Shown in pieces: positions 1 through 64,000 of a stretch of 64,000 nt of DNA. The number at the start of each line of letters is the position of its first letter. The stretch's first letter is position 1. A model generated the notes under the pieces. The model was given only the letters and a program-made list of their open reading frames with translations. It had not been told where the DNA came from and made no database searches. The stretch lies in NCBI RefSeq assembly GCF_902702775.1, contig NZ_LR738724.1, positions 1,674,001 to 1,738,000 on the forward strand. Reading direction: 5' to 3'. A program made the translations under genes and the position numbers. The DNA is from Streptococcus suis (GTDB taxonomy: Bacteria; Bacillota; Bacilli; Lactobacillales; Streptococcaceae).

Positions 1-956
1 AGGTAAAATTCTTATTGGATACCCCGCAACAAGATGGCGGTCAATGGGATATGGTTGTTGCCTTATTTGAAAAATATGGTGTGGTACCAAAATCCGTCTA
101 TCCAGAATCTATCTCATCCAGTGCCAGCCGTGAGCTCAATCAGTACCTTAACAAATTGCTCCGTCAAGATGCACAAATCTTGCGAGACCTCCTTGCCAAA
201 GGAGCTTCATCAGAAGAAGTTCAAGTACAAAAAGAAAACTTACTTCAAGAAATCTTTAACTTCCTAGCCGTCAACCTTGGACTCCCTCCTCGCAGCTTTG
301 ATTTTGCATATAGAGATAAAGACAATGTCTATCACCGTGATACAAATGTGACACCTCAGGCATTCTATGAGAAATACGTTGGTTTGAAACTATCTGACTA
401 TGTCTCCATTATCAACGCTCCAACAACTGATAAACCTTACAATAAATCTTATACAGTCGAATTGTTGGGGAACGTCGTTGGCGCCCCTGCTGTCCGCTAC
501 CTCAATGTAGAAATGAACCGTTTTAAAGAACTGGCTATTGCCCAACTCAAAGCTGGCGAGTCTGTTTGGTTTGGTTCCGATGTCGGTCAAAGTAGCAACC
601 GTCAAACTGGTATTATGGCAACCAACACCTACGACTTCTCTTCAGGTCTGGGTATCCATTTCCATCAAGACAAGGCTGGAAGATTAGACTACTCCGAAAG
701 TTTGATGACCCACGCTATGGTCTTAACTGGTGTTGATTTAGACGACAATGAGCAACCTCTCAAATGGAAAGTAGAAAACTCTTGGGGTGACAAGGTTGGT
801 GACAAGGGATACTTCGTCGCATCAGATAGCTGGATGGACGAGTATACTTATCAGATTGTTGTCCGAAAAGAATTCCTCACACCAGAAGAACTAGCAGCTT
901 ATCAAGCTCAACCACAAGTCCTTGCCCCATGGGATCCAATGGGAGCCCTAGCATAA
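1..956 (+). CDS. pepC: Aminopeptidase C (bleomycin hydrolase family), 5' truncated by window edge
   Basis: Cytoplasmic cysteine aminopeptidase of papain-like family C1B that trims N-terminal residues from peptides taken up as amino-acid source. The reading frame is open from base 3, so the gene starts outside the window; about 317 C-terminal residues are visible of roughly 445 usual for the family. The catalytic Cys region is missing, but the catalytic His lies in LMTHAMVLTGV and the Asn in KVENSWGDK, both in the expected order and spacing. The protein ends with a short tail (PWDPMGALA) typical of PepC, whose C-terminus reaches into the active site. It is followed by a perfect bidirectional terminator facing the next, convergent gene. 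Confidence 0.95.
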   Translation, partial: VKFLLDTPQQDGGQWDMVVALFEKYGVVPKSVYPESISSSASRELNQYLNKLLRQDAQILRDLLAKGASSEEVQVQKENLLQEIFNFLAVNLGLPPRSFDFAYRDKDNVYHRDTNVTPQAFYEKYVGLKLSDYVSIINAPTTDKPYNKSYTVELLGNVVGAPAVRYLNVEMNRFKELAIAQLKAGESVWFGSDVGQSSNRQTGIMATNTYDFSSGLGIHFHQDKAGRLDYSESLMTHAMVLTGVDLDDNEQPLKWKVENSWGDKVGDKGYFVASDSWMDEYTYQIVVRKEFLTPEELAAYQAQPQVLAPWDPMGALA

Positions 957-961
957 CAGAC

Positions 962-1002
962 GACATATAAAAAAAGAGGGCACCCCTCTTTTTTTATATG
1001 TC
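962..1002. terminator. Bidirectional terminator, perfect 19-bp stem
   Basis: Arms 962-980 and 984-1002 are perfectly complementary with a 3-base loop. The stem contains seven A and seven T, so each strand has a G/C-rich top followed by a T run. It lies between the convergent pepC and the Bax-inhibitor-like gene and can serve both. Confidence 0.9.
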
Positions 1003-1006
1003 ATAA

Positions 1007-1708
1007 TTAGTCTCTACTCAAACCACCAAAAATACGGAGTAAGTTGAGGAAGAGGTTGATGAAGTCAAGATAGAGCTGAAGCGCCATGGATACGACCCAA
1101 CCTTGGCCAACATTACCACCAGTTTGTTCGAAAACATTGCGGATACGTTGGTTGTCATAAGCAATCAAACCTGAGAACACCAAAACAGAAATGATAGACA
1201 TCATAAAGCTTAGACCTGAGCTACGAAGGAAGATATTAATAACACTTGCAATAATAATTCCCCATAGAGCTGCACGCAATGCCTGAGCCATACCAGAAAG
1301 ATCCTTCTTCGTTGTCATCCCAATTACAGCCATGATAGCAAACATGAGAGCCGCTGACACGAAGGCGAGTACAACTGTTTCGCTGGTATAGAACATCAAA
1401 ATCATGCTGATGGTAATACCATTTGTTACTGAGTAGGCAAGAAACATTGGTAGAGCCATTGGGCTATTTTTAGCTGCCATTGCTGAAGCAGAAACAACCA
1501 AGGCAATCTGACCAATCATAATCAGCATCATGATGATGGAACCTGCACTCAGCAGACTAAGCAATAAAGATTGAAAGACGGTCACAGCCAAGAAAGAAAC
1601 TAGAGCTGATAGACCAATTCCCATGGCAACCACACCATAAATTTTACCGAAGAAACGGTTGAGGGCGGTATTATCCACCTGATTAATAATAAATGAATCG
1701 TTATTCAT
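1007..1708 (-). CDS. Bax inhibitor-1/YccA family membrane protein
   Basis: A 233-residue integral membrane protein of the BI-1/YccA (UPF0005) family. About seven hydrophobic segments fill the protein from residue 25 on, and the C-terminal signature is visible (AYDNQRIRN, then LQLYLDFINLFLNLLRIFG). Family members in bacteria are pH-sensitive calcium-leak channels or partners of the FtsH protease; which applies here cannot be told. The start is ATG with AAAGGAG just upstream. It is the last gene of a minus-strand run after the rRNA methyltransferase and the HD protein and ends at the bidirectional terminator shared with pepC. Confidence 0.9.
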   Translation of the reverse strand: MNNDSFIINQVDNTALNRFFGKIYGVVAMGIGLSALVSFLAVTVFQSLLLSLLSAGSIIMMLIMIGQIALVVSASAMAAKNSPMALPMFLAYSVTNGITISMILMFYTSETVVLAFVSAALMFAIMAVIGMTTKKDLSGMAQALRAALWGIIIASVINIFLRSSGLSFMMSIISVLVFSGLIAYDNQRIRNVFEQTGGNVGQGWVVSMALQLYLDFINLFLNLLRIFGGLSRD

Positions 1709-1729
1709 ACTATTCTCCTTTAAATCATT

Positions 1730-2212
1730 TTATTGAAAACGAAAGACCTTACGATTTTTCCACTTGTGTTGTAAGGGCAGACTCCACTCTCTCACAGCCC
1801 AATACTTATCCACACATGTCACAATCCAGGATTCCTTGTAGCGAGGAGGAGCGATTGTCGCACCAAACATATGCTTCACAATGATGTCTTCTTCTAGTTT
1901 ATTGAGTTGAATGAGTTTCTGAGCATTGCGTTTAGCAATTCTTGGATGAACCCAAGCATGGCTCTTGTTGAATTTGGTATTTCTCCAATCATAGAAGAAT
2001 AAATCATGCAATAGACCACCACGAGCTGTTGACTTGGCATCCCAACCAAATTTTTTCGCAATCTTATAGCTTGTATAAGAGACATTGATGGAATGTTCCA
2101 AGCGCGTGGAGTAATAATGATGAGGGATTTTCCCCAATTTTTGCACCTTGGGTGTGGCAATCAAGTGCCCCACGTAATGCATGTATTCTTTATCTTGTTT
2201 ATATGCAACCAT
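1730..2212 (-). CDS. HD-domain phosphohydrolase-like protein
   Basis: A 160-residue cytoplasmic protein with a recognisable HD superfamily metal-binding pattern: His in RLEHSINVSY (about residue 39), the HD pair in GLLHDLFFYDW (about 68-69), a further His in HMFG and an Asp in CVDKYWA (about 133). HD proteins of this size hydrolyse phosphomonoesters or nucleotides; the substrate is not evident. It sits 22 bases upstream of the BI-1 gene and 46 bases after the TrmH-type methyltransferase on the same strand, so co-transcription is likely. The start ATG has only a weak GAGG-like site. Confidence 0.8.
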   Translation of the reverse strand: MVAYKQDKEYMHYVGHLIATPKVQKLGKIPHHYYSTRLEHSINVSYTSYKIAKKFGWDAKSTARGGLLHDLFFYDWRNTKFNKSHAWVHPRIAKRNAQKLIQLNKLEEDIIVKHMFGATIAPPRYKESWIVTCVDKYWAVREWSLPLQHKWKNRKVFRFQ

Positions 2213-2258
2213 TCGTTAACCTCGTTGGAATATTATACCACACTATAGTACACTTGGC

Positions 2259-2999
2259 TTAAATAAAGCTAAACAATAGAATGCCCGCCGCAATGGCTAC
2301 ATTGAGGCTTTCCGCCTGCCCTGGCATGGTAATATGGACAAGTTGATCCGCCTCATCGGCTACAAAAGTTGAAATTCCTTGACCTTCATTTCCCATGACC
2401 AAGGCAAAACTCGGATTTGGCGTAACTTCCTTATAGTCAACCGACTGACTAGAGAGGGTTGTTGCCAAGATTTCTATCTGATTGCTTTTTAAAGCAGAAA
2501 AAATAGCGGTCATCGGCATCCGATAAACTGGCAAGTGGAAATGACTCCCTTGCATGGAACGCAGAACTTTCATATTGTAAATATCTGCCGACTTATCCGA
2601 TAGGAATACTCCATCAAAACCAGCTGCATCAGCTGTACGAATCATGGTACCAACATTTCCAGGGTCCTGCACATCCTCCAGAACCAAAAATTTCCCTGTT
2701 AAGACATCGGGTAAGGTCTGATTTGGTAAGGACAGTTGAGCTACTACCCCTTGCGGTGTCCGTGAGTCTGCCAAATCCTGCATAATATCTGAACTGACAA
2801 CTGTTACATTGGATAAGCCAGCAACCCGATGAACATGTTCTTCTGATACCAAAATATGTTCAATAGGTACTTTGGCTGCCAAAGCCTCCTCCAACAAATG
2901 CCAACCTTCAATCAAATAAGAAGAAGTACGGTATTTTTTCTGTTGTAATTTCTTAACCTGCTTGACCAAATGATTGGCCTTTGAGCGAATGATCTCCAT
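2259..2999 (-). CDS. TrmH/SpoU-family RNA 2'-O-methyltransferase
   Basis: A 246-residue SPOUT methyltransferase that transfers a methyl group from S-adenosylmethionine to a ribose 2'-OH in rRNA or tRNA. The N-terminal 95 residues form an L30e-like substrate-binding domain (LIEGWHLLEEAL). The catalytic domain shows the three SPOUT motifs: LEDVQDPGNVGTMIRTADAAG, VMGNEGQGIS and ITMPGQAESLNVAIAAGI. The target nucleoside cannot be inferred; RlmB-like 23S methylation is the common annotation. It starts 130 bases from the divergent acylphosphatase gene and has an AAAGGGG ribosome site. Confidence 0.9.
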   Translation of the reverse strand: MEIIRSKANHLVKQVKKLQQKKYRTSSYLIEGWHLLEEALAAKVPIEHILVSEEHVHRVAGLSNVTVVSSDIMQDLADSRTPQGVVAQLSLPNQTLPDVLTGKFLVLEDVQDPGNVGTMIRTADAAGFDGVFLSDKSADIYNMKVLRSMQGSHFHLPVYRMPMTAIFSALKSNQIEILATTLSSQSVDYKEVTPNPSFALVMGNEGQGISTFVADEADQLVHITMPGQAESLNVAIAAGILLFSFI

Positions 3000-3068
3000 G
3001 AATGCCCCTTTTTCTTTTACTGCTCAGCAACTTCAATTTTCCAACGGCTAAATCAATTATCTTGATTT

Positions 3069-3098
3069 TTGAACAGTCTTACCCAACCATGATATAAT
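3069..3098 (+). promoter_or_regulatory. Promoter for acylphosphatase gene
   Basis: TTGAAC at 3069-3074 and a perfect TATAAT at 3093-3098 with an 18-base spacer, placed about 30 bases before the chosen start. Confidence 0.7.
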
Positions 3099-3129
3099 AA
3101 AGTAAATGTCTTGTCAAAAGGAGAAACTT

Positions 3130-3411
3130 ATGCGAAAGGTAAAAATGATTGCATCTGGTCGTGTGCAAGGAGTCGGCTTTCGTTGGTCTGTTCAATTTTT
3201 AGCTGTGGAAATAGGCGACATCTACGGCAGAGTTTGGAATAATGATGATGGAACTGTCACCATTTTAGCTCAGTCAGATAATGCTGAGAAACTTAGCCAT
3301 TTTATCCATGAAATTCGGAAAGGGCCTTCTCGTATGGCCAAAGTCACCTATCTAGATGTCACCCTAGCCAACTTCGAAGACTATAAGGATTTTCAGGTGG
3401 CGTATAGATAA
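3130..3411 (+). CDS. acyP: Acylphosphatase
   Basis: Small cytoplasmic enzyme (93 residues) that hydrolyses the carboxyl-phosphate bond of acylphosphates. The signature is clear: ASGRVQGVGFRW with the catalytic Arg, followed by the Asn in GRVWNNDDGTV. An in-frame ATG 24 bases upstream (3106) exists, but the AAAGGAG at 3118-3124 places the start at 3130 and gives the usual family length. It lies just upstream of yidC on the same strand, an association common in lactic acid bacteria; the 66-base gap contains a short AT-rich stretch, so co-transcription is possible but not shown. Confidence 0.93.
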   Translation: MRKVKMIASGRVQGVGFRWSVQFLAVEIGDIYGRVWNNDDGTVTILAQSDNAEKLSHFIHEIRKGPSRMAKVTYLDVTLANFEDYKDFQVAYR

Positions 3412-3477
3412 AACTTGTATATTTTGAACAAAAAAAGTAAAATAGAATGTATCTTGTAAAAAAAGGAATGTATCATT

Positions 3478-4392
3478 TTGAAAAAGAATAAACGAATTTT
3501 ATTAACAGGTCTAGCCCTGTCTACGCTAGTATTTCTATCAGGATGTGTGCAGACAAAGAACGGTGTTCCTACTGGTGAAGGTTGGGTCTACAACTTCCTT
3601 GTTGCCCCAATGGGAAACCTGATTAAATTCTTCGCGGAAAACCAAGGACTCGGTTTCGGTGTTGCTATCATTATCGTGACATTGATTGTTCGTCTCTTCA
3701 TCATGCCACTAGGTATTTACCAATCTTGGAAATCAACCTATCAGTCTGAGAAAATGAATTACCTCAAACCAATTTTAGGTCCAATCCAAGAACGCATGAA
3801 AAATGCAAGTTCCCAAGAAGAGCAATTGGCTGCCCAACAGGAATACTTTGCTGCTCAAAAACAATATGGTGTCAGCGTATTTGGTGGAATGGGCTGCCTT
3901 CCTATCTTGATTCAAATGCCATTCTTTACGGCACTCTTCTATGCAGCTCGTTACACGGAAGGAATCTCAGAAGCAACCTTCCTTGGCATTGATCTCGGTT
4001 CTGCAAGTCTCATTCTAACAGCTATTGCTGGTATCCTCTACTACGCTCAATCACTTCTGATGCAAGTCGGTATGGACGAAGAACAGAAGAAACAAATGAG
4101 AGCTGTGGCAATCATGAACCCATTGATGATTGTTATGTTCTCTTGGTCTTCACCTGCTGGTGTTACCCTCTACTGGGTAGTCGGTGGATTTATCGGTCTT
4201 ATTCAACAAGCTCTTACAAACCTCATCTTGAAACCACGTATCCGTGCTAAGGTTGAAGAAGAATTTAAAAATAATCCTCCAAAACCATATAAATCAACTA
4301 TCAAGGATGTAACTCCTAAAGCATCCGCTATCATCGAAGAAAAAACGTCGAAGAAATCAAACCGTAACGCCGGTAAACAACGTTCTAGATAA
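3478..4392 (+). CDS. yidC: Membrane protein insertase YidC/Oxa1 family (lipoprotein)
   Basis: Inserts and folds membrane proteins together with or independently of SecYEG. The 304-residue protein starts at TTG (3478) and begins with a lipoprotein signal peptide ending in LSGC (Cys23), as in Gram-positive YidC. Five transmembrane segments follow; the conserved Arg in the first core helix (IVTLIVRLF) and the QMPFFTALFYAAR region are present. The C-terminal 40 residues form a soluble basic tail rich in Lys and Arg, which in the family contacts the ribosome. Streptococci normally have two paralogues; I cannot tell which one this is, although the long basic tail recalls YidC2. Confidence 0.93.
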   Translation: MKKNKRILLTGLALSTLVFLSGCVQTKNGVPTGEGWVYNFLVAPMGNLIKFFAENQGLGFGVAIIIVTLIVRLFIMPLGIYQSWKSTYQSEKMNYLKPILGPIQERMKNASSQEEQLAAQQEYFAAQKQYGVSVFGGMGCLPILIQMPFFTALFYAARYTEGISEATFLGIDLGSASLILTAIAGILYYAQSLLMQVGMDEEQKKQMRAVAIMNPLMIVMFSWSSPAGVTLYWVVGGFIGLIQQALTNLILKPRIRAKVEEEFKNNPPKPYKSTIKDVTPKASAIIEEKTSKKSNRNAGKQRSR

Positions 4393-4399
4393 AAAATCG

Positions 4400-4430
4400 C
4401 AACCATCTGTTTCAGATGGTTGTTTTCTTA
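4400..4430 (+). terminator. Terminator after yidC
   Basis: Ten-base perfect stem, arms 4400-4409 and 4413-4422, three-base loop, followed by TTTTCTTA. Confidence 0.9.
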
Positions 4431-4451
4431 TATAGTATGTTTAGTTTACTT

Positions 4452-4593
4452 GCTCCAACTATCTGGGAAATAGTTGGAGGTTGGAAATAGGGAGTGGGAA
4501 AGAGCTCAACCATTCATAGAAGAGTTCGTCAACAATTTTTCGTTTTAAGTTGTTGAGCTGAATCGAACTCTGTTCGCCTCAGTGCTCGTCGAA
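4452..4593 (-). repeat. Hairpin-rich intergenic repeat, copy A
   Basis: Same family as copies B (29961-30292) and C (43065-43230). Read on the minus strand, 4491-4527 carries the family's conserved end, GAACTCTTCTATGAATGG followed by TTGAGCTCTTTCCCACTCC. It contains nested inverted repeats: AGAGTTCG/CGAACTCT (4521-4528 with 4564-4571) enclosing TCAACAA/TTGTTGA, and a separate 9-bp stem CTCCAACTA/TAGTTGGAG at 4453-4479. No coding potential. The exact ends are estimated. Confidence 0.6.
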
Positions 4594-4622
4594 GAAATCA
4601 AAGATATACTAAAAGACTATAC

Positions 4623-4648
4623 AAAAAAAAGAGAATCTTTCGACTCTC
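4623..4648 (-). terminator. Terminator after greA
   Basis: On the minus strand GAGAGTC / GATTCTC (one G-T pair), 4-base loop, followed by eight T. Confidence 0.85.
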
Positions 4649-4656
4649 TCCACACC

Positions 4657-5139
4657 TTATTTCGTTTTTTCAACCTTCAAGATTTTTACATCATAGCTAC
4701 CAGCAGGGGTTTCAATTGTTGCAATATCTCCTGTTTTTTTACCAATCAAAGCATGACCAATTGGGCTTTCATTTGAAATCTTGTTTGCAAAGGCATCTGC
4801 ACCTGCAGCACCAACGATATGATAGACTTCTTCCTCGGTCTCACCAACTTCTTGAACAGTCACAGTCTTACCAATTGCCACTTCATCCGCAGCAACTGCA
4901 TCACTGTTTACGATTTCAGCATAGCGAATTTTTGTTTCGATTGTTGAGATTTGACCTTCAACAAAAGCCTGTTCATCTTTAGCTGCTTCGTACTCAGAGT
5001 TTTCTGAAAGGTCTCCGTAAGAACGAGCAATTTTAATACGTTCAACAATTTCTGGTCGACGAACTAGCTTTAGTTCCTCTAGTTCTTTTTCTAGTTTTTC
5101 CTTTTCTTCCAAGGTCATTGGATATGTTTTTTCTGCCAT
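4657..5139 (-). CDS. greA: Transcription elongation factor GreA
   Basis: Rescues backtracked RNA polymerase by stimulating cleavage of the 3' end of the transcript. The 160-residue protein has the two expected parts: an N-terminal antiparallel coiled coil (residues 10-75, [16 protein letters not shown]... [18 protein letters not shown] with the acidic DLSENSEY tip) and a C-terminal FKBP-like domain ([18 protein letters not shown]). The frame is open 33 bases further upstream, but the start MAEKTYPMT with AGGAAAG upstream matches the family exactly. It stands alone between terminators, downstream of mltG. Confidence 0.96.
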
Positions 5140-5177
5140 TTGTCTTTCCTTTTCTTTTCTTTTATTTTTCATGAAAA

Positions 5178-5207
5178 CAAAATTATGTGGAAAACCACAT
5201 AATTTTG
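5178..5207 (-). terminator. Terminator after mltG
   Basis: Perfect 13-bp stem (5178-5190 with 5195-5207), AAAA/TTTT loop, with a T-rich stretch on the minus strand. It separates mltG from greA. Confidence 0.8.
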
Positions 5208-5217
5208 TTGTAAGAAT

Positions 5218-7035
5218 TTACTCATTATTAAGATGTGCATTTACATACTTAGCAACGTTTTGGTTATGTTCATCAATATTATTTGTAAAGTAAACATTTC
5301 CAGTTGTAACATCTGCTACAAAGTAAAGATAGTCTGTCGTGTTGGCATTAATCACTGCCTCGATAGCCGAAAGGCTTGGACTATCCACTGGTCCAGGCAT
5401 CAATCCTGGTGTCCAATAAATGTTGTATGGTGACTCAATTGATGTATCAATCGCTGCATCTTCTGCCAAAGTTGTTTCTTGACCAAGTTTACCCTGAGCA
5501 TACAAGATGGCAATATTGGATTGTAGAGGCATTGCTGCATTCAAGCGGTTAAAGAAGACACTTGCAATGTTTCGACGATCTTCATCAGTAGAACCTTCTT
5601 TTTCAACCAAAGATGCCAAGGTAAGAACTTCATTTACAGTCAAATTCTTAGCAGCAATCGTTTCATAATATGGTTGTAAACGATTATCCATCGCGGCAAT
5701 CATTTGCTCAACGAGCTCTTCGATAGTTGTTTCATCGCTGTATTCATAAACCGCTGGGAAGAGGTAACCTTCCAACTGATAAATAACTCCACTATCAGCA
5801 GCTGGTAAGCTGGCAAACAATTTTGGATAAGTAGCAACCATTCGATTAATAAAATCTTGGTTGGTCACAGTAGCCATAAATTGTTCTGTGGTAAATGGTG
5901 TTTTATCATTTTTATCTTCTGTCTTGGTATTATCTGTAATAGCCTGAGCAATTTGTGTCAGTGTATACCCTTCAACAATCAAAATCTTACCTGCGGCTTC
6001 TTTTTGAGCTGTCGGAGTGCCACTTTCTTGAAGTGCTTTGGCGATGTCATCCACAGACATATTTTGTTTTAAATTATAAAAACCACTTTGGAAATTATTA
6101 TAGCTCTTAATTTTAGAGTAGTAATTAAAAATAGTAGCATTCTTAATCAACTTGTTATCAACTAAAATTTTACCAATTTCTAAAGTTGAAGACCCTTCTG
6201 GAATCTCTACCTGAATAGCTTCTGTAGCTTTGGTATTGACTGGTTCCAGACTAGATTTTACCCACATATAGCCAGTAAGACCTGTCACTAGAACCGCCAC
6301 TACAATAATCGACATGATAACAGAGACAATGCGTTTAGCGGCTTTATCCTGTTTTTTACGACGTTGCTTGTTTGCTATGTGCGACGATGATCGTCTAGAC
6401 TGTGTTGGTTGCATCTGCTCTTCTGTCGCTACAACTGGAGCTACTGCCTTCGTTGCAACAATTGTTTCTTCCAGTGAGATAACCTCTGTATCACCCGTTA
6501 CAGCTGATACATCTTCCGTTGGAAATTCCAAAAATGTATCTTCCAAAGAAGACTTCTCTGAAAGGACAGGCTCAACTGGTTCGGAAACCAATGAGCTTGA
6601 TGGAGCCTCATCAAATTCTACAGTATTAGCAGCTACAAGGTTTCGTAGCTCTTCCAAGTTCCGCTCCACCGTATCTTGAGGAACCGGACTTGAAATGACT
6701 TCTTTTTCAATCACAAAAGTCTCTGGAGTAGCCAAAGTTTCTGATGTTGGCTCTTCAATACTTTCCGTCATCACTTCTGATTCTTGCTGTTCTTCTGGCA
6801 AGTATGAATCAGGGAAGGCAATACCTTCTACTTTTACAATTTCAGTCTCTCTATGGGGGGCTTTTTCTTCGGCAAGACTAGGCTGGAGCTCGTTGATAAC
6901 TTCATTACGCTTATCAACAAGAACATCCGCTGATTGTTCCGCCAAACGTTTCACCTTCAATTCTTCCAAATCTCGTAAAATTTGATCGCGGAAGCTTGAA
7001 GACTGCGTGTTTTTTTCATTCGTATCCTTTGTCAC
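5218..7035 (-). CDS. mltG: Endolytic murein transglycosylase MltG
   Basis: Membrane-anchored lytic transglycosylase that cuts nascent glycan strands during peripheral wall synthesis and is functionally tied to PBP and FtsEX/GpsB machinery in cocci. Residues 1-235 are a cytoplasmic, acidic, Ser/Thr/Glu-rich low-complexity region; a single transmembrane helix spans about 236-259; the extracellular YceG domain follows with LEGYLFPAVYEY, the catalytic ASLVEKEGS (Glu478/480), and PYNIYWTPGLMPGPV. Start is GTG with AAAGGAG. At 605 residues it is much longer than rod-shaped bacterial MltG (about 340) because of the cytoplasmic extension, which is a usual streptococcal trait. Confidence 0.95.
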   Translation of the reverse strand: MTKDTNEKNTQSSSFRDQILRDLEELKVKRLAEQSADVLVDKRNEVINELQPSLAEEKAPHRETEIVKVEGIAFPDSYLPEEQQESEVMTESIEEPTSETLATPETFVIEKEVISSPVPQDTVERNLEELRNLVAANTVEFDEAPSSSLVSEPVEPVLSEKSSLEDTFLEFPTEDVSAVTGDTEVISLEETIVATKAVAPVVATEEQMQPTQSRRSSSHIANKQRRKKQDKAAKRIVSVIMSIIVVAVLVTGLTGYMWVKSSLEPVNTKATEAIQVEIPEGSSTLEIGKILVDNKLIKNATIFNYYSKIKSYNNFQSGFYNLKQNMSVDDIAKALQESGTPTAQKEAAGKILIVEGYTLTQIAQAITDNTKTEDKNDKTPFTTEQFMATVTNQDFINRMVATYPKLFASLPAADSGVIYQLEGYLFPAVYEYSDETTIEELVEQMIAAMDNRLQPYYETIAAKNLTVNEVLTLASLVEKEGSTDEDRRNIASVFFNRLNAAMPLQSNIAILYAQGKLGQETTLAEDAAIDTSIESPYNIYWTPGLMPGPVDSPSLSAIEAVINANTTDYLYFVADVTTGNVYFTNNIDEHNQNVAKYVNAHLNNE

Positions 7036-7106
7036 GCTGTTACTCCTTTCACACAGTTACTATACATTATATCTTAAAGGCTTATGAATTGCAAGAACTT
7101 CCCTTT

Positions 7107-7592
7107 CTACAAGGCTTTCCAGTACATATCACTCCACATTTGTCCTCCAAATTGTGACAAGGAGGGGCCAAAGTCTTCAAACTGATTCATTTCATAGTAG
7201 CCAATCAAATACTCCTTACAGGTCAGGGAAACTCCTTCAAATCCTCCTGCTAAAGCCACTTCTTTTATGGCTGCCAACAAAAGTGTCCCCACTCCCTGTC
7301 CCTTATAGGTAGCCGCTACGGATAGACTAGCAATAGCTAGGTGACTGCCTGTCGGCATGTCACTCTCTGTCAAGTAAAAAATATCGTCTGTAACAGTCTG
7401 CGAAACAGAAGGACAGGATAATAAATATCCTGCGATTTCCCCATCGTGTTCCATTATTAAACAGGTTTTACTCAAAGCATTCAGATAAATAGCAAGAACA
7501 GACTCAGCTATTTGTTCTTCTTTGGAAAAATTGGCATTTTCAATCAAAACAACTTGTTCTAAATCCGAAGGAGTAGCAAAACGAATTTCCAT
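7107..7592 (-). CDS. GNAT family N-acetyltransferase
   Basis: Acetyl-CoA-dependent acetyltransferase of unknown substrate. The 161-residue protein shows the GNAT acetyl-CoA-binding motif in ASLSVAATYKGQGVGTLLL (Gln/Gly-x-x-Gly) followed by a second strand-helix pair (GVSLTCKEYLIGYYEMNQF). The frame extends upstream into murC (to 7748), but ATG at 7592 preceded by AGGGAG gives the normal GNAT start MEIRFATPSDLEQV. It lies 55 bases downstream of murC on the same strand and is probably co-transcribed; this murC-GNAT-mltG-greA order is conserved in streptococci as far as I recall. Confidence 0.88.
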   Translation of the reverse strand: MEIRFATPSDLEQVVLIENANFSKEEQIAESVLAIYLNALSKTCLIMEHDGEIAGYLLSCPSVSQTVTDDIFYLTESDMPTGSHLAIASLSVAATYKGQGVGTLLLAAIKEVALAGGFEGVSLTCKEYLIGYYEMNQFEDFGPSLSQFGGQMWSDMYWKAL

Positions 7593-7647
7593 AATTTTCT
7601 CCCTTATATAGCGGAAAAACAGGGGCCATAGGCCTCCGTCTTTCTTT

Positions 7648-8979
7648 TTATTGGACGTTATTTGTAAGATTTGACAAGAGTCTTTCGAAGGAATATTCAT
7701 AGGACTGAATATCACCAGCTCCCATAAATACATATACTGCATTGTCATGGTCTAAAAGTGGTGAAGTATTTTCAACTGTAACAAGTCCACCTTTTTTGTT
7801 GATTTTAGCCGCCAAATCTTCTACCTTAACCTGACCGTTGTCTGTTTCACGCGCTGATCCATAAATTTGAGCAAGGTAAACTGCATCTGCTCCATTCAAC
7901 GCATCTGCGAACTCATCGAGAAGCGCAATGGTACGAGTGAATGTATGTGGTTGGAAGATGGCTACCAACTCCTTGCTAGGATACTTCTGACGTGCCGCAT
8001 CAATAGTAGCAATGATTTCCGTTGGATGGTGAGCAAAGTCATCAATGATAACAGTATCATTAACAATCTTCTCCGTAAAACGACGTTTGACACCTCCAAA
8101 TGTCTTCAAGTGTTCTGCAACCAGTTGCAAATCAAATCCAGCAATATAGAGATTGGCAATAACAGCTGTTGCATTCATCACATTATGCTTACCAAAGGTT
8201 GGAATTTGGAATTCTCCCAACTCTTCTTCACCATGGCGAACTTTGAATTGTGAGCCACTTGTAGAAGGCTTCAAGTCATAGGCAACAAAATCATTATTGT
8301 CTTCCAAGCCATAATAGTAGATTGGAGCATTTGCCGTGATACGACGAAGTTGCTCATCTTCACCAAAAACGAAGAGAGCTTTTTTTACTTGCTTCGCATA
8401 ATCATTGAAAGCATTGAAAACATCCTCTAGACTAGTGAAATAATCTGGATGGTCAAAATCAATATTGGTAATGATGCTGTATTCAGGATGGTATGGGGCA
8501 AAGTGACGTTCGTATTCATCGGATTCGAACACAAAATACTGAGCATTTGCCGAACCGCGACCAGTACCATCACCAATCAGGAAGGAAGTATCTGTGATAT
8601 TGCGCATAACATGTGCCAATAATCCCGTTGTAGAGGTCTTACCATGGGCACCAGCAACACCGAGGCTCGTAAAACCTTTCATAAATTCACCTAGAAATTC
8701 ATGGTAACGTTTGTAGGTATAGCCCTGGGCATCAGCATAAGCGATTTCCACATTGTTATCTGGACGAAAAGCATTACCAGCAATCAATTCAACATCTGCT
8801 GTAATATTTTTCTCATCAAATGGTAAAATCTGAATCCCAGCTTGTTCAAGCCCGCGTTGTGTAAAGTAGTATTTCTCTACATCACTACCTTGAACCTTAT
8901 GCCCCATTTGATGCAACATAAGAGCAAGTGCGCTCATACCTGATCCCTTAATTCCGATAAAATGATAGGTTTTTGTCAT
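7648..8979 (-). CDS. murC: UDP-N-acetylmuramate--L-alanine ligase
   Basis: Cytoplasmic ATP-dependent ligase that adds L-Ala to UDP-MurNAc, first amino acid of the peptidoglycan stem peptide. The 443-residue length is normal. Visible: N-terminal Rossmann motif [12 protein letters not shown], the Mur ligase ATP loop [15 protein letters not shown] (about 107-121), [12 protein letters not shown] and the C-terminal domain with [10 protein letters not shown]. The start codon lies one base after the stop of the upstream unknown protein, with AAGAGGAAT inside that gene, so translation of the two is probably coupled. Confidence 0.97.
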
Positions 8980-8980
8980 G

Positions 8981-9643
8981 TTATTCCTCTTCTATATGTG
9001 TCAAATTCAATTCTTGTGCCACTTGGCGATCTCGATGTTGTCTGCGCTCAGGATAATTGTAAACCTGACTCTTTCTTAAAAAGTCATACGAGTTTTTCTT
9101 TATAACCTGCTCCTGTTCTCTATCTTCTTTCTTCAAAGAATAGACAGCTGGCATATCAGCGAGAATATAGTCTGTCTGACGTAGGTTGTCCGCCAAACGT
9201 GTCAACCGACCTGCCTTAGATTCAGTTGTTGAAACGACAGGAGGTTTCACCACAACTTTAGCTGGTGCTGGTTTTTCATCTCTTAAGTAGGTTGCTGATC
9301 GTTTTTTCTTCAAGTCTTCTCTAGCCTGTTCACGAGCCAACTGCCCCTGTGTTTTCACTGGAGAAGGCTTCGTTTTAGTCAGTTGCTGAAGGCGTTCCTT
9401 GCGAGAATAATGGCTTGGCTTAGCTTCAAACAGAGGAGGCAGGAGCTCATCTTCCGTTTGTGCTACTGGTTTTGCCGACGCAACTCGCTGTGAATCGGTA
9501 GACCAGCTAAATTCCTTTTCTTGATAAGGTCCCCTGATATTGCTAATCAGGTCGCTCTCATCATATAAACTCATAATTGGATTTTCTCCAACTAGTACCT
9601 CATCATCTGCGACTAGTGGAAATCTTTTTTCATGTCTAATCAT
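8981..9643 (-). CDS. Conserved streptococcal protein of unknown function, mostly disordered
   Basis: I do not recognise a domain. The 220-residue product is very rich in Lys, Arg, Glu and Gln and has no signal peptide or membrane segment. It has short motifs separated by low-complexity stretches: an acidic N-terminus ([14 protein letters not shown]), a basic middle ([14 protein letters not shown] ... [13 protein letters not shown]) and a C-terminal tyrosine-rich patch ([17 protein letters not shown]). Position between a SNF2 helicase and murC, and the one-base gap to murC, suggest a link to wall synthesis or a scaffold for division proteins, but this is only inference. Good AAAGGATG ribosome site. 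Confidence 0.75.
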
Positions 9644-9721
9644 AAGTCATCCTTTCGAACCCTTATTATACCATACTTAGGCCTTATTTCCTAATTCTAC
9701 GCTGAGCCAACTGATTCCATA

Positions 9722-12700
9722 TCACTCAATCCCTAAAATCTCACGAATATCCTCAACCGTCAAATTCGCTCGGCTTTCATTGCCATCAAGGACTGTTTTG
9801 ACAAGGTTCTTTTTATTTTCTTGTAATTCTTGAATCTTCTCTTCGATTGTCCCTCTAGTAATCAGGCGATAGCATTCAACCTTTTCAGTCTGCCCCATAC
9901 GATGAGCCCGACTGATAGCCTGTGCTTCCACGGCAGGATTCCACCAAAGGTCGACTAGGATGACTGTGTCTGCACCTGTCAAATTCAAGCCAACGCCACC
10001 TGCTTTCAAGGAAATGAGAAAGGCATCTCGACTTCCTGCATTGAAGGCCTGTGTCATTTCTTGGCGTTGGTTAGCAGGTGTTGAACCAGTCAAAGTATAG
10101 GATGTCATCCCAATTTCTACCAGCTGTTCTTCTATTTTTTCCAGCATATTTCTGAATTGGGAGAATATCAAGACCCTGTGTTCACCTTCTTTTAGTTGCA
10201 AGAGTAATTCTTTCAAACTATTAAGTTTGCCACTCTCACCACTAAACTCTTCCATGAAAAGGCTAGGGGTATCGCAGATTTGACGTAAGCGAGTAATTCC
10301 TGATAGGATTTCTATCTTGCTACGATTGATTTGAGCATCATCTGCGCCAGCTATTTGAGTCCGCATTTGTTGAAGCTGGGCTAGGTAGATGGCTTTTTGT
10401 TCATCTGTTAGTTCATTAAGCACATTGACCTCTATCAAATCAGGCAATTCCTGAAGAACGTCTTCCTTATGACGTCTGAGAACGAAGGGTTGAATGGTCC
10501 GCGCAATGTCCTTGGCTGCTAATTTACCGAAGTCTTGTTTGCCTGGCAATAAACCTGGTAAGACAATTTGGAAAATGGACCAGAGTTCCGTCAAATGGTT
10601 TTCAATCGGAGTACCTGAGAGGGCAAAGCAATTCCCAACCTCAAACTCACGCAGGAGCTGTGCAATCTTAGATTGGGCATTTTTCATAACCTGCGCCTCA
10701 TCTAAAATGAGGTAGTCAAAGCGTTCCTGTCTATAGAGTGCAACATCCTGTCTGAAGGATGGATAGGAGGTAACTAAGACTTGGTGACCATTGGCAATGA
10801 TCTCTTCACGCTGGTCCTTGTTTCCATGGACAACAGCCACATCTAAACCTGGAGCAAACCGCTTGCACTCATCTAACCAGTTATAAATCAAGCTAGACGG
10901 TGCCAATATTAAAACTTTGGAATCTTTTGTCATCCGACTGGACAGAAAGGCGATAGTTTGCAAGGTCTTTCCAAGCCCCATGTCGTCAGCTAAAATTCCA
11001 CCAAAACCATACGTATCCAGCATAGTCAACCACTTAAGCCCTGTCTGCTGATAATCCCTAAGCGACGTTGTTACTTCCACAGCAGGAAGCGGGAACAAAT
11101 CTGGCTGAGCTAGATAGCTTGCCATTTCCTCAAATTCCTTGGAGAAACTGACTTGGTTGAATTGTGACAAGGATTGAGCCAATTGGTAACCAGCAAGAGC
11201 ATGGACTTGTACCTGCCCCTCCTTACCATGACGGGCCCGCAGATAGATTAGGGTTTGACTGATTTTCTTGGTTTCCTCATCAAAAACAAATACCTTACCG
11301 CTCGGGCTAGTATAGTGATCCTCTTGATTCAGCAAGGCTGTAATCGCCTGATCGATTTCAGATTGTTCAATACCTGATAAGTCAAACGAAATATCCAAAA
11401 GTGATCCGTTACGCACAATTTCTAATTGAGGTTTGGCTTCAATATATAAAGCCTGGAGCCTTTCTGCTAGATGAACCTGCCCCATTTTTTGTAATATAGG
11501 CAATTGTTGTTGGAAAAATGGATAGAGATCCTGCTGACTAAGAGCCGCTCTCTGGGCATGATATGTCCCCCTAAAGCCAGCTAAACGAATAGCCTGATAG
11601 ACCCTCTCCAAATGTTGGAAATGGCTGGCAAAAGGCAGGAGAGCCAAATCCTCTTCACTCCTTACCTGACGTCCATCAAAATCCAAAACCAATTGGAGTG
11701 ATAAACTTTCATTTGCCTCCATCTGAATATGAAATTCTGGCTTGAAATCATGAATGATGAAGCGTTTAGGTGCCTTAACAGTCCCAATTGTCTGCAAATC
11801 TAGCAAGCTTAAAGCCAGACGATTTTGGTCAGGGAAATCCACCTGCACTTTTCTCAAACCTGATTCGGTTGGAACAAGTTCGGAAATTTGGTAAATCAGA
11901 TGTTCTTGATGGCGATTGACACTATAAACCGTGCCATTTACTAAGAGATAGCGCCCATGAAAAAGTGGTCGGACTGTTTTTTCGTGAATAACCATTTCAA
12001 TCATCTGCGTGTGAACGGTCACCTCAAAATGATAGAGCCCTTCCTCACCTGTCAACGGAAGAACCATCAAGGAGGAATAGGACTGCTGTTGATAGGAAAA
12101 GTTAAAATGTTCTAGCTGATTTAACAGCTCCAACCCCTCCTCAAAATAGGCTTGTGGCAGGCGAAAATGTCGTCCAAAATGAGTAAGAATATCCGAATCT
12201 ATACCAACTTTCTCTGGTACCAAGGCCCAGAGAAAATCCAGGAGAGCCTGACTTGGTTCATCAAAATTTTCATAAGTAACTTGCTCATAATAATTTTTCC
12301 CTATTTGATAGTGACCATTGGCTTTCACAATGCGCAAAAAAGCTCCGATGTCCCGCACAATGTACGAACGTGTATCTGGCAAACGGGTAATTTTCAAGGT
12401 CCAATCTATCTGACGATCATAGGGCAATAAGCTCCCTTCAACTGATAACTGATACTTAAGCCCCAGTTCAGATTCTGGCCGCAAAATTTCATCTAAAAAG
12501 AGACCGCCAAAATAAGTCCGACGGACGGTTTCCTTATGTTGTTCACCATCTTCTTTCAAAGACTGCTTCATATCCTTGCCCGAGGCATCATTTTTTAAAA
12601 AATACTCCGTGGCAGCTAGGTGTTGACAGTAGCCCTTACTTTGAAATAACTGGCAACTACACTGTAAATCGCTATCTGCATCGCCGTAAGTGAAGCGCTC

Positions 12701-12814
12701 ACCAGCAATATCCAGCACCATCTTTCCATTCTCACTATGAAGAACAGTCAGTTTCCCAGCCTCGTACAAATCAATTCCTTCTTGGCGAATCCGCCCTGGC
12801 ATCATGCGACCCAT
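9722..12814 (-). CDS. SNF2-family helicase/translocase with SWIM zinc finger
   Basis: Large (1030-residue) Swi2/Snf2 superfamily 2 ATPase that translocates on double-stranded DNA; role in bacteria unclear, presumably remodelling protein-DNA complexes. Near the N-terminus a SWIM-type zinc site is visible (Cys52-x-Cys54, Cys63-x-His65). The middle 500 residues carry the bacterial SNF2-associated region. From about 575 come the ATPase motifs: DYQQTGLKWL, ADDMGLGKT (Walker A), LILDEAQ, LSGTPIENHL, and motif VI QAISRAHRMGQTEKV. The frame is open 150 bases further upstream, but that part is intergenic repeat; ATG at 12814 has AAAGGAG at ideal spacing and a family-like N-terminus (MPGRIRQEGIDLYEAGK). 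Confidence 0.93.
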   Translation of the reverse strand: MGRMMPGRIRQEGIDLYEAGKLTVLHSENGKMVLDIAGERFTYGDADSDLQCSCQLFQSKGYCQHLAATEYFLKNDASGKDMKQSLKEDGEQHKETVRRTYFGGLFLDEILRPESELGLKYQLSVEGSLLPYDRQIDWTLKITRLPDTRSYIVRDIGAFLRIVKANGHYQIGKNYYEQVTYENFDEPSQALLDFLWALVPEKVGIDSDILTHFGRHFRLPQAYFEEGLELLNQLEHFNFSYQQQSYSSLMVLPLTGEEGLYHFEVTVHTQMIEMVIHEKTVRPLFHGRYLLVNGTVYSVNRHQEHLIYQISELVPTESGLRKVQVDFPDQNRLALSLLDLQTIGTVKAPKRFIIHDFKPEFHIQMEANESLSLQLVLDFDGRQVRSEEDLALLPFASHFQHLERVYQAIRLAGFRGTYHAQRAALSQQDLYPFFQQQLPILQKMGQVHLAERLQALYIEAKPQLEIVRNGSLLDISFDLSGIEQSEIDQAITALLNQEDHYTSPSGKVFVFDEETKKISQTLIYLRARHGKEGQVQVHALAGYQLAQSLSQFNQVSFSKEFEEMASYLAQPDLFPLPAVEVTTSLRDYQQTGLKWLTMLDTYGFGGILADDMGLGKTLQTIAFLSSRMTKDSKVLILAPSSLIYNWLDECKRFAPGLDVAVVHGNKDQREEIIANGHQVLVTSYPSFRQDVALYRQERFDYLILDEAQVMKNAQSKIAQLLREFEVGNCFALSGTPIENHLTELWSIFQIVLPGLLPGKQDFGKLAAKDIARTIQPFVLRRHKEDVLQELPDLIEVNVLNELTDEQKAIYLAQLQQMRTQIAGADDAQINRSKIEILSGITRLRQICDTPSLFMEEFSGESGKLNSLKELLLQLKEGEHRVLIFSQFRNMLEKIEEQLVEIGMTSYTLTGSTPANQRQEMTQAFNAGSRDAFLISLKAGGVGLNLTGADTVILVDLWWNPAVEAQAISRAHRMGQTEKVECYRLITRGTIEEKIQELQENKKNLVKTVLDGNESRANLTVEDIREILGIE

Positions 12815-12867
12815 TCTAACTCCTTTATCCTTCAACCAATCATCAGCTCTTCTGTAAAATATATCTA

Positions 12868-12971
12868 ATACTCTTCGAAAATCAAAATTATCCGTTGTCA
12901 ACTTGCCTTGATGAACTCCAGTTCTATCTTCGACTTCGTTTCCTAGGCTACTTTTGATTTTCATTGAGTAT
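12868..12971. repeat. Short MITE-like repeat with imperfect terminal inverted repeats
   Basis: About 104 bp whose ends are ATACTCTTCGAAAATCAAAA and, reading inward from the other side, ATACTCAATGAAAATCAAAA (16 of 20 identical). It is of the kind scattered between streptococcal genes (CTCTTCGAAAATC ... CATTGAGTAT). It lies just upstream of the SNF2 gene and on the minus strand is open in the same frame, giving a false N-terminal extension. A piece of one end (ATACTCAATGAAAACC) recurs at 53231. Confidence 0.65.
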
Positions 12972-13028
12972 AAAATATTATCTTTTCATTATAGCATATT
13001 TTCAATTTGAATTGTTTAAATAGGTATC

Positions 13029-13056
13029 AAAAAAACACCAGCTGGTAAACTGATGT
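13029..13056 (-). terminator. Terminator after small membrane protein pair
   Basis: Minus-strand stem ACATCAG / CTGGTGT (one T-G pair), 8-base loop, followed by seven T. Confidence 0.8.
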
Positions 13057-13058
13057 CT

Positions 13059-13367
13059 CTAATGAATAGCTAAATAATAAATCGTTGCCTGCCACATTTT
13101 CAAGATTGTTTTTCTGCTTTTCCAAAGCCAAAATAGAGCAAATAGCAGGAAAACAACTGCCACTACTACGTTAATCAAGCCTTTTCCACCCAAGAAAAAC
13201 TTGAAAAAGAAGACGGTCACACAAGTAAGCAAGGCAAGGAGTAAGATATGAATCAGAACTCCCAACCAACCTAGCCAATAGCGAAGGCCAAAAGGAGGGT
13301 GTTTCTTTTCATCGAAGTCTGCTAGACCAGTCAAAAACTCAACCAAGGTTTCACCGATTATTTCCAT
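13059..13367 (-). CDS. Small membrane protein, paralogue of its neighbour
   Basis: A 102-residue protein with no recognised family. The N-terminal 25 residues are polar; then comes FGLRYWLGWLG and two transmembrane stretches (about 32-55 and 62-82), with a basic loop (WKSRKTILK) before the C-terminus. The sequence around PPFGLRYWLG matches KPFGLRYWFG of the next upstream gene, so the two are a diverged tandem pair, separated by 13 bases. The pair is expressed from the minus strand and ends in a terminator. Function unknown. Confidence 0.7.
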   Translation of the reverse strand: MEIIGETLVEFLTGLADFDEKKHPPFGLRYWLGWLGVLIHILLLALLTCVTVFFFKFFLGGKGLINVVVAVVFLLFALFWLWKSRKTILKMWQATIYYLAIH

Positions 13368-13380
13368 ATGGTCGGTCCCC

Positions 13381-13710
13381 CTATTTCATCTGCTGATAAT
13401 ACTTAGTCCGTCGAATTAAGGTTTTGATAGCCCTAGCCAGTAGAATCGTCAACACACTTGCTCCAAATACCAAGAAAAGAAAGATGCCAACCAAGAACCT
13501 GTCAAAATGGTTGAAAACCATGATGGATCCAGCTGCGTAGGTTACAAAATAAACCAAAAGAGTCACTAAAAATACCAATATACACGCAAAGACTCCAAAC
13601 CAGTAACGAAGACCAAAGGGCTTGTACTGCTTATCTTCATAGTCTACTAGTAGAAGAACAGGAACTGTTAGAAATGCAAACAACATTAGAATGACATTGC
13701 CCGCTATCAT
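13381..13710 (-). CDS. Small membrane protein, first of tandem paralogue pair
   Basis: A 109-residue membrane protein with three predicted hydrophobic segments (about 3-22, 36-62, 70-93) and the shared motif KPFGLRYWFG at about 30-39 between the first two. The C-terminus is basic (RAIKTLIRRTKYY). Strong ribosome site (AAAAAGGAGGTGATTCC before ATG), so it is certainly translated well if transcribed. No family recognised. It follows the der terminator, so it probably has its own promoter. Confidence 0.72.
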   Translation of the reverse strand: MIAGNVILMLFAFLTVPVLLLVDYEDKQYKPFGLRYWFGVFACILVFLVTLLVYFVTYAAGSIMVFNHFDRFLVGIFLFLVFGASVLTILLARAIKTLIRRTKYYQQMK

Positions 13711-13757
13711 GGAATCACCTCCTTTTTTTCATTGTAGCATTTTTTACATGGTATGCA

Positions 13758-13784
13758 AAGAAAAAAGAGGTTGCCCTCTTTTCA
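13758..13784 (-). terminator. Terminator after der
   Basis: Minus-strand stem AAAAGAGG / CCTCTTTT with GCAA loop, followed by more T residues. Confidence 0.85.
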
Positions 13785-13788
13785 TTTC

Positions 13789-15099
13789 TTACTTCCGTTT
13801 CCGTGCAATCAGATGAATCGGTGTTCCTTCAAAGACAAAGGCCTTGCGGATTTGATTTTCCAAGAAACGCATATAGGAGAAGTGCATGAGCTCTTCTTCG
13901 TTGACAAAAACCACAAAGGTCGGTGGCTTGGTCGCAACTTGAGTCGCGTAGAAAATCTTGAGACGTTTACCTTTATCAGTCGGTGTTGGATTGATAGCAA
14001 TGGCATCCATGATGACATCGTTAAGCACAGCCGATGGAATACGGGTATTCTGGCTTTCACTGATAGCCTTGATCATCTCAGGCAACTTGTGCAAGCGTTG
14101 CTTGGTCAAGGCTGACACAAAGATAATCGGTGCATATGACAAATACTGGAATTGATCACGAATATCGTCTTCCCACTGCTTCATGGTGTGGTTGTCTTTT
14201 TCAAGCGTGTCCCACTTGTTGACTACGATAATCATTCCCTTACCAGCCTCATGGGCAAAACCGGCGATGCGTTTGTCATACTCACGAATACCCTCTTCAG
14301 CATTGATGACCATCAATATGACATCGGAACGTTCAATGGCACGCATGGCACGCATAACAGAGTATTTCTCTGTATTTTCATAGACCTTACCAGATTTGCG
14401 CATACCTGCGGTGTCAATCATGGTAAACTCTTGGCCTTCTGGGTCTGTAAAGTGCGTATCAATGGCATCACGAGTCGTTCCAGCAACAGGTGAGGCAATC
14501 ACACGCTCTTCACCCAAAATGGCATTAATCAAGCTTGATTTACCAACGTTTGGACGACCAATCAAGCTGAACTTGATAATATCTGGATTTTCTTCTGCTT
14601 CTTGGACTGGAAGATTTTCAATGATAGCATCCAGGACATCCCCTGTTCCGATACCGTGTACAGAAGATACTGGATAAGGATCGCCAAGACCGAGTGAATA
14701 GAAATCGTAGATGTCATTACGCATTTCAGGGTTATCGACTTTATTAACAACCAAAATGACTGGTTTGTTGGTCTTATAAAGGATACGCGATACATACTCG
14801 TCCGCATCTGTCACACCTTCTTTGCCTGAAACGACAAAGACGATAACATCTGCTTCATCCATAGCAATCTCAGCCTGATGCTTGATTTGCTCCATGAAAG
14901 GAGCATCCACATCGTCAATACCACCTGTATCAATCAAGGAAAACTTACGGTTGAGCCACTCACCAGTAGCATAAATACGGTCGCGGGTCACACCTTCCAC
15001 GTCTTCTACGATAGAAATACGTTCCCCCGCAATACGGTTAAATAGTGTTGATTTACCAACATTGGGACGTCCAACGATGGCGATAGTTGGTAGAGCCAT
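13789..15099 (-). CDS. der: Ribosome biogenesis GTPase Der (EngA)
   Basis: Essential tandem GTPase needed to assemble the 50S ribosomal subunit. The 436-residue protein has two Era-like GTPase domains, each with a P-loop GRPNVGKS (residues about 8-15 and 182-189) and DTAG/DTGG switch ([16 protein letters not shown]), NKVD and NKWD base-recognition motifs, then the KH-like C-terminal domain. Length and order are standard. It closes an operon nrdR-dnaB-dnaI-nitroreductase-der in which neighbours overlap or nearly touch, a layout conserved in streptococci. Confidence 0.97.
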
Positions 15100-15117
15100 A
15101 GCTCCTCCTCTTCTAGT

Positions 15118-15831
15118 TTACAATAATTTATTCTTTTCTAAGATAGACTTTGTTTCTGGTTGTTCAGCCTGACCAAACTGGGCAACCATACGCTCGGACC
15201 AGGTTTCTGTCTGACGGGCACCTGCATAGGCTGTCTGAACTTGGTCGTAGGCTTGGATTACTTCCACGCCTTGCTCCACATATTCTTCCTGAAAGACAAT
15301 GGTTTCACTTGCCAAACGTGGTTTGACAGGATGGTTTTGGGCTGGTCGACCCAAGGCAATACAGAAAATGGGATAGGTATAATCTGGCAAGTTGAACAGC
15401 TCTGCTATTGCCAAGGCCTTATGGCGAATCATACCGATAAAGACGCCACCGTAACCTAAGCTTTCCGCTGCCAAGAGGGCGTTTTGCCCTGCTAGGCTCG
15501 CATCAACAGAAGAAATCAGGAGATTCTCTGTTCCTTTGGCATCAAAGTCTGAACCATGGAGTTGAGCCGCCTTGCTGGCACGATTATGGTCGCCCACAAA
15601 AACCAGAATAGCCTGAGCCTGTAAAATAGCTGGCTGAGGCACCAAATCATAGAGTGCTTGTTTTTTCTCCTCCAACTGCACCACAATGATGGAATAGGAC
15701 TGGAAATTCTTCCAGCTAGACGCAGCTCGCCCAGCTGAAATAATAGCTTGCAAATGTTCCGCCTCAATAGGCTCCTCCGTAAAACGACGGACGGAAGTAT
15801 GATTCAACATCAAGTCTATGGTTTCATTCAT
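15118..15831 (-). CDS. Nitroreductase-family NAD(P)H flavin oxidoreductase
   Basis: A 237-residue FMN-dependent nitro/flavin reductase-like enzyme (NfsA/FRP type). The FMN-binding start HTSVRRFTEEPIEAEHLQAII and the GRAASSWKNFQSYSIIVV loop are typical, as is LGYGGVFIGMIRHK and the GRPAQNHPVKPRL C-terminal signature. Natural substrate unknown; family enzymes reduce nitro compounds, quinones or free flavin. Its ATG overlaps the dnaI stop by four bases (ATGA), so translation is coupled to the primosome gene although a functional link is not obvious. Confidence 0.9.
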   Translation of the reverse strand: MNETIDLMLNHTSVRRFTEEPIEAEHLQAIISAGRAASSWKNFQSYSIIVVQLEEKKQALYDLVPQPAILQAQAILVFVGDHNRASKAAQLHGSDFDAKGTENLLISSVDASLAGQNALLAAESLGYGGVFIGMIRHKALAIAELFNLPDYTYPIFCIALGRPAQNHPVKPRLASETIVFQEEYVEQGVEVIQAYDQVQTAYAGARQTETWSERMVAQFGQAEQPETKSILEKNKLL

Positions 15832-16727
15832 CGGCGGTTATTTCCTTTCAAATGCAAATCGCGAGCCAGATAGCGAATCCGCTCCATTACCCGTTTGGCC
15901 TGCCAGGTCTCATCACCAGACTTGCCAGAGGCGAAATGACGCTCCAAATCATCAAAGGAGAAATTGGAGGTAAAGAAGGTCGGTAGATTTTCCTGCATGC
16001 GGTATTGAAGAATGACCTGCAGGACATCGTCACGTACCCAAGGACTATGTTGCTCTGCTCCAATATCATCTAGCACCAATACCTGAGCCATCTTGATTTC
16101 ATCAATTCGCTCCTTGACAGAACCATCTTTGATGGCATTTTTTATGTCTACCACAAAGGTTGGATAATGGAGCATGGTGGTTGATTGAAGATGTGTCTTG
16201 GACAAAAGATTGGCTAAATAAGCCATCAAATAACTTTTTCCAATACCGAAATTGCCATAGATGTAGAGCCCTTTTGGTTTTTCCTCAAATCGTTTGACAA
16301 AATCTGCAATAGCCTCATAAACCTCAACACGATTAATATCCGTAAAATCCAAGTCCTCAGCTGTAACTTTTTTGAGAGCCTGAGGCATATTGATGAGCTG
16401 GATACGATTCTTGATGGCTTCCAAACGACGGTATTCGACCAATTCTTCTGTCTCAAGATAGGAAACATCCGCATAGCCCTCATTCATGACTAAAACCGGT
16501 TGATAGCCTTTTGCAATATAGGATTCATCCTGCTTGACAAAGAGGTCACGCTGACTGATATATTCCAAAAACTTAGAAATGGAGAGGGTGATTTCCTGCT
16601 GGGTCAAACCTTCTTTTTTGATAAAAGCAGCGACTTCAGGATCACTCACTATCTCCTGATAGAGTTGCTGATAAGATTTTGGACTTGGATTGGTTGTTTG
16701 CGACAACCTGTCTTGAACTGATTTCAT
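15828..16727 (-). CDS. dnaI: Primosomal helicase loader DnaI
   Basis: AAA+ ATPase that loads the replicative helicase on DNA with DnaB and DnaD. The 299-residue protein has an N-terminal helicase-binding region of about 120 residues and a C-terminal AAA+ domain with Walker A YGNFGIGKSYL (about 172-182), Walker B VLVLDDIGAE and a sensor-1 region FFTSNFSF. Start ATG overlaps the last base of the dnaB stop region. Adjacent to dnaB as in other Firmicutes. Confidence 0.95.
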   Translation of the reverse strand: MKSVQDRLSQTTNPSPKSYQQLYQEIVSDPEVAAFIKKEGLTQQEITLSISKFLEYISQRDLFVKQDESYIAKGYQPVLVMNEGYADVSYLETEELVEYRRLEAIKNRIQLINMPQALKKVTAEDLDFTDINRVEVYEAIADFVKRFEEKPKGLYIYGNFGIGKSYLMAYLANLLSKTHLQSTTMLHYPTFVVDIKNAIKDGSVKERIDEIKMAQVLVLDDIGAEQHSPWVRDDVLQVILQYRMQENLPTFFTSNFSFDDLERHFASGKSGDETWQAKRVMERIRYLARDLHLKGNNRR

Positions 16728-17878
16728 CAGCTACCTCCCTTACTTTCGTTTTCTAACATTCGTTTTCTAAGTGCTTCCATTCTTGCCTGAGCTTCAGGAC
16801 TGTTATCCATGACAACCTCTTCCTTACTCCACTCAGGCACATTGCTTTTCTGTGGCTGGCTAGACTTGGTAACAACTTGCCCTGTCTTCAACTCTCTTAG
16901 GTAAAGAACAGCTGCCTCTGCACTGCCAATTCCCTTGTAGGAAAAATCATTGCCCAGCTTCATAGCGTATTTTTCATTCAGATTGGCTGAGTCCACCTTG
17001 TTAAAGGTATAGAGGACCAAGACATTGATAACTTCATCAAGCAGACCCAAATTTGCCAAATCCGTCAAGCATTTTCGTTCTGTTGCGGTCACTGCTGCCT
17101 TCCGTTGCTCCTTGATAAAGGACAAGAAGGTTAGGCTGGATTTTGATTTCGCTTCACGAACAATGGCTTGTTCTTGGGCAGTGAGGTTGGCGCTTTCTGT
17201 TGGCAATGACTGACGTGACTGCTGCAAGCGTTTGGTCGAGATCGTCTGTCCAATAGCTGTTGCTTTAGCCTGACGATAGGTTTCCAACCAGGTCCAGCCT
17301 GCCTGCTCTGCTATGTAACTAAGCGCAATAATATCCTCAGCTTCATCCTGAAAAAGAAGCTTATCTTTAGCCATTAATGCCTTAAAGGCAGACCAGTCAA
17401 AATCATGTTTCGGTTCAAAAACAACTGGAGCCTGCCCATCCATGGTAAAGACCTGAGAAAATGTTTTTGAGATATTCTGTTCCTGATTGGGTAGGTGAAC
17501 AAGCAGATTCTCCATGCTTGACTCCCCAATCTTCCTCGCCAACAAGTTCTTATACAAGGGTTTCGCTAGAAAACTTCTTACGGTCAGAGGGGCTTGTAGC
17601 GCCAAACCTGTTAATTCATCTGCACGATAGAGTTCTAGGAGCCCCATGGCAGTCAGAACATCCAGAGCCTTCTCCAAACGATGCATCCCAAAATCCATGT
17701 GATTGAGAATGACAGTCCATTTGTAACGGCCTTGCCCTTGATCGGCAAAACTATAAAAGTAATAATAAAGCGCTAATGCATCAAAACCGATAATCGGCTG
17801 GTAGCATTGGCTAAGACTGACAATATCAGGTGTAAACGGGCTGATTTTTATATAGGCAAATAAATCATTTGGTTTCAT
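16727..17878 (-). CDS. dnaB: Replication initiation and membrane attachment protein DnaB
   Basis: Firmicute DnaB (not the helicase) helps load the replicative helicase at oriC and at stalled forks. The 383-residue protein has an N-terminal winged-helix DnaB_2-like region ([20 protein letters not shown]) and a second conserved domain around 225-345 with [31 protein letters not shown], then a charged C-terminal tail ([24 protein letters not shown]). It is slightly shorter than B. subtilis DnaB. The start overlaps nrdR by 14 bases and the stop touches dnaI. Confidence 0.93.
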
Positions 17879-18356
17879 CTTTTTTTCCCGGTTTTACCTT
17901 ACTTCCTTTGGAAATCATCTGCTTAAGCAAATTTTCTAGCTCTCCAACATCTTTGAAAGAACGATAAACCGATGCAAAACGCACATAGGTGATTTCATCC
18001 AATTCGACCAATTCTTCCATTACCAAATTCCCAATGACATCGGATTCTATTTCACTATCACCTTGTGCTCGCACCTTCTGTTCAATCCGATTCACCACTT
18101 CATCAATATCATCGGTTGACACAGGGCGCTTTTGAGCAGAACGAATAATCCCATTGAAAATCTTTTCACGTGAAAACTGCTCTCTAGTCCCGTCTTTTTT
18201 CACAACGACTAGAGTTTTCTCTTCAATCCGTTCATAGGTGGTAAAACGTTGACCACATTGGTCGCAGGAACGACGACGACGGATGGTATTGCCATCTTCA
18301 GCCTGACGACTATCAATGACACTTGATTTCAAACTCTGACATTTTGGACAACGCAT
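17865..18356 (-). CDS. nrdR: Ribonucleotide reductase repressor NrdR
   Basis: Zinc-ribbon/ATP-cone repressor of ribonucleotide reductase genes that senses ATP/dATP. The 163-residue protein begins MRCPKCQ with a second CDQCG pair at about 31-34 forming the zinc ribbon, with the DNA-contacting RRRRSC between, followed by the ATP cone ([17 protein letters not shown]). First gene of the nrdR-dnaB-dnaI operon; an extended -10 (TGCTATACT, minus strand) lies about 25 bases upstream. The C-terminus continues with a Lys-rich tail after LLKQMISKG. Confidence 0.96.
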
Positions 18357-18410
18357 ACTCTTTCTCCTACATAAACTTTATCACTTCAGTATAGCATAAA
18401 AATGACAAAA

Positions 18411-18439
18411 ATAAAAGAAAGCGAGAATTACTCACTTTC
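18411..18439 (-). terminator. Terminator overlapping the end of the AI-2E family gene
   Basis: Minus-strand stem GAAAGTGAG / CTCGCTTTC (one T-G pair), 5-base loop, then TTTTATTTT. The left arm is the last coding bases of the gene. Confidence 0.75.
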
Positions 18440-19558
18440 TACCAATAATTCATCTTGCTTCTTCAATCGACTGGCAACCCATTCACGAACCAGGCGGTAG
18501 ACAACCGCAAAAATTGGGGTAAAGAAGACCATACCAAGTAGGCCAAACAAATTACCACCAATCAAGGCTGCAGCCAGGGTAAATAGAGTCGGAAGACCAA
18601 CTGATTGACCAACCACGCGCGGATAGATAACATTTCCTTCTATCAGCTGAATAATCTGGAAAAGGGCGATAGACCAGAGTGCCAAGAGCGGATTTTGCAC
18701 CGCCACAAAGAGAGCACTAATCAAACATGCTGAAAAGGGACCGATATAAGGTACAAATGATAGGACCCCAGCCAAAATACCAGCCATGCTGGCATAAGGA
18801 ATTCCTGAGAGCGAATAACTAACAAAGACAAGTATCCCAATGATACACGCTTCAACAATTTGACTCATCAAGAATCGGTCATAGGTATCAACAATAACTT
18901 CTCCAATATAGTTCACTACTCTGACAGCCTTCTCCGGCAAGGTAGCCTGCAAGAACTTTCTCGTCATCGCCTGCAAGTGTTCCTTGCTCCCTAAAATCGC
19001 TAGAGTGAAGAAGAAAGCCATTATCAACGTCATAGTGTTCGAAAAAATCCCCGTCACATTGGACACCAAGCCAGATAAAATCGGTGTGACCAAACTTGAA
19101 ATAAGTGTTAAATTCTTCAACTGATCCAAAAAGCTGGCAATCTGGTCTCCGATTTGTCCCGACAAAAGACCATTTGATTCAAGAAAATTAGTTAGGGCAT
19201 TTACCGATTTTGGAATGGCTGTGCTACTAACCGAAACCAGTTCTGAAACAGTCGTCACCAATGTAGGAAGAACAATCACCACCAGTCCTGTCACAATTAA
19301 AGCAAATCCAATTAATACTCCAACAATTGCCAAAGACCGCTTGGATTTCTTTAAAAAAGAAATTTTTTCAAACTGATCTTCTAATTTTTTCATGGGAACA
19401 TTGAGAATAAAGGCAAAAATAGCTCCAATAAAAAGCGAGTTCATACTGCCTAATAATTGTTGAATAGCCCCATAAATACTAGACCAGTTGAGAACAGCTA
19501 ACAATGTCGCTCCAGATAAGAGTATCAATATGACTTTTTCTTTAAATGATGTATTCAT
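18428..19558 (-). CDS. AI-2E family transporter (UPF0118)
   Basis: A 376-residue polytopic membrane protein of the AI-2E/PerM family. About eight hydrophobic segments: two near the N-terminus (10-50), one at 70-95, a soluble stretch about 100-160, then 165-190 and four or five more from 215 to 360. Typical family patch GILAGVLSFVPYIGPFSA and the end of the pore region IEGNVIYPRVVGQSVGLP are present. Family members export AI-2, or act as Na+/H+ antiporters; the substrate here is unknown. It stands where many streptococci have other genes between covR and nrdR. Confidence 0.9.
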   Translation of the reverse strand: MNTSFKEKVILILLSGATLLAVLNWSSIYGAIQQLLGSMNSLFIGAIFAFILNVPMKKLEDQFEKISFLKKSKRSLAIVGVLIGFALIVTGLVVIVLPTLVTTVSELVSVSSTAIPKSVNALTNFLESNGLLSGQIGDQIASFLDQLKNLTLISSLVTPILSGLVSNVTGIFSNTMTLIMAFFFTLAILGSKEHLQAMTRKFLQATLPEKAVRVVNYIGEVIVDTYDRFLMSQIVEACIIGILVFVSYSLSGIPYASMAGILAGVLSFVPYIGPFSACLISALFVAVQNPLLALWSIALFQIIQLIEGNVIYPRVVGQSVGLPTLFTLAAALIGGNLFGLLGMVFFTPIFAVVYRLVREWVASRLKKQDELLVESE

Positions 19559-19605
19559 AACTTTTCCATTCTTACTTATTGGCTATTATTTTATCACACG
19601 CTTAT

Positions 19606-19633
19606 AGAAAAAGAAAGAGGGAAAGCTTCCCTC
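19606..19633 (-). terminator. Terminator after covR
   Basis: Minus-strand GAGGGAAGCTTTCCCTC hairpin followed by TTTCTTTTT. Confidence 0.85.
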
Positions 19634-19647
19634 CTCTCTACTCTAAA

Positions 19648-20337
19648 TCAATCGCGCATGGCATATCCGACACCACGAACTGTTTTTATATATGAATCTT
19701 GATGTGGCAAATCCAGTTTACCACGTAGATAGCGAATATATACATCGACGACATTGGTCTCAGAAGCCGCTTCATATTTCCAAACACGCTCAAGAAGTTG
19801 TTCTCGACTAACAGGCTCTGGGCTATTCATTAAGGTCGCCAACAGATCATACTCTCGGCGGGTCAAATTAATCAATTCATCACCTCGAGTCACTGTTCGA
19901 TTTTGAAAATCAACCTTCAAATCACGATAGGCCGCATGCATGTGAACCTGCTTACAGTTATTATCAATAAAATCACGACCACGAAAAATCGCAGAGATTT
20001 GCTCCACTAGATCACTGATGACAAAGGGCTTCACTACGTAGGAAACAGCATAAGAGAGGACTTCTTCCCCATATTGACTAACTTCTGTCGGCTCAACTAC
20101 CACAATCATGACCGTGGCTGGTTTTATCGCTAACAGTTCTGTAGCCAATTCCTTGCTGGACATGTCTGAAAGCTGAAAACTCATCAGAATCAAGTCAAAA
20201 TCCGTTTCATGTGCCAAGGACATAGCCTCTTTCCCTGTCGATGCATAATCAACAAGATAGTCTTTTTTCTGCAATTCCATGGAAACAAAATGCGAGAGAT
20301 TGCGTTCTTTACCAGCAATCAAAATTTTCTTAGCCAT
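19648..20337 (-). CDS. covR: CovR-like OmpR-family regulator with degenerate receiver domain
   Basis: A 229-residue OmpR/PhoB-type regulator. The C-terminal winged-helix half closely resembles streptococcal CovR (DELINLTRREYDLL, ETNVVDVYIRYLRGKLD, YIKTVRGVGYAM), a global regulator of capsule and virulence genes. The N-terminal receiver aligns without gaps to group A CovR from memory, but Asp53, the phosphorylation site, is Ser (LILMSFQL); the acidic pair Glu9-Asp10 is Gly-Lys; Thr65 is Ala; the conserved Thr after beta-4 is lost; only the Lys of VKPF remains. No sensor kinase gene is adjacent: gnd lies upstream, the AI-2E family gene downstream. An orphan CovR is known from S. suis. It probably works without phosphorylation. 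Start has AAAAGGATGG. Confidence 0.9.
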   Translation of the reverse strand: MAKKILIAGKERNLSHFVSMELQKKDYLVDYASTGKEAMSLAHETDFDLILMSFQLSDMSSKELATELLAIKPATVMIVVVEPTEVSQYGEEVLSYAVSYVVKPFVISDLVEQISAIFRGRDFIDNNCKQVHMHAAYRDLKVDFQNRTVTRGDELINLTRREYDLLATLMNSPEPVSREQLLERVWKYEAASETNVVDVYIRYLRGKLDLPHQDSYIKTVRGVGYAMRD

Positions 20338-20418
20338 TGTCCATCCTTTTCTATTCTTTCAAATGGTGTAGGAATCGTATTATGACTAGAAAGAAGGGCG
20401 CTTCCACGCCCATCTTTT

Positions 20419-21846
20419 CTATTTTGATTCGCTATACCAGTCGTAATGGAAGATTCCTTCTTTATCTTTACGGTTATAAGTGTGAGCACCAAAGTAGTCA
20501 CGTTGTGCTTGAATCAAGTTCGCTGGCAAGTTTTCAGCACGATAGCTATCAAAGTAGGTAATAGCTGCTGAGAATGTTGGTACAGGAACTCCTGCTTGAA
20601 CTGCCAAGGCAACAACATCACGAACTGCCTGTTGATACTTAGCTGTTACATCAAGGAAGTACTCATCCAAGAGCAAGTTTGCCAAGTCTTCATCACGTCC
20701 GTAGGCATCTGTGATTTTTTGCAAGAAGCGAGCGCGGATGATACAACCTGCACGCCAGATTTTTGCGATTTCACCAAATGGCAAGTTCCAGTTGTTTTCT
20801 TTTGATGCTACGCGCAACTGTGCAAAACCTTGTGCATAAGACATGATTTTTGAGAAGTACAATGCTTGACGAATTTTTTCTACCAATTCAGCCTTATCGC
20901 CTTCGTATGCAAACGGAGCTGGTTTTGGAAGAACCTTACTTGCTGCCACACGCTCATCTTTGTAGGTTGAGATATAACGAGCAAATACGGATTCTGTAAT
21001 CAATGACAGTGGCACACCCAAGTCAAGTGATGATTGGCTTGTCCATTTACCAGTTCCCTTATTACCAGCCGCATCCAAAATGTAGTCAACGATTGGTCCA
21101 TCTTGACCTTGGTCGTCTTTACGTTTCAAAATATCTGCTGTGATTTCAATCAAGTAGCTATCCAATTCGCCTTTGTTCCACTCGGTAAAGATGTCAGCCA
21201 TTTCATCCACTGACAAACCGAGCAAGTGTTGCATGAGGTCATAAGACTCCGCAATCAATTGCATGTCGCCATACTCGATACCGTTGTGTACCATTTTTAC
21301 GTAGTGACCAGCTCCATCTGGACCGATATAAGTCACACATGGTGCTCCATCTTCTGGTGCTTTTGCTGAAATTTCTTCCAAGACATCTGCCACCAATTCG
21401 TAAGCTTCTTTTTGACCACCAGGCATGATAGATGGACCTTCAAGGGCTCCTTTTTCACCACCAGATACACCTGTACCGATGAAGTTAATACCTGAGTTTG
21501 CCAATTCTTTTGAACGACGGATAGTGTCTTCGTAGAAAGTATTACCACCATCGATCAAGATGTCGCCTTCATCCAAGTGTGGCAAGAGCGCTTGAATGGT
21601 TGCATCTGTACCAGGACCAGCTTGAACCATAAGCATAATGCGACGTGGTTTTTCGATTGATGCCACAAAGCTTTCCACATCGTAACTTGGTACCAAGTTT
21701 TTACCTGGGTTGCTTGCAACAACATCTTCTGTTTTATCAGCAGAGCGGTTGTAAATGGCTACTGAATAGCCACGTGATTCAACGTTAAGCGCAAGGTTGC
21801 GGCCCATAACGGCCATCCCTACAACACCAAAATTTGCTTTAGTCAT
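20419..21846 (-). CDS. gnd: 6-phosphogluconate dehydrogenase, decarboxylating
   Basis: Pentose-phosphate pathway enzyme converting 6-phosphogluconate to ribulose 5-phosphate with NADP+ reduction. The 475-residue protein shows the Rossmann motif [15 protein letters not shown], the substrate signature [34 protein letters not shown] with the catalytic Lys and the C-terminal FHYDWYSE end. Length is standard. It has its own promoter and lies upstream of covR on the same strand with an 81-base gap. Confidence 0.97.
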
Positions 21847-21876
21847 TTGTTTACTCCTCTAATTTGTATCTCTTTT

Positions 21877-21905
21877 ATTATACACCGAAAGCTTAAAATT
21901 GACAA
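21877..21905 (-). promoter_or_regulatory. Promoter for gnd
   Basis: Minus strand TTGTCA (21900-21905) and perfect TATAAT (21877-21882), spacer 17 bases, about 30 bases before the gnd start. Confidence 0.8.
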
Positions 21906-21942
21906 GAATTTTCAGATAATTTAACTATCTTGCCAATCTGAG

Positions 21943-22482
21943 TTAGTCCTCATCGCCAAATAACCCTTGTAATTGGGCAAAAGGACTATTGGCTTCTTTT
22001 TTCTCTTGAGCTTTTTGTTGAAAATCTTCCTCAGTCATTAAAGCCCAAGCTTGACCAGATGGTAGTTCCTGTCCAGCTTCTTCTTCAGGTGTCAAGACTT
22101 TGATTGGTATAGCCAATAAAATATTATCTGCTACACTCTCATCAAGAACAATGTGGTCATCTTCTACTACCAGTACCATATCCTCATCAATCAAATCTTG
22201 TTCTTTAAGAACTGCTTCATTGGCAACAAAGAGTTCATTGACGTTTTGGACCTCATGCAAAACAACTGGTTGCAGAGAACGACTGGATGCCAAGGTAATA
22301 TCATAAGTCATCTGATAGTCCAAGAAAAAGAAACCTGATTCAAAACGGATATTTCCAGTGACTTGGACTGGCGACAAGCCTAGAACTTCACCATTTCGAG
22401 CTTGCAATTCTTCCTGTAAATCCAAGGTTTTATCAAAGGAGATTCCATCTGGATTTTTCTGAATATCGTAAATATGAAACAT
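21943..22482 (-). CDS. YceD/DUF177 family protein
   Basis: A 179-residue acidic cytoplasmic protein of the DUF177 (YceD) family, in other bacteria encoded next to rpmF and implicated in 23S rRNA or plastid rRNA accumulation. Visible: VTGNIRFESGFFFLDYQMTYDITLASSRSL and the acidic DEDMVLVVEDDHIVLDESVADNILLAIP typical of the family. The usual C-x2-C motif of the family is absent. It starts nine bases after the trxB stop and is likely the last gene of a cshB-DUF4059-trxB-DUF177 run. Confidence 0.85.
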   Translation of the reverse strand: MFHIYDIQKNPDGISFDKTLDLQEELQARNGEVLGLSPVQVTGNIRFESGFFFLDYQMTYDITLASSRSLQPVVLHEVQNVNELFVANEAVLKEQDLIDEDMVLVVEDDHIVLDESVADNILLAIPIKVLTPEEEAGQELPSGQAWALMTEEDFQQKAQEKKEANSPFAQLQGLFGDED

Positions 22483-22491
22483 TGTATTCCC

Positions 22492-23409
22492 CTATTCAGC
22501 TAGTTCTGTAATGTAGTTATAGACTTCTTGTCCAGCAACTGCACCATTTCCAACTGCCGTTGCAATCTGACGAAGTTGATTTTGACGAATATCACCGATG
22601 GCATAGATGCCTGATTGAGTCGTCTCCATCTTTTCATTAGTGATAACCCAACCAGCTTCGTCTGTAATTCCTAGGTCTGCAACTGTATCAGTCATCGGAT
22701 CCAGACCGACATAGATAAAGACACCACCGAAATCAAGTTCACTGACTTCTTCAGTTTTCACATTTTTGATAACCACGCTTTGTACACGTAAGTCATCCCC
22801 CTTGATTTCTTCGACTACGCTATCCCAGATGAAGTTAATTTTTTCATTGGCAAAGGCGCGATCTTGGATAACTTTTTGAGCACGAAGTTGGTCACGTCGA
22901 TGAACAATCGTCACAGATTCCGCAAATTGTGTCAAGAAGAGCGCTTCTTCAACGGCAGAATCTCCACCACCGACAACCAAGAGTTTTTGTCCACGGAAGA
23001 AGGCACCGTCACAGACTGCACAATATGAGACACCACGGCTATTGTAAGTATCCTCACCTGGAATACCTAACAAACGGTGTTTTGCCCCCATGGCTAGAAC
23101 GACTGTCTTTGTCTCCAAAACACCATCCTCAGTAATCACTTTCTTAATTTGTCCTTCTTCTTCGATACGGACTAGGGTGCCAAAAATATGGTCCACACCG
23201 AATTTTTCCAAGGGTTCAAACATCTTTTCAGCCAAGGCTGGACCTGAAATATGGTCATAGCCTGGATAGTTTTCAATTTCCGCGGTATTGTTCATCTGAC
23301 CACCATAAATACCACGTTCCAAAAGAGCTACCTTTAAATTGCTACGCCCTGCATAAAGAGCTGCAGTCATCCCCGCAGGACCCGCACCAATTACAACTGT
23401 ATCGTACAT
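22492..23409 (-). CDS. trxB: Thioredoxin-disulfide reductase
   Basis: FAD- and NADPH-dependent reductase that keeps thioredoxin reduced. The 305-residue protein has FAD motif VIGAGPAGMTAALYAGR, the redox-active CAVC in SYCAVCDGAFF (about 135-138), an NADPH-binding GGGDSAVEEALFL and the C-terminal FAD motif IYAIGDIRQNQLRQIATAVGNGA. Standard length. Lies between DUF4059 and DUF177 genes on the same strand with gaps of 13 and 9 bases. Confidence 0.97.
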   Translation of the reverse strand: MYDTVVIGAGPAGMTAALYAGRSNLKVALLERGIYGGQMNNTAEIENYPGYDHISGPALAEKMFEPLEKFGVDHIFGTLVRIEEEGQIKKVITEDGVLETKTVVLAMGAKHRLLGIPGEDTYNSRGVSYCAVCDGAFFRGQKLLVVGGGDSAVEEALFLTQFAESVTIVHRRDQLRAQKVIQDRAFANEKINFIWDSVVEEIKGDDLRVQSVVIKNVKTEEVSELDFGGVFIYVGLDPMTDTVADLGITDEAGWVITNEKMETTQSGIYAIGDIRQNQLRQIATAVGNGAVAGQEVYNYITELAE

Positions 23410-23422
23410 ATACTTTTTCCTT

Positions 23423-23647
23423 CTACGCTTTAAACATTAATAAGATTCCCACTACTCCAAAGGCCGCAATGGGGATTGTCATCACATTAATCATCAACAA
23501 ATCAAACAAGAAATCTTGTCGTTCTTGCAAGGTTTTATCCACACCCTTTGTCGCACGCCAGATAAACCAGACCAGACTAGAAGTGATAATCAACAAGGAA
23601 GCTATTAGCAATCCTTGTAAATAAAAACTTAGAATGTTTTGTAACAT
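23423..23647 (-). CDS. DUF4059 family small membrane protein
   Basis: A 74-residue protein with two transmembrane helices (about 10-31 and 50-72) joined by a basic and acidic cytoplasmic loop (RATKGVDKTLQERQDF). It matches the streptococcal DUF4059 family, which regularly precedes trxB. Function unknown; the tight spacing to trxB suggests co-translation. Ribosome site GAGG before ATG. Confidence 0.8.
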   Translation of the reverse strand: MLQNILSFYLQGLLIASLLIITSSLVWFIWRATKGVDKTLQERQDFLFDLLMINVMTIPIAAFGVVGILLMFKA

Positions 23648-23664
23648 CTTTTTCCTCGATTACT

Positions 23665-25008
23665 TTAAAAGGTTTGACGCTTGGCTTTACGTTCTGCACG
23701 ACCTTTTGCACGCGCTTCAACTCGCTTGGTCTTGCGACGTTTTTCATCAACAGCCCATTGAATTTTCTTCTTGTAGCCTGGTTTGACTTTTTTCTTTTTC
23801 TTCTTGACCAAGCCAATCATTTCCAAATCTAGTTTTTCACGAGATTTTTCACGGTTAGCACGGCGGTCACGGTCGTAGGTATCGACAAATTCGCCATTTT
23901 TCATTTCTTTTGGCAAGAATTTGATATTGAGTTTTTCTAGCTCTCGAATATCTGCATCATCGCTTGGCTGATAAAGGGTGATGGCAATGCCTGATAAACC
24001 ATTACGACCTGTGCGCCCCACACGGTGAACAAAGAAGGAAAGGTCTTGCGGAATGGCATCATTGATGACATGGCTGACACCTTCAATGTCAATACCACGT
24101 GCTGCCAAGTCTGTCGCTACAATGTATTGATAATCCAAGTTCTTCACCTGGTTCATAATCCGCTTGCGTTCACGTGGAGGAATATCCCCATGAATCTTTG
24201 CAACGCGTAGACCATTCGCAGTCAAATAGCTATGCAATTCATCTGCACGTGTCTTGGTATTGACGAAAATCATGGCCAAATATGGTTGCATGAGCTTGGT
24301 TACTGCCAAGATTTGAGCATTACGGTCACGCCCCTTGGTTGAAATCAGCCAGTTTTCAATGGTATCTGAGATAACCGTATGAGTCTTGATTTGTTCCATA
24401 ACTGGATTAGACAAATATTTTTTCAAAAACGGTTGGAGTTTCTGCGGAATGGTCGCTGAAAAGACCATAAATTGCAAGTCTTTTGGCAGGCTGCCAGCAA
24501 TCTTATCAACTGTTTCTAAAAAGCCCATGTCCAAGGTCATATCTGCCTCATCAACCACAAAGGTTTTGGCTTTATGGATAGCAAGGTCACCTGATTTGAC
24601 CAAATCATAGATACGCCCTGGTGTCCCAACAACAATGTGAGGCTGCCCAGCTTGAAGCTTGTCAATTTGACGGTTCTTATCCGTACCGCCAACATAATTG
24701 GTCACACGAACTTCGATGTCCGAATGACTAGCCAACTGGCGTGCCGCTTGATAAATCTGAGTAGCCAGTTCACGAGATGGGGCTGTAATAACAGCCTGAA
24801 CTTGGTCCAATTCCTCATTTAATTTTTGGAAAATCGGAATCAAGAAGGTATGGGTCTTACCCGAACCTGTTTTTGATTCCCCTATCAAGTCTCGCCCTGA
24901 CAAAACAACAGGAATCAATTTCTCCTGAACTTCTGTCGGCTGGACAAAGTTAATTTCTTTCAAAGCCTCCTGAATATAAGGCTTGAGTTTCATATCTGTA
25001 AATTTCAT
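23665..25008 (-). CDS. cshB: DEAD-box RNA helicase, CshB-like
   Basis: ATP-dependent RNA helicase (447 residues) used in cold adaptation, ribosome assembly or mRNA decay. All motifs visible: Q motif region FVQPTEVQEKLIP, motif I GESKTGSGKT, PSRELATQ, VGTPGRI, VVDEADMTLDMG, FSATIPQ, and HRVGRTGRNG. The C-terminal 80 residues are extremely basic (KKKKKKVKPGYKKKIQWAVDEKR), an RNA-binding tail. The frame is open to 25080, but ATG at 25008 with GAGGG gives the conserved MKFTDMKLKPYIQEAL start. A long leader with an inverted repeat precedes it. Confidence 0.92.
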   Translation of the reverse strand: MKFTDMKLKPYIQEALKEINFVQPTEVQEKLIPVVLSGRDLIGESKTGSGKTHTFLIPIFQKLNEELDQVQAVITAPSRELATQIYQAARQLASHSDIEVRVTNYVGGTDKNRQIDKLQAGQPHIVVGTPGRIYDLVKSGDLAIHKAKTFVVDEADMTLDMGFLETVDKIAGSLPKDLQFMVFSATIPQKLQPFLKKYLSNPVMEQIKTHTVISDTIENWLISTKGRDRNAQILAVTKLMQPYLAMIFVNTKTRADELHSYLTANGLRVAKIHGDIPPRERKRIMNQVKNLDYQYIVATDLAARGIDIEGVSHVINDAIPQDLSFFVHRVGRTGRNGLSGIAITLYQPSDDADIRELEKLNIKFLPKEMKNGEFVDTYDRDRRANREKSREKLDLEMIGLVKKKKKKVKPGYKKKIQWAVDEKRRKTKRVEARAKGRAERKAKRQTF

Positions 25009-25025
25009 AGTTCCCTCTTTGGAAG

Positions 25026-25162
25026 CTGTATTCACAAGCAAAGTGCTTATATAAGAAATCATTTTCGCTAACAAAGTCATTTTACCGATTGTACTTTGAA
25101 AAAACTAACGATAAGTAGTTTGAAAACTAGTCCTATATGGAAACCTTGAACTGTGAATACAG
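25026..25162. repeat. Perfect 11-bp inverted repeat bracketing the cshB leader
   Basis: CTGTATTCACA at 25026-25036 and TGTGAATACAG at 25152-25162, 115 bases apart, upstream of the cshB start. As RNA the two arms could pair, closing a long loop that contains the start region of the extended reading frame. It may be a regulatory leader structure or the ends of a short mobile repeat. Confidence 0.4.
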
Positions 25163-25192
25163 ATTCTTAATTATACTGCCTTCTATTATAGC

Positions 25193-25216
25193 ACAAAAAC
25201 AGCATTTCTGCTGTTT
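25193..25216 (-). terminator. Terminator after mraY
   Basis: Minus-strand AAACAGCA-GAAA-TGCTGTTT followed by TTG; 8-bp perfect stem with a stable GNRA-type loop. Confidence 0.8.
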
Positions 25217-25224
25217 CTGACATT

Positions 25225-26223
25225 TTATAGATAAAGAATAGCTAGGGTAATCAAGCTCATGATGAGACCGACTGACCAGAGGAAAAAGTCAACTTTCCAC
25301 TCGCTCCATTTTTCAGCTTTTCCGGTCAAACCTCCAAGCTCCAAATGGTGATGGAAAGGAGTCATACGGAAGATACGACGACCTTCTCCAAAGCGTTTTT
25401 TGGTGTATTTAAAATATGAAACCTGCAACATAACAGAGGACGTTTCAATGACATAGACCAGGCCGATAAGGAGGAGGGTCCATTCCTGACGGAGGGCAAT
25501 TGAAATAGTTGCCAACATACCACCGAGAGCCAAGCTTCCCACATCCCCCATGAAAATCTTCGCTGGTTTACGGTTATAAACAAAGAAACCGAGCAAGCCA
25601 CCAATCATGGTCACACAAACTAGAAGAATATCAAATTTTTGCTCATTGAAGGCGATGACAGAGTAAGCTAGAAGGCTGATAACAACTGAGATAGAAGCCA
25701 ATCCATCAATACCATCTGTCAAATTAACTGCATTTGAAAAACCGACCAGCCAGAACAGAACAAATGGGAAATAGAGAACTCCCAAATGTATCATGTGACC
25801 AAATACATTCAATTCTCCGCCACCTGCTCCTCTTACGTGGACAAAGTAGAAGACAATACCTCCTAAAATTTGTAGAGCAAGCTTTTGTTTAGGATTAAGA
25901 CCTTCATTTATTTTACGGAAAATTTTTAAAAAGTCATCCAAAAATCCTACTACACCATAAAGGGCAAGGATGAAGAGGATGGCAAGGACACCACCCGTCA
26001 ACAGTTGAAAGGCCGTTGCAAACAACAAGCTGACAAGAATCGCAACAACGAGAAAAACGGTTCCCCCCATTGTTGGTGTGCCTGCCTTAAACTGATGTTG
26101 TTTCACATCTTCGTGCATCTGTTGCCCCTCGATGCGTTTGGCTTGATAAAATGTAATAAATCGTGGGATTAAGAGAACGGTTGCTAGAAAAGCGACCAAT
26201 CCCGACATAAGTGCGAATTGCAT
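25225..26223 (-). CDS. mraY: Phospho-N-acetylmuramoyl-pentapeptide transferase
   Basis: Integral membrane enzyme that transfers phospho-MurNAc-pentapeptide to undecaprenyl phosphate, making lipid I. The 332-residue protein has about ten membrane segments and the family motifs: [18 protein letters not shown] (catalytic Asp pair), [26 protein letters not shown], and [16 protein letters not shown]. It starts one base after the pbp2x stop; last gene of the rsmH-ftsL-pbp2x-mraY cluster. Confidence 0.97.
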
Positions 26224-26224
26224 G

Positions 26225-28474
26225 TTAGTCTCCTAAGGTTATTGTTATTTTCTTTGTTTTATTCAAAGCGGTACCGACCTCTACACTTTGGTCGACCACT
26301 TTTGAACCCGTTCCTTTATAGGTCACTTCGATACCAGTCCATTCAGCAAATATATCCATATTCTCTTTGGTGATTGCGTACAGGTCTGGCATTTCTTCGA
26401 ATTTATTTGTCAAGAGTAGAACCTGTTGGTTGGCGATTACGTTACTTCCCTTTTCGACTGAAACTTTTTTAATTTCAGCACCGTTTCCAAGGATAACTGG
26501 TTGAACTAATTGACGGCGAAGTTCCTCAGCCGACTCGCCTGGTGCCTTACCAATGAGGTCCGGCAATTGATACTCTGTCTCATTAGCGACCTGTGCCAAT
26601 GCTGGTGCAGGTGAATCCAGATTCAAATTGTCTTTCAACAGCATCGCTTCTTTCAATGTAGGACTGACAATGTCACGCCAAGACAGGACATTCAAAACTT
26701 CCGGTTGGCGAATGGTCACATACATGATAAATTCAGGATCCTCAGCAGGAATCATGGCTACTACAGAGTTGATGTAGGCACCTTTAATGTACCCTTGACC
26801 ATCTTCGCTGGCAATTTCCGCCGTACCTGATTTAACTGCAATATCATAGCCATCAACTTGAATTGCTGGCCCCTGTAAGTCATGTGAGTAGAGCGTACCA
26901 TAAACAGGGTCAGTACCGACATTAATCATATAGCGAAGTGTATCATCGGCAGCTTGTTCTGAAACTGGATTTCCCACTTCTTCTTTCGAAGAAACTCTAG
27001 CTGTATCTGTATTAGGATTATAAAGAGCTGAGATGAATTTAGGCTCTAGCATAATACCGTTATTCGCAATGGCGGTAAAACTACGAAGCATCTGTGCCTG
27101 GTTTGCAGAAATCCCCTGACCAAACGATGACATGGCGATAGAAACAATGTTATCCTCTGGTACCATTCCTGGTGCCTCGTCCCCCATACCAAAACGCGTT
27201 GGGTAGCCAAAGCGGAATTTAGCGAGGTAATTTAGCCATTTTTCATCTCCCATCTGTTGCTGCAATAAGGTCATCCCAACGTTACTGGATAGGGAGAAGC
27301 CTTGCGCATAATTGAGAGTCACAGCTGAATAACCTGCATTGAGGGTCCAGTCATTGATTTTCGCGTCTGCGATAACGTACTCATTATTGGTATAATAGGC
27401 ATTTGGGTCAAAGGTTCCATTATCGATAGCTGACGCTACTGTTAGCACCTTCATTGTTGAACCAGGCTCAAAGGCCTCTTGGTATAAGAGTGATCGCTCT
27501 AGCAGTCCTTCTTGTCCCAGACCTTCTTTGGTATCTGAATCATAGCTTGGCCTTTGGGTCGTCGCCAGTATTTCACCCGTCTTGGCTGAAACCAAAGTTG
27601 CATTCGCATATCGCCCTTTGGCGTTATCAAAGAAGGTATTCATATTGGTTTCAAGAGAACGTTGCAGATCGGCTGAAATGGTCGTATAGACATCCTGCCC
27701 ATTTACTGTCTCTGTTTCAACCTTTTCTGTCCCAGGTAGGACACGGCCTTGGCTATCTTTCTCGTAGATAACCTTTCCGTCTTGACCAGCTAGAATATCA
27801 TTCAGATAATATTCCAAACCACTCACACCCTGTAAACTATGACTACCATCCTTGTTTTCAACCGGATTAGCTAACCCGACAAAAATTGAAGAAAAATTTC
27901 CATTCGGATACATCCGTCCTGGACTAGCATTAAAGGCAATCCCTTCAATACCTGCCGCCTTCATCTCTTCTTGGATTGAAGACATCGTACTATAGGAGAT
28001 ATTCTTACCTAACGTCCCAAAGTATACCTGCTTCAGTTCAGGTTGATTCAGCTGCTCCATAACATAAGCCGTCTCCATTCCGAGATGCTTTTTAAAGATT
28101 TCTGCTACTTTGCTGAACTGAGAAGACTGCACATACAAAACTTTTTTCAGTTCTGACACATATTCTGTGTCAATGATGGCATAGACTGTATAGGTCGTTG
28201 AATCTTCCGCAATAGGAATTCCTGTACGGTCGTATATCGTCCCCCGTTTAGCTTGAACGGTAACTTCACGCTGATGTACCGCATCAGCTCTCTCTGACAA
28301 GTTCACCCCCAATTTACTATCGGTACCGATAATATAGGCAAAGTTGATTAAAAAGAGAAAAAAGACGAAAACCGTCAAAAGAAGTAGGCTCTGTCCTACT
28401 CTTCGACGATTTTTTGACGGAACATATCGTTTTTTCAAGACATACCGCAAGAGTTTATTATTTCTTCTGGGCAT
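26225..28474 (-). CDS. pbpX: Penicillin-binding protein 2X (division transpeptidase)
   Basis: Class B PBP that cross-links septal peptidoglycan; main beta-lactam target in streptococci. The 749-residue protein has a basic cytoplasmic N-terminus, one transmembrane helix (about 29-50), a dimerisation domain, and the transpeptidase domain with catalytic STMK (Ser339), SSN (396-398) and KSGT (548-551). Two PASTA domains follow from about 630 ([30 protein letters not shown]). The three catalytic motifs show no obvious change of the sort seen in resistant alleles, but the reference sequence would be needed to judge mosaicism. Overlaps ftsL by one base. Confidence 0.96.
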
Positions 28475-28797
28475 TATTCGGCTACTCCAATATTGTCATT
28501 ATTAAAAGTTAATCCAGCTTTTTCAGCAATTTCCATCAATCGAGCTGAACGTGTCAATTCATTGACAGCTTGCTTTGCATCGTTGATTTCAATCTGTTTT
28601 TGGCTAATATCTTGATTGACTTTGGCCATCCCAGATTGAAGTTGCAAAAGCCGCGTTTGCATAAAGATAATTCCTATCGCAAGGGCTAATCCAGATAATA
28701 CGATGCTTGAATAGAAGGCTTTTTCTACACGTGTGAAAGTTCTAATTTTATCACCGATAACCCGCATAGTGGCTTCTCTACGTTTTTCTTGCAACAT
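28474..28797 (-). CDS. ftsL: Cell division protein FtsL
   Basis: Small bitopic division protein (107 residues) that joins FtsB/DivIC and FtsQ/DivIB in the divisome. Basic N-terminus (KRREATMRVIGDKIRTF), a single membrane helix (about 28-48) and an extracellular coiled coil (about 49-90, LQLQSGMAKVNQDISQKQIEI). Placed between rsmH and pbp2x as in all streptococci. Start ATG has TAGGAGAG upstream; a later ATG at residue 11 is possible. Confidence 0.92.
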   Translation of the reverse strand: MLQEKRREATMRVIGDKIRTFTRVEKAFYSSIVLSGLALAIGIIFMQTRLLQLQSGMAKVNQDISQKQIEINDAKQAVNELTRSARLMEIAEKAGLTFNNDNIGVAE

Positions 28798-28807
28798 AGA
28801 CTCTCTC

Positions 28808-29758
28808 CTATTTATGTACTTTCTTAGCTACACGCAGTTTAGCTGAATGCGCGCGATTATTTGCCTCTAATTCTTCTTGACTAGGTAAGATAGGCTTACG
28901 ATTGACCAATTCAAGTGGCGCCTTCAAATCATCTGGAATAAACGGCAAACCTTTTGGAACATCAATCGTACTTGCTTCTTTGAAGAGTTGTTTGGTCAAA
29001 CGATCTTCTAAAGAATGGAAAGTAATAACAGAAATCCGTCCCTCCAGAGCCAATAAGTCAATGGCCTGCTGGATAGATTCGTCTGCTGCTCCCAACTCAT
29101 CGTTGACCTCAATCCGAATAGCTTGGAAAATCTGCTTAGCAGGATGCCCCTTCTTCTTAAGTTCCTTGGCTGGCTTGGCAGATTTGATCAGCTCTGCCAA
29201 CTCAGTCGTTGTTTCAATCGGCTTGACCGCACGCGCCTGTTCAATCTTACGAGCAATCTGCTTGGAAAATTTGTCCTCACCGTATTTAAAGAAAATCCGT
29301 ACCAAGTCGTGATAGTCATAGTTATTGACCACATCATAGGCTGTCAACTGACCATCTCGATTCATCCGCATATCAAGCGGTGCATCTTGTTTGTAAGAAA
29401 AGCCACGCTCCCGCTCATCCAACTGCGGACTAGATACTCCTAAATCATAACAAATCCCATCAATCTCTGTTACACCTAGCTCCGCCAAGCGAGTCTTGAG
29501 ATTGCGGAAATTATCCCTGATAAAGGTCACTTGTCCCTTTTCAATGTAGGATGCCAAGCGAATATGGGCATGCTCAATAGCAGTCTGATCCTGATCAAAG
29601 GCATAAAGATGCCCCCCATCCGTCAACTGACTGAGCAGATACTCACTATGCCCTGCTCCCCCCAGCGTTGCATCTACATAAATTCCATTTGGTTTGATGT
29701 CTAACATATCGACTGTCTCATGCAAGAGAACAGTTGTGTGATTAAATTCCTTGATCAT
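28808..29758 (-). CDS. rsmH: 16S rRNA (cytosine(1402)-N(4))-methyltransferase RsmH
   Basis: SAM-dependent methyltransferase modifying C1402 in the 16S decoding centre. The 316-residue protein starts [19 protein letters not shown], has [12 protein letters not shown] (SAM loop), [18 protein letters not shown] and the [13 protein letters not shown] motif. The frame is open 81 bases further upstream to a non-family start; ATG at 29758 gives the exact family N-terminus though its ribosome site is weak (AGAAAAG). An extended -10 (TGGTACAAT) lies just upstream, and the first three dyad sites of the operator array lie beyond it. Confidence 0.95.
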
Positions 29759-29820
29759 ATCTTTTCTATTGTACCACAAATTAAAATAAAAAGTTGTTGC
29801 AAACTTTTTACAAAAAAAAC

Positions 29821-29838
29821 TGTCAAATATAGTTGACA
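29821..29838. promoter_or_regulatory. Dyad operator site 1 of array
   Basis: TGTCAAATATAGTTGACA, an 18-bp near-palindrome (consensus TGTCnnATATAnTTGACA). First of four matching sites between rsmH and the XRE regulator gene. Confidence 0.65.
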
Positions 29839-29876
29839 ACTTATATGAACAGGTATATACTAACAGTAATGAAACA

Positions 29877-29894
29877 TGTCACATATAGTTGACA
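29877..29894. promoter_or_regulatory. Dyad operator site 2 of array
   Basis: TGTCACATATAGTTGACA, 56 bases from site 1, same orientation and nearly the same sequence. Confidence 0.65.
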
Positions 29895-29931
29895 TCAACA
29901 GGGAGGTCTCCCTCATTTTTTTACAACCAAC

Positions 29932-29949
29932 TGTCGCATATAATTGACA
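29932..29949. promoter_or_regulatory. Dyad operator site 3 of array
   Basis: TGTCGCATATAATTGACA, 55 bases from site 2. The hairpin-rich repeat begins about a dozen bases after it. Confidence 0.65.
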
Positions 29950-29960
29950 TCGTGCCTAGA

Positions 29961-30292
29961 GGCTGGGTAAAAAGCCCAGCACCGCTTCTCAAAGTTAGTG
30001 TCAACATCTCAGCGCAGTGGTTGATTGGGTTTAACAGTCCAGTGGACTGTTAAAGGTTGGAGATAAGATTTGCGAAGCAAATCTCAGCAATTCGTGTTTT
30101 ACACTCCAAATCTAACCTCTACGACTGATGCGAACTTTGTTCGCTCTATCTCCAACCTCCAAAGGTTCCTCGAACCTTTGGAGCTGTGCGGAGGTGGGAG
30201 TAAAATAGTCCAGTGGACTATTTTAGCCCGAACCTAAATGTTTGGAAGTGAGGGGAACTCTTCTATGAATGGTTGAGTTCTTCCCCACTCCT
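29961..30292 (+). repeat. Hairpin-rich intergenic repeat, copy B (long form)
   Basis: About 332 bp with no gene. Starts with a stem GCTGGG/CCCAGC, shares with copy C the block GTGTCAACATCTCAGCGCAG plus TGGTTGATTGG, and ends with the family's conserved GAACTCTTCTATGAATGG ... CCACTCC. Compared with C it holds extra, nearly perfect small hairpins: 30030-30052 (around AACAGTCCAGTGGACTGTT), 30067-30085 (AGATTTGCGAAGCAAATCT), around 30130 (GCGAACTTTGTTCGC), 30160-30182 (CCAAAGGTTC / GAACCTTTGG), and 30206-30228 (around AATAGTCCAGTGGACTATT). The arms AGGTTGGAGATA and TATCTCCAACCT enclose the middle ones. As RNA it would fold as a branched structure. Confidence 0.65.
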
Positions 30293-30309
30293 CTCTCTTT
30301 ACAATAGAA

Positions 30310-30327
30310 TGTCGTATATATTTTACA
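30310..30327. promoter_or_regulatory. Dyad operator site 4, at the XRE gene
   Basis: TGTCGTATATATTTTACA, matching sites 1-3 in 15 of 18 positions with site 3, ends two bases before the AAAGGAG of the XRE gene. Without the repeat it would be about 50 bases from site 3, in step with the other spacings. Confidence 0.6.
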
Positions 30328-30341
30328 TGAAAGGAGAACCC

Positions 30342-30530
30342 ATGAACCGTGTCAAAGATTATCGCCTACTGCTAGGGATTTCCCAGCTGGATCTTGCCAA
30401 AGCCATCGGCGTATCCAGGCAAACCATCAACATGATTGAAAACAACAAGTACAACCCCTCGCTAGACCTTTGTATCAACCTAGCCAAAGCTTTACAGACT
30501 GACCTCAATAGTCTCTTTTGGAATGAATAG
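30342..30530 (+). CDS. Small XRE-family (Cro/CI) regulator
   Basis: A 62-residue DNA-binding protein consisting of one helix-turn-helix domain: RVKDYRLLLGISQLDLAKAIGVSRQTINMIENNKYNPSLDLCINLAKAL, with the recognition helix around GVSRQTINMIE. No sensor domain. The ATG at 30342 has AAAGGAG at 30330-30336; the frame is open upstream but that part is repeat and operator. It heads a same-strand run with small membrane proteins, an arrangement in which the regulator usually controls its own operon. The four dyad sites upstream are the likely targets. Confidence 0.9.
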   Translation: MNRVKDYRLLLGISQLDLAKAIGVSRQTINMIENNKYNPSLDLCINLAKALQTDLNSLFWNE

Positions 30531-30543
30531 AAAGGAAAATATC

Positions 30544-30744
30544 ATGAAAAAGAATATACGTCAAGCTCTTATCTCTACCCTTATTTTTATCCCGCTCTTT
30601 GTCCTCTTTCAGCTTTGGGGCAATAGCGGAGCAGAAATCTTGCACACCATCAGCCAAGCAAAATTTTGGCTACAATTGCTGATTGCTGGGACCATCTACT
30701 TCTTAGGCTTTGTTTACATCTTACCATTGTTCGATCAAAAATAA
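30544..30744 (+). CDS. Small two-helix membrane protein
   Basis: A 66-residue protein with a basic N-terminus (MKKNIRQ) and two hydrophobic stretches (about 9-24 and 42-62). Starts 13 bases after the XRE gene with AAAGGA; no family recognised with confidence. Members of XRE-linked operons of this kind (YozG-type regulator plus small membrane proteins) are common in Firmicutes and are poorly characterised. Confidence 0.7.
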   Translation: MKKNIRQALISTLIFIPLFVLFQLWGNSGAEILHTISQAKFWLQLLIAGTIYFLGFVYILPLFDQK

Positions 30745-30754
30745 GGAGCTGCTT

Positions 30755-31837
30755 ATGAAAAAAGAAACCTTTCAAGATAAATTAATCAAACGATTTTACG
30801 GTATCGCAGGGCCCTTGGATGAATTTCGCCAAAAAGAAGCCTTCCGACTAGGCAATACCTGCTTTATCCTGCTCTTTTGGGGCACCATGGCTCTTACCCT
30901 ACTGGCACTCGCTCTATCCAAACGCTACCCAGAAGTCGTTGCCTATGGCTACCCCGTTACTCTGCTCCTAGCCTACCTATCTGCTAGTACCTACATCATG
31001 TTTAAACTCCGGCACAGTCAACTGGACAGTTTAGATGTAGAAGAACTGACTACCAAGGAACAAAAGAAATTCAAGGGAGCAAGTATCAAATTCGCCCTCT
31101 ATTTCACCTGTGGTATGTATATCTGGAACACGGGATTTGATGCCTGGATGGAAGGACTCAATCCACTAGACCATTTATTTGACCTCCGAAAATTCCTTGC
31201 AGCCTGTCTAGTCGGTGTTTTCATGGGAATTTATATCGAAATCACTCTTCGTAAACGCATGAAAAAGGCAGAAAAACTAACTGTCAGCTCTGCTATTGCC
31301 AAAGAAGAACCCAAGTGGATCAAAAATATGATTAAACGTTTTTATGGTATCCGCGGTCCTTTAGACGAATACCGACGGGCCGAGGCTGATGCTATCGGCG
31401 GACAAGCCTTTATCTACTACTTCTACTTCCTAGCTCTTGGAAATGCCATCGCCTACTTCCTAGCCTACCGCTACCCTCTGGAGGTGGCTGCCTACTATCC
31501 AATGATCATTGCCTTCTTCAGTATTATCCTAATTGGTATCGTTAATATGCGTACTCTCCATGCTGACCTGCCTCAATATGACGTGGACGAACTGAGCCCT
31601 GAGGAAAGACAAGCCCGGCCCCTTAACCCACTTCTCTGGGGACTGGGAGTTGCCCTGCTATCTAGCCTCTTTGCTGGGCTGGCAGACCTCTTTAGCCTCC
31701 AGCTTCCCCTACTGGATTCCATCTTCCACGTAAAATCCCTCTTCTTCGGTGGCATGATGGGCCTCTTTGCCAGTCTAGCCCTGTCTGCCATTGCCTATCT
31801 GCAAAAACTGGAAGCAGATACTGCTAAGAAAAAATAA
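30755..31837 (+). CDS. DUF3278 family membrane protein, internally duplicated
   Basis: A 360-residue membrane protein made of two DUF3278-like halves. Each begins with the same signature: LIKRFYGIAGPLDEFRQKEA near residue 9 and MIKRFYGIRGPLDEYRRAEA near 193. Each half then has two membrane segments, a soluble stretch with an acidic motif (DSLDVEELTTKEQKK; QYDVDELSPEERQ), and two more segments; eight in all. Start ATG at 30755 has AAGGAG; an upstream in-frame extension overlaps the previous gene and is rejected. Function unknown; family members are found next to XRE regulators. GC content looks higher than in the neighbours. Confidence 0.82.
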   Translation: MKKETFQDKLIKRFYGIAGPLDEFRQKEAFRLGNTCFILLFWGTMALTLLALALSKRYPEVVAYGYPVTLLLAYLSASTYIMFKLRHSQLDSLDVEELTTKEQKKFKGASIKFALYFTCGMYIWNTGFDAWMEGLNPLDHLFDLRKFLAACLVGVFMGIYIEITLRKRMKKAEKLTVSSAIAKEEPKWIKNMIKRFYGIRGPLDEYRRAEADAIGGQAFIYYFYFLALGNAIAYFLAYRYPLEVAAYYPMIIAFFSIILIGIVNMRTLHADLPQYDVDELSPEERQARPLNPLLWGLGVALLSSLFAGLADLFSLQLPLLDSIFHVKSLFFGGMMGLFASLALSAIAYLQKLEADTAKKK

Positions 31838-31849
31838 GGAGCTAACACC

Positions 31850-32197
31850 ATGAATAAACCTTTTACACCTAAACAAACCTGTCACATTTTTGTCTTGTTT
31901 TATGGCCTCTTTTCTGCCTTCTTCATCTACTCTTATATGGTCAATGAGCCAATTAGCAGCGATTCGTTCTTGATTACGCTACCGACCATTCAGATCTTTA
32001 GATCCTATAAAACAACAGAGGAAAAACGCTACTTTCTCATTCAATCTGTCTTTGCACTGTTTGCCATGACCTTGACTTATTCTGTAGGCATTTGGCTAGG
32101 GCATGTCAAACCACTTGCCCTCATCCTTCCTGCTGGATTTGCTCTGGCTATTCTTTATCGGATTTATCTTAAAAAGGAGAAACCAGATAGACGTTGA
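31850..32197 (+). CDS. Membrane protein of unknown function
   Basis: A 115-residue protein with three or four hydrophobic segments (about 12-30, 40-48, 62-78, 85-105) and a basic C-terminus (LKKEKPDRR). Starts 12 bases after the DUF3278 gene with AAGGAG, so it belongs to the same operon. The second half resembles the next, shorter reading frame. No named family recognised. Confidence 0.7.
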   Translation: MNKPFTPKQTCHIFVLFYGLFSAFFIYSYMVNEPISSDSFLITLPTIQIFRSYKTTEEKRYFLIQSVFALFAMTLTYSVGIWLGHVKPLALILPAGFALAILYRIYLKKEKPDRR

Positions 32198-32223
32198 CAA
32201 ACCGAAATTCATTTTCACTTTGA

Positions 32224-32520
32224 TTGTTCTCTCCTATACAGCAATTTGTAGCATATATACATAGCTACCTGACAGGGGACAATCCATCAATCCTTTTCTT
32301 ACTATTCACTATACTTCCAATTTTAAATAGTGACTGGCAAACTACCCGTCCAGAATCAAATGTTGTCCAAAAAGCTATCTATCTTTATCATAAACCGCTG
32401 CTCTGGTTTCTCTTTGCAGGTTTTGCCCTAACTTTCTCCATTGGATTTTTCGCTGGGAAAATACAACCACTTCATGCTAGATTTTGGGGAATGTTAGCCA
32501 TCCTACTCTTCTCTAGATAA
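32224..32520 (+). pseudogene. Probable degenerate paralogue of the preceding membrane protein
   Basis: A 98-residue frame starting at TTG without a ribosome site. Its part from ILFLLFTILPILNS to FWGMLAILLF follows the layout of the preceding protein (FLITLPTIQIFRS ... AGFALAILYR), sharing TLP/ILP, the charged loop after it, F-x-L-T-x-S-x-G-x-x-x-G and K-P/Q-L. The N-terminal membrane segment present in the neighbour is missing, so this is probably a tandem copy with a lost 5' end. It may still be expressed by read-through. Confidence 0.4.
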
Positions 32521-32546
32521 TTGAAAAAGTAATCTGTATCCAACAT

Positions 32547-32575
32547 TTTACAAAGTAGGATTTTTTCTATAAAAT
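32547..32575 (+). promoter_or_regulatory. Promoter for eetA, giving a near-leaderless transcript
   Basis: TTTACA at 32547-32552 and TAAAAT at 32570-32575, spacer 17. The start ATG (32585) is only nine bases after the -10, so transcription would begin at or within two or three bases of it; no ribosome site is visible. Confidence 0.5.
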
Positions 32576-32584
32576 AGATTGTAT

Positions 32585-33013
32585 ATGACATTCAAATCCA
32601 TTCTCAAACAACTCAAACTATTTGATTATATCTTAATCGGATTCACCCTAGTTTTATCCTTTCTTCCGGCAATTTTTACCTATACACATCTGACAACAGA
32701 TACAAATGAGGCAAAAACAATTGCCTATGTCCGCATCAATGGTGAGGTGGTCGACCAATTTGAATTATCAAAGGACACACCCCATCAAGAAAAGACCTAC
32801 TATCCCAATGAAGGGCAATACAATATCATTGAAGTTGATGGCGAACGCATTCGTGTCAAGGAAGACAATAGCCCAGACCAAATTGCCGTTATGACCAGCT
32901 GGATTAGTCAGCCGGGCGAATTATCCGTCTGCCTGCCACATAACCTGTTGATTGAAATCAAATCCGTTGGCGGGGAAAGCACTGACGAAGAAGAACTCAT
33001 TTTACCACTATAA
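32585..33013 (+). CDS. eetA: NusG domain II-containing protein, EetA-like
   Basis: A 142-residue membrane-anchored protein: short basic N-terminus, one transmembrane helix (about 13-32) and an extracellular beta-rich NusG_II domain (YVRINGEVVDQFELSKDTPH ... GQYNIIEVDGERIRVKEDNSPDQI). In Listeria the same domain type is EetA, a membrane part of the extracellular electron transfer chain. Context supports this: the other components lie immediately downstream on both strands. It is convergent with dmkA and separated from eetB, unlike in Listeria where eetA-eetB are adjacent. Annotation by domain and neighbourhood; function here is inferred. Confidence 0.78.
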   Translation: MTFKSILKQLKLFDYILIGFTLVLSFLPAIFTYTHLTTDTNEAKTIAYVRINGEVVDQFELSKDTPHQEKTYYPNEGQYNIIEVDGERIRVKEDNSPDQIAVMTSWISQPGELSVCLPHNLLIEIKSVGGESTDEEELILPL

Positions 33014-33018
33014 CAAAG

Positions 33019-33053
33019 AAGACACAGCCTGATGAACGACTGTGTCTTTCCTT
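33019..33053. terminator. Bidirectional terminator between eetA and dmkA
   Basis: AAGACACAG (33019-33027) and CTGTGTCTT (33040-33048), followed on the plus strand by TCCTTTTT. Same stem sequence as the terminator at 35080-35114. Confidence 0.75.
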
Positions 33054-33054
33054 T

Positions 33055-34011
33055 TTAGAAAATAAGGGCTAAAGCAAGTATCACCACATATAGCAGCGCA
33101 AAGAGTACAAAACTCTTTACTGCCTCGATAAAGGTTTCCCGTTTGACTTGCTTTTTCAAAAATGTTTCTAGACTCTTATAAGCAGGCCAAACACCGATTA
33201 AACCGATCAGTGCCCAGATTGGTAAGAATCCAGTCAGACAGTAGATTATCCACAGCAACCATGGTAAACTTGCCAAGACAAAATACAATTTAAGAGCATT
33301 TTTCTTGCCAATATAGTAAACCAGAGTATAACGATGGTTGCGAATATCTTCTTCTAAATCACAGGTATTGTTGGCCAACATGATATTGGCAATCAAGGTT
33401 ACCAAAGGAAGGGACATAACAATAATGTCTATTATTTTTGTCCAAGAGAATTGCAAGGTCATCCACTGGCCACTCACTTGGCTGGTCAATAGCCCAGCTG
33501 GGTCTTGGATAAAGACTGCTAAGAAGAAAATCCCAAATCCCATGGTTACTCCAGAGAAAACCTCACCCAGTGGCATTCTCGAAAGCGGAATAGGTCCAAA
33601 GGTATAAAAGATACCAATGAGGAAACAGAGAGCTCCCATCGGTAGTAGGAGCCAACTGGTCCGCCATACAAGGAGCAATGAAACCAGTAGAGAAAAAATA
33701 AGCAGGGCAAGGACGATTCCAATCATCTGACGGAAATCTAGAGAGAATTTTCCAATCACATTGCTTTCCTGACGATAGGTTTCATCCTTGGCCTTGTGGT
33801 AGTCCATGCTATTGTTGATGGCAGTTGTACACATGTCAAAGCTAAGAACGGCAATAATGAACAAAAGTGTGTTGAGCCAGTTAAAGGTTTGATAGCGATA
33901 GATAGCCCAGAGGATTCCCAAGGTCATCGGAAAAACACTAGCTACCTTGGTCTTCATTTCAACAAATTCTAGAAATGCAGGCAAACTGAGCCCTTTAGTT
34001 GATTTATTCAT
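33055..34011 (-). CDS. dmkA: UbiA/MenA-family prenyltransferase, DmkA-like
   Basis: Membrane prenyltransferase (318 residues, eight to nine helices) that attaches a polyprenyl chain to an aromatic acid; in the electron-transfer locus, DmkA makes demethylmenaquinone from 1,4-dihydroxy-2-naphthoate. The two Asp-rich motifs of the family are visible: NNSMDYHKAKDETYRQ near residue 60 and NTCDLEEDIRNHRYT near 200. Start at 34011 (MNKSTKGLS) overlaps the fmnB stop by eight bases, with GAGGAG 13 bases upstream; an ATG at 34032 is an alternative. No gene for naphthoate synthesis is in the window, so the precursor would come from elsewhere. Confidence 0.85.
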   Translation of the reverse strand: MNKSTKGLSLPAFLEFVEMKTKVASVFPMTLGILWAIYRYQTFNWLNTLLFIIAVLSFDMCTTAINNSMDYHKAKDETYRQESNVIGKFSLDFRQMIGIVLALLIFSLLVSLLLVWRTSWLLLPMGALCFLIGIFYTFGPIPLSRMPLGEVFSGVTMGFGIFFLAVFIQDPAGLLTSQVSGQWMTLQFSWTKIIDIIVMSLPLVTLIANIMLANNTCDLEEDIRNHRYTLVYYIGKKNALKLYFVLASLPWLLWIIYCLTGFLPIWALIGLIGVWPAYKSLETFLKKQVKRETFIEAVKSFVLFALLYVVILALALIF

Positions 34012-35053
34012 TGACAAGATGATACTCCTCATTCGTTAATTCAAAGCTTTCTTTCAAGCCATCACTCAGATGAACGCCCTGCTCCTTATCGATGAAAACA
34101 GCTTCTACGCCGTCAATCTGATTGATAAAGTCAAGACCTTTTTCCACACCTAGTAAGAAGAGAGTTGTGGATAAGGCATCCCCTTGGATAGATGTTTTGG
34201 AAAAGACTGTCACACCTGAAATATCGTTTTCCACAGGATAGCCAGTTTTTGGATCCAGAATATGGTGATACTTGACACCGTCCACCTCTAAGTAGCGCTC
34301 GTAAATACCTGAGGTAACAACCGAGTCATGTGTCCCTGGCACAGAACCGACCGTTGATCCACGCACTTGGTCTGGGTCTTGAACTCCAACATTCCAACCA
34401 TTTTGTGTAGTTGGCGAATCCCCCATAACCACCACATTCCCGCCTAGATTGATGATAGCTGTCGTAATCCCTTTGCTGGCAAACAATTCTCTAACCTTAT
34501 CTGCAATGTAACCTTTGGAAATAGCTCCTAATTCTAGCGTCATTCCTTCTTTGATAAAGACGGTCTTCTTCTCCTTATCTAAAGTAATGTCTTTATAATT
34601 GATAAATGGCAGAGCAGCCTTGATTTCTTCATCACTGGGCTTACGAGCATCCTCATCTCCAATTTTCCACAGATTGCTCACAGCTCCAATGGAAATGTCA
34701 AATAGGCCCTGACTTTCATTACTCATGTCAATAGCTGTTTCAATTACTTCAAAGGTACGTTCATCCACCTTGACTGCTTCTTTTCCTGCTGCCTGATTGA
34801 TACGGTAGACATCTGCCCCTTCCAAGTTTGTGGACAACAGACTTTCCATCTCCTTGATATAGGAGACAGCTTCATCCATCGCTTCTTCCTGATTTTCATG
34901 ATAAATGCTCAACTGCACTACTGTGTGAAGTAAGCTTTCACTACGAGTCAACGGAGTTTTCATAACAGATAAACCTTCGTTTTGTTTACCACCACAGGCA
35001 ACAAGCAAAACCATCAGTAGGCCCACGAACAATAGACTTGCAATTTTTTTCAC
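34004..35053 (-). CDS. fmnB: FAD:protein FMN transferase (ApbE family lipoprotein), FmnB-like
   Basis: Extracytoplasmic enzyme that moves FMN from FAD to a Thr of target proteins. The 349-residue protein starts at GTG (35053, GGGGAAGG upstream) and has a lipoprotein signal with LLVAC. ApbE motifs: LGAISKGYIADKVREL, INLGGNVVVMG, VVTSGIYERYLEVDGVKYHHILDPKTGYP and the metal-binding DALSTTLFLLG. A longer frame from TTG at 35095 begins inside a terminator and is rejected. The obvious substrate is the FMN-binding lipoprotein encoded just upstream. Confidence 0.93.
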   Translation of the reverse strand: MKKIASLLFVGLLMVLLVACGGKQNEGLSVMKTPLTRSESLLHTVVQLSIYHENQEEAMDEAVSYIKEMESLLSTNLEGADVYRINQAAGKEAVKVDERTFEVIETAIDMSNESQGLFDISIGAVSNLWKIGDEDARKPSDEEIKAALPFINYKDITLDKEKKTVFIKEGMTLELGAISKGYIADKVRELFASKGITTAIINLGGNVVVMGDSPTTQNGWNVGVQDPDQVRGSTVGSVPGTHDSVVTSGIYERYLEVDGVKYHHILDPKTGYPVENDISGVTVFSKTSIQGDALSTTLFLLGVEKGLDFINQIDGVEAVFIDKEQGVHLSDGLKESFELTNEEYHLVNE

Positions 35054-35070
35054 TGATTTTACCTTCCCCA

Positions 35071-35114
35071 AAAAATAAGAAGACACAGTAGCCAAACAAG
35101 TGCGACTGTGTCTT
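35071..35114 (-). terminator. Terminator between the PplA-like gene and fmnB
   Basis: Stem AAGACACAGT (35080-35089) / ACTGTGTCTT (35105-35114), 15-base loop, T-rich run on the minus strand. It lies 16 bases past the lipoprotein stop and should partly separate its expression from fmnB-dmkA. Confidence 0.75.
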
Positions 35115-35130
35115 TTCTGTATAGACTTAA

Positions 35131-35610
35131 TTAGTCAAGTTTTACAGTTTCTGTTTTTCCTTCAGCAGCTGCTGCAAGAAGGGCTTCTGTACTCTTCTTG
35201 AAGTCTTCAGAAGTATGAGTTGCACCTGATACAACTTCAACAGCTGAGAGGTCTTGTTTCTCAACCAAAGCTGCATTGAGTTGTTCGATTGCTTCACCAG
35301 CAGAAACTCCAGCTTTATCTTTCATGTTTTTGTTGTACTCTTCATTTGCTGATTTAAGGCTTCCATCTTCAGCTTCATAGTCAAATTTTGACTCACTGAT
35401 TTTTCCATCTTTAACAGTCAATGTGTGAACAATTTTGTAGCCATAATCGTCTTTGCCTGACTCAGCTTTATAAGTACCATCTTTCAATACTACTGTTTCG
35501 GTAGTTGAAGATGAAGTTGAAGTAGATTCTTGTTTAGAACCGCAAGCAGCAAGTGCAAATACAGCACCAAGAACTACCAAACTTTTCAACACAACTTTAG
35601 TTGTTTTCAT
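35131..35610 (-). CDS. FMN-binding-domain lipoprotein, PplA-like
   Basis: A 159-residue surface lipoprotein: signal peptide with lipobox AAC (Cys23), a Ser/Thr-rich linker (24-40), and one FMN_bind domain (41-150). The flavinylation signature SGATHTS is present at 128-134, the Thr131 being the expected attachment site for FMN by the ApbE-type enzyme encoded next to it. Listeria PplA has two such domains; this one has one. Strong ribosome site and own downstream terminator suggest it is made in excess over the enzymes, as fits a terminal electron carrier. Confidence 0.88.
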   Translation of the reverse strand: MKTTKVVLKSLVVLGAVFALAACGSKQESTSTSSSTTETVVLKDGTYKAESGKDDYGYKIVHTLTVKDGKISESKFDYEAEDGSLKSANEEYNKNMKDKAGVSAGEAIEQLNAALVEKQDLSAVEVVSGATHTSEDFKKSTEALLAAAAEGKTETVKLD

Positions 35611-35688
35611 AACAATACTCCTTTTGTTAAGTAAATAGTTTTATACTTATAATGATATACCTAATTAGAGAAAATGTCTAGTTATTTT

Positions 35689-36678
35689 TTAAAAATAATG
35701 ACTAAAAACTATTGCCACCAAATTTTGCATAGACGCAGTCGATAACTGTGGTATTCTATCTACAAAATTCATCATTTTTTCCAAATAGCTAACAATCAGT
35801 TTCTCTGTTTTGGCAATAGCATGCGTTGCAAAAATCCTATCTGTAAGGATTTCCAACCCTTCTGCCGTAGGGGATTGAATATAGGCCCGCAATTGCTGCT
35901 GGATAGACTTGTCTTCTCGCATGGCAAAAAGTAGCGGTGCAGTATAGATACCGTTTTGAATATCTTGCAATCTAGGTTTTCCTGATTCTGCCACATCCAG
36001 CTGGTAGTCAATTAAGTCATCTCGTAGCTGAAAGGCCATGCCAAGTGCTTGCCCAGACCGAAAAGCCATGCTACTGTCTTTCCTAGATTGGCCTGGTACA
36101 AAGCTCCCCAACTGACAGGCAAGTCCAAATAGAAAAGCTGTTTTCCCTTGAATTTGCTTGAGATAGGCTTTCATAGTCATATTGGCATCAAATTGATTGA
36201 GTAGCTGAGATAATTCCCCTCGAAGAATTGTTTCCATCAGCTTATCATTGCCCAAATCCAAATCATCACGTGATACTTCTAGCAAACGAAGCCCTTTTCC
36301 AAATAGTCGACTTGAATAGGCAAGAAGATAATCACCCGTGTAGATAGCGATTCGATTAGAAAATTGTTGATGAGCCGCCGTGACTCCCCGCCGTTTATCC
36401 GCGCCATCAATCACATCGTCATGAATCAGAGTCGCCAGATGCAGGACTTCTAAATGGGCAGCAAAATATAGCTTTGAACGGCTAATCTTTCCTTCCGTCA
36501 TTTGTGCAAAGAGCAGACAGAGGCCGGCACGCAGGTATTTCCCTGGCGCCTCTACATATTCAACAATCTTCGCTGTAACTGCTGGATGCAGGACCATCAT
36601 CTCAGATAAGATGATGGATTTTACCTCTTCAAGTCCCCTCTCAATCTCAGGATAGGTATTCCAAATTTGATGTACCAC
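35689..36678 (-). CDS. dmkB: Polyprenyl diphosphate synthase, DmkB-like
   Basis: Trans-isoprenyl diphosphate synthase (329 residues) that builds the quinone side chain from isopentenyl and allylic diphosphates. First Asp-rich motif LIHDDVIDGADKRRG (about 87-101) and second FQLRDDLIDYQLD (about 216-228) are intact. Start is GTG at 36678. Within the electron-transfer locus this is the DmkB role, supplying the prenyl donor for DmkA. It lies between ndh2 (18-base gap) and the PplA-like gene. Confidence 0.88.
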   Translation of the reverse strand: MVHQIWNTYPEIERGLEEVKSIILSEMMVLHPAVTAKIVEYVEAPGKYLRAGLCLLFAQMTEGKISRSKLYFAAHLEVLHLATLIHDDVIDGADKRRGVTAAHQQFSNRIAIYTGDYLLAYSSRLFGKGLRLLEVSRDDLDLGNDKLMETILRGELSQLLNQFDANMTMKAYLKQIQGKTAFLFGLACQLGSFVPGQSRKDSSMAFRSGQALGMAFQLRDDLIDYQLDVAESGKPRLQDIQNGIYTAPLLFAMREDKSIQQQLRAYIQSPTAEGLEILTDRIFATHAIAKTEKLIVSYLEKMMNFVDRIPQLSTASMQNLVAIVFSHYF

Positions 36679-36696
36679 TAACTTTCTATATTTCCT

Positions 36697-38589
36697 TTAT
36701 TTTTTATCCTTGATACGGTAAATATGCTTCGGCTTTCCATAAATCTTCTTGTCTAGGAAACGACCCAACCATGGCATAATCCAGTAGTCTAGACCGAAGG
36801 CTCTACCCGCACCATTCATAAGAGAAATAGCTGCTGGGATGAACCAAATATTTACCCAGTAGAACATACCTGACAGGCTGAACATAACTACCAAAGCAAC
36901 GGTTGCAGCAGATACAATCCATACAAAGGCACCAGCAATCAAAGCCAGACCAATACCGATTTCTGCTACTGTCATAAATTTTTGCATAAAGAGTGCTACT
37001 TCTTGGTTTGGCATCATAAATTCCATGATAGTAGCAAACCAATCAGGCATTTTGTCCAAAACAGCCATCGGTGCTTCACCATAGGCATAGCTCAAACCAA
37101 AAATTGGTTCAGCAGCTTCTGCCGCAGCAGTTGCCGCTTGTGAGGCACTTGAAACCGCCTCAGCAGCAGATGCACCAGATACTGGATCAGCTAACCAAGG
37201 GAATGGGAAGACAACTTGATCCCCAAACCATGATGTTGTTCCAAATAGACCAAAGGCTTTCTTGATACCTTCGTAGAGCCATACTGAACCATAAAGGACA
37301 CGCATTGGCACAGACCAGAGAAGATTTCCTTTGCCTGAAGTATGACCTCCGAAAATGTTTCGCTTATTCTGAATGTCAAAGAATTCATGACGAACATAAG
37401 AACCCATGTAGAAGAAACTACGGATGGTAAAGAAGTAGAGTAGGTTTACCATGTGTTTGACAGCCATTGCCATAAAGCCTGACATGTGGTATTTGTCCAT
37501 CAAGAAGGCTACACCGTAGCGTGATCCAATAGATACCATAAACCCATCATATTTACCTTTGTAGCTATGTTTTTCGCCACCCTTGATTGCTGCAATAATA
37601 TTACTTGCCGCAGTATGGCCTGTCTGTTCAGCTGCTTGTACAATCTGTGGAGTTGGTTTCCCTTCTGATTCTTCAAAGTAAACCAAGTCACCAGCTACAT
37701 AGACATTTTCCTTGCCTTTCGCTTCCATGAACTCATTGGCTACCAAACGACCTGCACGTGCTTTTTCAATACCAAATTCACTTGCGTCTGTATTGGCTTG
37801 AACACCAGCTGTCCAAATAGAGGTATAGGTAGGAATTTGACGACCTGATGAAAGTGTTAAGCTATCTTTTTGTACACTTGCTACACCATCGCCAAGAACC
37901 AATTCAACACCTTTTTTCTCAAGGTATTTGCGAGCCTTGACTTGCTCTTTTTCAGTAACCATAGCCAAGATATTTGGCGTTGCCTCAACAACCTTAAGTG
38001 AGAATTCTTTTGGATCCAACTTGAACTCACGCGCCAAAATTGGTACCCAGTCAATCAACTCACCGATCATCTCAATACCTGTGAAGCCAGCACCGATAAC
38101 GGTAAAGGTTAAAAGAGCGCGACGTTTGGCTTCATCATGCTCACGCATGGCACGATAGCAAGCATCAATCATGTGGTCATGCAAACGTTCTGCTGCTTCG
38201 ATAGACCAAAGTGTAAAACCGTGTTCTTTAACACCTTTCACACCAAAGTCATTAGCCTCACCACCCATTGCAAGGAGCAGGTAATCAAAATCCAAAGTTT
38301 GGTGTTCCGCAACTACTTGTTTCTTATCGTAGTCAATCTCAACAACCTTGTCTGTTACTAATTGAACCTTTGGATATTTTTTGAAGATACGTTGAAGGTC
38401 ATACTTGATTGCATTGGCTTCTACACGCCCTGCCGCAACTTCATGCAACTCTGTCATATAGGTATGGAAAGAGTTCTTATCAATCAAGGTAACTGTTACA
38501 TCTTGATCCTTTTTAAAGGTTTTTCCTAGCAATCGAGCTGCTGCAATCCCCGCATAACCAGCACCGACAATCACAATATTTTTCGTCAC
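36697..38589 (-). CDS. ndh2: Type II NADH dehydrogenase with C-terminal membrane domain, Ndh2 of electron-transfer type
   Basis: A 630-residue NADH:quinone oxidoreductase. Residues 1-400 are a type II NADH dehydrogenase: FAD motif IVIVGAGYAGIAAARLLG, NADH-binding FTVIGAGFTGIEMIGEL, second FAD contact VYVAGDLVYF and AEQTGHTAASN. From about 400 to 600 follow membrane segments, resembling a DoxX-like unit, with an Ala-rich loop (about 475-500). Such a C-terminal extension distinguishes the Ndh2 of flavin-based extracellular electron transfer from respiratory Ndh. GTG start with AAGGAGGAAA. First gene of the ndh2-dmkB-pplA-fmnB-dmkA transcript. Confidence 0.92.
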   Translation of the reverse strand: MTKNIVIVGAGYAGIAAARLLGKTFKKDQDVTVTLIDKNSFHTYMTELHEVAAGRVEANAIKYDLQRIFKKYPKVQLVTDKVVEIDYDKKQVVAEHQTLDFDYLLLAMGGEANDFGVKGVKEHGFTLWSIEAAERLHDHMIDACYRAMREHDEAKRRALLTFTVIGAGFTGIEMIGELIDWVPILAREFKLDPKEFSLKVVEATPNILAMVTEKEQVKARKYLEKKGVELVLGDGVASVQKDSLTLSSGRQIPTYTSIWTAGVQANTDASEFGIEKARAGRLVANEFMEAKGKENVYVAGDLVYFEESEGKPTPQIVQAAEQTGHTAASNIIAAIKGGEKHSYKGKYDGFMVSIGSRYGVAFLMDKYHMSGFMAMAVKHMVNLLYFFTIRSFFYMGSYVRHEFFDIQNKRNIFGGHTSGKGNLLWSVPMRVLYGSVWLYEGIKKAFGLFGTTSWFGDQVVFPFPWLADPVSGASAAEAVSSASQAATAAAEAAEPIFGLSYAYGEAPMAVLDKMPDWFATIMEFMMPNQEVALFMQKFMTVAEIGIGLALIAGAFVWIVSAATVALVVMFSLSGMFYWVNIWFIPAAISLMNGAGRAFGLDYWIMPWLGRFLDKKIYGKPKHIYRIKDKK

Positions 38590-38632
38590 AATGTTTCCTC
38601 CTTGTGAAAATCAAAACAAATTACATGTTTTC

Positions 38633-38661
38633 ATTATACCGCATTCCAAGATAGTTGACAA
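38633..38661 (-). promoter_or_regulatory. Promoter for the ndh2 operon
   Basis: Minus strand TTGTCA (38656-38661) and perfect TATAAT (38633-38638), spacer 17. Confidence 0.8.
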
Positions 38662-38699
38662 GCGAATTTCAATAATTAGTAATATACAACAAACAAAAC

Positions 38700-38728
38700 T
38701 TGCCATAGTGAACAAAAACAAGTATGAT
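38700..38728 (+). promoter_or_regulatory. Promoter for eetB, divergent from ndh2
   Basis: TTGCCA (38700-38705) and TATGAT (38723-38728), spacer 17. The leader to the ATG contains AGAAAG facing TTTCT, which could cover the ribosome site. Confidence 0.6.
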
Positions 38729-38771
38729 AGTAAAATAGATAATCGACTAGAAAGAGTTTTTTCTCTACACC

Positions 38772-39311
38772 ATGAATTCTAAACGTCAAACACTTAACTT
38801 TATTACGATGCTGGCAGCTCAGGCAGTTGTCATTTCTTTGATTGAACGACTCATCGCCCCCCCATTTGCTTTTGCTCCAGGTGCCAAGCTAGGACTGGGA
38901 AATTTGATTAGCTTAATTGCTATTTTTACCCTCCCTACAAAGGATAGCCTAAAGGTTGTCGCACTACGCTTGCTCATCTCAACCTTTCTGGGAGGCACCT
39001 TTTCAACCTTCCTCTATGGCTTTGCCGGAACTACTTTGAGCTATATAGGAATGCTCTCTGCCAAGCAGCTCGGTCCAAACCGTGTCAGTCCTATTGGAAT
39101 TTCTATTCTGGGCGGGATGTTGCACAATCTTGGTCAGCTTCTTGTTTTTGCTACCATTGCCCGGTCTTTCTATGTACTAAACTACCTGCCAATCCTCGCT
39201 TTTACAGGAATTTTATCAGGCTTATTGGTCGGACTGGCTGCTACCTACCTCCTCCAAAAGGTCGGACCTTTACGTCACTATCATCAACAAGTCTTAGCAG
39301 AATGGAAATAA
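38772..39311 (+). CDS. eetB: Gx transporter/heptaprenyl diphosphate synthase component I family protein, EetB-like
   Basis: A 179-residue membrane protein with about five helices, of the Hpre_diP_synt_I (Gx transporter, ECF S-component-like) family. The signature APGAKLGLGNLISLIAIF, FLGGTFSTFLYGFAG and GGMLHNLGQLLVF are visible. In Listeria the same family member is EetB, which with EetA moves electrons across or out of the membrane. Divergent from ndh2, with its own promoter and terminator. Confidence 0.85.
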   Translation: MNSKRQTLNFITMLAAQAVVISLIERLIAPPFAFAPGAKLGLGNLISLIAIFTLPTKDSLKVVALRLLISTFLGGTFSTFLYGFAGTTLSYIGMLSAKQLGPNRVSPIGISILGGMLHNLGQLLVFATIARSFYVLNYLPILAFTGILSGLLVGLAATYLLQKVGPLRHYHQQVLAEWK

Positions 39312-39344
39312 ATCTCCCTAGGTCAACTAAGGAGATTCTTTTTA
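39311..39344 (+). terminator. Terminator after eetB
   Basis: AATCTCC (39311-39317) and GGAGATT (39331-39337), followed by CTTTTTAT; the left arm touches the stop codon. Confidence 0.8.
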
Positions 39345-39581
39345 TGGTCCGCACTACTTTTTCATTGCCCATAATAATTTCCCCATAATCCCGTTGTCAC
39401 AAATAAAATGAGCCACCTAAGCCACCTCATATAAACACCACTTATAAAATCCATGGTAATAAAAAATAATGAAACTTTCAAGAAGAGAAAAAATCAGGTT
39501 CTTTGCGTGTTTTAGTCGTACATTTTCTTTCTTTTGTGCTACAATATCTTCATCTTTTATTTTTTGAGCAAAGGTAGAATT

Positions 39582-40931
39582 ATGTCACCATTTAGGATCA
39601 AACTTTCCCCCAGTCAGCGAATCATTATCAGCTTCTTATTCGTGATTCTGACTGGATCAATTTTACTAAGTCTTCCCATCTCACAAATTAGCACCTCTAC
39701 AGCAAGTTATTGGGATCATCTCTTCACATCTGTCTCCATGGTTTGTGTAACAGGGCTATTTACCAAAGCCGTTGCTGAAACCTATTCTACTTTTGGACAG
39801 ATTATCTGTATGATGCTAATCCAAATTGGTGGTTTGAGCTTGATAGGATTCATCGGTCTCTTCGCTTTACGCGGTGGCCGTAAAATGAATTTCATCAATA
39901 TGGCAACCTTACAAGAGGCTCTAAACCGATCTGACACAAAATATTTTCGTAGCTTCCTCAAATCAGCTTTTGGTTTTACCTTGGCGGTCGAAGCCTTTGG
40001 AGCCCTCTTACTTTCCTTCCATTTTGTACCTGAATTTGGATGGGCGAGAGGTTTATTCACCTCGATTTTCGTAGCTATTTCAGCCTTTTGTAATGCTGGT
40101 TTTGATAATTTTGGTGCAACTAGCATCATGCGCTATGTGGATAATCCTCTGATTAACCTAACATTAGCCAGTCTCATTATTATGGGAGGTCTTGGATTCT
40201 CGGTTTGGTTTGACCTTCAAACACAAATCGGGCAAAAACGTAGCCTACGAAAACTAGGGTTCCATACAAAGATTGTTCTAGGCCTAACAGCCATTATACT
40301 GACCCTCGGAACTCTGACAACCTTACTCACCGAATGGAACAACCCTTCTACTATCGGGCAACTATCATTTGGCCATAAATTATTAGCCAGCTTTTTCCAG
40401 ACGGTCACCATGCGAACCGCTGGTTTTGCCAGTATCGACTACACGAAGGCTGAACCGATCACCCTCTTGCTCTATATCTTTCAGATGATGCTTGGCGGAG
40501 CCCCAGGTGGAACAGCCGGCGGTATTAAAATAACCGCCTTCCTAACCTTAGTGCTCTATGCTCGTAGCGAGATTCTCGGTCTCCCTCATACCAACTTTAT
40601 GGGACGAACCATCGATAACCTCAGCATCCGCAAAGCTTTTGCGACATTCTCAGTCTTCCTTCTCATGTTCATCATAGGGCTCTTCGCACTTGCCCTAACA
40701 GATGACCGACAACCACTTCTATTTTTAATGTTCGAGGTCATGTCAGCACTAGCCACTGTAGGTGTTACGGCCAATCTGACTCCAAGTCTAACCATGGCCG
40801 GTCAAGCAGTCATTATGGCACTCATGTTCTTCGGCCGTATCGGTCCACTTTCTATTCTCGCAAGCCTTTCTGTTCGAAAATTATCTAAAACCGAAAGTCT
40901 TCAATACGCAAAATCATCTATGCTTGTCTAA
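39582..40931 (+). CDS. ktrB: Potassium uptake protein TrkH/KtrB family
   Basis: Potassium-translocating subunit with four M1-P-M2 repeats (449 residues). Selectivity-filter loops are visible: SMVCVTGLFTK, AFCNAGFDNFG, RTAGFASIDY, MSALATVGVTANL; the intramembrane gate PGGTAGGIKIT is in the third repeat. Start at 39582 with AAAGG; the longer frame from 39534 runs through an extended -10 (TGCTACAAT, 39537-39545) and is rejected. Forms a complex with the TrkA/KtrA subunit encoded 11 bases downstream. Confidence 0.93.
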   Translation: MSPFRIKLSPSQRIIISFLFVILTGSILLSLPISQISTSTASYWDHLFTSVSMVCVTGLFTKAVAETYSTFGQIICMMLIQIGGLSLIGFIGLFALRGGRKMNFINMATLQEALNRSDTKYFRSFLKSAFGFTLAVEAFGALLLSFHFVPEFGWARGLFTSIFVAISAFCNAGFDNFGATSIMRYVDNPLINLTLASLIIMGGLGFSVWFDLQTQIGQKRSLRKLGFHTKIVLGLTAIILTLGTLTTLLTEWNNPSTIGQLSFGHKLLASFFQTVTMRTAGFASIDYTKAEPITLLLYIFQMMLGGAPGGTAGGIKITAFLTLVLYARSEILGLPHTNFMGRTIDNLSIRKAFATFSVFLLMFIIGLFALALTDDRQPLLFLMFEVMSALATVGVTANLTPSLTMAGQAVIMALMFFGRIGPLSILASLSVRKLSKTESLQYAKSSMLV

Positions 40932-40942
40932 AAGGAGAAATC

Positions 40943-41608
40943 ATGCCAAACTATACTATCGGAATTCTCGGTCTGGGAGTTTTTGGTACTACCATTGCAA
41001 AAACATTACACAATTACGATTGCAATATCATTGCTATCGATAATCATGAGCAACGTATCAATCATCTAGAACCTATTCTCACGCGCGGTATTGTCGGAGA
41101 CATCACCGATCGCTCGCTCCTACGTGCAGCAGGAATCGGTAACTGCGATGCTGTTGTTGTAGCTACTGGCGAAAACTTGGAATCCAGTGTTCTTGCTGTT
41201 ATGCATAGCAAGGTCCTAGGCGTTCCTATGGTCATTGCCAAAGTCAAAGGAACAACTGCGAAAGAAGTCCTTCTTCGTGTTGGTGCCGACAAGGTTATTT
41301 CTCCCGAACGCGAAACTGGTATTTCCCTAGCAAAACAATTACTCCACCGCGACACAACCAGCCTCTTTGAGCTCGAAGGCAATGTTTCCATTGTCGAGTT
41401 TCACCCGCCAGTAAAATGGATTGGCAAAACACTCGGCGAATTAAAACTCCGCCAACATTATAAACTCAATATCATCGGTTACCGAAGTGGCGAAAATCAG
41501 GAATTAAACATCCAACTGACTCCTGACTATGTCTTCAAATCTGACGAACTCATCTTAGCAGTAACAGACCATAACACTGTCGATCATTTTGAAGAGCTGA
41601 CAAATTAA
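40943..41608 (+). CDS. ktrA: Potassium uptake regulatory subunit TrkA/KtrA family
   Basis: Cytoplasmic RCK protein (221 residues) gating the KtrB channel. N-terminal Rossmann nucleotide-binding motif GLGVFGTTIAKTL and the acidic end of the second strand (IAIDNHE), which favours NAD(H)/ATP; C-terminal RCK_C domain (VKWIGKTLGELKLRQHYKLNIIGYR), in streptococci and staphylococci a site for cyclic di-AMP. Directly follows ktrB with AAAAGGAG. Confidence 0.93.
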   Translation: MPNYTIGILGLGVFGTTIAKTLHNYDCNIIAIDNHEQRINHLEPILTRGIVGDITDRSLLRAAGIGNCDAVVVATGENLESSVLAVMHSKVLGVPMVIAKVKGTTAKEVLLRVGADKVISPERETGISLAKQLLHRDTTSLFELEGNVSIVEFHPPVKWIGKTLGELKLRQHYKLNIIGYRSGENQELNIQLTPDYVFKSDELILAVTDHNTVDHFEELTN

Positions 41609-41663
41609 ATAACAAATTTACGCCCTATACTCCGTTTTCAGGAGAAATATTTTATCCCTAGAA

Positions 41664-41695
41664 AGCCTACTAGACTATCATTTATCTAGTGGGCT
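41664..41695 (+). terminator. Hairpin between ktrA and the MATE gene
   Basis: AGCCTACTAGA / TCTAGTGGGCT, an 11-bp stem with one T-G pair and a 10-base loop, ends 24 bases before the MATE start. No clear T run, so it may end ktrA poorly or act as a leader structure. Confidence 0.45.
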
Positions 41696-41719
41696 TATCA
41701 TCTGTCAAAAGGAGACGTT

Positions 41720-43057
41720 ATGAATGATTTAACCAAAGGAAAGCCGATTGCGGTCATCTTACAATTCGCTATTCCCTTGTTGATTGGATCTTTTTTTCAA
41801 CTGGCCTATAATTTTGCTGATTCCATGATTGTGGGGCATACTTTGGGAAAGGATGCCTTTGCAAGTGTCGGTTCAACAGCCAGCCTGATTTTTTTAATCA
41901 TCGGCTTTGCCCAAGGTGTCACCAATGGATTAACCATTATTTCTGCCCAACGCTTTGGAGCTGGCGACTTAGAGGGGCTTAAAAAATCGTTTGTCCACGG
42001 ACTCTTCTACGCTTCCCTCATCAGCCTTTTACTAACAGTCTCAGCCTTAGCATTTTTGAAACCTATCTTGGTCTTAATGCAAACGCCTGTGAGTATCATT
42101 GACCACTCCCATGCCTTTCTAACGGCCATGTTTGGAGGATTGACTTTTACTATTTTTTATAATTTCCTATCTTCAGCCCTACGCAGTCTCGGAAACTCTA
42201 AAACACCTCTACTTGCTCTAATTATCGCTTGTTTTATCAATATTGGTCTGGATTTTTTCTTTATCTTAGTTATGAACTGGGGCGTTTTCGGAGCTGGCTT
42301 TGCAACTATCCTTGCCCAAGCCTGTTCGGTCCTCTTTCTTATTTTTTACATTATCCACAAGGTACCTCACTATCATATTGGACTAGCTGATTTAAAATTG
42401 GATAGGGATAATCTCAAGAAACATGCCCAGCTTGCTTTTCCAATAGGATTTCAAGCCAGTATTATCGCCATCGGAGCCATGACCTTGCAGTTTATGGTCA
42501 ACCAACTAGGAACAGACGCCATCGCCGCCCAGGCCATTGCCCTTCGTACTGACCAGTTGGCTATGCTACCCATGGTTAATCTGGGCTTGGCTATCGCAAC
42601 CTTTACTGCTCAGAACTACGGTGCCAAACTCTATGACCGTATTCGAGAAGGGGTGCGCCACTCATTACTCCTCAGCATTGTTTGGGCCATTGTATTTGCG
42701 GTCATTCTCATCTTGGGCAATCGTTTCTTTTCTGGTCTATTTCTACCAAATGCCAGTCAAACAGTGCTGGACTTGGCTCTTGTTTACTACATCATTAACG
42801 GCTCTTGTTACTGGATTGTTGCCTCCCTCTTTATTCTCCGTAGCTTTATTCAGGGACTTGGCAAGGGCTTTATCCCAACACTAGCAGGCTTTGGGGAATT
42901 GATTTTCCGAGCAGCAGTCGCCATCATCGGCATGCAGTATTTCGGTTTTTATGGGACCGCCGCCGCTAACCCCGCCGCCTGGATCGGCAGTATCATTGTC
43001 CTGATTCCAAGTTCCATCATCTTTATGAAAAAATTAAAAGCTGGACAAAGTATATAA
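41720..43057 (+). CDS. MATE family efflux transporter
   Basis: A 445-residue, twelve-helix Na+- or H+-coupled exporter of the MATE family (DinF/NorM-related). Typical features: first-helix AIPLLIGSFFQLAYNFADSMIVG, and the repeat in the second half QASIIAIGAMTLQFMVNQLG. Substrate unknown; members export cationic dyes, fluoroquinolones or small metabolites. Strong AAAAGGAG ribosome site. Followed directly by the copy C repeat, whose first hairpin (GCTGGGC/GCCCAGC) may help end the transcript. Confidence 0.9.
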   Translation: MNDLTKGKPIAVILQFAIPLLIGSFFQLAYNFADSMIVGHTLGKDAFASVGSTASLIFLIIGFAQGVTNGLTIISAQRFGAGDLEGLKKSFVHGLFYASLISLLLTVSALAFLKPILVLMQTPVSIIDHSHAFLTAMFGGLTFTIFYNFLSSALRSLGNSKTPLLALIIACFINIGLDFFFILVMNWGVFGAGFATILAQACSVLFLIFYIIHKVPHYHIGLADLKLDRDNLKKHAQLAFPIGFQASIIAIGAMTLQFMVNQLGTDAIAAQAIALRTDQLAMLPMVNLGLAIATFTAQNYGAKLYDRIREGVRHSLLLSIVWAIVFAVILILGNRFFSGLFLPNASQTVLDLALVYYIINGSCYWIVASLFILRSFIQGLGKGFIPTLAGFGELIFRAAVAIIGMQYFGFYGTAAANPAAWIGSIIVLIPSSIIFMKKLKAGQSI

Positions 43058-43064
43058 AGAAAAC

Positions 43065-43230
43065 GCTGGGCTCAAGCCCAGCACACTTCTCAGAGTTCGT
43101 GTCAACATCTCAGCGCAGTGGTTGATTGGCAGATTTGTTCGTGTTTCACACTCCAAATCTGACCTAATCAACTGTGCGGGGGTGTGAAGACGAACTCTTT
43201 TTTAGACTAGTCGAGTTCTTTCCCACTCCC
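43065..43230 (+). repeat. Hairpin-rich intergenic repeat, copy C (short form)
   Basis: About 166 bp. It starts with GCTGGGC-TCAA-GCCCAGC, has the shared block GTGTCAACATCTCAGCGCAG, the hairpin CAGATTTG/CAAATCTG (43129-43136 with 43153-43160), and outer arms GAGTTCGT / ACGAACTC (43093-43100 with 43190-43197). It ends with GAACTC...CGAGTTCTTTCCCACTCC, homologous to the ends of copies A and B. Its last 24 bases are coding on the minus strand for the end of the next gene. Confidence 0.6.
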
Positions 43231-43590
43231 AAAATAATATTTTCGTAGGAATTGGATATGAAGGAGATTCCAAAACGTAGCATAGCTGATCGCCACTACA
43301 AAAGCTATGCCATATTGCCAATTAAATTCCAGCACAAGGCTAACAAAAAGGATGATTCCAAGAAGGAACAATAACAAACTACTTGTCTTTTTCTTATCCC
43401 ACTTAAAATAGGCTAACAAGGGTTGGTCAGGACAAGCTCGCACTTCCTTGAACTGTTTGAAACTAGCTCCAAGACTGGCTCCTGCCGCCCCTATAATTGC
43501 ACCACAATAATAGTGAGGAAGGACGTAGACCGACAAATAAGCGACCGTAACATAGGCAAGCACCAACAAGGTGTACATCAGTTTTTTCAT
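43207..43590 (-). CDS. Membrane protein of unknown function, C-terminus inside a repeat
   Basis: A 127-residue protein with four hydrophobic segments (about 4-24, 27-44, 68-84, 88-108). The middle has a charged loop (FKQFKEVRACPDQPLLAYFKWDKKK). No known family. The last seven codons (GSGKELD) and the stop lie within the conserved end of repeat copy C, so the original C-terminus may have been replaced when the repeat arrived. Start has TAGGAGG. Confidence 0.72.
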   Translation of the reverse strand: MKKLMYTLLVLAYVTVAYLSVYVLPHYYCGAIIGAAGASLGASFKQFKEVRACPDQPLLAYFKWDKKKTSSLLLFLLGIILFVSLVLEFNWQYGIAFVVAISYATFWNLLHIQFLRKYYFGSGKELD

Positions 43591-43674
43591 GACAAATCCT
43601 CCTAAAGAGTTTTTTTATACATTTATTTACGAATATGTTTTAACATATTATTGATGTCGGTCGCAAATATTTTA

Positions 43675-44751
43675 CTATAATAGTTTACTTTCCAACTCAA
43701 TCTCTGCTAAGAGTTTGCTATAATAATCCTGCTCATCAGCCAAAAGCGGGCTGTTGGGCAGCATTTTTTTAGCCTGAGCCAGAGATTTTTTCAAGGCTTT
43801 GCTATCTTTCGTAATTCGCTGGTGGTAGAGAGCCGCGATGACCTGGTAATTTCCCATAGGATACTTGAACAGAGCCTTGACCTGCTTGTCCTGCCCTAAT
43901 GCTCTAGCCTCTTCCTCCAGGCCTTGCAAGAGATAGACTTCCAACAGTACAAGTTTTGCCAGCTTCACCATATAGTCATTATCCGATGCCACTATCAGTT
44001 TTTCCAAGCGTTCTTGGGCTTTTTGATACTCCCCTTTAAAAATCAGCACTTCCGTCCAGTTTAGATAGTGAATCTGTGGCAAATGACCAGGCAAGATTGG
44101 CAGGTTCATGACAAAATCACTTAAATTCGCTGCAGTTGGATCAACCATGATTTGAGAGGTGTGACTAAGCGCTTGATAAACCAAGCGGCTATACTCTGGA
44201 TGAGTACACAATTCTTTTATCTTAGCACCATCCACCATACCCGAAGGATTGGCATTGAGGACAAACAAGGATAGATTGAGGAGAATTTGCGATAGAGGCA
44301 GACTCCAATGCCCTGTCAAGAATCCAATCAAAACAGAAACAAGGATGAGACTAAGATGGACAATCAAGCCACCTGCAAACATCAGAATCGCCCGAGGATC
44401 ATCCTCATCTCTTTTGACTCCAATATACTGAGCAGCTGCCCCTTGCACAATCACCGTTTTCTTCCATTTCCATCCTTGGTCAGTCTTGACCAACAAGTGA
44501 TTGCCCAAGCCAAGCGCTACCAAGTCAAAGCCTGTCAGCCAACCAAAGAAGGCATGACCTAGTTCGTGGAGAATAATGGTCAGGTAAAAACTACCTAGAA
44601 ACCAGAGGTAACCTAATCCAAGGACTATCACCCCATGAAAGGCAAGGTTTTCTGGAAGAAGTTGAGCCATTCCATAGGTTGAGTACATGGCACTCGCAAA
44701 ACCACAAAGAACTGAAATGCCTATGATCAACCAATTCCACACTTTATACAT
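43675..44751 (-). CDS. M50-type zinc metalloprotease-like membrane protein
   Basis: A 358-residue protein. The N-terminal half is membrane-embedded with helices near 5-28, 37-60 (containing the zinc motif HELGH, about 63-67), 124-145, 150-172, and the second M50-type motif NPSGMVDGAK with the Asp at about 178. The C-terminal half (190-358) is soluble and helical, built of TPR-like pairs (EYQKAQERLEKLIVASDN; DSKALKKSLAQAKKMLPNSP). Such a combination suggests intramembrane cleavage or a peptide-handling role; substrate unknown. Strong AAGGAGG site. Confidence 0.8.
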   Translation of the reverse strand: MYKVWNWLIIGISVLCGFASAMYSTYGMAQLLPENLAFHGVIVLGLGYLWFLGSFYLTIILHELGHAFFGWLTGFDLVALGLGNHLLVKTDQGWKWKKTVIVQGAAAQYIGVKRDEDDPRAILMFAGGLIVHLSLILVSVLIGFLTGHWSLPLSQILLNLSLFVLNANPSGMVDGAKIKELCTHPEYSRLVYQALSHTSQIMVDPTAANLSDFVMNLPILPGHLPQIHYLNWTEVLIFKGEYQKAQERLEKLIVASDNDYMVKLAKLVLLEVYLLQGLEEEARALGQDKQVKALFKYPMGNYQVIAALYHQRITKDSKALKKSLAQAKKMLPNSPLLADEQDYYSKLLAEIELESKLL

Positions 44752-44778
44752 AGCAAACCTCCTTTTTAATAGTATATC

Positions 44779-44805
44779 AAAAAAAGACTAGAAAACCTAG
44801 TCTTT
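44779..44805 (-). terminator. Terminator after the DUF896 gene
   Basis: Minus-strand AAAGACTAG / CTAGTCTTT, 5-base loop, then more T. Confidence 0.85.
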
Positions 44806-44827
44806 CCTTGTTTATTATCATTTATTC

Positions 44828-45085
44828 TTAGGAATTTGGATCATCCAAACTACGGCCATGCAAGCCCTTTTCACGTTGGACTTGACGGAGTTTCTCTGGC
44901 GTCACATCGTTACCGTCTTCATCAACCAGTTTAATCCCCTCAATATGATGACGGATTGCTCGACGATACCCCTCAATATATTCTTCCCTGAGCTGAGCCT
45001 GTTCAACTTTTTCCTCTGGTGTCAAGGTACCAGCTTTTTTCTTTTTAGCCAATTCATTGATCCGATCGATTTTTGCTTGTTCCAT
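44828..45085 (-). CDS. DUF896 family protein (YnzC-like)
   Basis: An 85-residue protein of the UPF0291/DUF896 family: two N-terminal helices ([34 protein letters not shown]) and a basic C-terminal part ([11 protein letters not shown]). B. subtilis YnzC, a member, is expressed in the SOS operon; function unknown. Nine bases after glyS, so likely the last gene of the glycyl-tRNA synthetase transcript. GTAGGAGG ribosome site. Confidence 0.9.
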
Positions 45086-45094
45086 GTCTACCTC

Positions 45095-47128
45095 CTACTT
45101 ACTATTCAAGAGATTGAAGACGGCCACTGCGGAAGCCTTATCCGCTAAGGCTTTCAAGAGGGCCAAGCGGTTGGCTTTGATTGCCGCATCATCTGCCATA
45201 ACCATGGTATTGTCAAAGAAGGCCGCGATGACTGGGCTAAGAGCAAAGAGCTTGTCCAAGTTGCCCGCCATGTCTTCTGTCAACTCCAAGCCTGTCACTG
45301 CATCAGCAAGGGCTTTTTCCTGGTCGTTTTCGAAGAGGGCCTGGTCAATGACAGCCGCTTCCGCCTTTTCAGCCAAGTTGAAGACCCGTGACAAGTTTTC
45401 CACGGCTTCCTTGTAGTCAGCCTCTTTTGATTTTTGGAAAATAGCAGAGCTGGCTGCCAGTTGTAGTCTGACTACAAAGGTTGAGCTAGCAAGCACAGCC
45501 TCACGGATGTCTTTCGGAATCGCCTTATCCATCATCTTCTCCACACGGGCACGAATAAAGTCCATCACAGCTGGCTGGTTGTCATAGGTCAAGCTAGCAA
45601 AGTTCAAGCTGTAGAGCTCCGCAATCAACTGATCCAATGGAATTTCCCAACCAAATGCTTCCAAGATCCGCACGATACCCTGTGTCGCACGACGCAGAGC
45701 GTAAGGGTCGTTTGAGCCAGAAGGAATGAGACCTACTGAGAAGAAGGAGAGAAGGGTATCAAACTTGTCAGCCAGTGCCAAGACCGCACCGACCTTGCTC
45801 TCAGGTAATTCACCTTCTGCTGAGTTTGGCAAGTAATGTTCACGGATTGCCGTTGCCACCGCAGGTTTTTCCCCTGCAAGCAGGGCATACTTCTCACCCA
45901 TGATCCCTTGTAATTCGTCAAACTCGCCGACCATACCTGTCAAGAGGTCAAACTTGTAGATGTCCGCCGCACGTGCCACATCCGATTTTTCATCCGCAGA
46001 CAAACCTGCCAAGTCAGCCAGTTTTTCTGCGATGACTTTGGTGCGTTCCATATGCTCGTAAAGTGAGCCGATTTTCTCATGGAAGGTCACGACTTTGAGG
46101 CGTTCTACCAAGTCGGCAATCTTGAGTTTTTGGTCCTCACGCCAGAAGAACTCACCGTCTTCCAGACGAGCCACCAAAACTTTTTCATTTCCTTTGATGA
46201 CATTATCAATATACTGGTCATTACCATTGCGGACGGAGATGAAGTTTGGCAAGAGTTTGCCAGCCTTATCACGCACCACGAAGTAACGTTGATGGTTTTT
46301 CATAGAAGTCACCAAGACTTCCTCTGGCACTTCCAAGTACTTGGTATCAAAGGAGCCCATAAAGGCAGTTGGGTACTCGACCAAGTTGAGAACTTCATTG
46401 AGTAGGTCCTCATCAATCTCAACGGTCACATTGTGTTTGTCCTCGATAGCCTTGATTTGCTCAACAATCATATTTTGACGCTCTGCGGGGTCTGTAATGA
46501 CAAACTGTGCTCGCAAGTCAGCCTCGTAAGAATCTGCACTTGCAATCTCAGTTTCATTTCCAAGGAAACGATGACCACGGCTGATGCGAGCGGACGAAAT
46601 GTCCAAGAAGTCCATATCCAATGCCTCGTCATCCAAGAGAACGGTCAAGGTGTGGACAGGGCGGATGTAGGCGAATTTGTTGGAAGCCCAGTTCATGCTG
46701 ACAGGGAAGGTCATAGCCTTCAAGACCTCTGGAATACCCGCCAAGACGGCCTCAGCTGGCTGACCAGCTTCGTGTTTGGTCACATAGACATACTCTTCAC
46801 CCTTAATCTCGCGGAATTCGATGTCCGCTGTCGTCAGGCCTTTGCCACGGACAAAGCCTTCTGCCGCCTTAGTGAAGTTTCCGTCTGCGTCCAAGGCAAT
46901 CTTCTTAGCAGGACCCTTGAAATCTTCGGTCAAGTCAGTCTGCTGGTCCGCCAAACCAAGCACACGAACAGCCAAACGGCGTGGTGTTGAAAAGATATCA
47001 ATGCTGTCAAAAGCCAAGCGATTGTCTGTCAAAAAGGTCGCCATGCGGTCACGCAACTGGTGCATGGCTGGGGTTACGATGTAGGCAGGAATTTCTTCCA
47101 AACCAAGTTCAATTAATAGTTTTTTCAT
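45095..47128 (-). CDS. glyS: Glycyl-tRNA synthetase, beta subunit
   Basis: Beta subunit of the bacterial alpha2-beta2 glycyl-tRNA synthetase, binding tRNA-Gly. At 677 residues it has the usual length. It starts [21 protein letters not shown] (family signature), has [15 protein letters not shown] and the HD-like region, and ends with the anticodon-binding domain ([21 protein letters not shown]). The expected partner glyQ is upstream, but a 126-residue gene lies between them, which is unusual. Confidence 0.97.
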
Positions 47129-47139
47129 ACCTTCTTATT

Positions 47140-47520
47140 CTAACTTTCTGTAATTTTTACTCCTACACACTTAGATGTAATATGTTTTTCAGCACTCCAC
47201 AATGGGACAATCTTCCCTTCAGAATCTCTAAAAGAGTTTAAAAGTCGTTCTGATGAATCAAGGAACTCAACTAGTGAAGAGTTAAATGAAATTGATAGGA
47301 TTACTAATTTCATGTCATCGGACGAAGTCACCACCGATAGTAAAATATTATTGAATTTATCTTCCGGTAACAAGCCGCTGAGCAAATGACTCAGAATTGC
47401 ACGTTTCATCCTCTTATTATGATATTCTTCAGGTTTAACAAGATAATCAATTTTAATTTCTTCATCTACCTTTAAACTTAAAGAAATTAAAATATCTGGT
47501 TCTTCATATTTCAAAGACAT
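47140..47520 (-). CDS. Unknown protein inserted between glyQ and glyS
   Basis: A 126-residue cytoplasmic protein without a recognised domain. It looks mostly beta in its first and last thirds (PDILISLSLKVDEEIKIDYLV; LVILSISFNSSLVEFLDSSERLL) with a helix between (KRMKRAILSHLLSGLL); a SecB-like or immunity-like fold is possible but not shown. The ATG overlaps the glyQ stop by one base (TAATG), so it is translated by coupling; glyS follows after 11 bases. It is more AT-rich than the flanking genes, which suggests later arrival. Confidence 0.7.
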   Translation of the reverse strand: MSLKYEEPDILISLSLKVDEEIKIDYLVKPEEYHNKRMKRAILSHLLSGLLPEDKFNNILLSVVTSSDDMKLVILSISFNSSLVEFLDSSERLLNSFRDSEGKIVPLWSAEKHITSKCVGVKITES

Positions 47521-48437
47521 TATTCAACCTTTTCAGCTAACAATTCTACTCGCGTTGCTTCATCTAAAAGTGGGAAGCCGAGTTTCTTCCGCTCTGCCAC
47601 AAAGGTTTTGGCAACGACACGGGCAAGGTTACGGATACGGGCAATGTAACCTGCACGCTCGGTTACAGACACTGCACCGCGTGCATCTAGTAGGTTAAAG
47701 GTATGAGAACATTTGAGCACATAGTCAAAGGCTGGGTGAACCAAGCCCTCTTCCAAAGCCCGCTCTGCTTCTTTTTCAAACTTAGTAAAGTTTTCAAGGA
47801 GCATATCCTGGTCCGATACTTCAAAGGAGTATTTTGAATGCTCATATTCTGGCTGGATAAAGATTTCACCATATTTAACGCCGTCTGCCCACTCGATGTC
47901 GTAAACGGAATCAACTTCTTGGATATAGGAAGCCAAACGCTCCAAACCATAGGTTACTTCGGCTGTGACTGGACCTGTCGCCAAACCACCAACTTGTTGG
48001 AAGTAGGTAAACTGCGTGATTTCCATACCGTCCAACCAAACTTCCCAGCCCAGACCTGCTGAACCTGTTGACGGGTTTTCCCAGTTGTCCTCAACGAAAC
48101 GAATATCGTGCTCCAAAGGATTGATGCCCAAACGGTCCAAAGACTCCAAGTAGAGTTCTTGGATATTAGAAGGCGACGGTTTCATAACCACTTGGAATTG
48201 GTGGTGCTGATAGAGACGGTTTGGGTTTTCCCCGTAACGACCGTCCGCAGGACGACGACTTGGCTCCACATAAGCCGCATTCCACGGCTCAGGACCGATA
48301 GCACGCAAAAAAGTGTAGGGGCTCATGGTACCCGCACCCTTTTCCGTATCGTAAGCCTGCATGAGCAAGCAGCCCTGCTCATTCCAAAATTGTTGTAAGG
48401 TTAAAATGATTTCCTGAAATGTAAGTTTCTTTGACAT
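47520..48437 (-). CDS. glyQ: Glycyl-tRNA synthetase, alpha subunit
   Basis: Catalytic subunit forming glycyl-adenylate (305 residues, standard). Class II motifs are visible: [45 protein letters not shown] and [21 protein letters not shown], with YARIRNLA-type end ([14 protein letters not shown]). Controlled with glyS by the T-box leader upstream of the DUF1398 gene. Confidence 0.97.
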
Positions 48438-48471
48438 ATTTTTCCTTCTTTCTATTTATATTTCAAAATTG

Positions 48472-48867
48472 CTAGTTCTCCACACTCGGTATGGTTTCCA
48501 CAAAAACAGCCTGCTCTGCCTTGTCCAGATAGGAACAGGTCATGGCTGCTAGGTCAATGACCCACTTGTAAATGCCTGCTTCTGCTGTTTCTTGGCAGAA
48601 GGTAGGGAAATCTGTTTGCCCAGCCTGATGATTGCGTAAGATAGTCACAAACTGGTCCAGATTGGCTTGGTCAGTAACAGGTATCGTTACTTGGTAGCCC
48701 TGCTTTTCCAGAGTTTGACCTGTCTGTGAGCGATAGATAACCTGGCCAGACTGGATATCCACAGTATTTTCCACCATACCCAAGCCCTTAAAATAGGCAA
48801 TCAGTTTGGGAAAATCAGGCCCAGTAAACTGTTCATGACCTCGATTGATATTTTCTAAGGTGAACAT
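48472..48867 (-). CDS. DUF1398 family protein
   Basis: A 131-residue cytoplasmic protein of the DUF1398 (YbcV-like) family: MFTLENINRGHEQFTGPDFPKLIAYFKGLG and GIYKWVIDLAAMTCSYLD are typical. The longer frame to 48951 runs into the T-box leader and is rejected; ATG at 48867 has AAAGGAGAC. It lies between the T-box and glyQ and so should rise with glycine starvation together with the synthetase. Function unknown. Confidence 0.85.
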   Translation of the reverse strand: MFTLENINRGHEQFTGPDFPKLIAYFKGLGMVENTVDIQSGQVIYRSQTGQTLEKQGYQVTIPVTDQANLDQFVTILRNHQAGQTDFPTFCQETAEAGIYKWVIDLAAMTCSYLDKAEQAVFVETIPSVEN

Positions 48868-48954
48868 TTGTCTCCTTTCTTTATAGTAGCTGTCTTTCAC
48901 CTTGAGATGAAAAATAAGAAATACTCGGTCGGCAGACAAAAAGAACCACATTCT

Positions 48955-49140
48955 TTTCCCCTGTCAACAGACATAGGGGCGTTGAGAACGCGGTTCCACC
49001 CTAATTTATTACTTCATTTGTATGATTCTGATTGAGTCGGACATGGTCACGACTGGGAAAGCGCCAATTATTTCAAGACTGGCTTGGCTTTCACTCTCCC
49101 AAGCTCGCTAGACAGGCTTTTGAAACAACCTTCTTTCATG
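48955..49140 (-). promoter_or_regulatory. T-box riboswitch controlling the DUF1398-glyQ-glyS transcript
   Basis: The minus strand contains AGGGTGGAACCGCG (the T-box core, at about 48989-49002) closing on AACGCCCCT to form the antiterminator (AGGG/CCCT and GCGTT/AACGC). The competing stem is CCCCTATGTC / GACAGGGG. About 140 bases of stem-rich leader precede it. A specifier GGC in AATTGGCGC would read glycine, as expected from the genes controlled; this specifier choice is inferred. The apparent terminator has a poor T run, with TTCTTTTT 12 bases later. Confidence 0.88.
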
Positions 49141-49146
49141 CTTAGT

Positions 49147-49175
49147 ATTGTAGCAGAAAAATCAGCATTTGTCTA
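49147..49175 (-). promoter_or_regulatory. Promoter of the T-box transcript
   Basis: Minus strand TAGACA (49170-49175) and TACAAT (49147-49152) with TGC before it, spacer 17. Confidence 0.7.
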
Positions 49176-49217
49176 GAAAGACCACTATTTATCCGAACAC
49201 AATCCCACTGACAAATC

Positions 49218-49922
49218 CTACAAGGCTATTGCAGGCGTATCGCAATCTAATAGATATTTTTCTGGTACTACTCCCAAGAATTTTTCTGCGTGTTGACTGA
49301 TAAAATCAAGGGCATTTTCCAAATCTTCTACTCTATCAGAATTGACCAGCTCCATGACCAAGAAAGCATTCTTTGTCTCATCCGTAATCATGGTTCGCTC
49401 ACCATCGCGCCAATTGAAACAGCGACAAACGGCTCCTTTATCATCCTTATAGCAAACTTCACCTGGTAGAGTTGGATTATTGTTTTCATCACCAATGAGA
49501 TAGAATTCGTCTCCACCCTCAGTGATCGTTAGTTGGAGATCGCCTACAAATGTATCTAAATCTTCAGCACCACATGGAAGACCAAAACGTAAACTCGCCG
49601 CATTATAAATGTCCACTAAGGGCGAGATTGTCGAAACTGGACGGTCACTAGTTGAACGTTTCAAAAGGGCTTCGATACTAGAACGCGCGCCTTTTTTTGT
49701 TTTGAATTTTTGATAAGCTTGGCGATACGCTTGGATGACTTCATTTTCACTAAAAGTATCTTCTGTAAGAAATTTCTGGGCAATTTCATTACTTTCTTCC
49801 AGTAGTTTCACTAAATCTTCTGGTGATTCTGATGGCGTTTTATAATCTTTCAATAATAGAACTCCAATTTTTGCATCTGGAAATAGACTCCAAAAAGATG
49901 AATCAACAACAAATTGTGACAT
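49218..49922 (-). CDS. B3/4 domain-containing protein
   Basis: A 234-residue cytoplasmic protein containing a B3/4 domain, the editing-like domain found in phenylalanyl-tRNA synthetase beta subunits and as free-standing proteins. Visible: SRPVSTISPLVDIYNAASLRFGLPCGAEDLDTF-like middle (in two halves around residue 105-135), and GEVCYKDDKGAVCRCFNWRDGERT. Free-standing members may edit mischarged tRNA; here it lies beside a tRNA-synthetase operon but has its own promoter and attenuator. Start at 49922 with AAAAGGAG; a GTG or ATG 21 bases upstream lacks a site. Confidence 0.85.
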   Translation of the reverse strand: MSQFVVDSSFWSLFPDAKIGVLLLKDYKTPSESPEDLVKLLEESNEIAQKFLTEDTFSENEVIQAYRQAYQKFKTKKGARSSIEALLKRSTSDRPVSTISPLVDIYNAASLRFGLPCGAEDLDTFVGDLQLTITEGGDEFYLIGDENNNPTLPGEVCYKDDKGAVCRCFNWRDGERTMITDETKNAFLVMELVNSDRVEDLENALDFISQHAEKFLGVVPEKYLLDCDTPAIAL

Positions 49923-49940
49923 ATTCTCACTCCTTTTATA

Positions 49941-49997
49941 CAAAAATCAGCACCCTATGAACATCTTCTAAGACCTAACAACGTTCATAAAATGCTG
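49941..49997 (-). promoter_or_regulatory. Attenuator-like hairpin in the B3/4 gene leader
   Basis: Minus strand CAGCATTTTATGAAC pairs over all 15 positions (three T-G pairs) with GTTCATAGGGTGCTG, loop 20 bases, followed by ATTTTTG, then 18 bases to the start codon. It lies within the leader, between the promoter and the gene, so a transcript must read through it. A short frame ATGCAACAGC... (MQQHFMNVVRS) overlaps its first arm. Confidence 0.65.
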
Positions 49998-50038
49998 TTG
50001 CATGACTACCCGGTGGCAGTGTTTATTTAATTAATTAT

Positions 50039-50067
50039 ATTGTATAAAAATGCTTTAAAAAAGTCAA
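50039..50067 (-). promoter_or_regulatory. Promoter of the B3/4 gene
   Basis: Minus strand TTGACT (50062-50067) and TACAAT (50039-50044), spacer 17; about 110 bases of leader to the ATG. Confidence 0.75.
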
Positions 50068-50101
50068 GGACAATCCAACAATTGAAAAACACGGCTTCCT
50101 G

Positions 50102-50794
50102 TTAGCTATGACTAATCTTTCTCGTCAAGAAATCTCCAATAAACTGGATTACGAAGATGATAACTAAAATCAAAAGGGTTGCTAAAAAGGTCACATCATT
50201 ATTATACCGTAGGTAGCCGTATGATAGCGCAACCTGTCCCAAACCACCTGCTCCGATAGCTCCTGCCATGGCAGTATAGCCGACCAAAGAAACCAGGGCA
50301 AAGGTCGTCACACGAATCAAGTCAGGCAGACCCTCACGCAGATAGACAAGGACAATATCCCAGAACGTCGCTCCTGAAGCCTGTGCGGCCTCAATGACAC
50401 CACGGTCCAATTCTGACAAGACCACTTCAACCTGACGGGCAAAGAAGGGAAAGACTGAAAGGGCAAGCGGCACCAAGGCTGCCTCCGTACCAATCGTTTT
50501 CCCAACAATAATTTTTGTCAAAGGAGCAATGGCCGCCAACAAAATAATGAAAGGAATGGCACGGAAGATAGAAGCTACCTTATCCAAAATCCAGTAAACC
50601 GTCCTATTTTCAATGACACCGCGAGGACCAGTCAATACCAAGAACAAACCTGAAACCAAGCCCATAAAGCCACCAAAAGCAAAGGAAACAAAGGTCATAT
50701 AGAGGGTCAAATTAAAATGTGTTAACCAACCTGTCTGACCATCCCAGCCCAATTTATAAATATCTGGAAAATTCGTTTGAATCCATTCTAACAT
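50102..50794 (-). CDS. metP: Methionine ABC transporter permease
   Basis: MetI-type permease (230 residues, about five to six helices) of the MetQNP D/L-methionine importer. The EAA loop that contacts the ATPase is visible at GVIEAAQASGATFWDIVLVYLREGLPDLI. The coding start directly follows the metN stop (TAGATG). Gene order metQ-M20 peptidase-metN-metP is the streptococcal arrangement. Confidence 0.95.
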   Translation of the reverse strand: MLEWIQTNFPDIYKLGWDGQTGWLTHFNLTLYMTFVSFAFGGFMGLVSGLFLVLTGPRGVIENRTVYWILDKVASIFRAIPFIILLAAIAPLTKIIVGKTIGTEAALVPLALSVFPFFARQVEVVLSELDRGVIEAAQASGATFWDIVLVYLREGLPDLIRVTTFALVSLVGYTAMAGAIGAGGLGQVALSYGYLRYNNDVTFLATLLILVIIFVIQFIGDFLTRKISHS

Positions 50795-51859
50795 CTAGTT
50801 TGCTCCTTTCAAAATCGTCACTTCCACACGCGCCTCCGTCACTGCCTCAATCGCACGGTGCAACTGACCAGGTTCACCTGATAAGATCACTACCATCTCA
50901 CCAACTGGCGTATGGTCCAAAATCTCAATATTGCCATACAAAATATTGGCAGATACTTGATAGAATTTGTACAAATCATTGACAATTGCCGTATCCGTGT
51001 TGGAACCAGCATACTTGAGTTGCACTAAAATGCTATTCTCAGGCAAATTCTTAACAATATCCTGCTGGTAAATTTTCACCAAGGCCTCATCAATTCCTGT
51101 TGCTGTTTTGATGAAGTCCTGTGTCAATTCTTCTTTTGGATGAGAGAAGATTTCTAAAACGGAACCTTCTTCGATCAAGTGACCATCCTGCATAACAGCC
51201 ACACGGTTACAAATATCTTTTACAATCTGCATTTCATGGGTAATCATAACAATGGTCAAGCCCAATTTTTCATTCAATTCCTGCAAAAGTGCCAAAATCT
51301 GCTTAGTCGTTTTCGGATCCAAGGCAGAAGTAGACTCATCAGAAATCAAGATTTTAGGGTCATTGGCCAAGGCACGGGCAATGGCAACACGTTGCTTTTG
51401 ACCACCAGACAATTGAGCTGGATAGTTTTCAGCACGGTCAGAGAGCCCAACCAAGTCCAACAACTTAGCAACTTTTTCTTTCTTCTCTTCCTTGCTCAAA
51501 CCCGAATGCTTAAGTGCAAAGGCGACGTTTTCTTCTGCCGTCATTTGAGCCATCAGATTGAAATGTTGGAAAATCATGCCGATTTCACGGCGTTTGCTCC
51601 GCAATTGAGCTGGGGTAAGTGTGACCTTTTCTCCCTCGTAAATTACATCCTCATCAATGGTAATCTTACCCGCAGACGGCACCTGCAATAAATTAATCAC
51701 TCGAACAAGGGTAGATTTCCCTGCTCCAGAATACCCTACGATACCGTAAATATCCCCTTGATTGATATGGATGGTCACATCCTTTACCGCTTCGATCGTA
51801 CGTTTTTTCTGCTGGAAAGTTACATCAATATTATCTAGCTTAATCATTTCCTTACTCAT
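50795..51859 (-). CDS. metN: Methionine ABC transporter ATP-binding protein
   Basis: ATPase of the methionine importer (354 residues). Walker [12 protein letters not shown]-loop IFQHFNLM, signature [12 protein letters not shown], Walker B ILISDEST and the C-terminal NIL regulatory domain (about 275-354) that inhibits transport when methionine binds. I choose ATG at 51859, overlapping the upstream stop (ATGAGTAA); ATG at 51847 with AAGGA is an alternative, and the TTG at 51868 is less likely. Confidence 0.94.
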
Positions 51860-53219
51860 AACTTGCAATTAACTCCTCTACTAATTCAACATGGCTATAG
51901 TAGTCAGCGATGCTGACATTTTCATCACCAGCATGGTCGCGACTGTTGGCATTTCCTAGACCAAATCCTGCAATCGGCACACCTAGAGCATGAAAGACTG
52001 TATGCATGGGTCCTGTCCCCGGTGACGTCGGCAAGACAGCAACTCCTTCTGGTGTCAATTTTTTGGCCAATTCAATCACATTGACAATGGCAGGGTGCGA
52101 CATATCACTTCGGTAGCTCATCTCTCCTAGAGTGAAGACAACCTCAACTTTGTCAAAACCATGTTTGTCCAAATGCTGTCGAATCTTATCTAATACATCA
52201 TGCGGCTCCAACCCAGGTACCAGACGGACTTCCATCTTAGCAGAAGCCTGAGCTGGTATGATGGTCTTGACACCTTGACCAAGATAGCCAGTTGACAAGC
52301 CTTCAATGGTAATCGATGGCTCAAAATACAAACGCTTCAAAAACTCACGACGATCTTCTACCAAGGTTGGAAGGGTTAGTCCATAAATATCCGTCATAGA
52401 CTGACTGGTAGCCAGTGCAAATTCTTCCACTAAGGCCAATTCACGCTCATTTGGCTCTTGAACCTGATCGTAAATGCCATCTACCAGAATTTGCCCATCT
52501 GCAGCCCGCATGGATTGAAGTGCTGATAATAAATACCAGCTTGCCGAATCAATGACACCTCCATAGGAAGAATGAATATCCAAGTCAGCTGATTTGACCT
52601 GAAGATCGAAGGTCACAATTCCTTTATTTCCCCCAGCAATTTCTAGCTGATGTAGGCTATTGCGATGCCCCTGCTCCCAGACAAGCAAATCAGCACCAAT
52701 CAAGTGTTCCTTGTATTTTGAAAGGTATTTGTCCAAGTCGACAGAGGCTGACTCTTCTGCCCCCTCCATAATAAAGATGATATTAACAGGGAGCTGACCA
52801 TCTTGTCTAGCCTGATATTTTTTCAGGGCAGATAAACGGGCTGTGATATGGCCCTTGTCATCGTCCACCCCACGACCATAGATATAGCCATCGGAAATGG
52901 TCAATTCGAAGGGGTTGCCCTTCTCCCAGACCTGATCGGCATCTGCAGGTACTGTATCATAATGATTGTAGAAAATCAATGTTTTCGCATCTGGCACCGA
53001 AGCCTTAAACGTTGACATGACAAATGGTGCGGCATAGCTGTCGTCTAAAACAACCTCTGCACCAGCATCTTCAAACATATCTTTCAAGTAAGTCGCCACA
53101 TCCAACAAACCAATCTGCTGAGCAAAAATAGATTTCTTTGAAATCAAGACCTTCAACTTTTCAAAATAAGTTTGAATAATCGCATCATTTTCAAATGCTT
53201 GAACTTTACTATCTGCCAT
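51852..53219 (-). CDS. M20/M25/M40 family metallopeptidase
   Basis: Two-zinc amidohydrolase (455 residues) of the M20 family. Metal-site motifs: [23 protein letters not shown] (Asp ligand), [12 protein letters not shown] (catalytic Glu pair), then the dimerisation domain and the C-terminal [14 protein letters not shown] with the last His. Sits inside the methionine importer cluster, so a likely job is releasing methionine from dipeptides or acylated forms brought in; substrate not proven. GAGGAGAAAG start. Confidence 0.92.
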
Positions 53220-53374
53220 ACTTTCTCCTCATACTCAATGAAAACCAATTAAATCTACTAACCAAAATCAAATATTCTCCCACATTTCTGACTTTGGTTA
53301 AGAGATTTTTCTTATCTCTATAAAAACAGATAGAGGGCTGAACAACACTGCCCAGTCCTCAACCTATTTACATT

Positions 53375-54226
53375 TTACCAAACTGGCTCATCCATACCGT
53401 CTGAAGTCTCTTCAATAACTTTTTTCACTTCATCCGTGTGGTAGGCTTCGATAATTTTCTTAATCGCTGCTGCTTGCTCTGATTTTTCCCAATCACTACG
53501 AGCTGCAATCAAGTTGTACCACTGTTTTGAATTTTCATCTTTTTGCTCTTTGTAAAGGGCATTTTTGTAATCCAAACCAGCTTCCAACACAAATGTGTTG
53601 TTTACAACTGCTGCATCAACTGAGCTAAGTGAGCTTGCTGTTTGACTTGCATCCAACTCAGTGATCTTCAAGTTTTTCTTGTTTTCAGTAATGTCAGCAA
53701 TAGTTGCCAATTCTGTACCAGATACACCAACCTTGATCAAGCCAGCTGCTTGAAGAAGGTAAAGAGCACGACTTTCGTTTGTTGGGTCGTTTGGAACCGC
53801 AATTTCTGCACCATCTGGAATTTCTTCCACTTTAGTGTACTTGTTTTTTCCATCAGCTGTACCTGAGTAAAGACGGATTGGTGCGATATATGTATCCGCA
53901 ATAGCAACCAAGTCTTCACCATTTTCTTGATTCCAGTTATTCAAGAAGTTGTAGTGCTGGAATGCGTTGATGTCTACTTCATTTTCAGCAACTGCCTTGT
54001 TTGGCTGTGAGTAGTCTGTAAATTGAGTGAATTCCAACTTCACTTCGTCCCCAAGAATTTTTTGAACTTTATCCCAACGAGCTTCTTCCGACTCACTCAA
54101 GCTCATCACACCTACTCGAACAGTTGTTGCAGATGAATCTGAACTTGAAGAAGAGTTACCACATGCAGCAAGTACACCTACTGATAAAGCAGCTGCTGCC
54201 AAACTAAACAATTTTTTTAATTTCAT
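53375..54226 (-). CDS. metQ: Methionine-binding lipoprotein MetQ
   Basis: Substrate-binding lipoprotein (283 residues, NlpA/MetQ family) with signal peptide and lipobox LAAC (Cys22), then TTVRVGVMSLSESEEARWDKV. Family signature ENEVDINAFQHYNFLNNWN and AVPNDPTNESRALYLLQAAGLIKV are present. First gene of the operon; a palindromic site resembling a methionine-regulator box lies 82 bases before the start. Confidence 0.95.
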   Translation of the reverse strand: MKLKKLFSLAAAALSVGVLAACGNSSSSSDSSATTVRVGVMSLSESEEARWDKVQKILGDEVKLEFTQFTDYSQPNKAVAENEVDINAFQHYNFLNNWNQENGEDLVAIADTYIAPIRLYSGTADGKNKYTKVEEIPDGAEIAVPNDPTNESRALYLLQAAGLIKVGVSGTELATIADITENKKNLKITELDASQTASSLSSVDAAVVNNTFVLEAGLDYKNALYKEQKDENSKQWYNLIAARSDWEKSEQAAAIKKIIEAYHTDEVKKVIEETSDGMDEPVW

Positions 54227-54307
54227 AAAATGATCTCCTTAAATTAGAACTGTATCTATCTTAACACAGAATTTTCTTTCTGACTAATTGACTTTTTTTA
54301 TAGAAAG

Positions 54308-54326
54308 TTATAACTTTTCGTTATAA
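54308..54326. promoter_or_regulatory. Palindromic box upstream of metQ
   Basis: TTATAACTTTTCGTTATAA: perfect 7-base arms around five bases. Reading the other strand, it matches the site before metE in 16 of 19 positions. Fits the MET-box type site described for the LysR regulator MtaR/MetR of streptococci. Confidence 0.65.
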
Positions 54327-54357
54327 CAAATACCCTTGCAATTATAAGCATTGATAA

Positions 54358-54379
54358 TGAAAAGAGGGATACCCCTCTT
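54358..54379 (-). terminator. Terminator after the class I amidotransferase remnant
   Basis: Minus-strand AAGAGGG-GTAT-CCCTCTT followed by TTC; touches the stop codon. Confidence 0.7.
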
Positions 54380-54944
54380 AAAATATATCTACTAAATACT
54401 GAAACAGGTCTCGATGTTGCTTACAATCATTGTACAAAAATTCTGGATGCCATTGGATACCAAACAAAGCTTGGTTCCCCCTACTTTCATAAGCTTCTAT
54501 CGTACCATCTCTAGGATCCAAACCTGTCGCCACCAGTCCTGGAGCCAATTCTTTGATTCGTTGCTGATGGAAGGAATTAATAGGGCTCCCTTGGGCAAAC
54601 AGTTGACCGATTCGGCTTTTAGGTTTCACTTGTAAACGATGAGATGTCCCCGCAATACCATCTTGCCAATGATGAGCCACCTCTTGTTCCAAGCTTCCGC
54701 CTAGAGCAACATTCAACAACTGCATCCCTCGGCAGACTGCAAAAATTGGTTTTCCCTGACGAAGAGCTTCCTCAATCAAAGCCAATTCAAATTCATCCCG
54801 TTCCAAGAGGTAATCATTACTATCAATCAAGCGCTCTTGACCGTATAGACTTGGGTCTACATGCTGACCGCCTGATAAAATCAACTTATCAATCATGTTG
54901 ATATAGTCCTTGGCTAAGTCAGGGGTTCCCATAGGAATAACCAT
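54378..54944 (-). pseudogene. Gamma-glutamyl-gamma-aminobutyrate hydrolase family protein, N-terminus lost
   Basis: Class I glutamine-amidotransferase-like hydrolase (PuuD family). The catalytic triad is present: Cys in FAVCRGMQLLN, His and Glu in IQWHPEFLY. But the frame is 188 residues where the family has about 230-240; the first 45-50 residues are missing. An in-frame TAG lies nine bases upstream of the first ATG (TAG GTA GTT CTG ATG) and no ribosome site is seen. Probably a decayed gene; expression of a truncated product cannot be excluded. Confidence 0.65.
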
Positions 54945-55132
54945 CAGAACTACCTATAAACAATTGCTCGCAAACAAGAGTTTGCCTTTAGCAGTTTCAT
55001 AGATAAAATCTATACCACACTTAGTAAAAAACTATACTGGAGCCAGCATAAAAAAGTCAAGCTTGATAAACAGGCGTTTTTTCAAGCTTTTATATAGAAG
55101 AAATATCAAAAAAGTAGCTCTCTTTCAATCTG

Positions 55133-55151
55133 TTATAGTCAAAAGTTATAA
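55133..55151. promoter_or_regulatory. Palindromic box upstream of metE
   Basis: TTATAGTCAAAAGTTATAA, 82 bases before the metE start, matching the metQ box (read on the other strand) in 16 of 19 positions. The rest of the region 54945-55232 is AT-rich and holds no further gene. Confidence 0.65.
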
Positions 55152-55232
55152 CTCCCTCTAATTTTTTACAATTATACAAGAGTCGTTTTTTCTGTTAGGA
55201 TAGGGGCATAGAAATATTTTGGAGGAAAAAAC

Positions 55233-57482
55233 ATGACTACTACTATTATCGGCTTCCCACGTATCGGAGAACACCGTGAGTTAAAATTTATCACTGAAAA
55301 ATACTTTAGAAATGAAATTCCACAAGAAGAGCTTTTGGAAGCAGCTAAAGATCTACGTGCTAAGCACTGGAATATTGTTAAAGAAGCAGGCATTACTGAA
55401 ATCCCAAGCAACGACTTCTCCCACTATGACAATGTTTTGGATGCAGCTGTTCTCTTCAACATCGTACCTAAAGCAGTACAGAACCTTGACTTGACTGACC
55501 TTGAAAAATACTTCGCTCTTGCACGTGGTTATCAAGGAGAAAAAGGGGACGTTCGTGCTAGACCGATGAAAAAATGGTTCAACACCAACTACCACTATAT
55601 CGTTCCAGCTATTGAAAAAGATACAGAAATCAAACTAGCCGGTCATAAGATTTTCGATGAATTCCAAGAAGCAAAGAACTTGGGTATCACAACTCGTCCA
55701 GTTTTGATTGGTCCATTCACACTCTTACAATTAACTGATTTTGAAGAAGGTTTAACTGCTACTGATTTCGCTGATAGCTTAGTTACAGCCTACGGACAAG
55801 TCTTTGAGAAATTGGCAGAGCTTGGTGCTGAAAAAATCCAGCTGGACGAACCGAGCTTGGTCAAGGATTTGACTGCTGAAGAAAAAGCCCTTTTCCTACG
55901 TATCTACCAAACACTCTTGGCAGATAAGAAAGGTTTGCAAGTTCTCATCCAAACCTACTTCGGTGATGTTCGTGATATTTACACAGAATTGACCAGTCTA
56001 CCAGTTGATGCCATCGGTCTTGACTTTGTAGAAGGTAAGAAAACTGCCGCACTTGTTGCAACTGGTTTCCCAGCTGACAAGACCCTCTACGCTGGTATCG
56101 TCAACGGTAAAAATATCTGGCGCAACAACTACGAAAAGAGCCTGGCTGTTTTGGATGCTATTCCAGCTGAAAATGTCGTTATAACAACTTCTTGCTCCCT
56201 TCTTCATGTACCTTTCACAACTGCTAATGAAGAATTTGAACCAGCTATCCTCAACCACTTTGCCTTTGCAGTTGAAAAACTGAGCGAATTGCGTGATTTG
56301 GATGCCATCCGCAACGGTCAAGGCGAAGTTGCTCTCACAGCTAACAAGGAACTCTTTGCCCTTGAGCGTGTTGGTCGTGATGCAGCCCTTGCAGACCGTC
56401 TTGCAGGACTGACAGACGCTGACTATACACGCCTACCAGTCTTTGCAGAGCGTGAAGCCATTCAACGCGAGAAGCTAAACTTACCACTTCTTCCAACAAC
56501 AACGATTGGCTCTTTCCCTCAAACCAAGGAAGTCCGTAGCACACGCTTAGCTTTCCGTAAAGGAAATATCTCAGAAGAAGAATACGATGCATTTGTCAAA
56601 ACTCAAACAGATGAGTGGATTGCATGGCAAGAAGAAGTTGACTTCGACGTCTTAGTTCACGGTGAGTTTGAACGAAACGACATGGTAGAATACTTCGGCG
56701 AAAACCTGTCTGGTTACCTCTTCAGTAAAAACGGTTGGGTACAATCCTACGGTATGCGTGGAGTTAAACCACCAATCATCTGGGGTGATGTAACACGCTT
56801 GAACCCAATTACTGTTAAATGGTCTAGCTATGCTCAAAGCCGTACCAACAAACCAGTCAAAGGTATGTTGACAGGTCCTGTAACCATCCTCAACTGGTCT
56901 TTCCCACGTGAAGACATTTCTATCAAGGAATCAACCCTTCAAATCGCCCTTGCGATTAAGGAAGAAGTTCTCGACCTTGAAGCAGCTGGAATTAAGATTA
57001 TCCAAATCGACGAAGCAGCCCTTCGTGAAAAACTACCACTCCGTCGTAGCGACTGGTACAGCGAGTATCTTGATTGGGCAATCCCTGCCTTCCGTTTAGT
57101 ACACTCAACTGTTGCACCAGATACACAAATTCACACTCACATGTGCTATAGCGAATTTACTGACATCATTCCTGCCATCGACAATATGGATGCGGACGTT
57201 ATCTCCTTTGAAGCCAGCCGTTCAAATCTTGTTATTCTAGATGAACTCAAGGCTAAAAACTTCCAAACTCAGGTAGGTCCTGGTGTCTATGACATCCACT
57301 CTCCACGTGTCCCTGCCGTTGATGAAATTGCACACACAATCCAAGCCATCCTTGCTAAAGTACCGAAAGAAAAAGTTTGGATTAACCCAGACTGCGGACT
57401 CAAGACTCGTGGCGAATCAGAAACAAAAGCTAGTCTTATCCACTTGACTCAAGCAGCTAAGACAGCCAGAAAGGAACTCTAA
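55233..57482 (+). CDS. metE: Cobalamin-independent methionine synthase
   Basis: Makes methionine by moving a methyl group from 5-methyltetrahydropteroyl-triglutamate to homocysteine. The 749-residue protein has the duplicated barrel structure: N-terminal [16 protein letters not shown]-terminal [17 protein letters not shown]. Zinc ligands are visible in HTHMCYSEF (His, Cys), in [13 protein letters not shown] region (Glu) and NPDCGLKTR (Cys). Strong GGAGGAAAA site. Three bases separate it from metF. Confidence 0.97.
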
Positions 57483-57485
57483 TTT

Positions 57486-58346
57486 ATGATCGGTCAAACC
57501 CCAAGTCTCTCATTTGAAATTTTTCCTCCAAAACCAGCAGTAGGCAATGAAAAGATTATCCAAACTCTCGATGAGATGCAAGGTTTGGCCCCTCATTTTA
57601 TCAGTGTTACATGCAGCAATAACAATTTGAACGTAGAAGAGACTACTGTCAAGTTGGCTAACCATGTTCGCAATGAATTGCATATTCCAACTATCGCACA
57701 TTTGCCAGCTGCTTACTTGACAAAAGAAAAGGTCCGATCCGTTCTTCATTCTCTCGATGAAATTGGTGTGCATCAGATTTTAGCACTTCGTGGCGATATC
57801 ATTGAAGGTCTTTCCCCTAAAGAGGACTTCCAGTATGCAACTGACTTGATTTCCTTTATCAAGGAAGAAGCTCCACATTTTGACATTATTGGAGCCTGTT
57901 ATCCAGAAGTACATCCAGAATCACCAAATTCTGTCTCAGACATCAAAAATTTGAAAAAGAAAGTTGATGCCGGTTGCTCAACCTTGGTAACTCAACTCTT
58001 CTTCGATAACGAAGCATTTTATAACTTTCAGGAGAAATGTTCTCTAGCAGACATCGAAGTGCCTATTATCGCAGGTATTATGCCTATCATCAACAGGAAT
58101 CAGGCACTTCGACTCTTGAAAACCTGTGAGAATATCCGCCTCCCTCGTAAATTCAAGGCCATCTTGGAAAAATACGAGCACAATCCTGAATCTCTTCGGG
58201 CAGCAGGTCTGGCCTATGCTGTAGATCAAATTGTTGACTTAGTGACCAATGATGTGGCTGGTATCCATCTCTACACTATGAACAATGCCGAAACGGCCCG
58301 CACCATCCATCAAGCAACTCATTCGCTATTCAAACATTATAGTTAG
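57486..58346 (+). CDS. metF: 5,10-methylenetetrahydrofolate reductase
   Basis: FAD enzyme (286 residues) reducing methylene-THF to methyl-THF, the methyl donor for MetE. Opens with SLSFEIFPPKPAVGNEK, has HLPAAYLTKEKVRSVLHSLDEIGV, ILALRGDI and ATDLISFIKEEAPHFDIIGACYPEVHPE, all family motifs. Expressed with metE; ends at a strong terminator. Confidence 0.96.
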   Translation: MIGQTPSLSFEIFPPKPAVGNEKIIQTLDEMQGLAPHFISVTCSNNNLNVEETTVKLANHVRNELHIPTIAHLPAAYLTKEKVRSVLHSLDEIGVHQILALRGDIIEGLSPKEDFQYATDLISFIKEEAPHFDIIGACYPEVHPESPNSVSDIKNLKKKVDAGCSTLVTQLFFDNEAFYNFQEKCSLADIEVPIIAGIMPIINRNQALRLLKTCENIRLPRKFKAILEKYEHNPESLRAAGLAYAVDQIVDLVTNDVAGIHLYTMNNAETARTIHQATHSLFKHYS

Positions 58347-58352
58347 AAAACT

Positions 58353-58381
58353 CCCCTGAGCCCAAGCTCAGGGGTTATTCT
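58353..58381 (+). terminator. Terminator after metE-metF
   Basis: CCCCTGAGC (58353-58361) and GCTCAGGGG (58366-58374), loop CCAA, followed by TTATTCT. Confidence 0.85.
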
Positions 58382-58644
58382 ATGCCCTGTGACTCCCAAA
58401 GACTACATGATAAATTTTTCACCCCATCATGACATTAATCCAGCAGATGTCTAGGTATGTGACATCTTGCTTACAATAACGAACAGCCATTTAAAATACA
58501 GTCACAAGGAGTAAAAATGACACTAAGAGGAGACAGAGAAGCGACGAAATAGAAAAATAGACTCCATCCGTTTTCAATTTACAATATTCAATACAGCATT
58601 ATGCTGAATAAATCACATTGATTCCCATATATTTTAATCGTAAA
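58382..58644. other. AT-rich intergenic stretch with one tiny possible ORF
   Basis: No conserved gene. The only point of note is ATG at 58516 preceded by AAGGAG, coding for MTLRGDREATK before a stop; no homologue recognised and no promoter evident. Confidence 0.4.
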
Positions 58645-58676
58645 TAAAAAAACTGACCTTCAAATAAAGATCAGTT
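58645..58676 (-). terminator. Terminator after the purine permease
   Basis: Minus-strand AACTGATCTT / AAGGTCAGTT (one T-G pair), 6-base loop, followed by six T. Confidence 0.9.
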
Positions 58677-58693
58677 CAAGGATAATAAACAGA

Positions 58694-60154
58694 TTACAAG
58701 ATGGCTAGAATAATGAAATTCAGAATAAATAGAGCTGTGGCACCCCAAAGGATTGGATGAATTTCTTTAGCCTTACCTGTAGAAACTTTTACCAAGCAAT
58801 AGAAGATAAAGGCTGCTGCAATACCGTAAGAGATAGAGAAGCAAAGCGCCATGAAGAAGGCCGCAAAGAAGGCTGGAAGAGCGTCTTCAAACTGGCTCCA
58901 ATCCACATCTAGGAATGATGAAACCATCATGACACCGACGATAATCAAAGCTGGAGCAGTTGCCGCTGCTGGTACAATACCGATAAATGGCAAGATAAGA
59001 ATTGAAAGAAGGAAGAGAACCGCTGTTGTAACAGCTGTCAGACCAGTACGACCACCTGCAGAGATACCTGCAGCCGATTCAACATATGTCGTTGTATTTG
59101 AAGTACCAAATAGTGCACCGATAGAGGTACCAATCGCATCTGCAAAGAGCGCCTTGTCCATCTTAGAGTTAAAACCTGTACCATTTTCGAGAGCTTTTTC
59201 ATCTTCTTCTGAGAAAATACCAGTCTTACGACCTGTACCGATAAAGGTACCAAGTGTGTCAAAGGTATCTGACAAGCTGAATGCAAAGATAGTCATCAAA
59301 ACAAGTGGTAGACGGCTTGAGTCTGCAAAGAGCGAAGATAAACCATCAAAAGCCGCTAGGAAAGTTGTACCAAGCTCCGCAAAGGCTGTACCGATATTGT
59401 TGTTTGCAAAATCGATTGTAGACAGATCCACAACACCTGCTGGAATTCCAGCTAAAGTCGTTGCAATAATACCAATCAAAATTGCTCCACGCACGTTCTT
59501 AATAACCAAAACAGCTGTCAAGAGGAGACCGAACACTGTCAAGAGAACACTTGGATCAGTAAAGGTTGAAATACCAGGTACGACACCACCACCAGCAAAA
59601 ACTGAGAAAACACCGTTTGAGAATGTTTCTGCTGTTGCATCTGCCGGAGCAACACCATTTACAGTAATAATATCTGAACCAGATGTCAAGAAGGTGATTA
59701 AATTAGAGTTTTTAAAACCAAGATAGGCAACGAAAACCCCGATACCTCCACCGATGGCATGTTGTAAACTAACTGGAATCGCCTTGATAATACTCTTACG
59801 AACCTTTGTAACTGTGATAAAAACGTTAAACAAACCGCAGAGGAAAACCATTGCCAAAGCTTCTTGCCAAGTAAAACCAAGACCAATAACCACTGTATAA
59901 GTAAAGAAGGCATTCAACCCCATACCTGGTGCCAAGGCGTAAGGTACGTTAGCAAATAATCCCATAACAAGCGTTGAAACTGCACTGGCAATTATTGTAG
60001 CCAAGAAAACAGCCTGTGTTGGCATTCCAGCAACGCTTAACACACTAGGGTTAACAAACAAGATATATGACATGGCAAAGAAAGTCGTAAGTCCTGCCAT
60101 AATTTCTGTAGAAACAGTCGTTCCATGTTCTTTCAATTTAAAAAATTGATCCAT
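58694..60154 (-). CDS. NCS2 family purine permease (adenine/guanine/hypoxanthine)
   Basis: A 486-residue membrane transporter with twelve or more helices of the AzgA/PbuG-like branch of nucleobase transporters. Signature segments: TTVSTEIMAGLTTFFAMSY, APGMGLNAFFTYTV, SLQHAIGGGIGVFVAYLGFKN, DTFDTLGTFIGTGRK and GTSNTTTYVESAAGI. Regulated probably by PurR: an exact PurBox lies 122 bases upstream. Transports hypoxanthine, guanine or adenine; exact specificity not inferable. It has its own promoter and terminator. Confidence 0.93.
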   Translation of the reverse strand: MDQFFKLKEHGTTVSTEIMAGLTTFFAMSYILFVNPSVLSVAGMPTQAVFLATIIASAVSTLVMGLFANVPYALAPGMGLNAFFTYTVVIGLGFTWQEALAMVFLCGLFNVFITVTKVRKSIIKAIPVSLQHAIGGGIGVFVAYLGFKNSNLITFLTSGSDIITVNGVAPADATAETFSNGVFSVFAGGGVVPGISTFTDPSVLLTVFGLLLTAVLVIKNVRGAILIGIIATTLAGIPAGVVDLSTIDFANNNIGTAFAELGTTFLAAFDGLSSLFADSSRLPLVLMTIFAFSLSDTFDTLGTFIGTGRKTGIFSEEDEKALENGTGFNSKMDKALFADAIGTSIGALFGTSNTTTYVESAAGISAGGRTGLTAVTTAVLFLLSILILPFIGIVPAAATAPALIIVGVMMVSSFLDVDWSQFEDALPAFFAAFFMALCFSISYGIAAAFIFYCLVKVSTGKAKEIHPILWGATALFILNFIILAIL

Positions 60155-60192
60155 TTTTTCATTTCTCCTTTTAATTTACGAACGATAAAAAC

Positions 60193-60221
60193 ATTATAAT
60201 CAAAAAACATTCCAATTTCAA
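60193..60221 (-). promoter_or_regulatory. Promoter of the purine permease
   Basis: Minus strand TTGAAA (60216-60221) and perfect TATAAT (60193-60198), spacer 17. A cre-like TGAAAACGTTATTT lies just upstream (60234-60247). Confidence 0.75.
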
Positions 60222-60275
60222 GTTTTTTAATCTTGAAAACGTTATTTTATTAATTTACAACTCGGAATATTCGTA

Positions 60276-60288
60276 ATTACCGAACATT
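60276..60288. promoter_or_regulatory. PurBox
   Basis: ATTACCGAACATT, an exact match to the lactococcal/streptococcal PurBox AWWWCCGAACWWT, about 55 bases upstream of the -35. A second, weaker match (ATTTACGAACGAT) is at 60174-60186, downstream of the -10. Confidence 0.7.
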
Positions 60289-60328
60289 ACAAACTTGCAA
60301 AAAAATCTATATAAATTTACTTGCTTCT

Positions 60329-60357
60329 TTGCTTTTATTATCTCCTTTTGTTATACT
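60329..60357 (+). promoter_or_regulatory. Promoter for the HAD hydrolase gene
   Basis: TTGCTT (60329-60334) and TATACT (60352-60357), spacer 17; leader of about 135 bases. Confidence 0.55.
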
Positions 60358-60499
60358 GGAAATTATTAGTTCAAGATATGGTTACCTACAAGTACTATTC
60401 TTTGACACATAAAATAATTTCTCAGCAATCTAGCTACTAGCTAAACATTATTCACTATTAAAACTAGTATAACAACTCTAGAAAGGAATGCTATTAAAT

Positions 60500-61312
60500 A
60501 TGAAGAAAAAAATCATAGCTTTCGATTTGGACGGCACATTGCTCAATAATGATAGCCAATTATCTGATTATACCATCTCAACTATAAAGAAGGTCCGCCA
60601 AGCAGGACACACCGTTCTTATCGCCACAGGTCGCCCCTATCGAATGGCTGAAAAATTTTACCAACAACTAGAACTGGATACTCCAATGATTAATTTCAAC
60701 GGTTCTTTAGTTCACATCCCTGGAAAGAAATGGCAATGGGAACAAAATATTTTAATCGACAAAAAATACCTACTCGAATTTCTAAAAGAAGAAGAAACAT
60801 TCGAGGCAGATTTTATTGCTGGTGAATACAAGAATAAATTCTACATCACTCAAAAGAACTTAGATAAGATTGATCCTGCTCTGATGGGGGTTGAACAGAT
60901 TACTCCAGATACACTCATCAAACCTGAATTAATCACTAGTGATCCTCATTCCATCCTTATGCAGACTCGTGCAACTGATAAGTATGAACTTGCAAAAGAA
61001 ATGAATGCCTATTTCAAAGATGAATTAGAAATCAATACGTGGGGAGGACCATTAAATATCCTCGAAACTTGTGCAAAAGGTGTCAATAAGGCAACCGCTC
61101 TGAGCTATGTTCTTAACCTCTACCAAGCCACTCCTAGCGACTTAATTGCCTTCGGAGATGAGCACAACGATGTTGAGATGCTAGACCTAGCAGGAACAGC
61201 CTATGCCATGAAAAATTGTAGCGATACACTTCGTCCACATGCCGACAGATTGACAGCATTTGCTAATTTTGAAGATGGTGTCGCACGTGAACTAGAAAAC
61301 CTATTTTTATAG
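60500..61312 (+). CDS. Cof-type HAD-IIB family phosphatase
   Basis: Cytoplasmic sugar-phosphate or flavin-phosphate hydrolase (270 residues). HAD motifs: I FDLDGTLLNND (nucleophile Asp at residue 9), II LIATGRPYR, III Lys in KGVNKATAL, IV FGDEHNDVEML. The IIB cap lies between about 85 and 195. Substrate unknown. Start MKKKIIAFDLDGT at 60500; an ATG four codons earlier lies right on the GAAAGGA site and is rejected. Ends at a terminator. Confidence 0.92.
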   Translation: MKKKIIAFDLDGTLLNNDSQLSDYTISTIKKVRQAGHTVLIATGRPYRMAEKFYQQLELDTPMINFNGSLVHIPGKKWQWEQNILIDKKYLLEFLKEEETFEADFIAGEYKNKFYITQKNLDKIDPALMGVEQITPDTLIKPELITSDPHSILMQTRATDKYELAKEMNAYFKDELEINTWGGPLNILETCAKGVNKATALSYVLNLYQATPSDLIAFGDEHNDVEMLDLAGTAYAMKNCSDTLRPHADRLTAFANFEDGVARELENLFL

Positions 61313-61317
61313 GCATC

Positions 61318-61344
61318 AAAAACCTGATAAACTGTCAGGTTTTT
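61318..61344 (+). terminator. Terminator after the HAD gene
   Basis: AAAAACCTGA / TCAGGTTTTT with a short loop; the T run is part of the stem. Confidence 0.85.
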
Positions 61345-61432
61345 GTCATATTCGTTGCATATTTTTATCACTTTTTTGAAACCAACTTATGAAAAATTTC
61401 GGAAATATTTTGCACTATTAACATAATTCCTC

Positions 61433-61462
61433 TTGACAAATACACTGAAAACGTTTTATAAT
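61433..61462 (+). promoter_or_regulatory. Promoter and cre site of the mannose PTS operon
   Basis: Perfect TTGACA (61433-61438) and perfect TATAAT (61457-61462), spacer 18. A cre-like TGAAAACGTTTTAT (61446-61459) sits in the spacer and over the -10, consistent with CcpA control by blocking RNA polymerase. About 77 bases of leader precede the start. Confidence 0.8.
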
Positions 61463-61539
61463 AGACAAGTTCAAAAAATGTAAGCCTATTCATAGTTTTA
61501 CATTTCAAAGGAACTAGAAAAAATTTAGGAGGATCAATA

Positions 61540-62532
61540 ATGAGTATTGGAATCATTATTGCAAGTCATGGCGAATTTGCTGCTGGTATTCATCAGTCAG
61601 GTTCAATGATCTTTGGCGAACAAGAAAAAGTACAAGTTGTTACTTTTATGCCAAGTGAAGGTCCAGATGATTTATACGCTAAGCTAAATGCTGCCGTGGA
61701 CGCATTCGATGCCGATGATGAAGTTTTGGTTTTGGCTGACCTTTGGAGTGGTTCACCATTCAACCAAGCAAGTCGCGTAGCTGGTGAAAATCCAGATCGT
61801 AAGTTTGCTATCATCACCGGTCTAAACTTGCCAATGCTTATCCAAGCTTACACAGAGCGTATGATTAACGCTGCTGCTGGCGTGGAAGAAGTTGCGGCAA
61901 ACATTATCAAGGAAGCCAAAGATGGTATCAAAGTTCTTCCAGAAGAACTTCAACCAGCTGAAGCTACTCCTGTTGCCGATGCTGCTCCTGTTGCACTACA
62001 AGGTGCTATCCCTCCAGGTACTGTTATCGGTGATGGCAAGTTGAAAATCAACTTAGCCCGTATCGACACTCGTCTCTTGCACGGTCAAGTGGCGACTGGT
62101 TGGACTCCTGCTTCCAAAGCAGATCGTATCATCGTTGCATCAGATACAGTTGCCAAAGATGAATTGCGTAAACAACTCATCAAACAAGCTGCACCTGGTA
62201 ACGTAAAAGCGAACGTTGTCCCAATCAAGAAATTGATTGAGGTTTCTAAAGACCCTCGATTCGGTAACACTCACGCCTTGATTCTTTTCGAAACTCCTCA
62301 AGAAGCTCTTGAAGCAATTGAAGGTGGTGTTGAAATCAAAGAATTGAACGTTGGTTCTATGGCTCACTCAACTGGTAAAACAATGGTTAACAACGTATTG
62401 TCAATGGACAAAGATGACGTTGCAACCTTTGAAAAATTGCGTGACCTTGGCGTTGAATTTGATGTGCGTAAAGTACCAAACGATTCGAAGAAAGACTTGT
62501 TTGAACTTATCAACAAGGCAAACGTTCAATAA
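61540..62532 (+). CDS. manL: PTS mannose transporter subunit IIAB
   Basis: Soluble phosphotransfer protein (330 residues) of the mannose/glucose PTS. IIA domain with phospho-His10 ([15 protein letters not shown]), an Ala/Pro-rich linker (about 138-160), then IIB domain with phospho-His181 in [14 protein letters not shown]. Streptococcal ManL also takes part in carbohydrate-dependent regulation. First gene of manLMN; strong GGAGGATC site. Confidence 0.96.
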
Positions 62533-62563
62533 ATCGATCTGTTAGTATAGAAAGGATTACAAC

Positions 62564-63373
62564 ATGTCAGATATTACACTTATTTCTGCAATTCTCGTTG
62601 TCATCGTTGCCTTCTTCGCTGGTCTTGAAGGTATCCTTGACGAATTCCAATTCCATCAACCATTGGTAGCTTGTACCCTTATCGGTCTTGTGACTGGTAA
62701 CTTGGCTGCAGGTGTTATGCTTGGTGGTTCTCTACAAATGATTGCACTTGGTTGGGCAAACATCGGTGCAGCTGTTGCTCCTGACGCTGCTCTTGCTTCT
62801 GTAGCTGCTGCAATCATCATGATCAAAGGTGGCGACTTCTCAACTGAAGGTATTGCCGTTGCAACAACAACTGCTATCCCTCTTGCCGTAGCTGGTCTTT
62901 TCCTTACAATGATCGTTCGTACTATCTCAGTCGGTCTTGTACACGGTGCTGACAACGCTGCTAAAGATGCAAACTTCGCTGCTGTAGAACGTTACCACTT
63001 GTTTGCTCTTCTCCTTCAAGGTTTGCGTATCGCAGTTCCTGCAGCTCTTCTTCTAGCAATTCCAGCTGAGGCAGTTCAAGCAGTTCTTGAGTCTATGCCA
63101 GCTTGGTTGTCAGGCGGTATGGCTGTCGGCGGTGGTATGGTTGTTGCCGTAGGTTACGCTATGGTTATCAACATGATGGCAACTCGTGAAGTATGGCCAT
63201 TCTTCGCACTTGGTTTTGCCTTTGCTGCTATCAGCCAATTGACACTTATCGCACTTGGTGTTATCGGTGTTGCAATCGCGCTTATCTACCTCAACTTGTC
63301 AAAACAAGGCGGATCAGGTAACGGTGGTGCTTCATCTAACGACCCAATCGGCGACATCCTTGAAGACTACTAA
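62564..63373 (+). CDS. manM: PTS mannose transporter subunit IIC
   Basis: Membrane subunit (269 residues) forming the sugar channel with IID. Helical throughout: GNLAAGVMLGGSLQMIALGWANIGAAVAPDAALAS is the family signature. C-terminal soluble tail SGNGGASSNDPIGDILEDY. Starts 31 bases after manL. In lactic acid bacteria this protein with ManN is also a receptor for class IIa bacteriocins. Confidence 0.95.
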   Translation: MSDITLISAILVVIVAFFAGLEGILDEFQFHQPLVACTLIGLVTGNLAAGVMLGGSLQMIALGWANIGAAVAPDAALASVAAAIIMIKGGDFSTEGIAVATTTAIPLAVAGLFLTMIVRTISVGLVHGADNAAKDANFAAVERYHLFALLLQGLRIAVPAALLLAIPAEAVQAVLESMPAWLSGGMAVGGGMVVAVGYAMVINMMATREVWPFFALGFAFAAISQLTLIALGVIGVAIALIYLNLSKQGGSGNGGASSNDPIGDILEDY

Positions 63374-63390
63374 GAGAAGGGAGATTCATC

Positions 63391-64000
63391 ATGTCAGAAA
63401 AAATTCAACTTTCCGTAAGCGATCGTAAAAAAGTTTGGTGGCGTTCAACCTTCCTTCAAGGTTCATGGAACTATGAGCGTATGCAAAACTTAGGTTGGGC
63501 TTATGCAATGATCCCAGCTATCAAAAAACTTTACACTAAAAAAGAAGATCAAGCTGCTGCTCTTGAGCGCCACTTGGAATTCTTCAACACACACCCATAC
63601 GTTGCTTCACCAATCCTTGGTGTAACTCTTGCCCTTGAAGAAGAGCGTGCTAATGGTGCTGAAATCGATGACACAGCTATCCAAGGTGTGAAAATCGGTA
63701 TGATGGGACCTCTTGCTGGTATCGGTGACCCAGTCTTCTGGTTTACTGTTCGTCCAATCCTTGGTGCTCTTGGTGCTTCACTTGCACTATCTGGGAATAT
63801 CATGGGACCAATCATCTTCTTCCTTGGTTGGAACGCAATCCGTATGGCCTTCCTATGGTATACACAAGAATTTGGTTACAAGGCTGGTAGCGAAATCACT
63901 AAAGACATGTCTGGTGGTATCCTTCAAGACATCACTAAAGGTGCTTCAATCCTTGGTATGTTCATCCTTGCCGTTCTTGTTCAACGTTGGGTATCTATCA
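63391..64000 (+). CDS. manN: PTS mannose transporter subunit IID, 3' truncated by window edge
   Basis: First 203 residues of the IID subunit, about 300 expected. Family start KIQLSVSDRKKVWWRSTFLQGSWNYERMQNLGWAYAMIPA and GPLAGIGDPVFWFTVRPILGALGASLAL are present. 17 bases after manM with AAGGGAG. The gene runs off the window. Confidence 0.95.
   Translation, partial: MSEKIQLSVSDRKKVWWRSTFLQGSWNYERMQNLGWAYAMIPAIKKLYTKKEDQAAALERHLEFFNTHPYVASPILGVTLALEEERANGAEIDDTAIQGVKIGMMGPLAGIGDPVFWFTVRPILGALGASLALSGNIMGPIIFFLGWNAIRMAFLWYTQEFGYKAGSEITKDMSGGILQDITKGASILGMFILAVLVQRWVSI

Follow-up and report, generated by a model that had tools for sequence, protein, structure and literature searches.

Does Streptococcus suis, a pathogen of pigs and people that is usually regarded as a fermenter, possess a dedicated route for exporting electrons? 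Listeria and other lactic acid bacteria have such a system, flavin-based extracellular electron transfer (EET), and a seven-gene EET locus occupies positions 32579–39311 of the window, the 64,000-nucleotide stretch analysed here, on a complete 2.19 Mb S. suis-type chromosome. We consider it probable that the locus is a Listeria-type module in which electrons would flow from NADH through Ndh2 to demethylmenaquinone built on scavenged 1,4-dihydroxy-2-naphthoate (DHNA), and onward via FMN-bearing PplA to an extracellular acceptor, with regeneration of NAD+ as the likely physiological gain. If the locus works, S. suis would have an outlet for electrons that opens conditionally, when its neighbours supply DHNA, and community quinones could thus set its redox balance.

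Gene families, layout and signals

Family assignments rest on hmmscan E-values and on NCBIfam models with curated cut-offs (316 bits for the DHNA polyprenyltransferase model NF009926, which DmkA exceeds). The domain search placed all seven proteins in the families named by the original prediction (Table 1), and these families support its reading of a Listeria-type flavin-based EET locus: EetA and EetB are both present (PF07009 and PF07456), as are DmkA and DmkB for demethylmenaquinone and an Ndh2 with the C-terminal membrane extension. The strand split, with five minus-strand genes between eetA and eetB, is as described, eetB diverging from ndh2 and the ends of eetA and dmkA converging; fmnB and dmkA overlap by 29 bases. 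The predicted coordinates hold for all seven genes, save that the eetA reading frame opens at a TTG (32579), the predicted start (32585) being the ATG two codons further on.

Table 1. Features of the EET locus (window coordinates).
Feature	Position	Strand	Evidence
eetA, NusG_II-domain protein, 144 aa	32579..33013	+	PF07009 1.3e-25; alternative ATG start 32585
Terminator-like hairpin, 11 pairs, between convergent eetA/dmkA ends	33019..33048	-	hairpin scan
dmkA, 1,4-dihydroxy-2-naphthoate polyprenyltransferase (UbiA/MenA type), 325 aa	33055..34032	-	PF01040 2.1e-21; NF009926 336 bits
fmnB, ApbE FAD:protein FMN transferase, 363 aa	34004..35095	-	PF02424 9.4e-88; lipobox LVAC by eye
pplA-like lipoprotein, 159 aa, one FMN_bind domain	35131..35610	-	PF04205 1.2e-07; lipobox LAAC, Cys23; SGAT 128-131 (Thr131)
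dmkB, polyprenyl diphosphate synthase, 329 aa	35689..36678	-	PF00348 (polyprenyl_synt) 1.9e-53
ndh2, type II NADH dehydrogenase with C-terminal DoxX/DoxD-like membrane domain, 630 aa	36697..38589	-	Pyr_redox_2 2.9e-42; DoxX 7.7e-05
Promoter-like site TTGTCA-17-TATAAT upstream of ndh2	38633..38661	-	11/12 consensus matches; consensus match only
eetB, Gx-type membrane protein, 179 aa	38772..39311	+	PF07456 (Hpre_diP_synt_I) 2.2e-45

On inspection, all seven reading frames are whole, and compared with the S. suis-type loci L118, L140 and L108 they are under purifying selection, with dN/dS of 0.013–0.024 for ndh2 and 0.03–0.14 for the other six genes (0.05–0.07 for pplA). The XRE-DUF3278 genes upstream were not counted as members of the module, since just six of the 27 loci from Streptococcus have a DUF3278 match near eetA: four from S. 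suis, one from an uncultured Streptococcus and, with a weak match, that of S. cuniculi.

Promoter-like sites in the region are at chance level (19 vs. 20.7 expected by shuffling), and terminator-like sites number 12 against 8.1 expected. A Rex-type operator was rejected as not above chance (6 vs. 7.87 expected; one at 38602–38619, with 3 mismatches), the window holds no cre site (1.18 expected), and between 29500 and 41000 no Rfam family exceeded its gathering score, two sub-threshold matches being judged chance.

Proposed electron entry, flavinylation and FAD export

Ndh2 joins an NDH-2 portion (about residues 1–400) to a C-terminal DoxX/DoxD-like membrane domain, for whose link to EET Ndh2 a limited search of partial literature records returned no precedent. 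In the proposed mechanism, DmkB would make the polyprenyl chain that DmkA joins to scavenged DHNA, yielding demethylmenaquinone, while Ndh2, held beside the quinone pool by its membrane domain, would oxidize NADH at the cytoplasmic face and reduce the quinone.

The nearest solved structure to FmnB is Listeria FmnB (7esa, 1.3e-97), and the alignment shows that the equivalents of the Ser257/His273/Asp301 triad and of Glu261/Arg262 are conserved; these are the catalytic residues named for the Listeria enzyme (PMC8906456). The locus thus pairs an ApbE-type FmnB bearing its catalytic residues with a lipoprotein that has an FMN_bind domain, a lipobox and an ApbE flavinylation motif. The motif scan agrees with the prediction of Thr131 as the flavinylation residue, and no other protein of the genome matches FMN_bind at an E-value of 0.001 or below. 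It falls outside the NCBIfam PplA family NF041941 (127.5 bits vs. a cut-off of 325, with 3–175 of 302 positions covered), though it may function like PplA. FmnB, itself a lipoprotein, would attach FMN to Thr131, and PplA would in turn reduce ferric iron, free flavins or quinones. Two more ApbE genes lie elsewhere in the genome, so flavinylation may not be confined to the EET locus.

Since the enterococcal Cad lipoprotein has the same gene neighbourhood (PMC7074142), one may ask whether the S. suis protein is chiefly a cAD1/Cad-type pheromone precursor, selected for its signal peptide rather than its flavin domain. We hold this to be very improbable, as each of 25 PplA-like open reading frames from Streptococcus loci keeps exactly one [ST]GA[ST] site and the redox gene set co-occurs across genomes.

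By homology, EetB is a putative ECF-S-like subunit for FAD export. The Listeria EET gene set, as described in PMC9973259, also includes fmnA, encoding an ECF-T subunit for FAD export that is required unless FAD is supplied. The original prediction matched seven families to the Listeria list, which stands, but omitted fmnA and called the locus complete, which is too strong: no FmnA-type ECF-T was found next to the other genes, and none of the three CbiQ matches in the genome is an orphan ECF-T, each adjoining, by eye, its own ABC ATPase genes. Nor did a profile built from three S. suis ECF-T alone find any ECF-T in the available flanks of 80 related loci. With no FmnA found, the motor that would carry FAD to the outer face with EetB may be the housekeeping EcfT/EcfA set, or export may proceed in another mode; streptococci offer a natural test of the FAD export route for flavinylation.

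Distribution across Streptococcus

Among 284 Streptococcus species genomes, in counts that take no account of phylogeny, the long Ndh2 occurs in 48, PplA in 48, EetB in 49 and all three in 47, the two exceptions to the full set being G218, whose assembly is 74% complete, and G260, which is split into about 700 contigs. The EET genes are found as a package in about one in six of the species examined, and chance is excluded, since other streptococci carry these genes together. The locus is thus not confined to a single streptococcus: 49 of the 284 genomes carry EET genes, and the legend of a figure published in 2019 already includes the S. ictaluri locus (PMC7074142). In four genomes pplA, fmnB, dmkA and eetA are split from eetB-ndh2 (by about 130 kb or onto another contig), both halves being present. 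Elsewhere the Ndh2 match lies in two frames (G263) or stops fall within dmkA (G207), which indicates that some species are losing the module.

A literature search at the level of titles and abstract beginnings, where priority is not fully judgeable, turned up nothing on EET in S. suis. The sole Streptococcus in a survey of iron reduction by lactic acid bacteria, S. agalactiae, showed little or no reduction (PMC8837199). The type of locus is already known, from Listeria and S. ictaluri, and the S. suis locus is a further member.

It is possible, albeit rather unlikely in our view, that the chain instead acts as an NADH:quinone reductase and discharges its electrons outside the cell mainly to free quinones, flavins or oxygen, with formation of extracellular ROS, rather than to iron by way of PplA, which would be minor or dispensable. 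PplA is reported not to be required for Fe3+ EET in Enterococcus faecalis (PMC9864754) and to be merely conditionally required in Lactiplantibacillus plantarum (PMC8837199, PMC10746273), and E. faecalis EET has been described as a source of ROS (PMC12810646). Streptococcus sp. X13SY08 points the same way: both dmkA and dmkB are broken in two there, beside single full-length matches to ndh2, pplA, fmnB, eetA and eetB, as if ready-made quinones served. A dispensable part would, however, be expected to be lost more often than PplA, which is present in 48 of 49 EET genomes (the lone exception being 74% complete) and evolves under the constraint given above. Given the E. faecalis finding, and that eetA is dispensable in Listeria (PMC9973259), not every part of the module need act as modelled.

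Quinone supply and quinol outlets

MenB, the men gene product searched, was found over the cut-off neither in the S. suis genome nor in any of the 284 Streptococcus genomes, so these bacteria must obtain the DHNA precursor from an external source, in support of the predicted scavenging. Every one of the 65 genomes that carry EET genes or cydA has a MenA-type prenyltransferase (UbiA match of 60 bits or more), as against one of 219 others. This genus-wide pattern makes a DHNA-fed outlet testable.

The lack of MenB, together with the missing FmnA, might suggest a relic, a pathway gone out of use; yet the seven whole frames, the low dN/dS and the operation of L. plantarum EET on exogenous quinones (PMC10746273) leave this quite improbable.

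CydA is absent from this S. suis genome, which leaves EET as the one quinol outlet identified, cytochrome bd being the sole alternative searched. Mutual exclusion of EET and cydA was rejected, since the two co-occur above expectation: cydA is found in 13 of 49 EET genomes versus 16 of 235 without EET genes, uncorrected for phylogeny. This association, and the operon in which S. agalactiae combines NDH-2, MenA and CydAB for use with external quinone and heme (PMC6030563), might suggest a role for the genes in cytochrome bd-based aerobic respiration. The absence of CydA refutes this for the S. suis strain unless an unrecognized quinol oxidase exists; cydA is moreover missing from 36 of the 49 EET genomes and its match is in pieces in 3 of the 13 that have one (vs. 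0 of the 16 cydA genomes without EET genes), and the cyd-linked NDH-2 proteins encountered are separate, at 401–404 aa. We regard it as the least credible of the alternatives, with hardly any chance of being right.

A broader synthesis can be offered tentatively, as conceivable but not favoured. In S. suis and most EET streptococci, the quinone pool, demethylmenaquinone made from neighbours' DHNA, would serve EET solely (cytochrome bd being the only other outlet searched); EetB would export FAD on a shared housekeeping ECF motor, a simpler arrangement than the EetB-FmnA of Listeria; and the DoxD-like domain, in a quinone-handling role, would set EET Ndh2 apart from respiratory NDH-2.

Comparison with known systems

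The FLEET locus of Listeria monocytogenes (lmo2634-lmo2641) has Ndh2, DmkA, DmkB, FmnB, PplA, EetA, EetB and the FmnB catalytic residues in common with S. suis, in which no fmnA was found; Listeria PplA carries two flavins (PMC7859304), whereas S. suis PplA has one flavinylation site. The Enterococcus FLEET/Cad loci hold the same seven genes in 15 of the 17 loci examined, likewise with no ECF-T found in the available flanks, but in those 15 the order is dmkA< fmnB< pplA< ndh2> eetA> eetB> dmkB>, unlike the S. suis layout (in all, 16 of the 53 non-Streptococcus loci have this order), and in all 17 PplA is a two-site protein of 305–330 aa, as compared to the one-site, 159-aa protein of S. suis.

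The layout of the Aerococcaceae loci (L138, L144, L153 and L180, from Fundicoccus, Ignavigranum and Aerococcus) is exactly streptococcal, and in a quick tree a branch with SH-aLRT 98 separates their Ndh2 proteins, together with the streptococcal ones, from the remainder, the placement of L138 and L144, flagged as long end branches, being unsure; their PplA proteins, of 172–425 aa with one or two sites, differ from that of S. suis. L. plantarum is likewise a fermentative lactic acid bacterium with a FLEET locus, and EET, which is predicted for S. suis, has been demonstrated there on exogenous quinones (PMC10746273). Finally, in the ndh-menA-cydABCD system of S. agalactiae external quinone likewise feeds NDH-2 (PMC6030563), but that enzyme, at 402 aa, lacks the C-terminal membrane domain of S. 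suis Ndh2 and has cytochrome bd as its outlet.

The locus and its conservation

The seven extracellular electron transfer (EET) genes of the window lie on one sequence of 2,189,829 bases that is 100% complete. The minus-strand genes read ndh2-dmkB-pplA-fmnB-dmkA with eetB divergent from ndh2, and Pfam and NCBIfam profiles (Pfam only for EetA and EetB) bore out the original prediction that all seven belong to the families of this flavin-based system. The window's Ndh2 and the one encoded by S. suis 10581 (locus L118) share 100% identity, which marks the genome as Streptococcus suis or a species very close to it. Against the S. suis-type loci L118, L140 and L108, dN/dS is 0.013-0.024 for ndh2, 0.03-0.14 for the other six genes and 0-0.06 for the neighbouring ktrA and MATE genes. 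The more distant loci L109, L115, L112 and L120 were compared as well; since many of these pairs lie near or past synonymous saturation, and pplA reaches 0.45 against L120, the near pairs alone are informative. The S. suis YS56 locus (L108) has a dS relative to the window of 0.41-0.86 across fmnB to eetB and of 0.06-0.21 in eetA, dmkA, the MATE gene and ktrA, the pattern that a recombinational exchange of its central part might leave.

Coordinates of the features (window positions in the first row, otherwise positions in the fetched locus)
Feature	Source	Positions	Content
Seven EET genes	window	32579-39311	eetA plus; dmkA, fmnB, pplA, dmkB, ndh2 minus; eetB plus
YS56 locus	L108	9277-16000	
S. 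thoraltensis region	L123	1-10000	eetB-ndh2-dmkB half; menA-ndh pair
Streptococcus sp. X13SY08	L126	11991-12919 and 14700-15655	dmkB, dmkA, each in two pieces
S. varani tandem	L124	13086-14390	pplA-like genes, SGAT in one, TGAT in the other
Second ApbE-linked redox cluster, window's genome	L194	3684-6359 (contig ~1,208,700-1,211,400)	420-aa FAD_binding_8 + NAD_binding_1 protein (by eye, resembling NOX or a ferric reductase); 257-aa ApbE; 219-aa DUF2271 protein
Another ApbE homologue, window's genome	L193	6028-7056	342 aa, signal peptide not evident by eye
Flavodoxin gene near it	L193	4541-5032	

A package within the genus

Of 38 Lactobacillales genera, 11 are reported to have a complete flavin-based EET (FLEET) locus (PMC8837199), a figure legend shows that of S. 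ictaluri (PMC7074142), and current production by S. mutans is cited (PMC7859304); the literature searched by species name, a coverage outside which the founding EET papers fall, yielded no report of EET in S. suis. Among 284 Streptococcus species genomes, long Ndh2 (E up to 1e-60) and PplA (E up to 1e-6) each occur in 48 and EetB (E up to 1e-10) in 49, with all three in 47 and any of them in 49. The EET genes form a package in Streptococcus; of the two genomes with partial sets, one is 74% complete and the other lies in ~700 contigs. In G263 the Ndh2 match is spread over two frames. Four genomes carry pplA, fmnB, dmkA and eetA apart from eetB-ndh2 with both halves present, ~130 kb away in G155, G049 and G270 and on another contig in G060; in G155 eetA lies another 4.7 kb from dmkA, and in S. 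thoraltensis (G270, L123) and S. hyovaginalis (G060, L121), as matched by contig coordinates, dmkB remains beside ndh2.

Quinone supply and quinol outlet

In raw genome counts that ignore phylogeny and cover MenB, the UbiA family and CydA, MenB was found in none of the 284 genomes, the Lactococcus lactis control giving a match; the window's genome has one MenB-like match at 74.6 bits, far below the 342.7-bit cut-off. UbiA-family matches of at least 60 bits occur in 66 genomes, namely G238 and every one of the 65 that carry EET genes or cydA; the count excludes a weaker class of 33-42 bits (23 genomes) and partial matches of up to ~21 bits (14 genomes). None of these 37 genomes with just weak or partial matches has EET genes or cydA. 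The UbiA-family gene of G207 contains stops. The weaker class is a second family gene, mostly a ~305-aa frame.

CydA is present in 29 of the 284 genomes and was not found in the window's, in agreement with PMC2696406, which describes S. suis as without cydABCD. A cydA match accompanies 13 of the 49 EET genomes (in pieces in G036, G051 and G061) and is missing from 36. The eetB-ndh2-dmkB half of S. thoraltensis is separated by some kb from a second, respiratory-type menA-ndh pair, and by coordinates cydA begins ~6 kb from ndh2 (G270). Streptococcus sp. X13SY08, with its fragmented dmkA and dmkB and single full-length matches for ndh2, pplA, fmnB, eetA and eetB, may be a natural example of EET that runs without a prenylated quinone of the cell's own making.

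Flavinylation and FAD export

The DUF2271 protein of the second cluster, a family known as an ApbE substrate (PMC8238504), has, by eye, AGSAS at the expected [ST]GA[ST] position. In many of the 121 Streptococcus genomes with an FMN_bind match, the domain sits within an open frame of ~600 or 800-1000 aa, which may encode a flavinylated protein akin to fumarate or urocanate reductase; no such large frame occurs in the window's genome.

Listeria exports FAD through EetB, the ECF-T-like FmnA and EcfA ATPases, requires FmnA unless FAD is supplied, and apparently cannot replace it by EcfT (PMC9973259), whereas no FmnA was found with the S. suis locus. Of three ECF-T matches in the window's genome, one adjoins two ABC ATPase genes (L038) and two lie in cassettes with their own ATPases (read by eye), so that none is an orphan; a profile built from these three found no ECF-T in the examined flanks of any of the 80 EET loci. 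EetB may work with the housekeeping EcfT, or otherwise, or FAD may come from outside. In sum, the locus has a PplA with a single flavinylation site and no FmnA that could be found, and its genome lacks cytochrome bd.

Relation to known loci

The layout eetB< ndh2> dmkB> pplA> fmnB> dmkA> eetA< is exact in 17 of 27 Streptococcus loci from the collection of named genomes. The others are cut at the end of the examined sequence (L111, L114) or downstream, with no eetB upstream (L107), lack an eetA next to dmkA (L110, L130), are split (L121, L123), carry two pplA (L124) or dmkA and dmkB in pieces (L126), or are complete with an additional apbE alongside (L128). Four of the 53 non-Streptococcus loci share the streptococcal layout, all four from Aerococcaceae. 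In a quick Ndh2 tree of 70 of 81 rows (11 near-duplicates removed beforehand), all streptococcal sequences fall on one side of a branch with support 100, and streptococci and Aerococcaceae together on one side of another with support 98, two of the four same-layout loci (L138, L144) being flagged as long branches. Either common descent or transfer between the families could account for the likeness. We infer an EET function for the S. suis locus, which is a real, well-kept member of an already known type of system.
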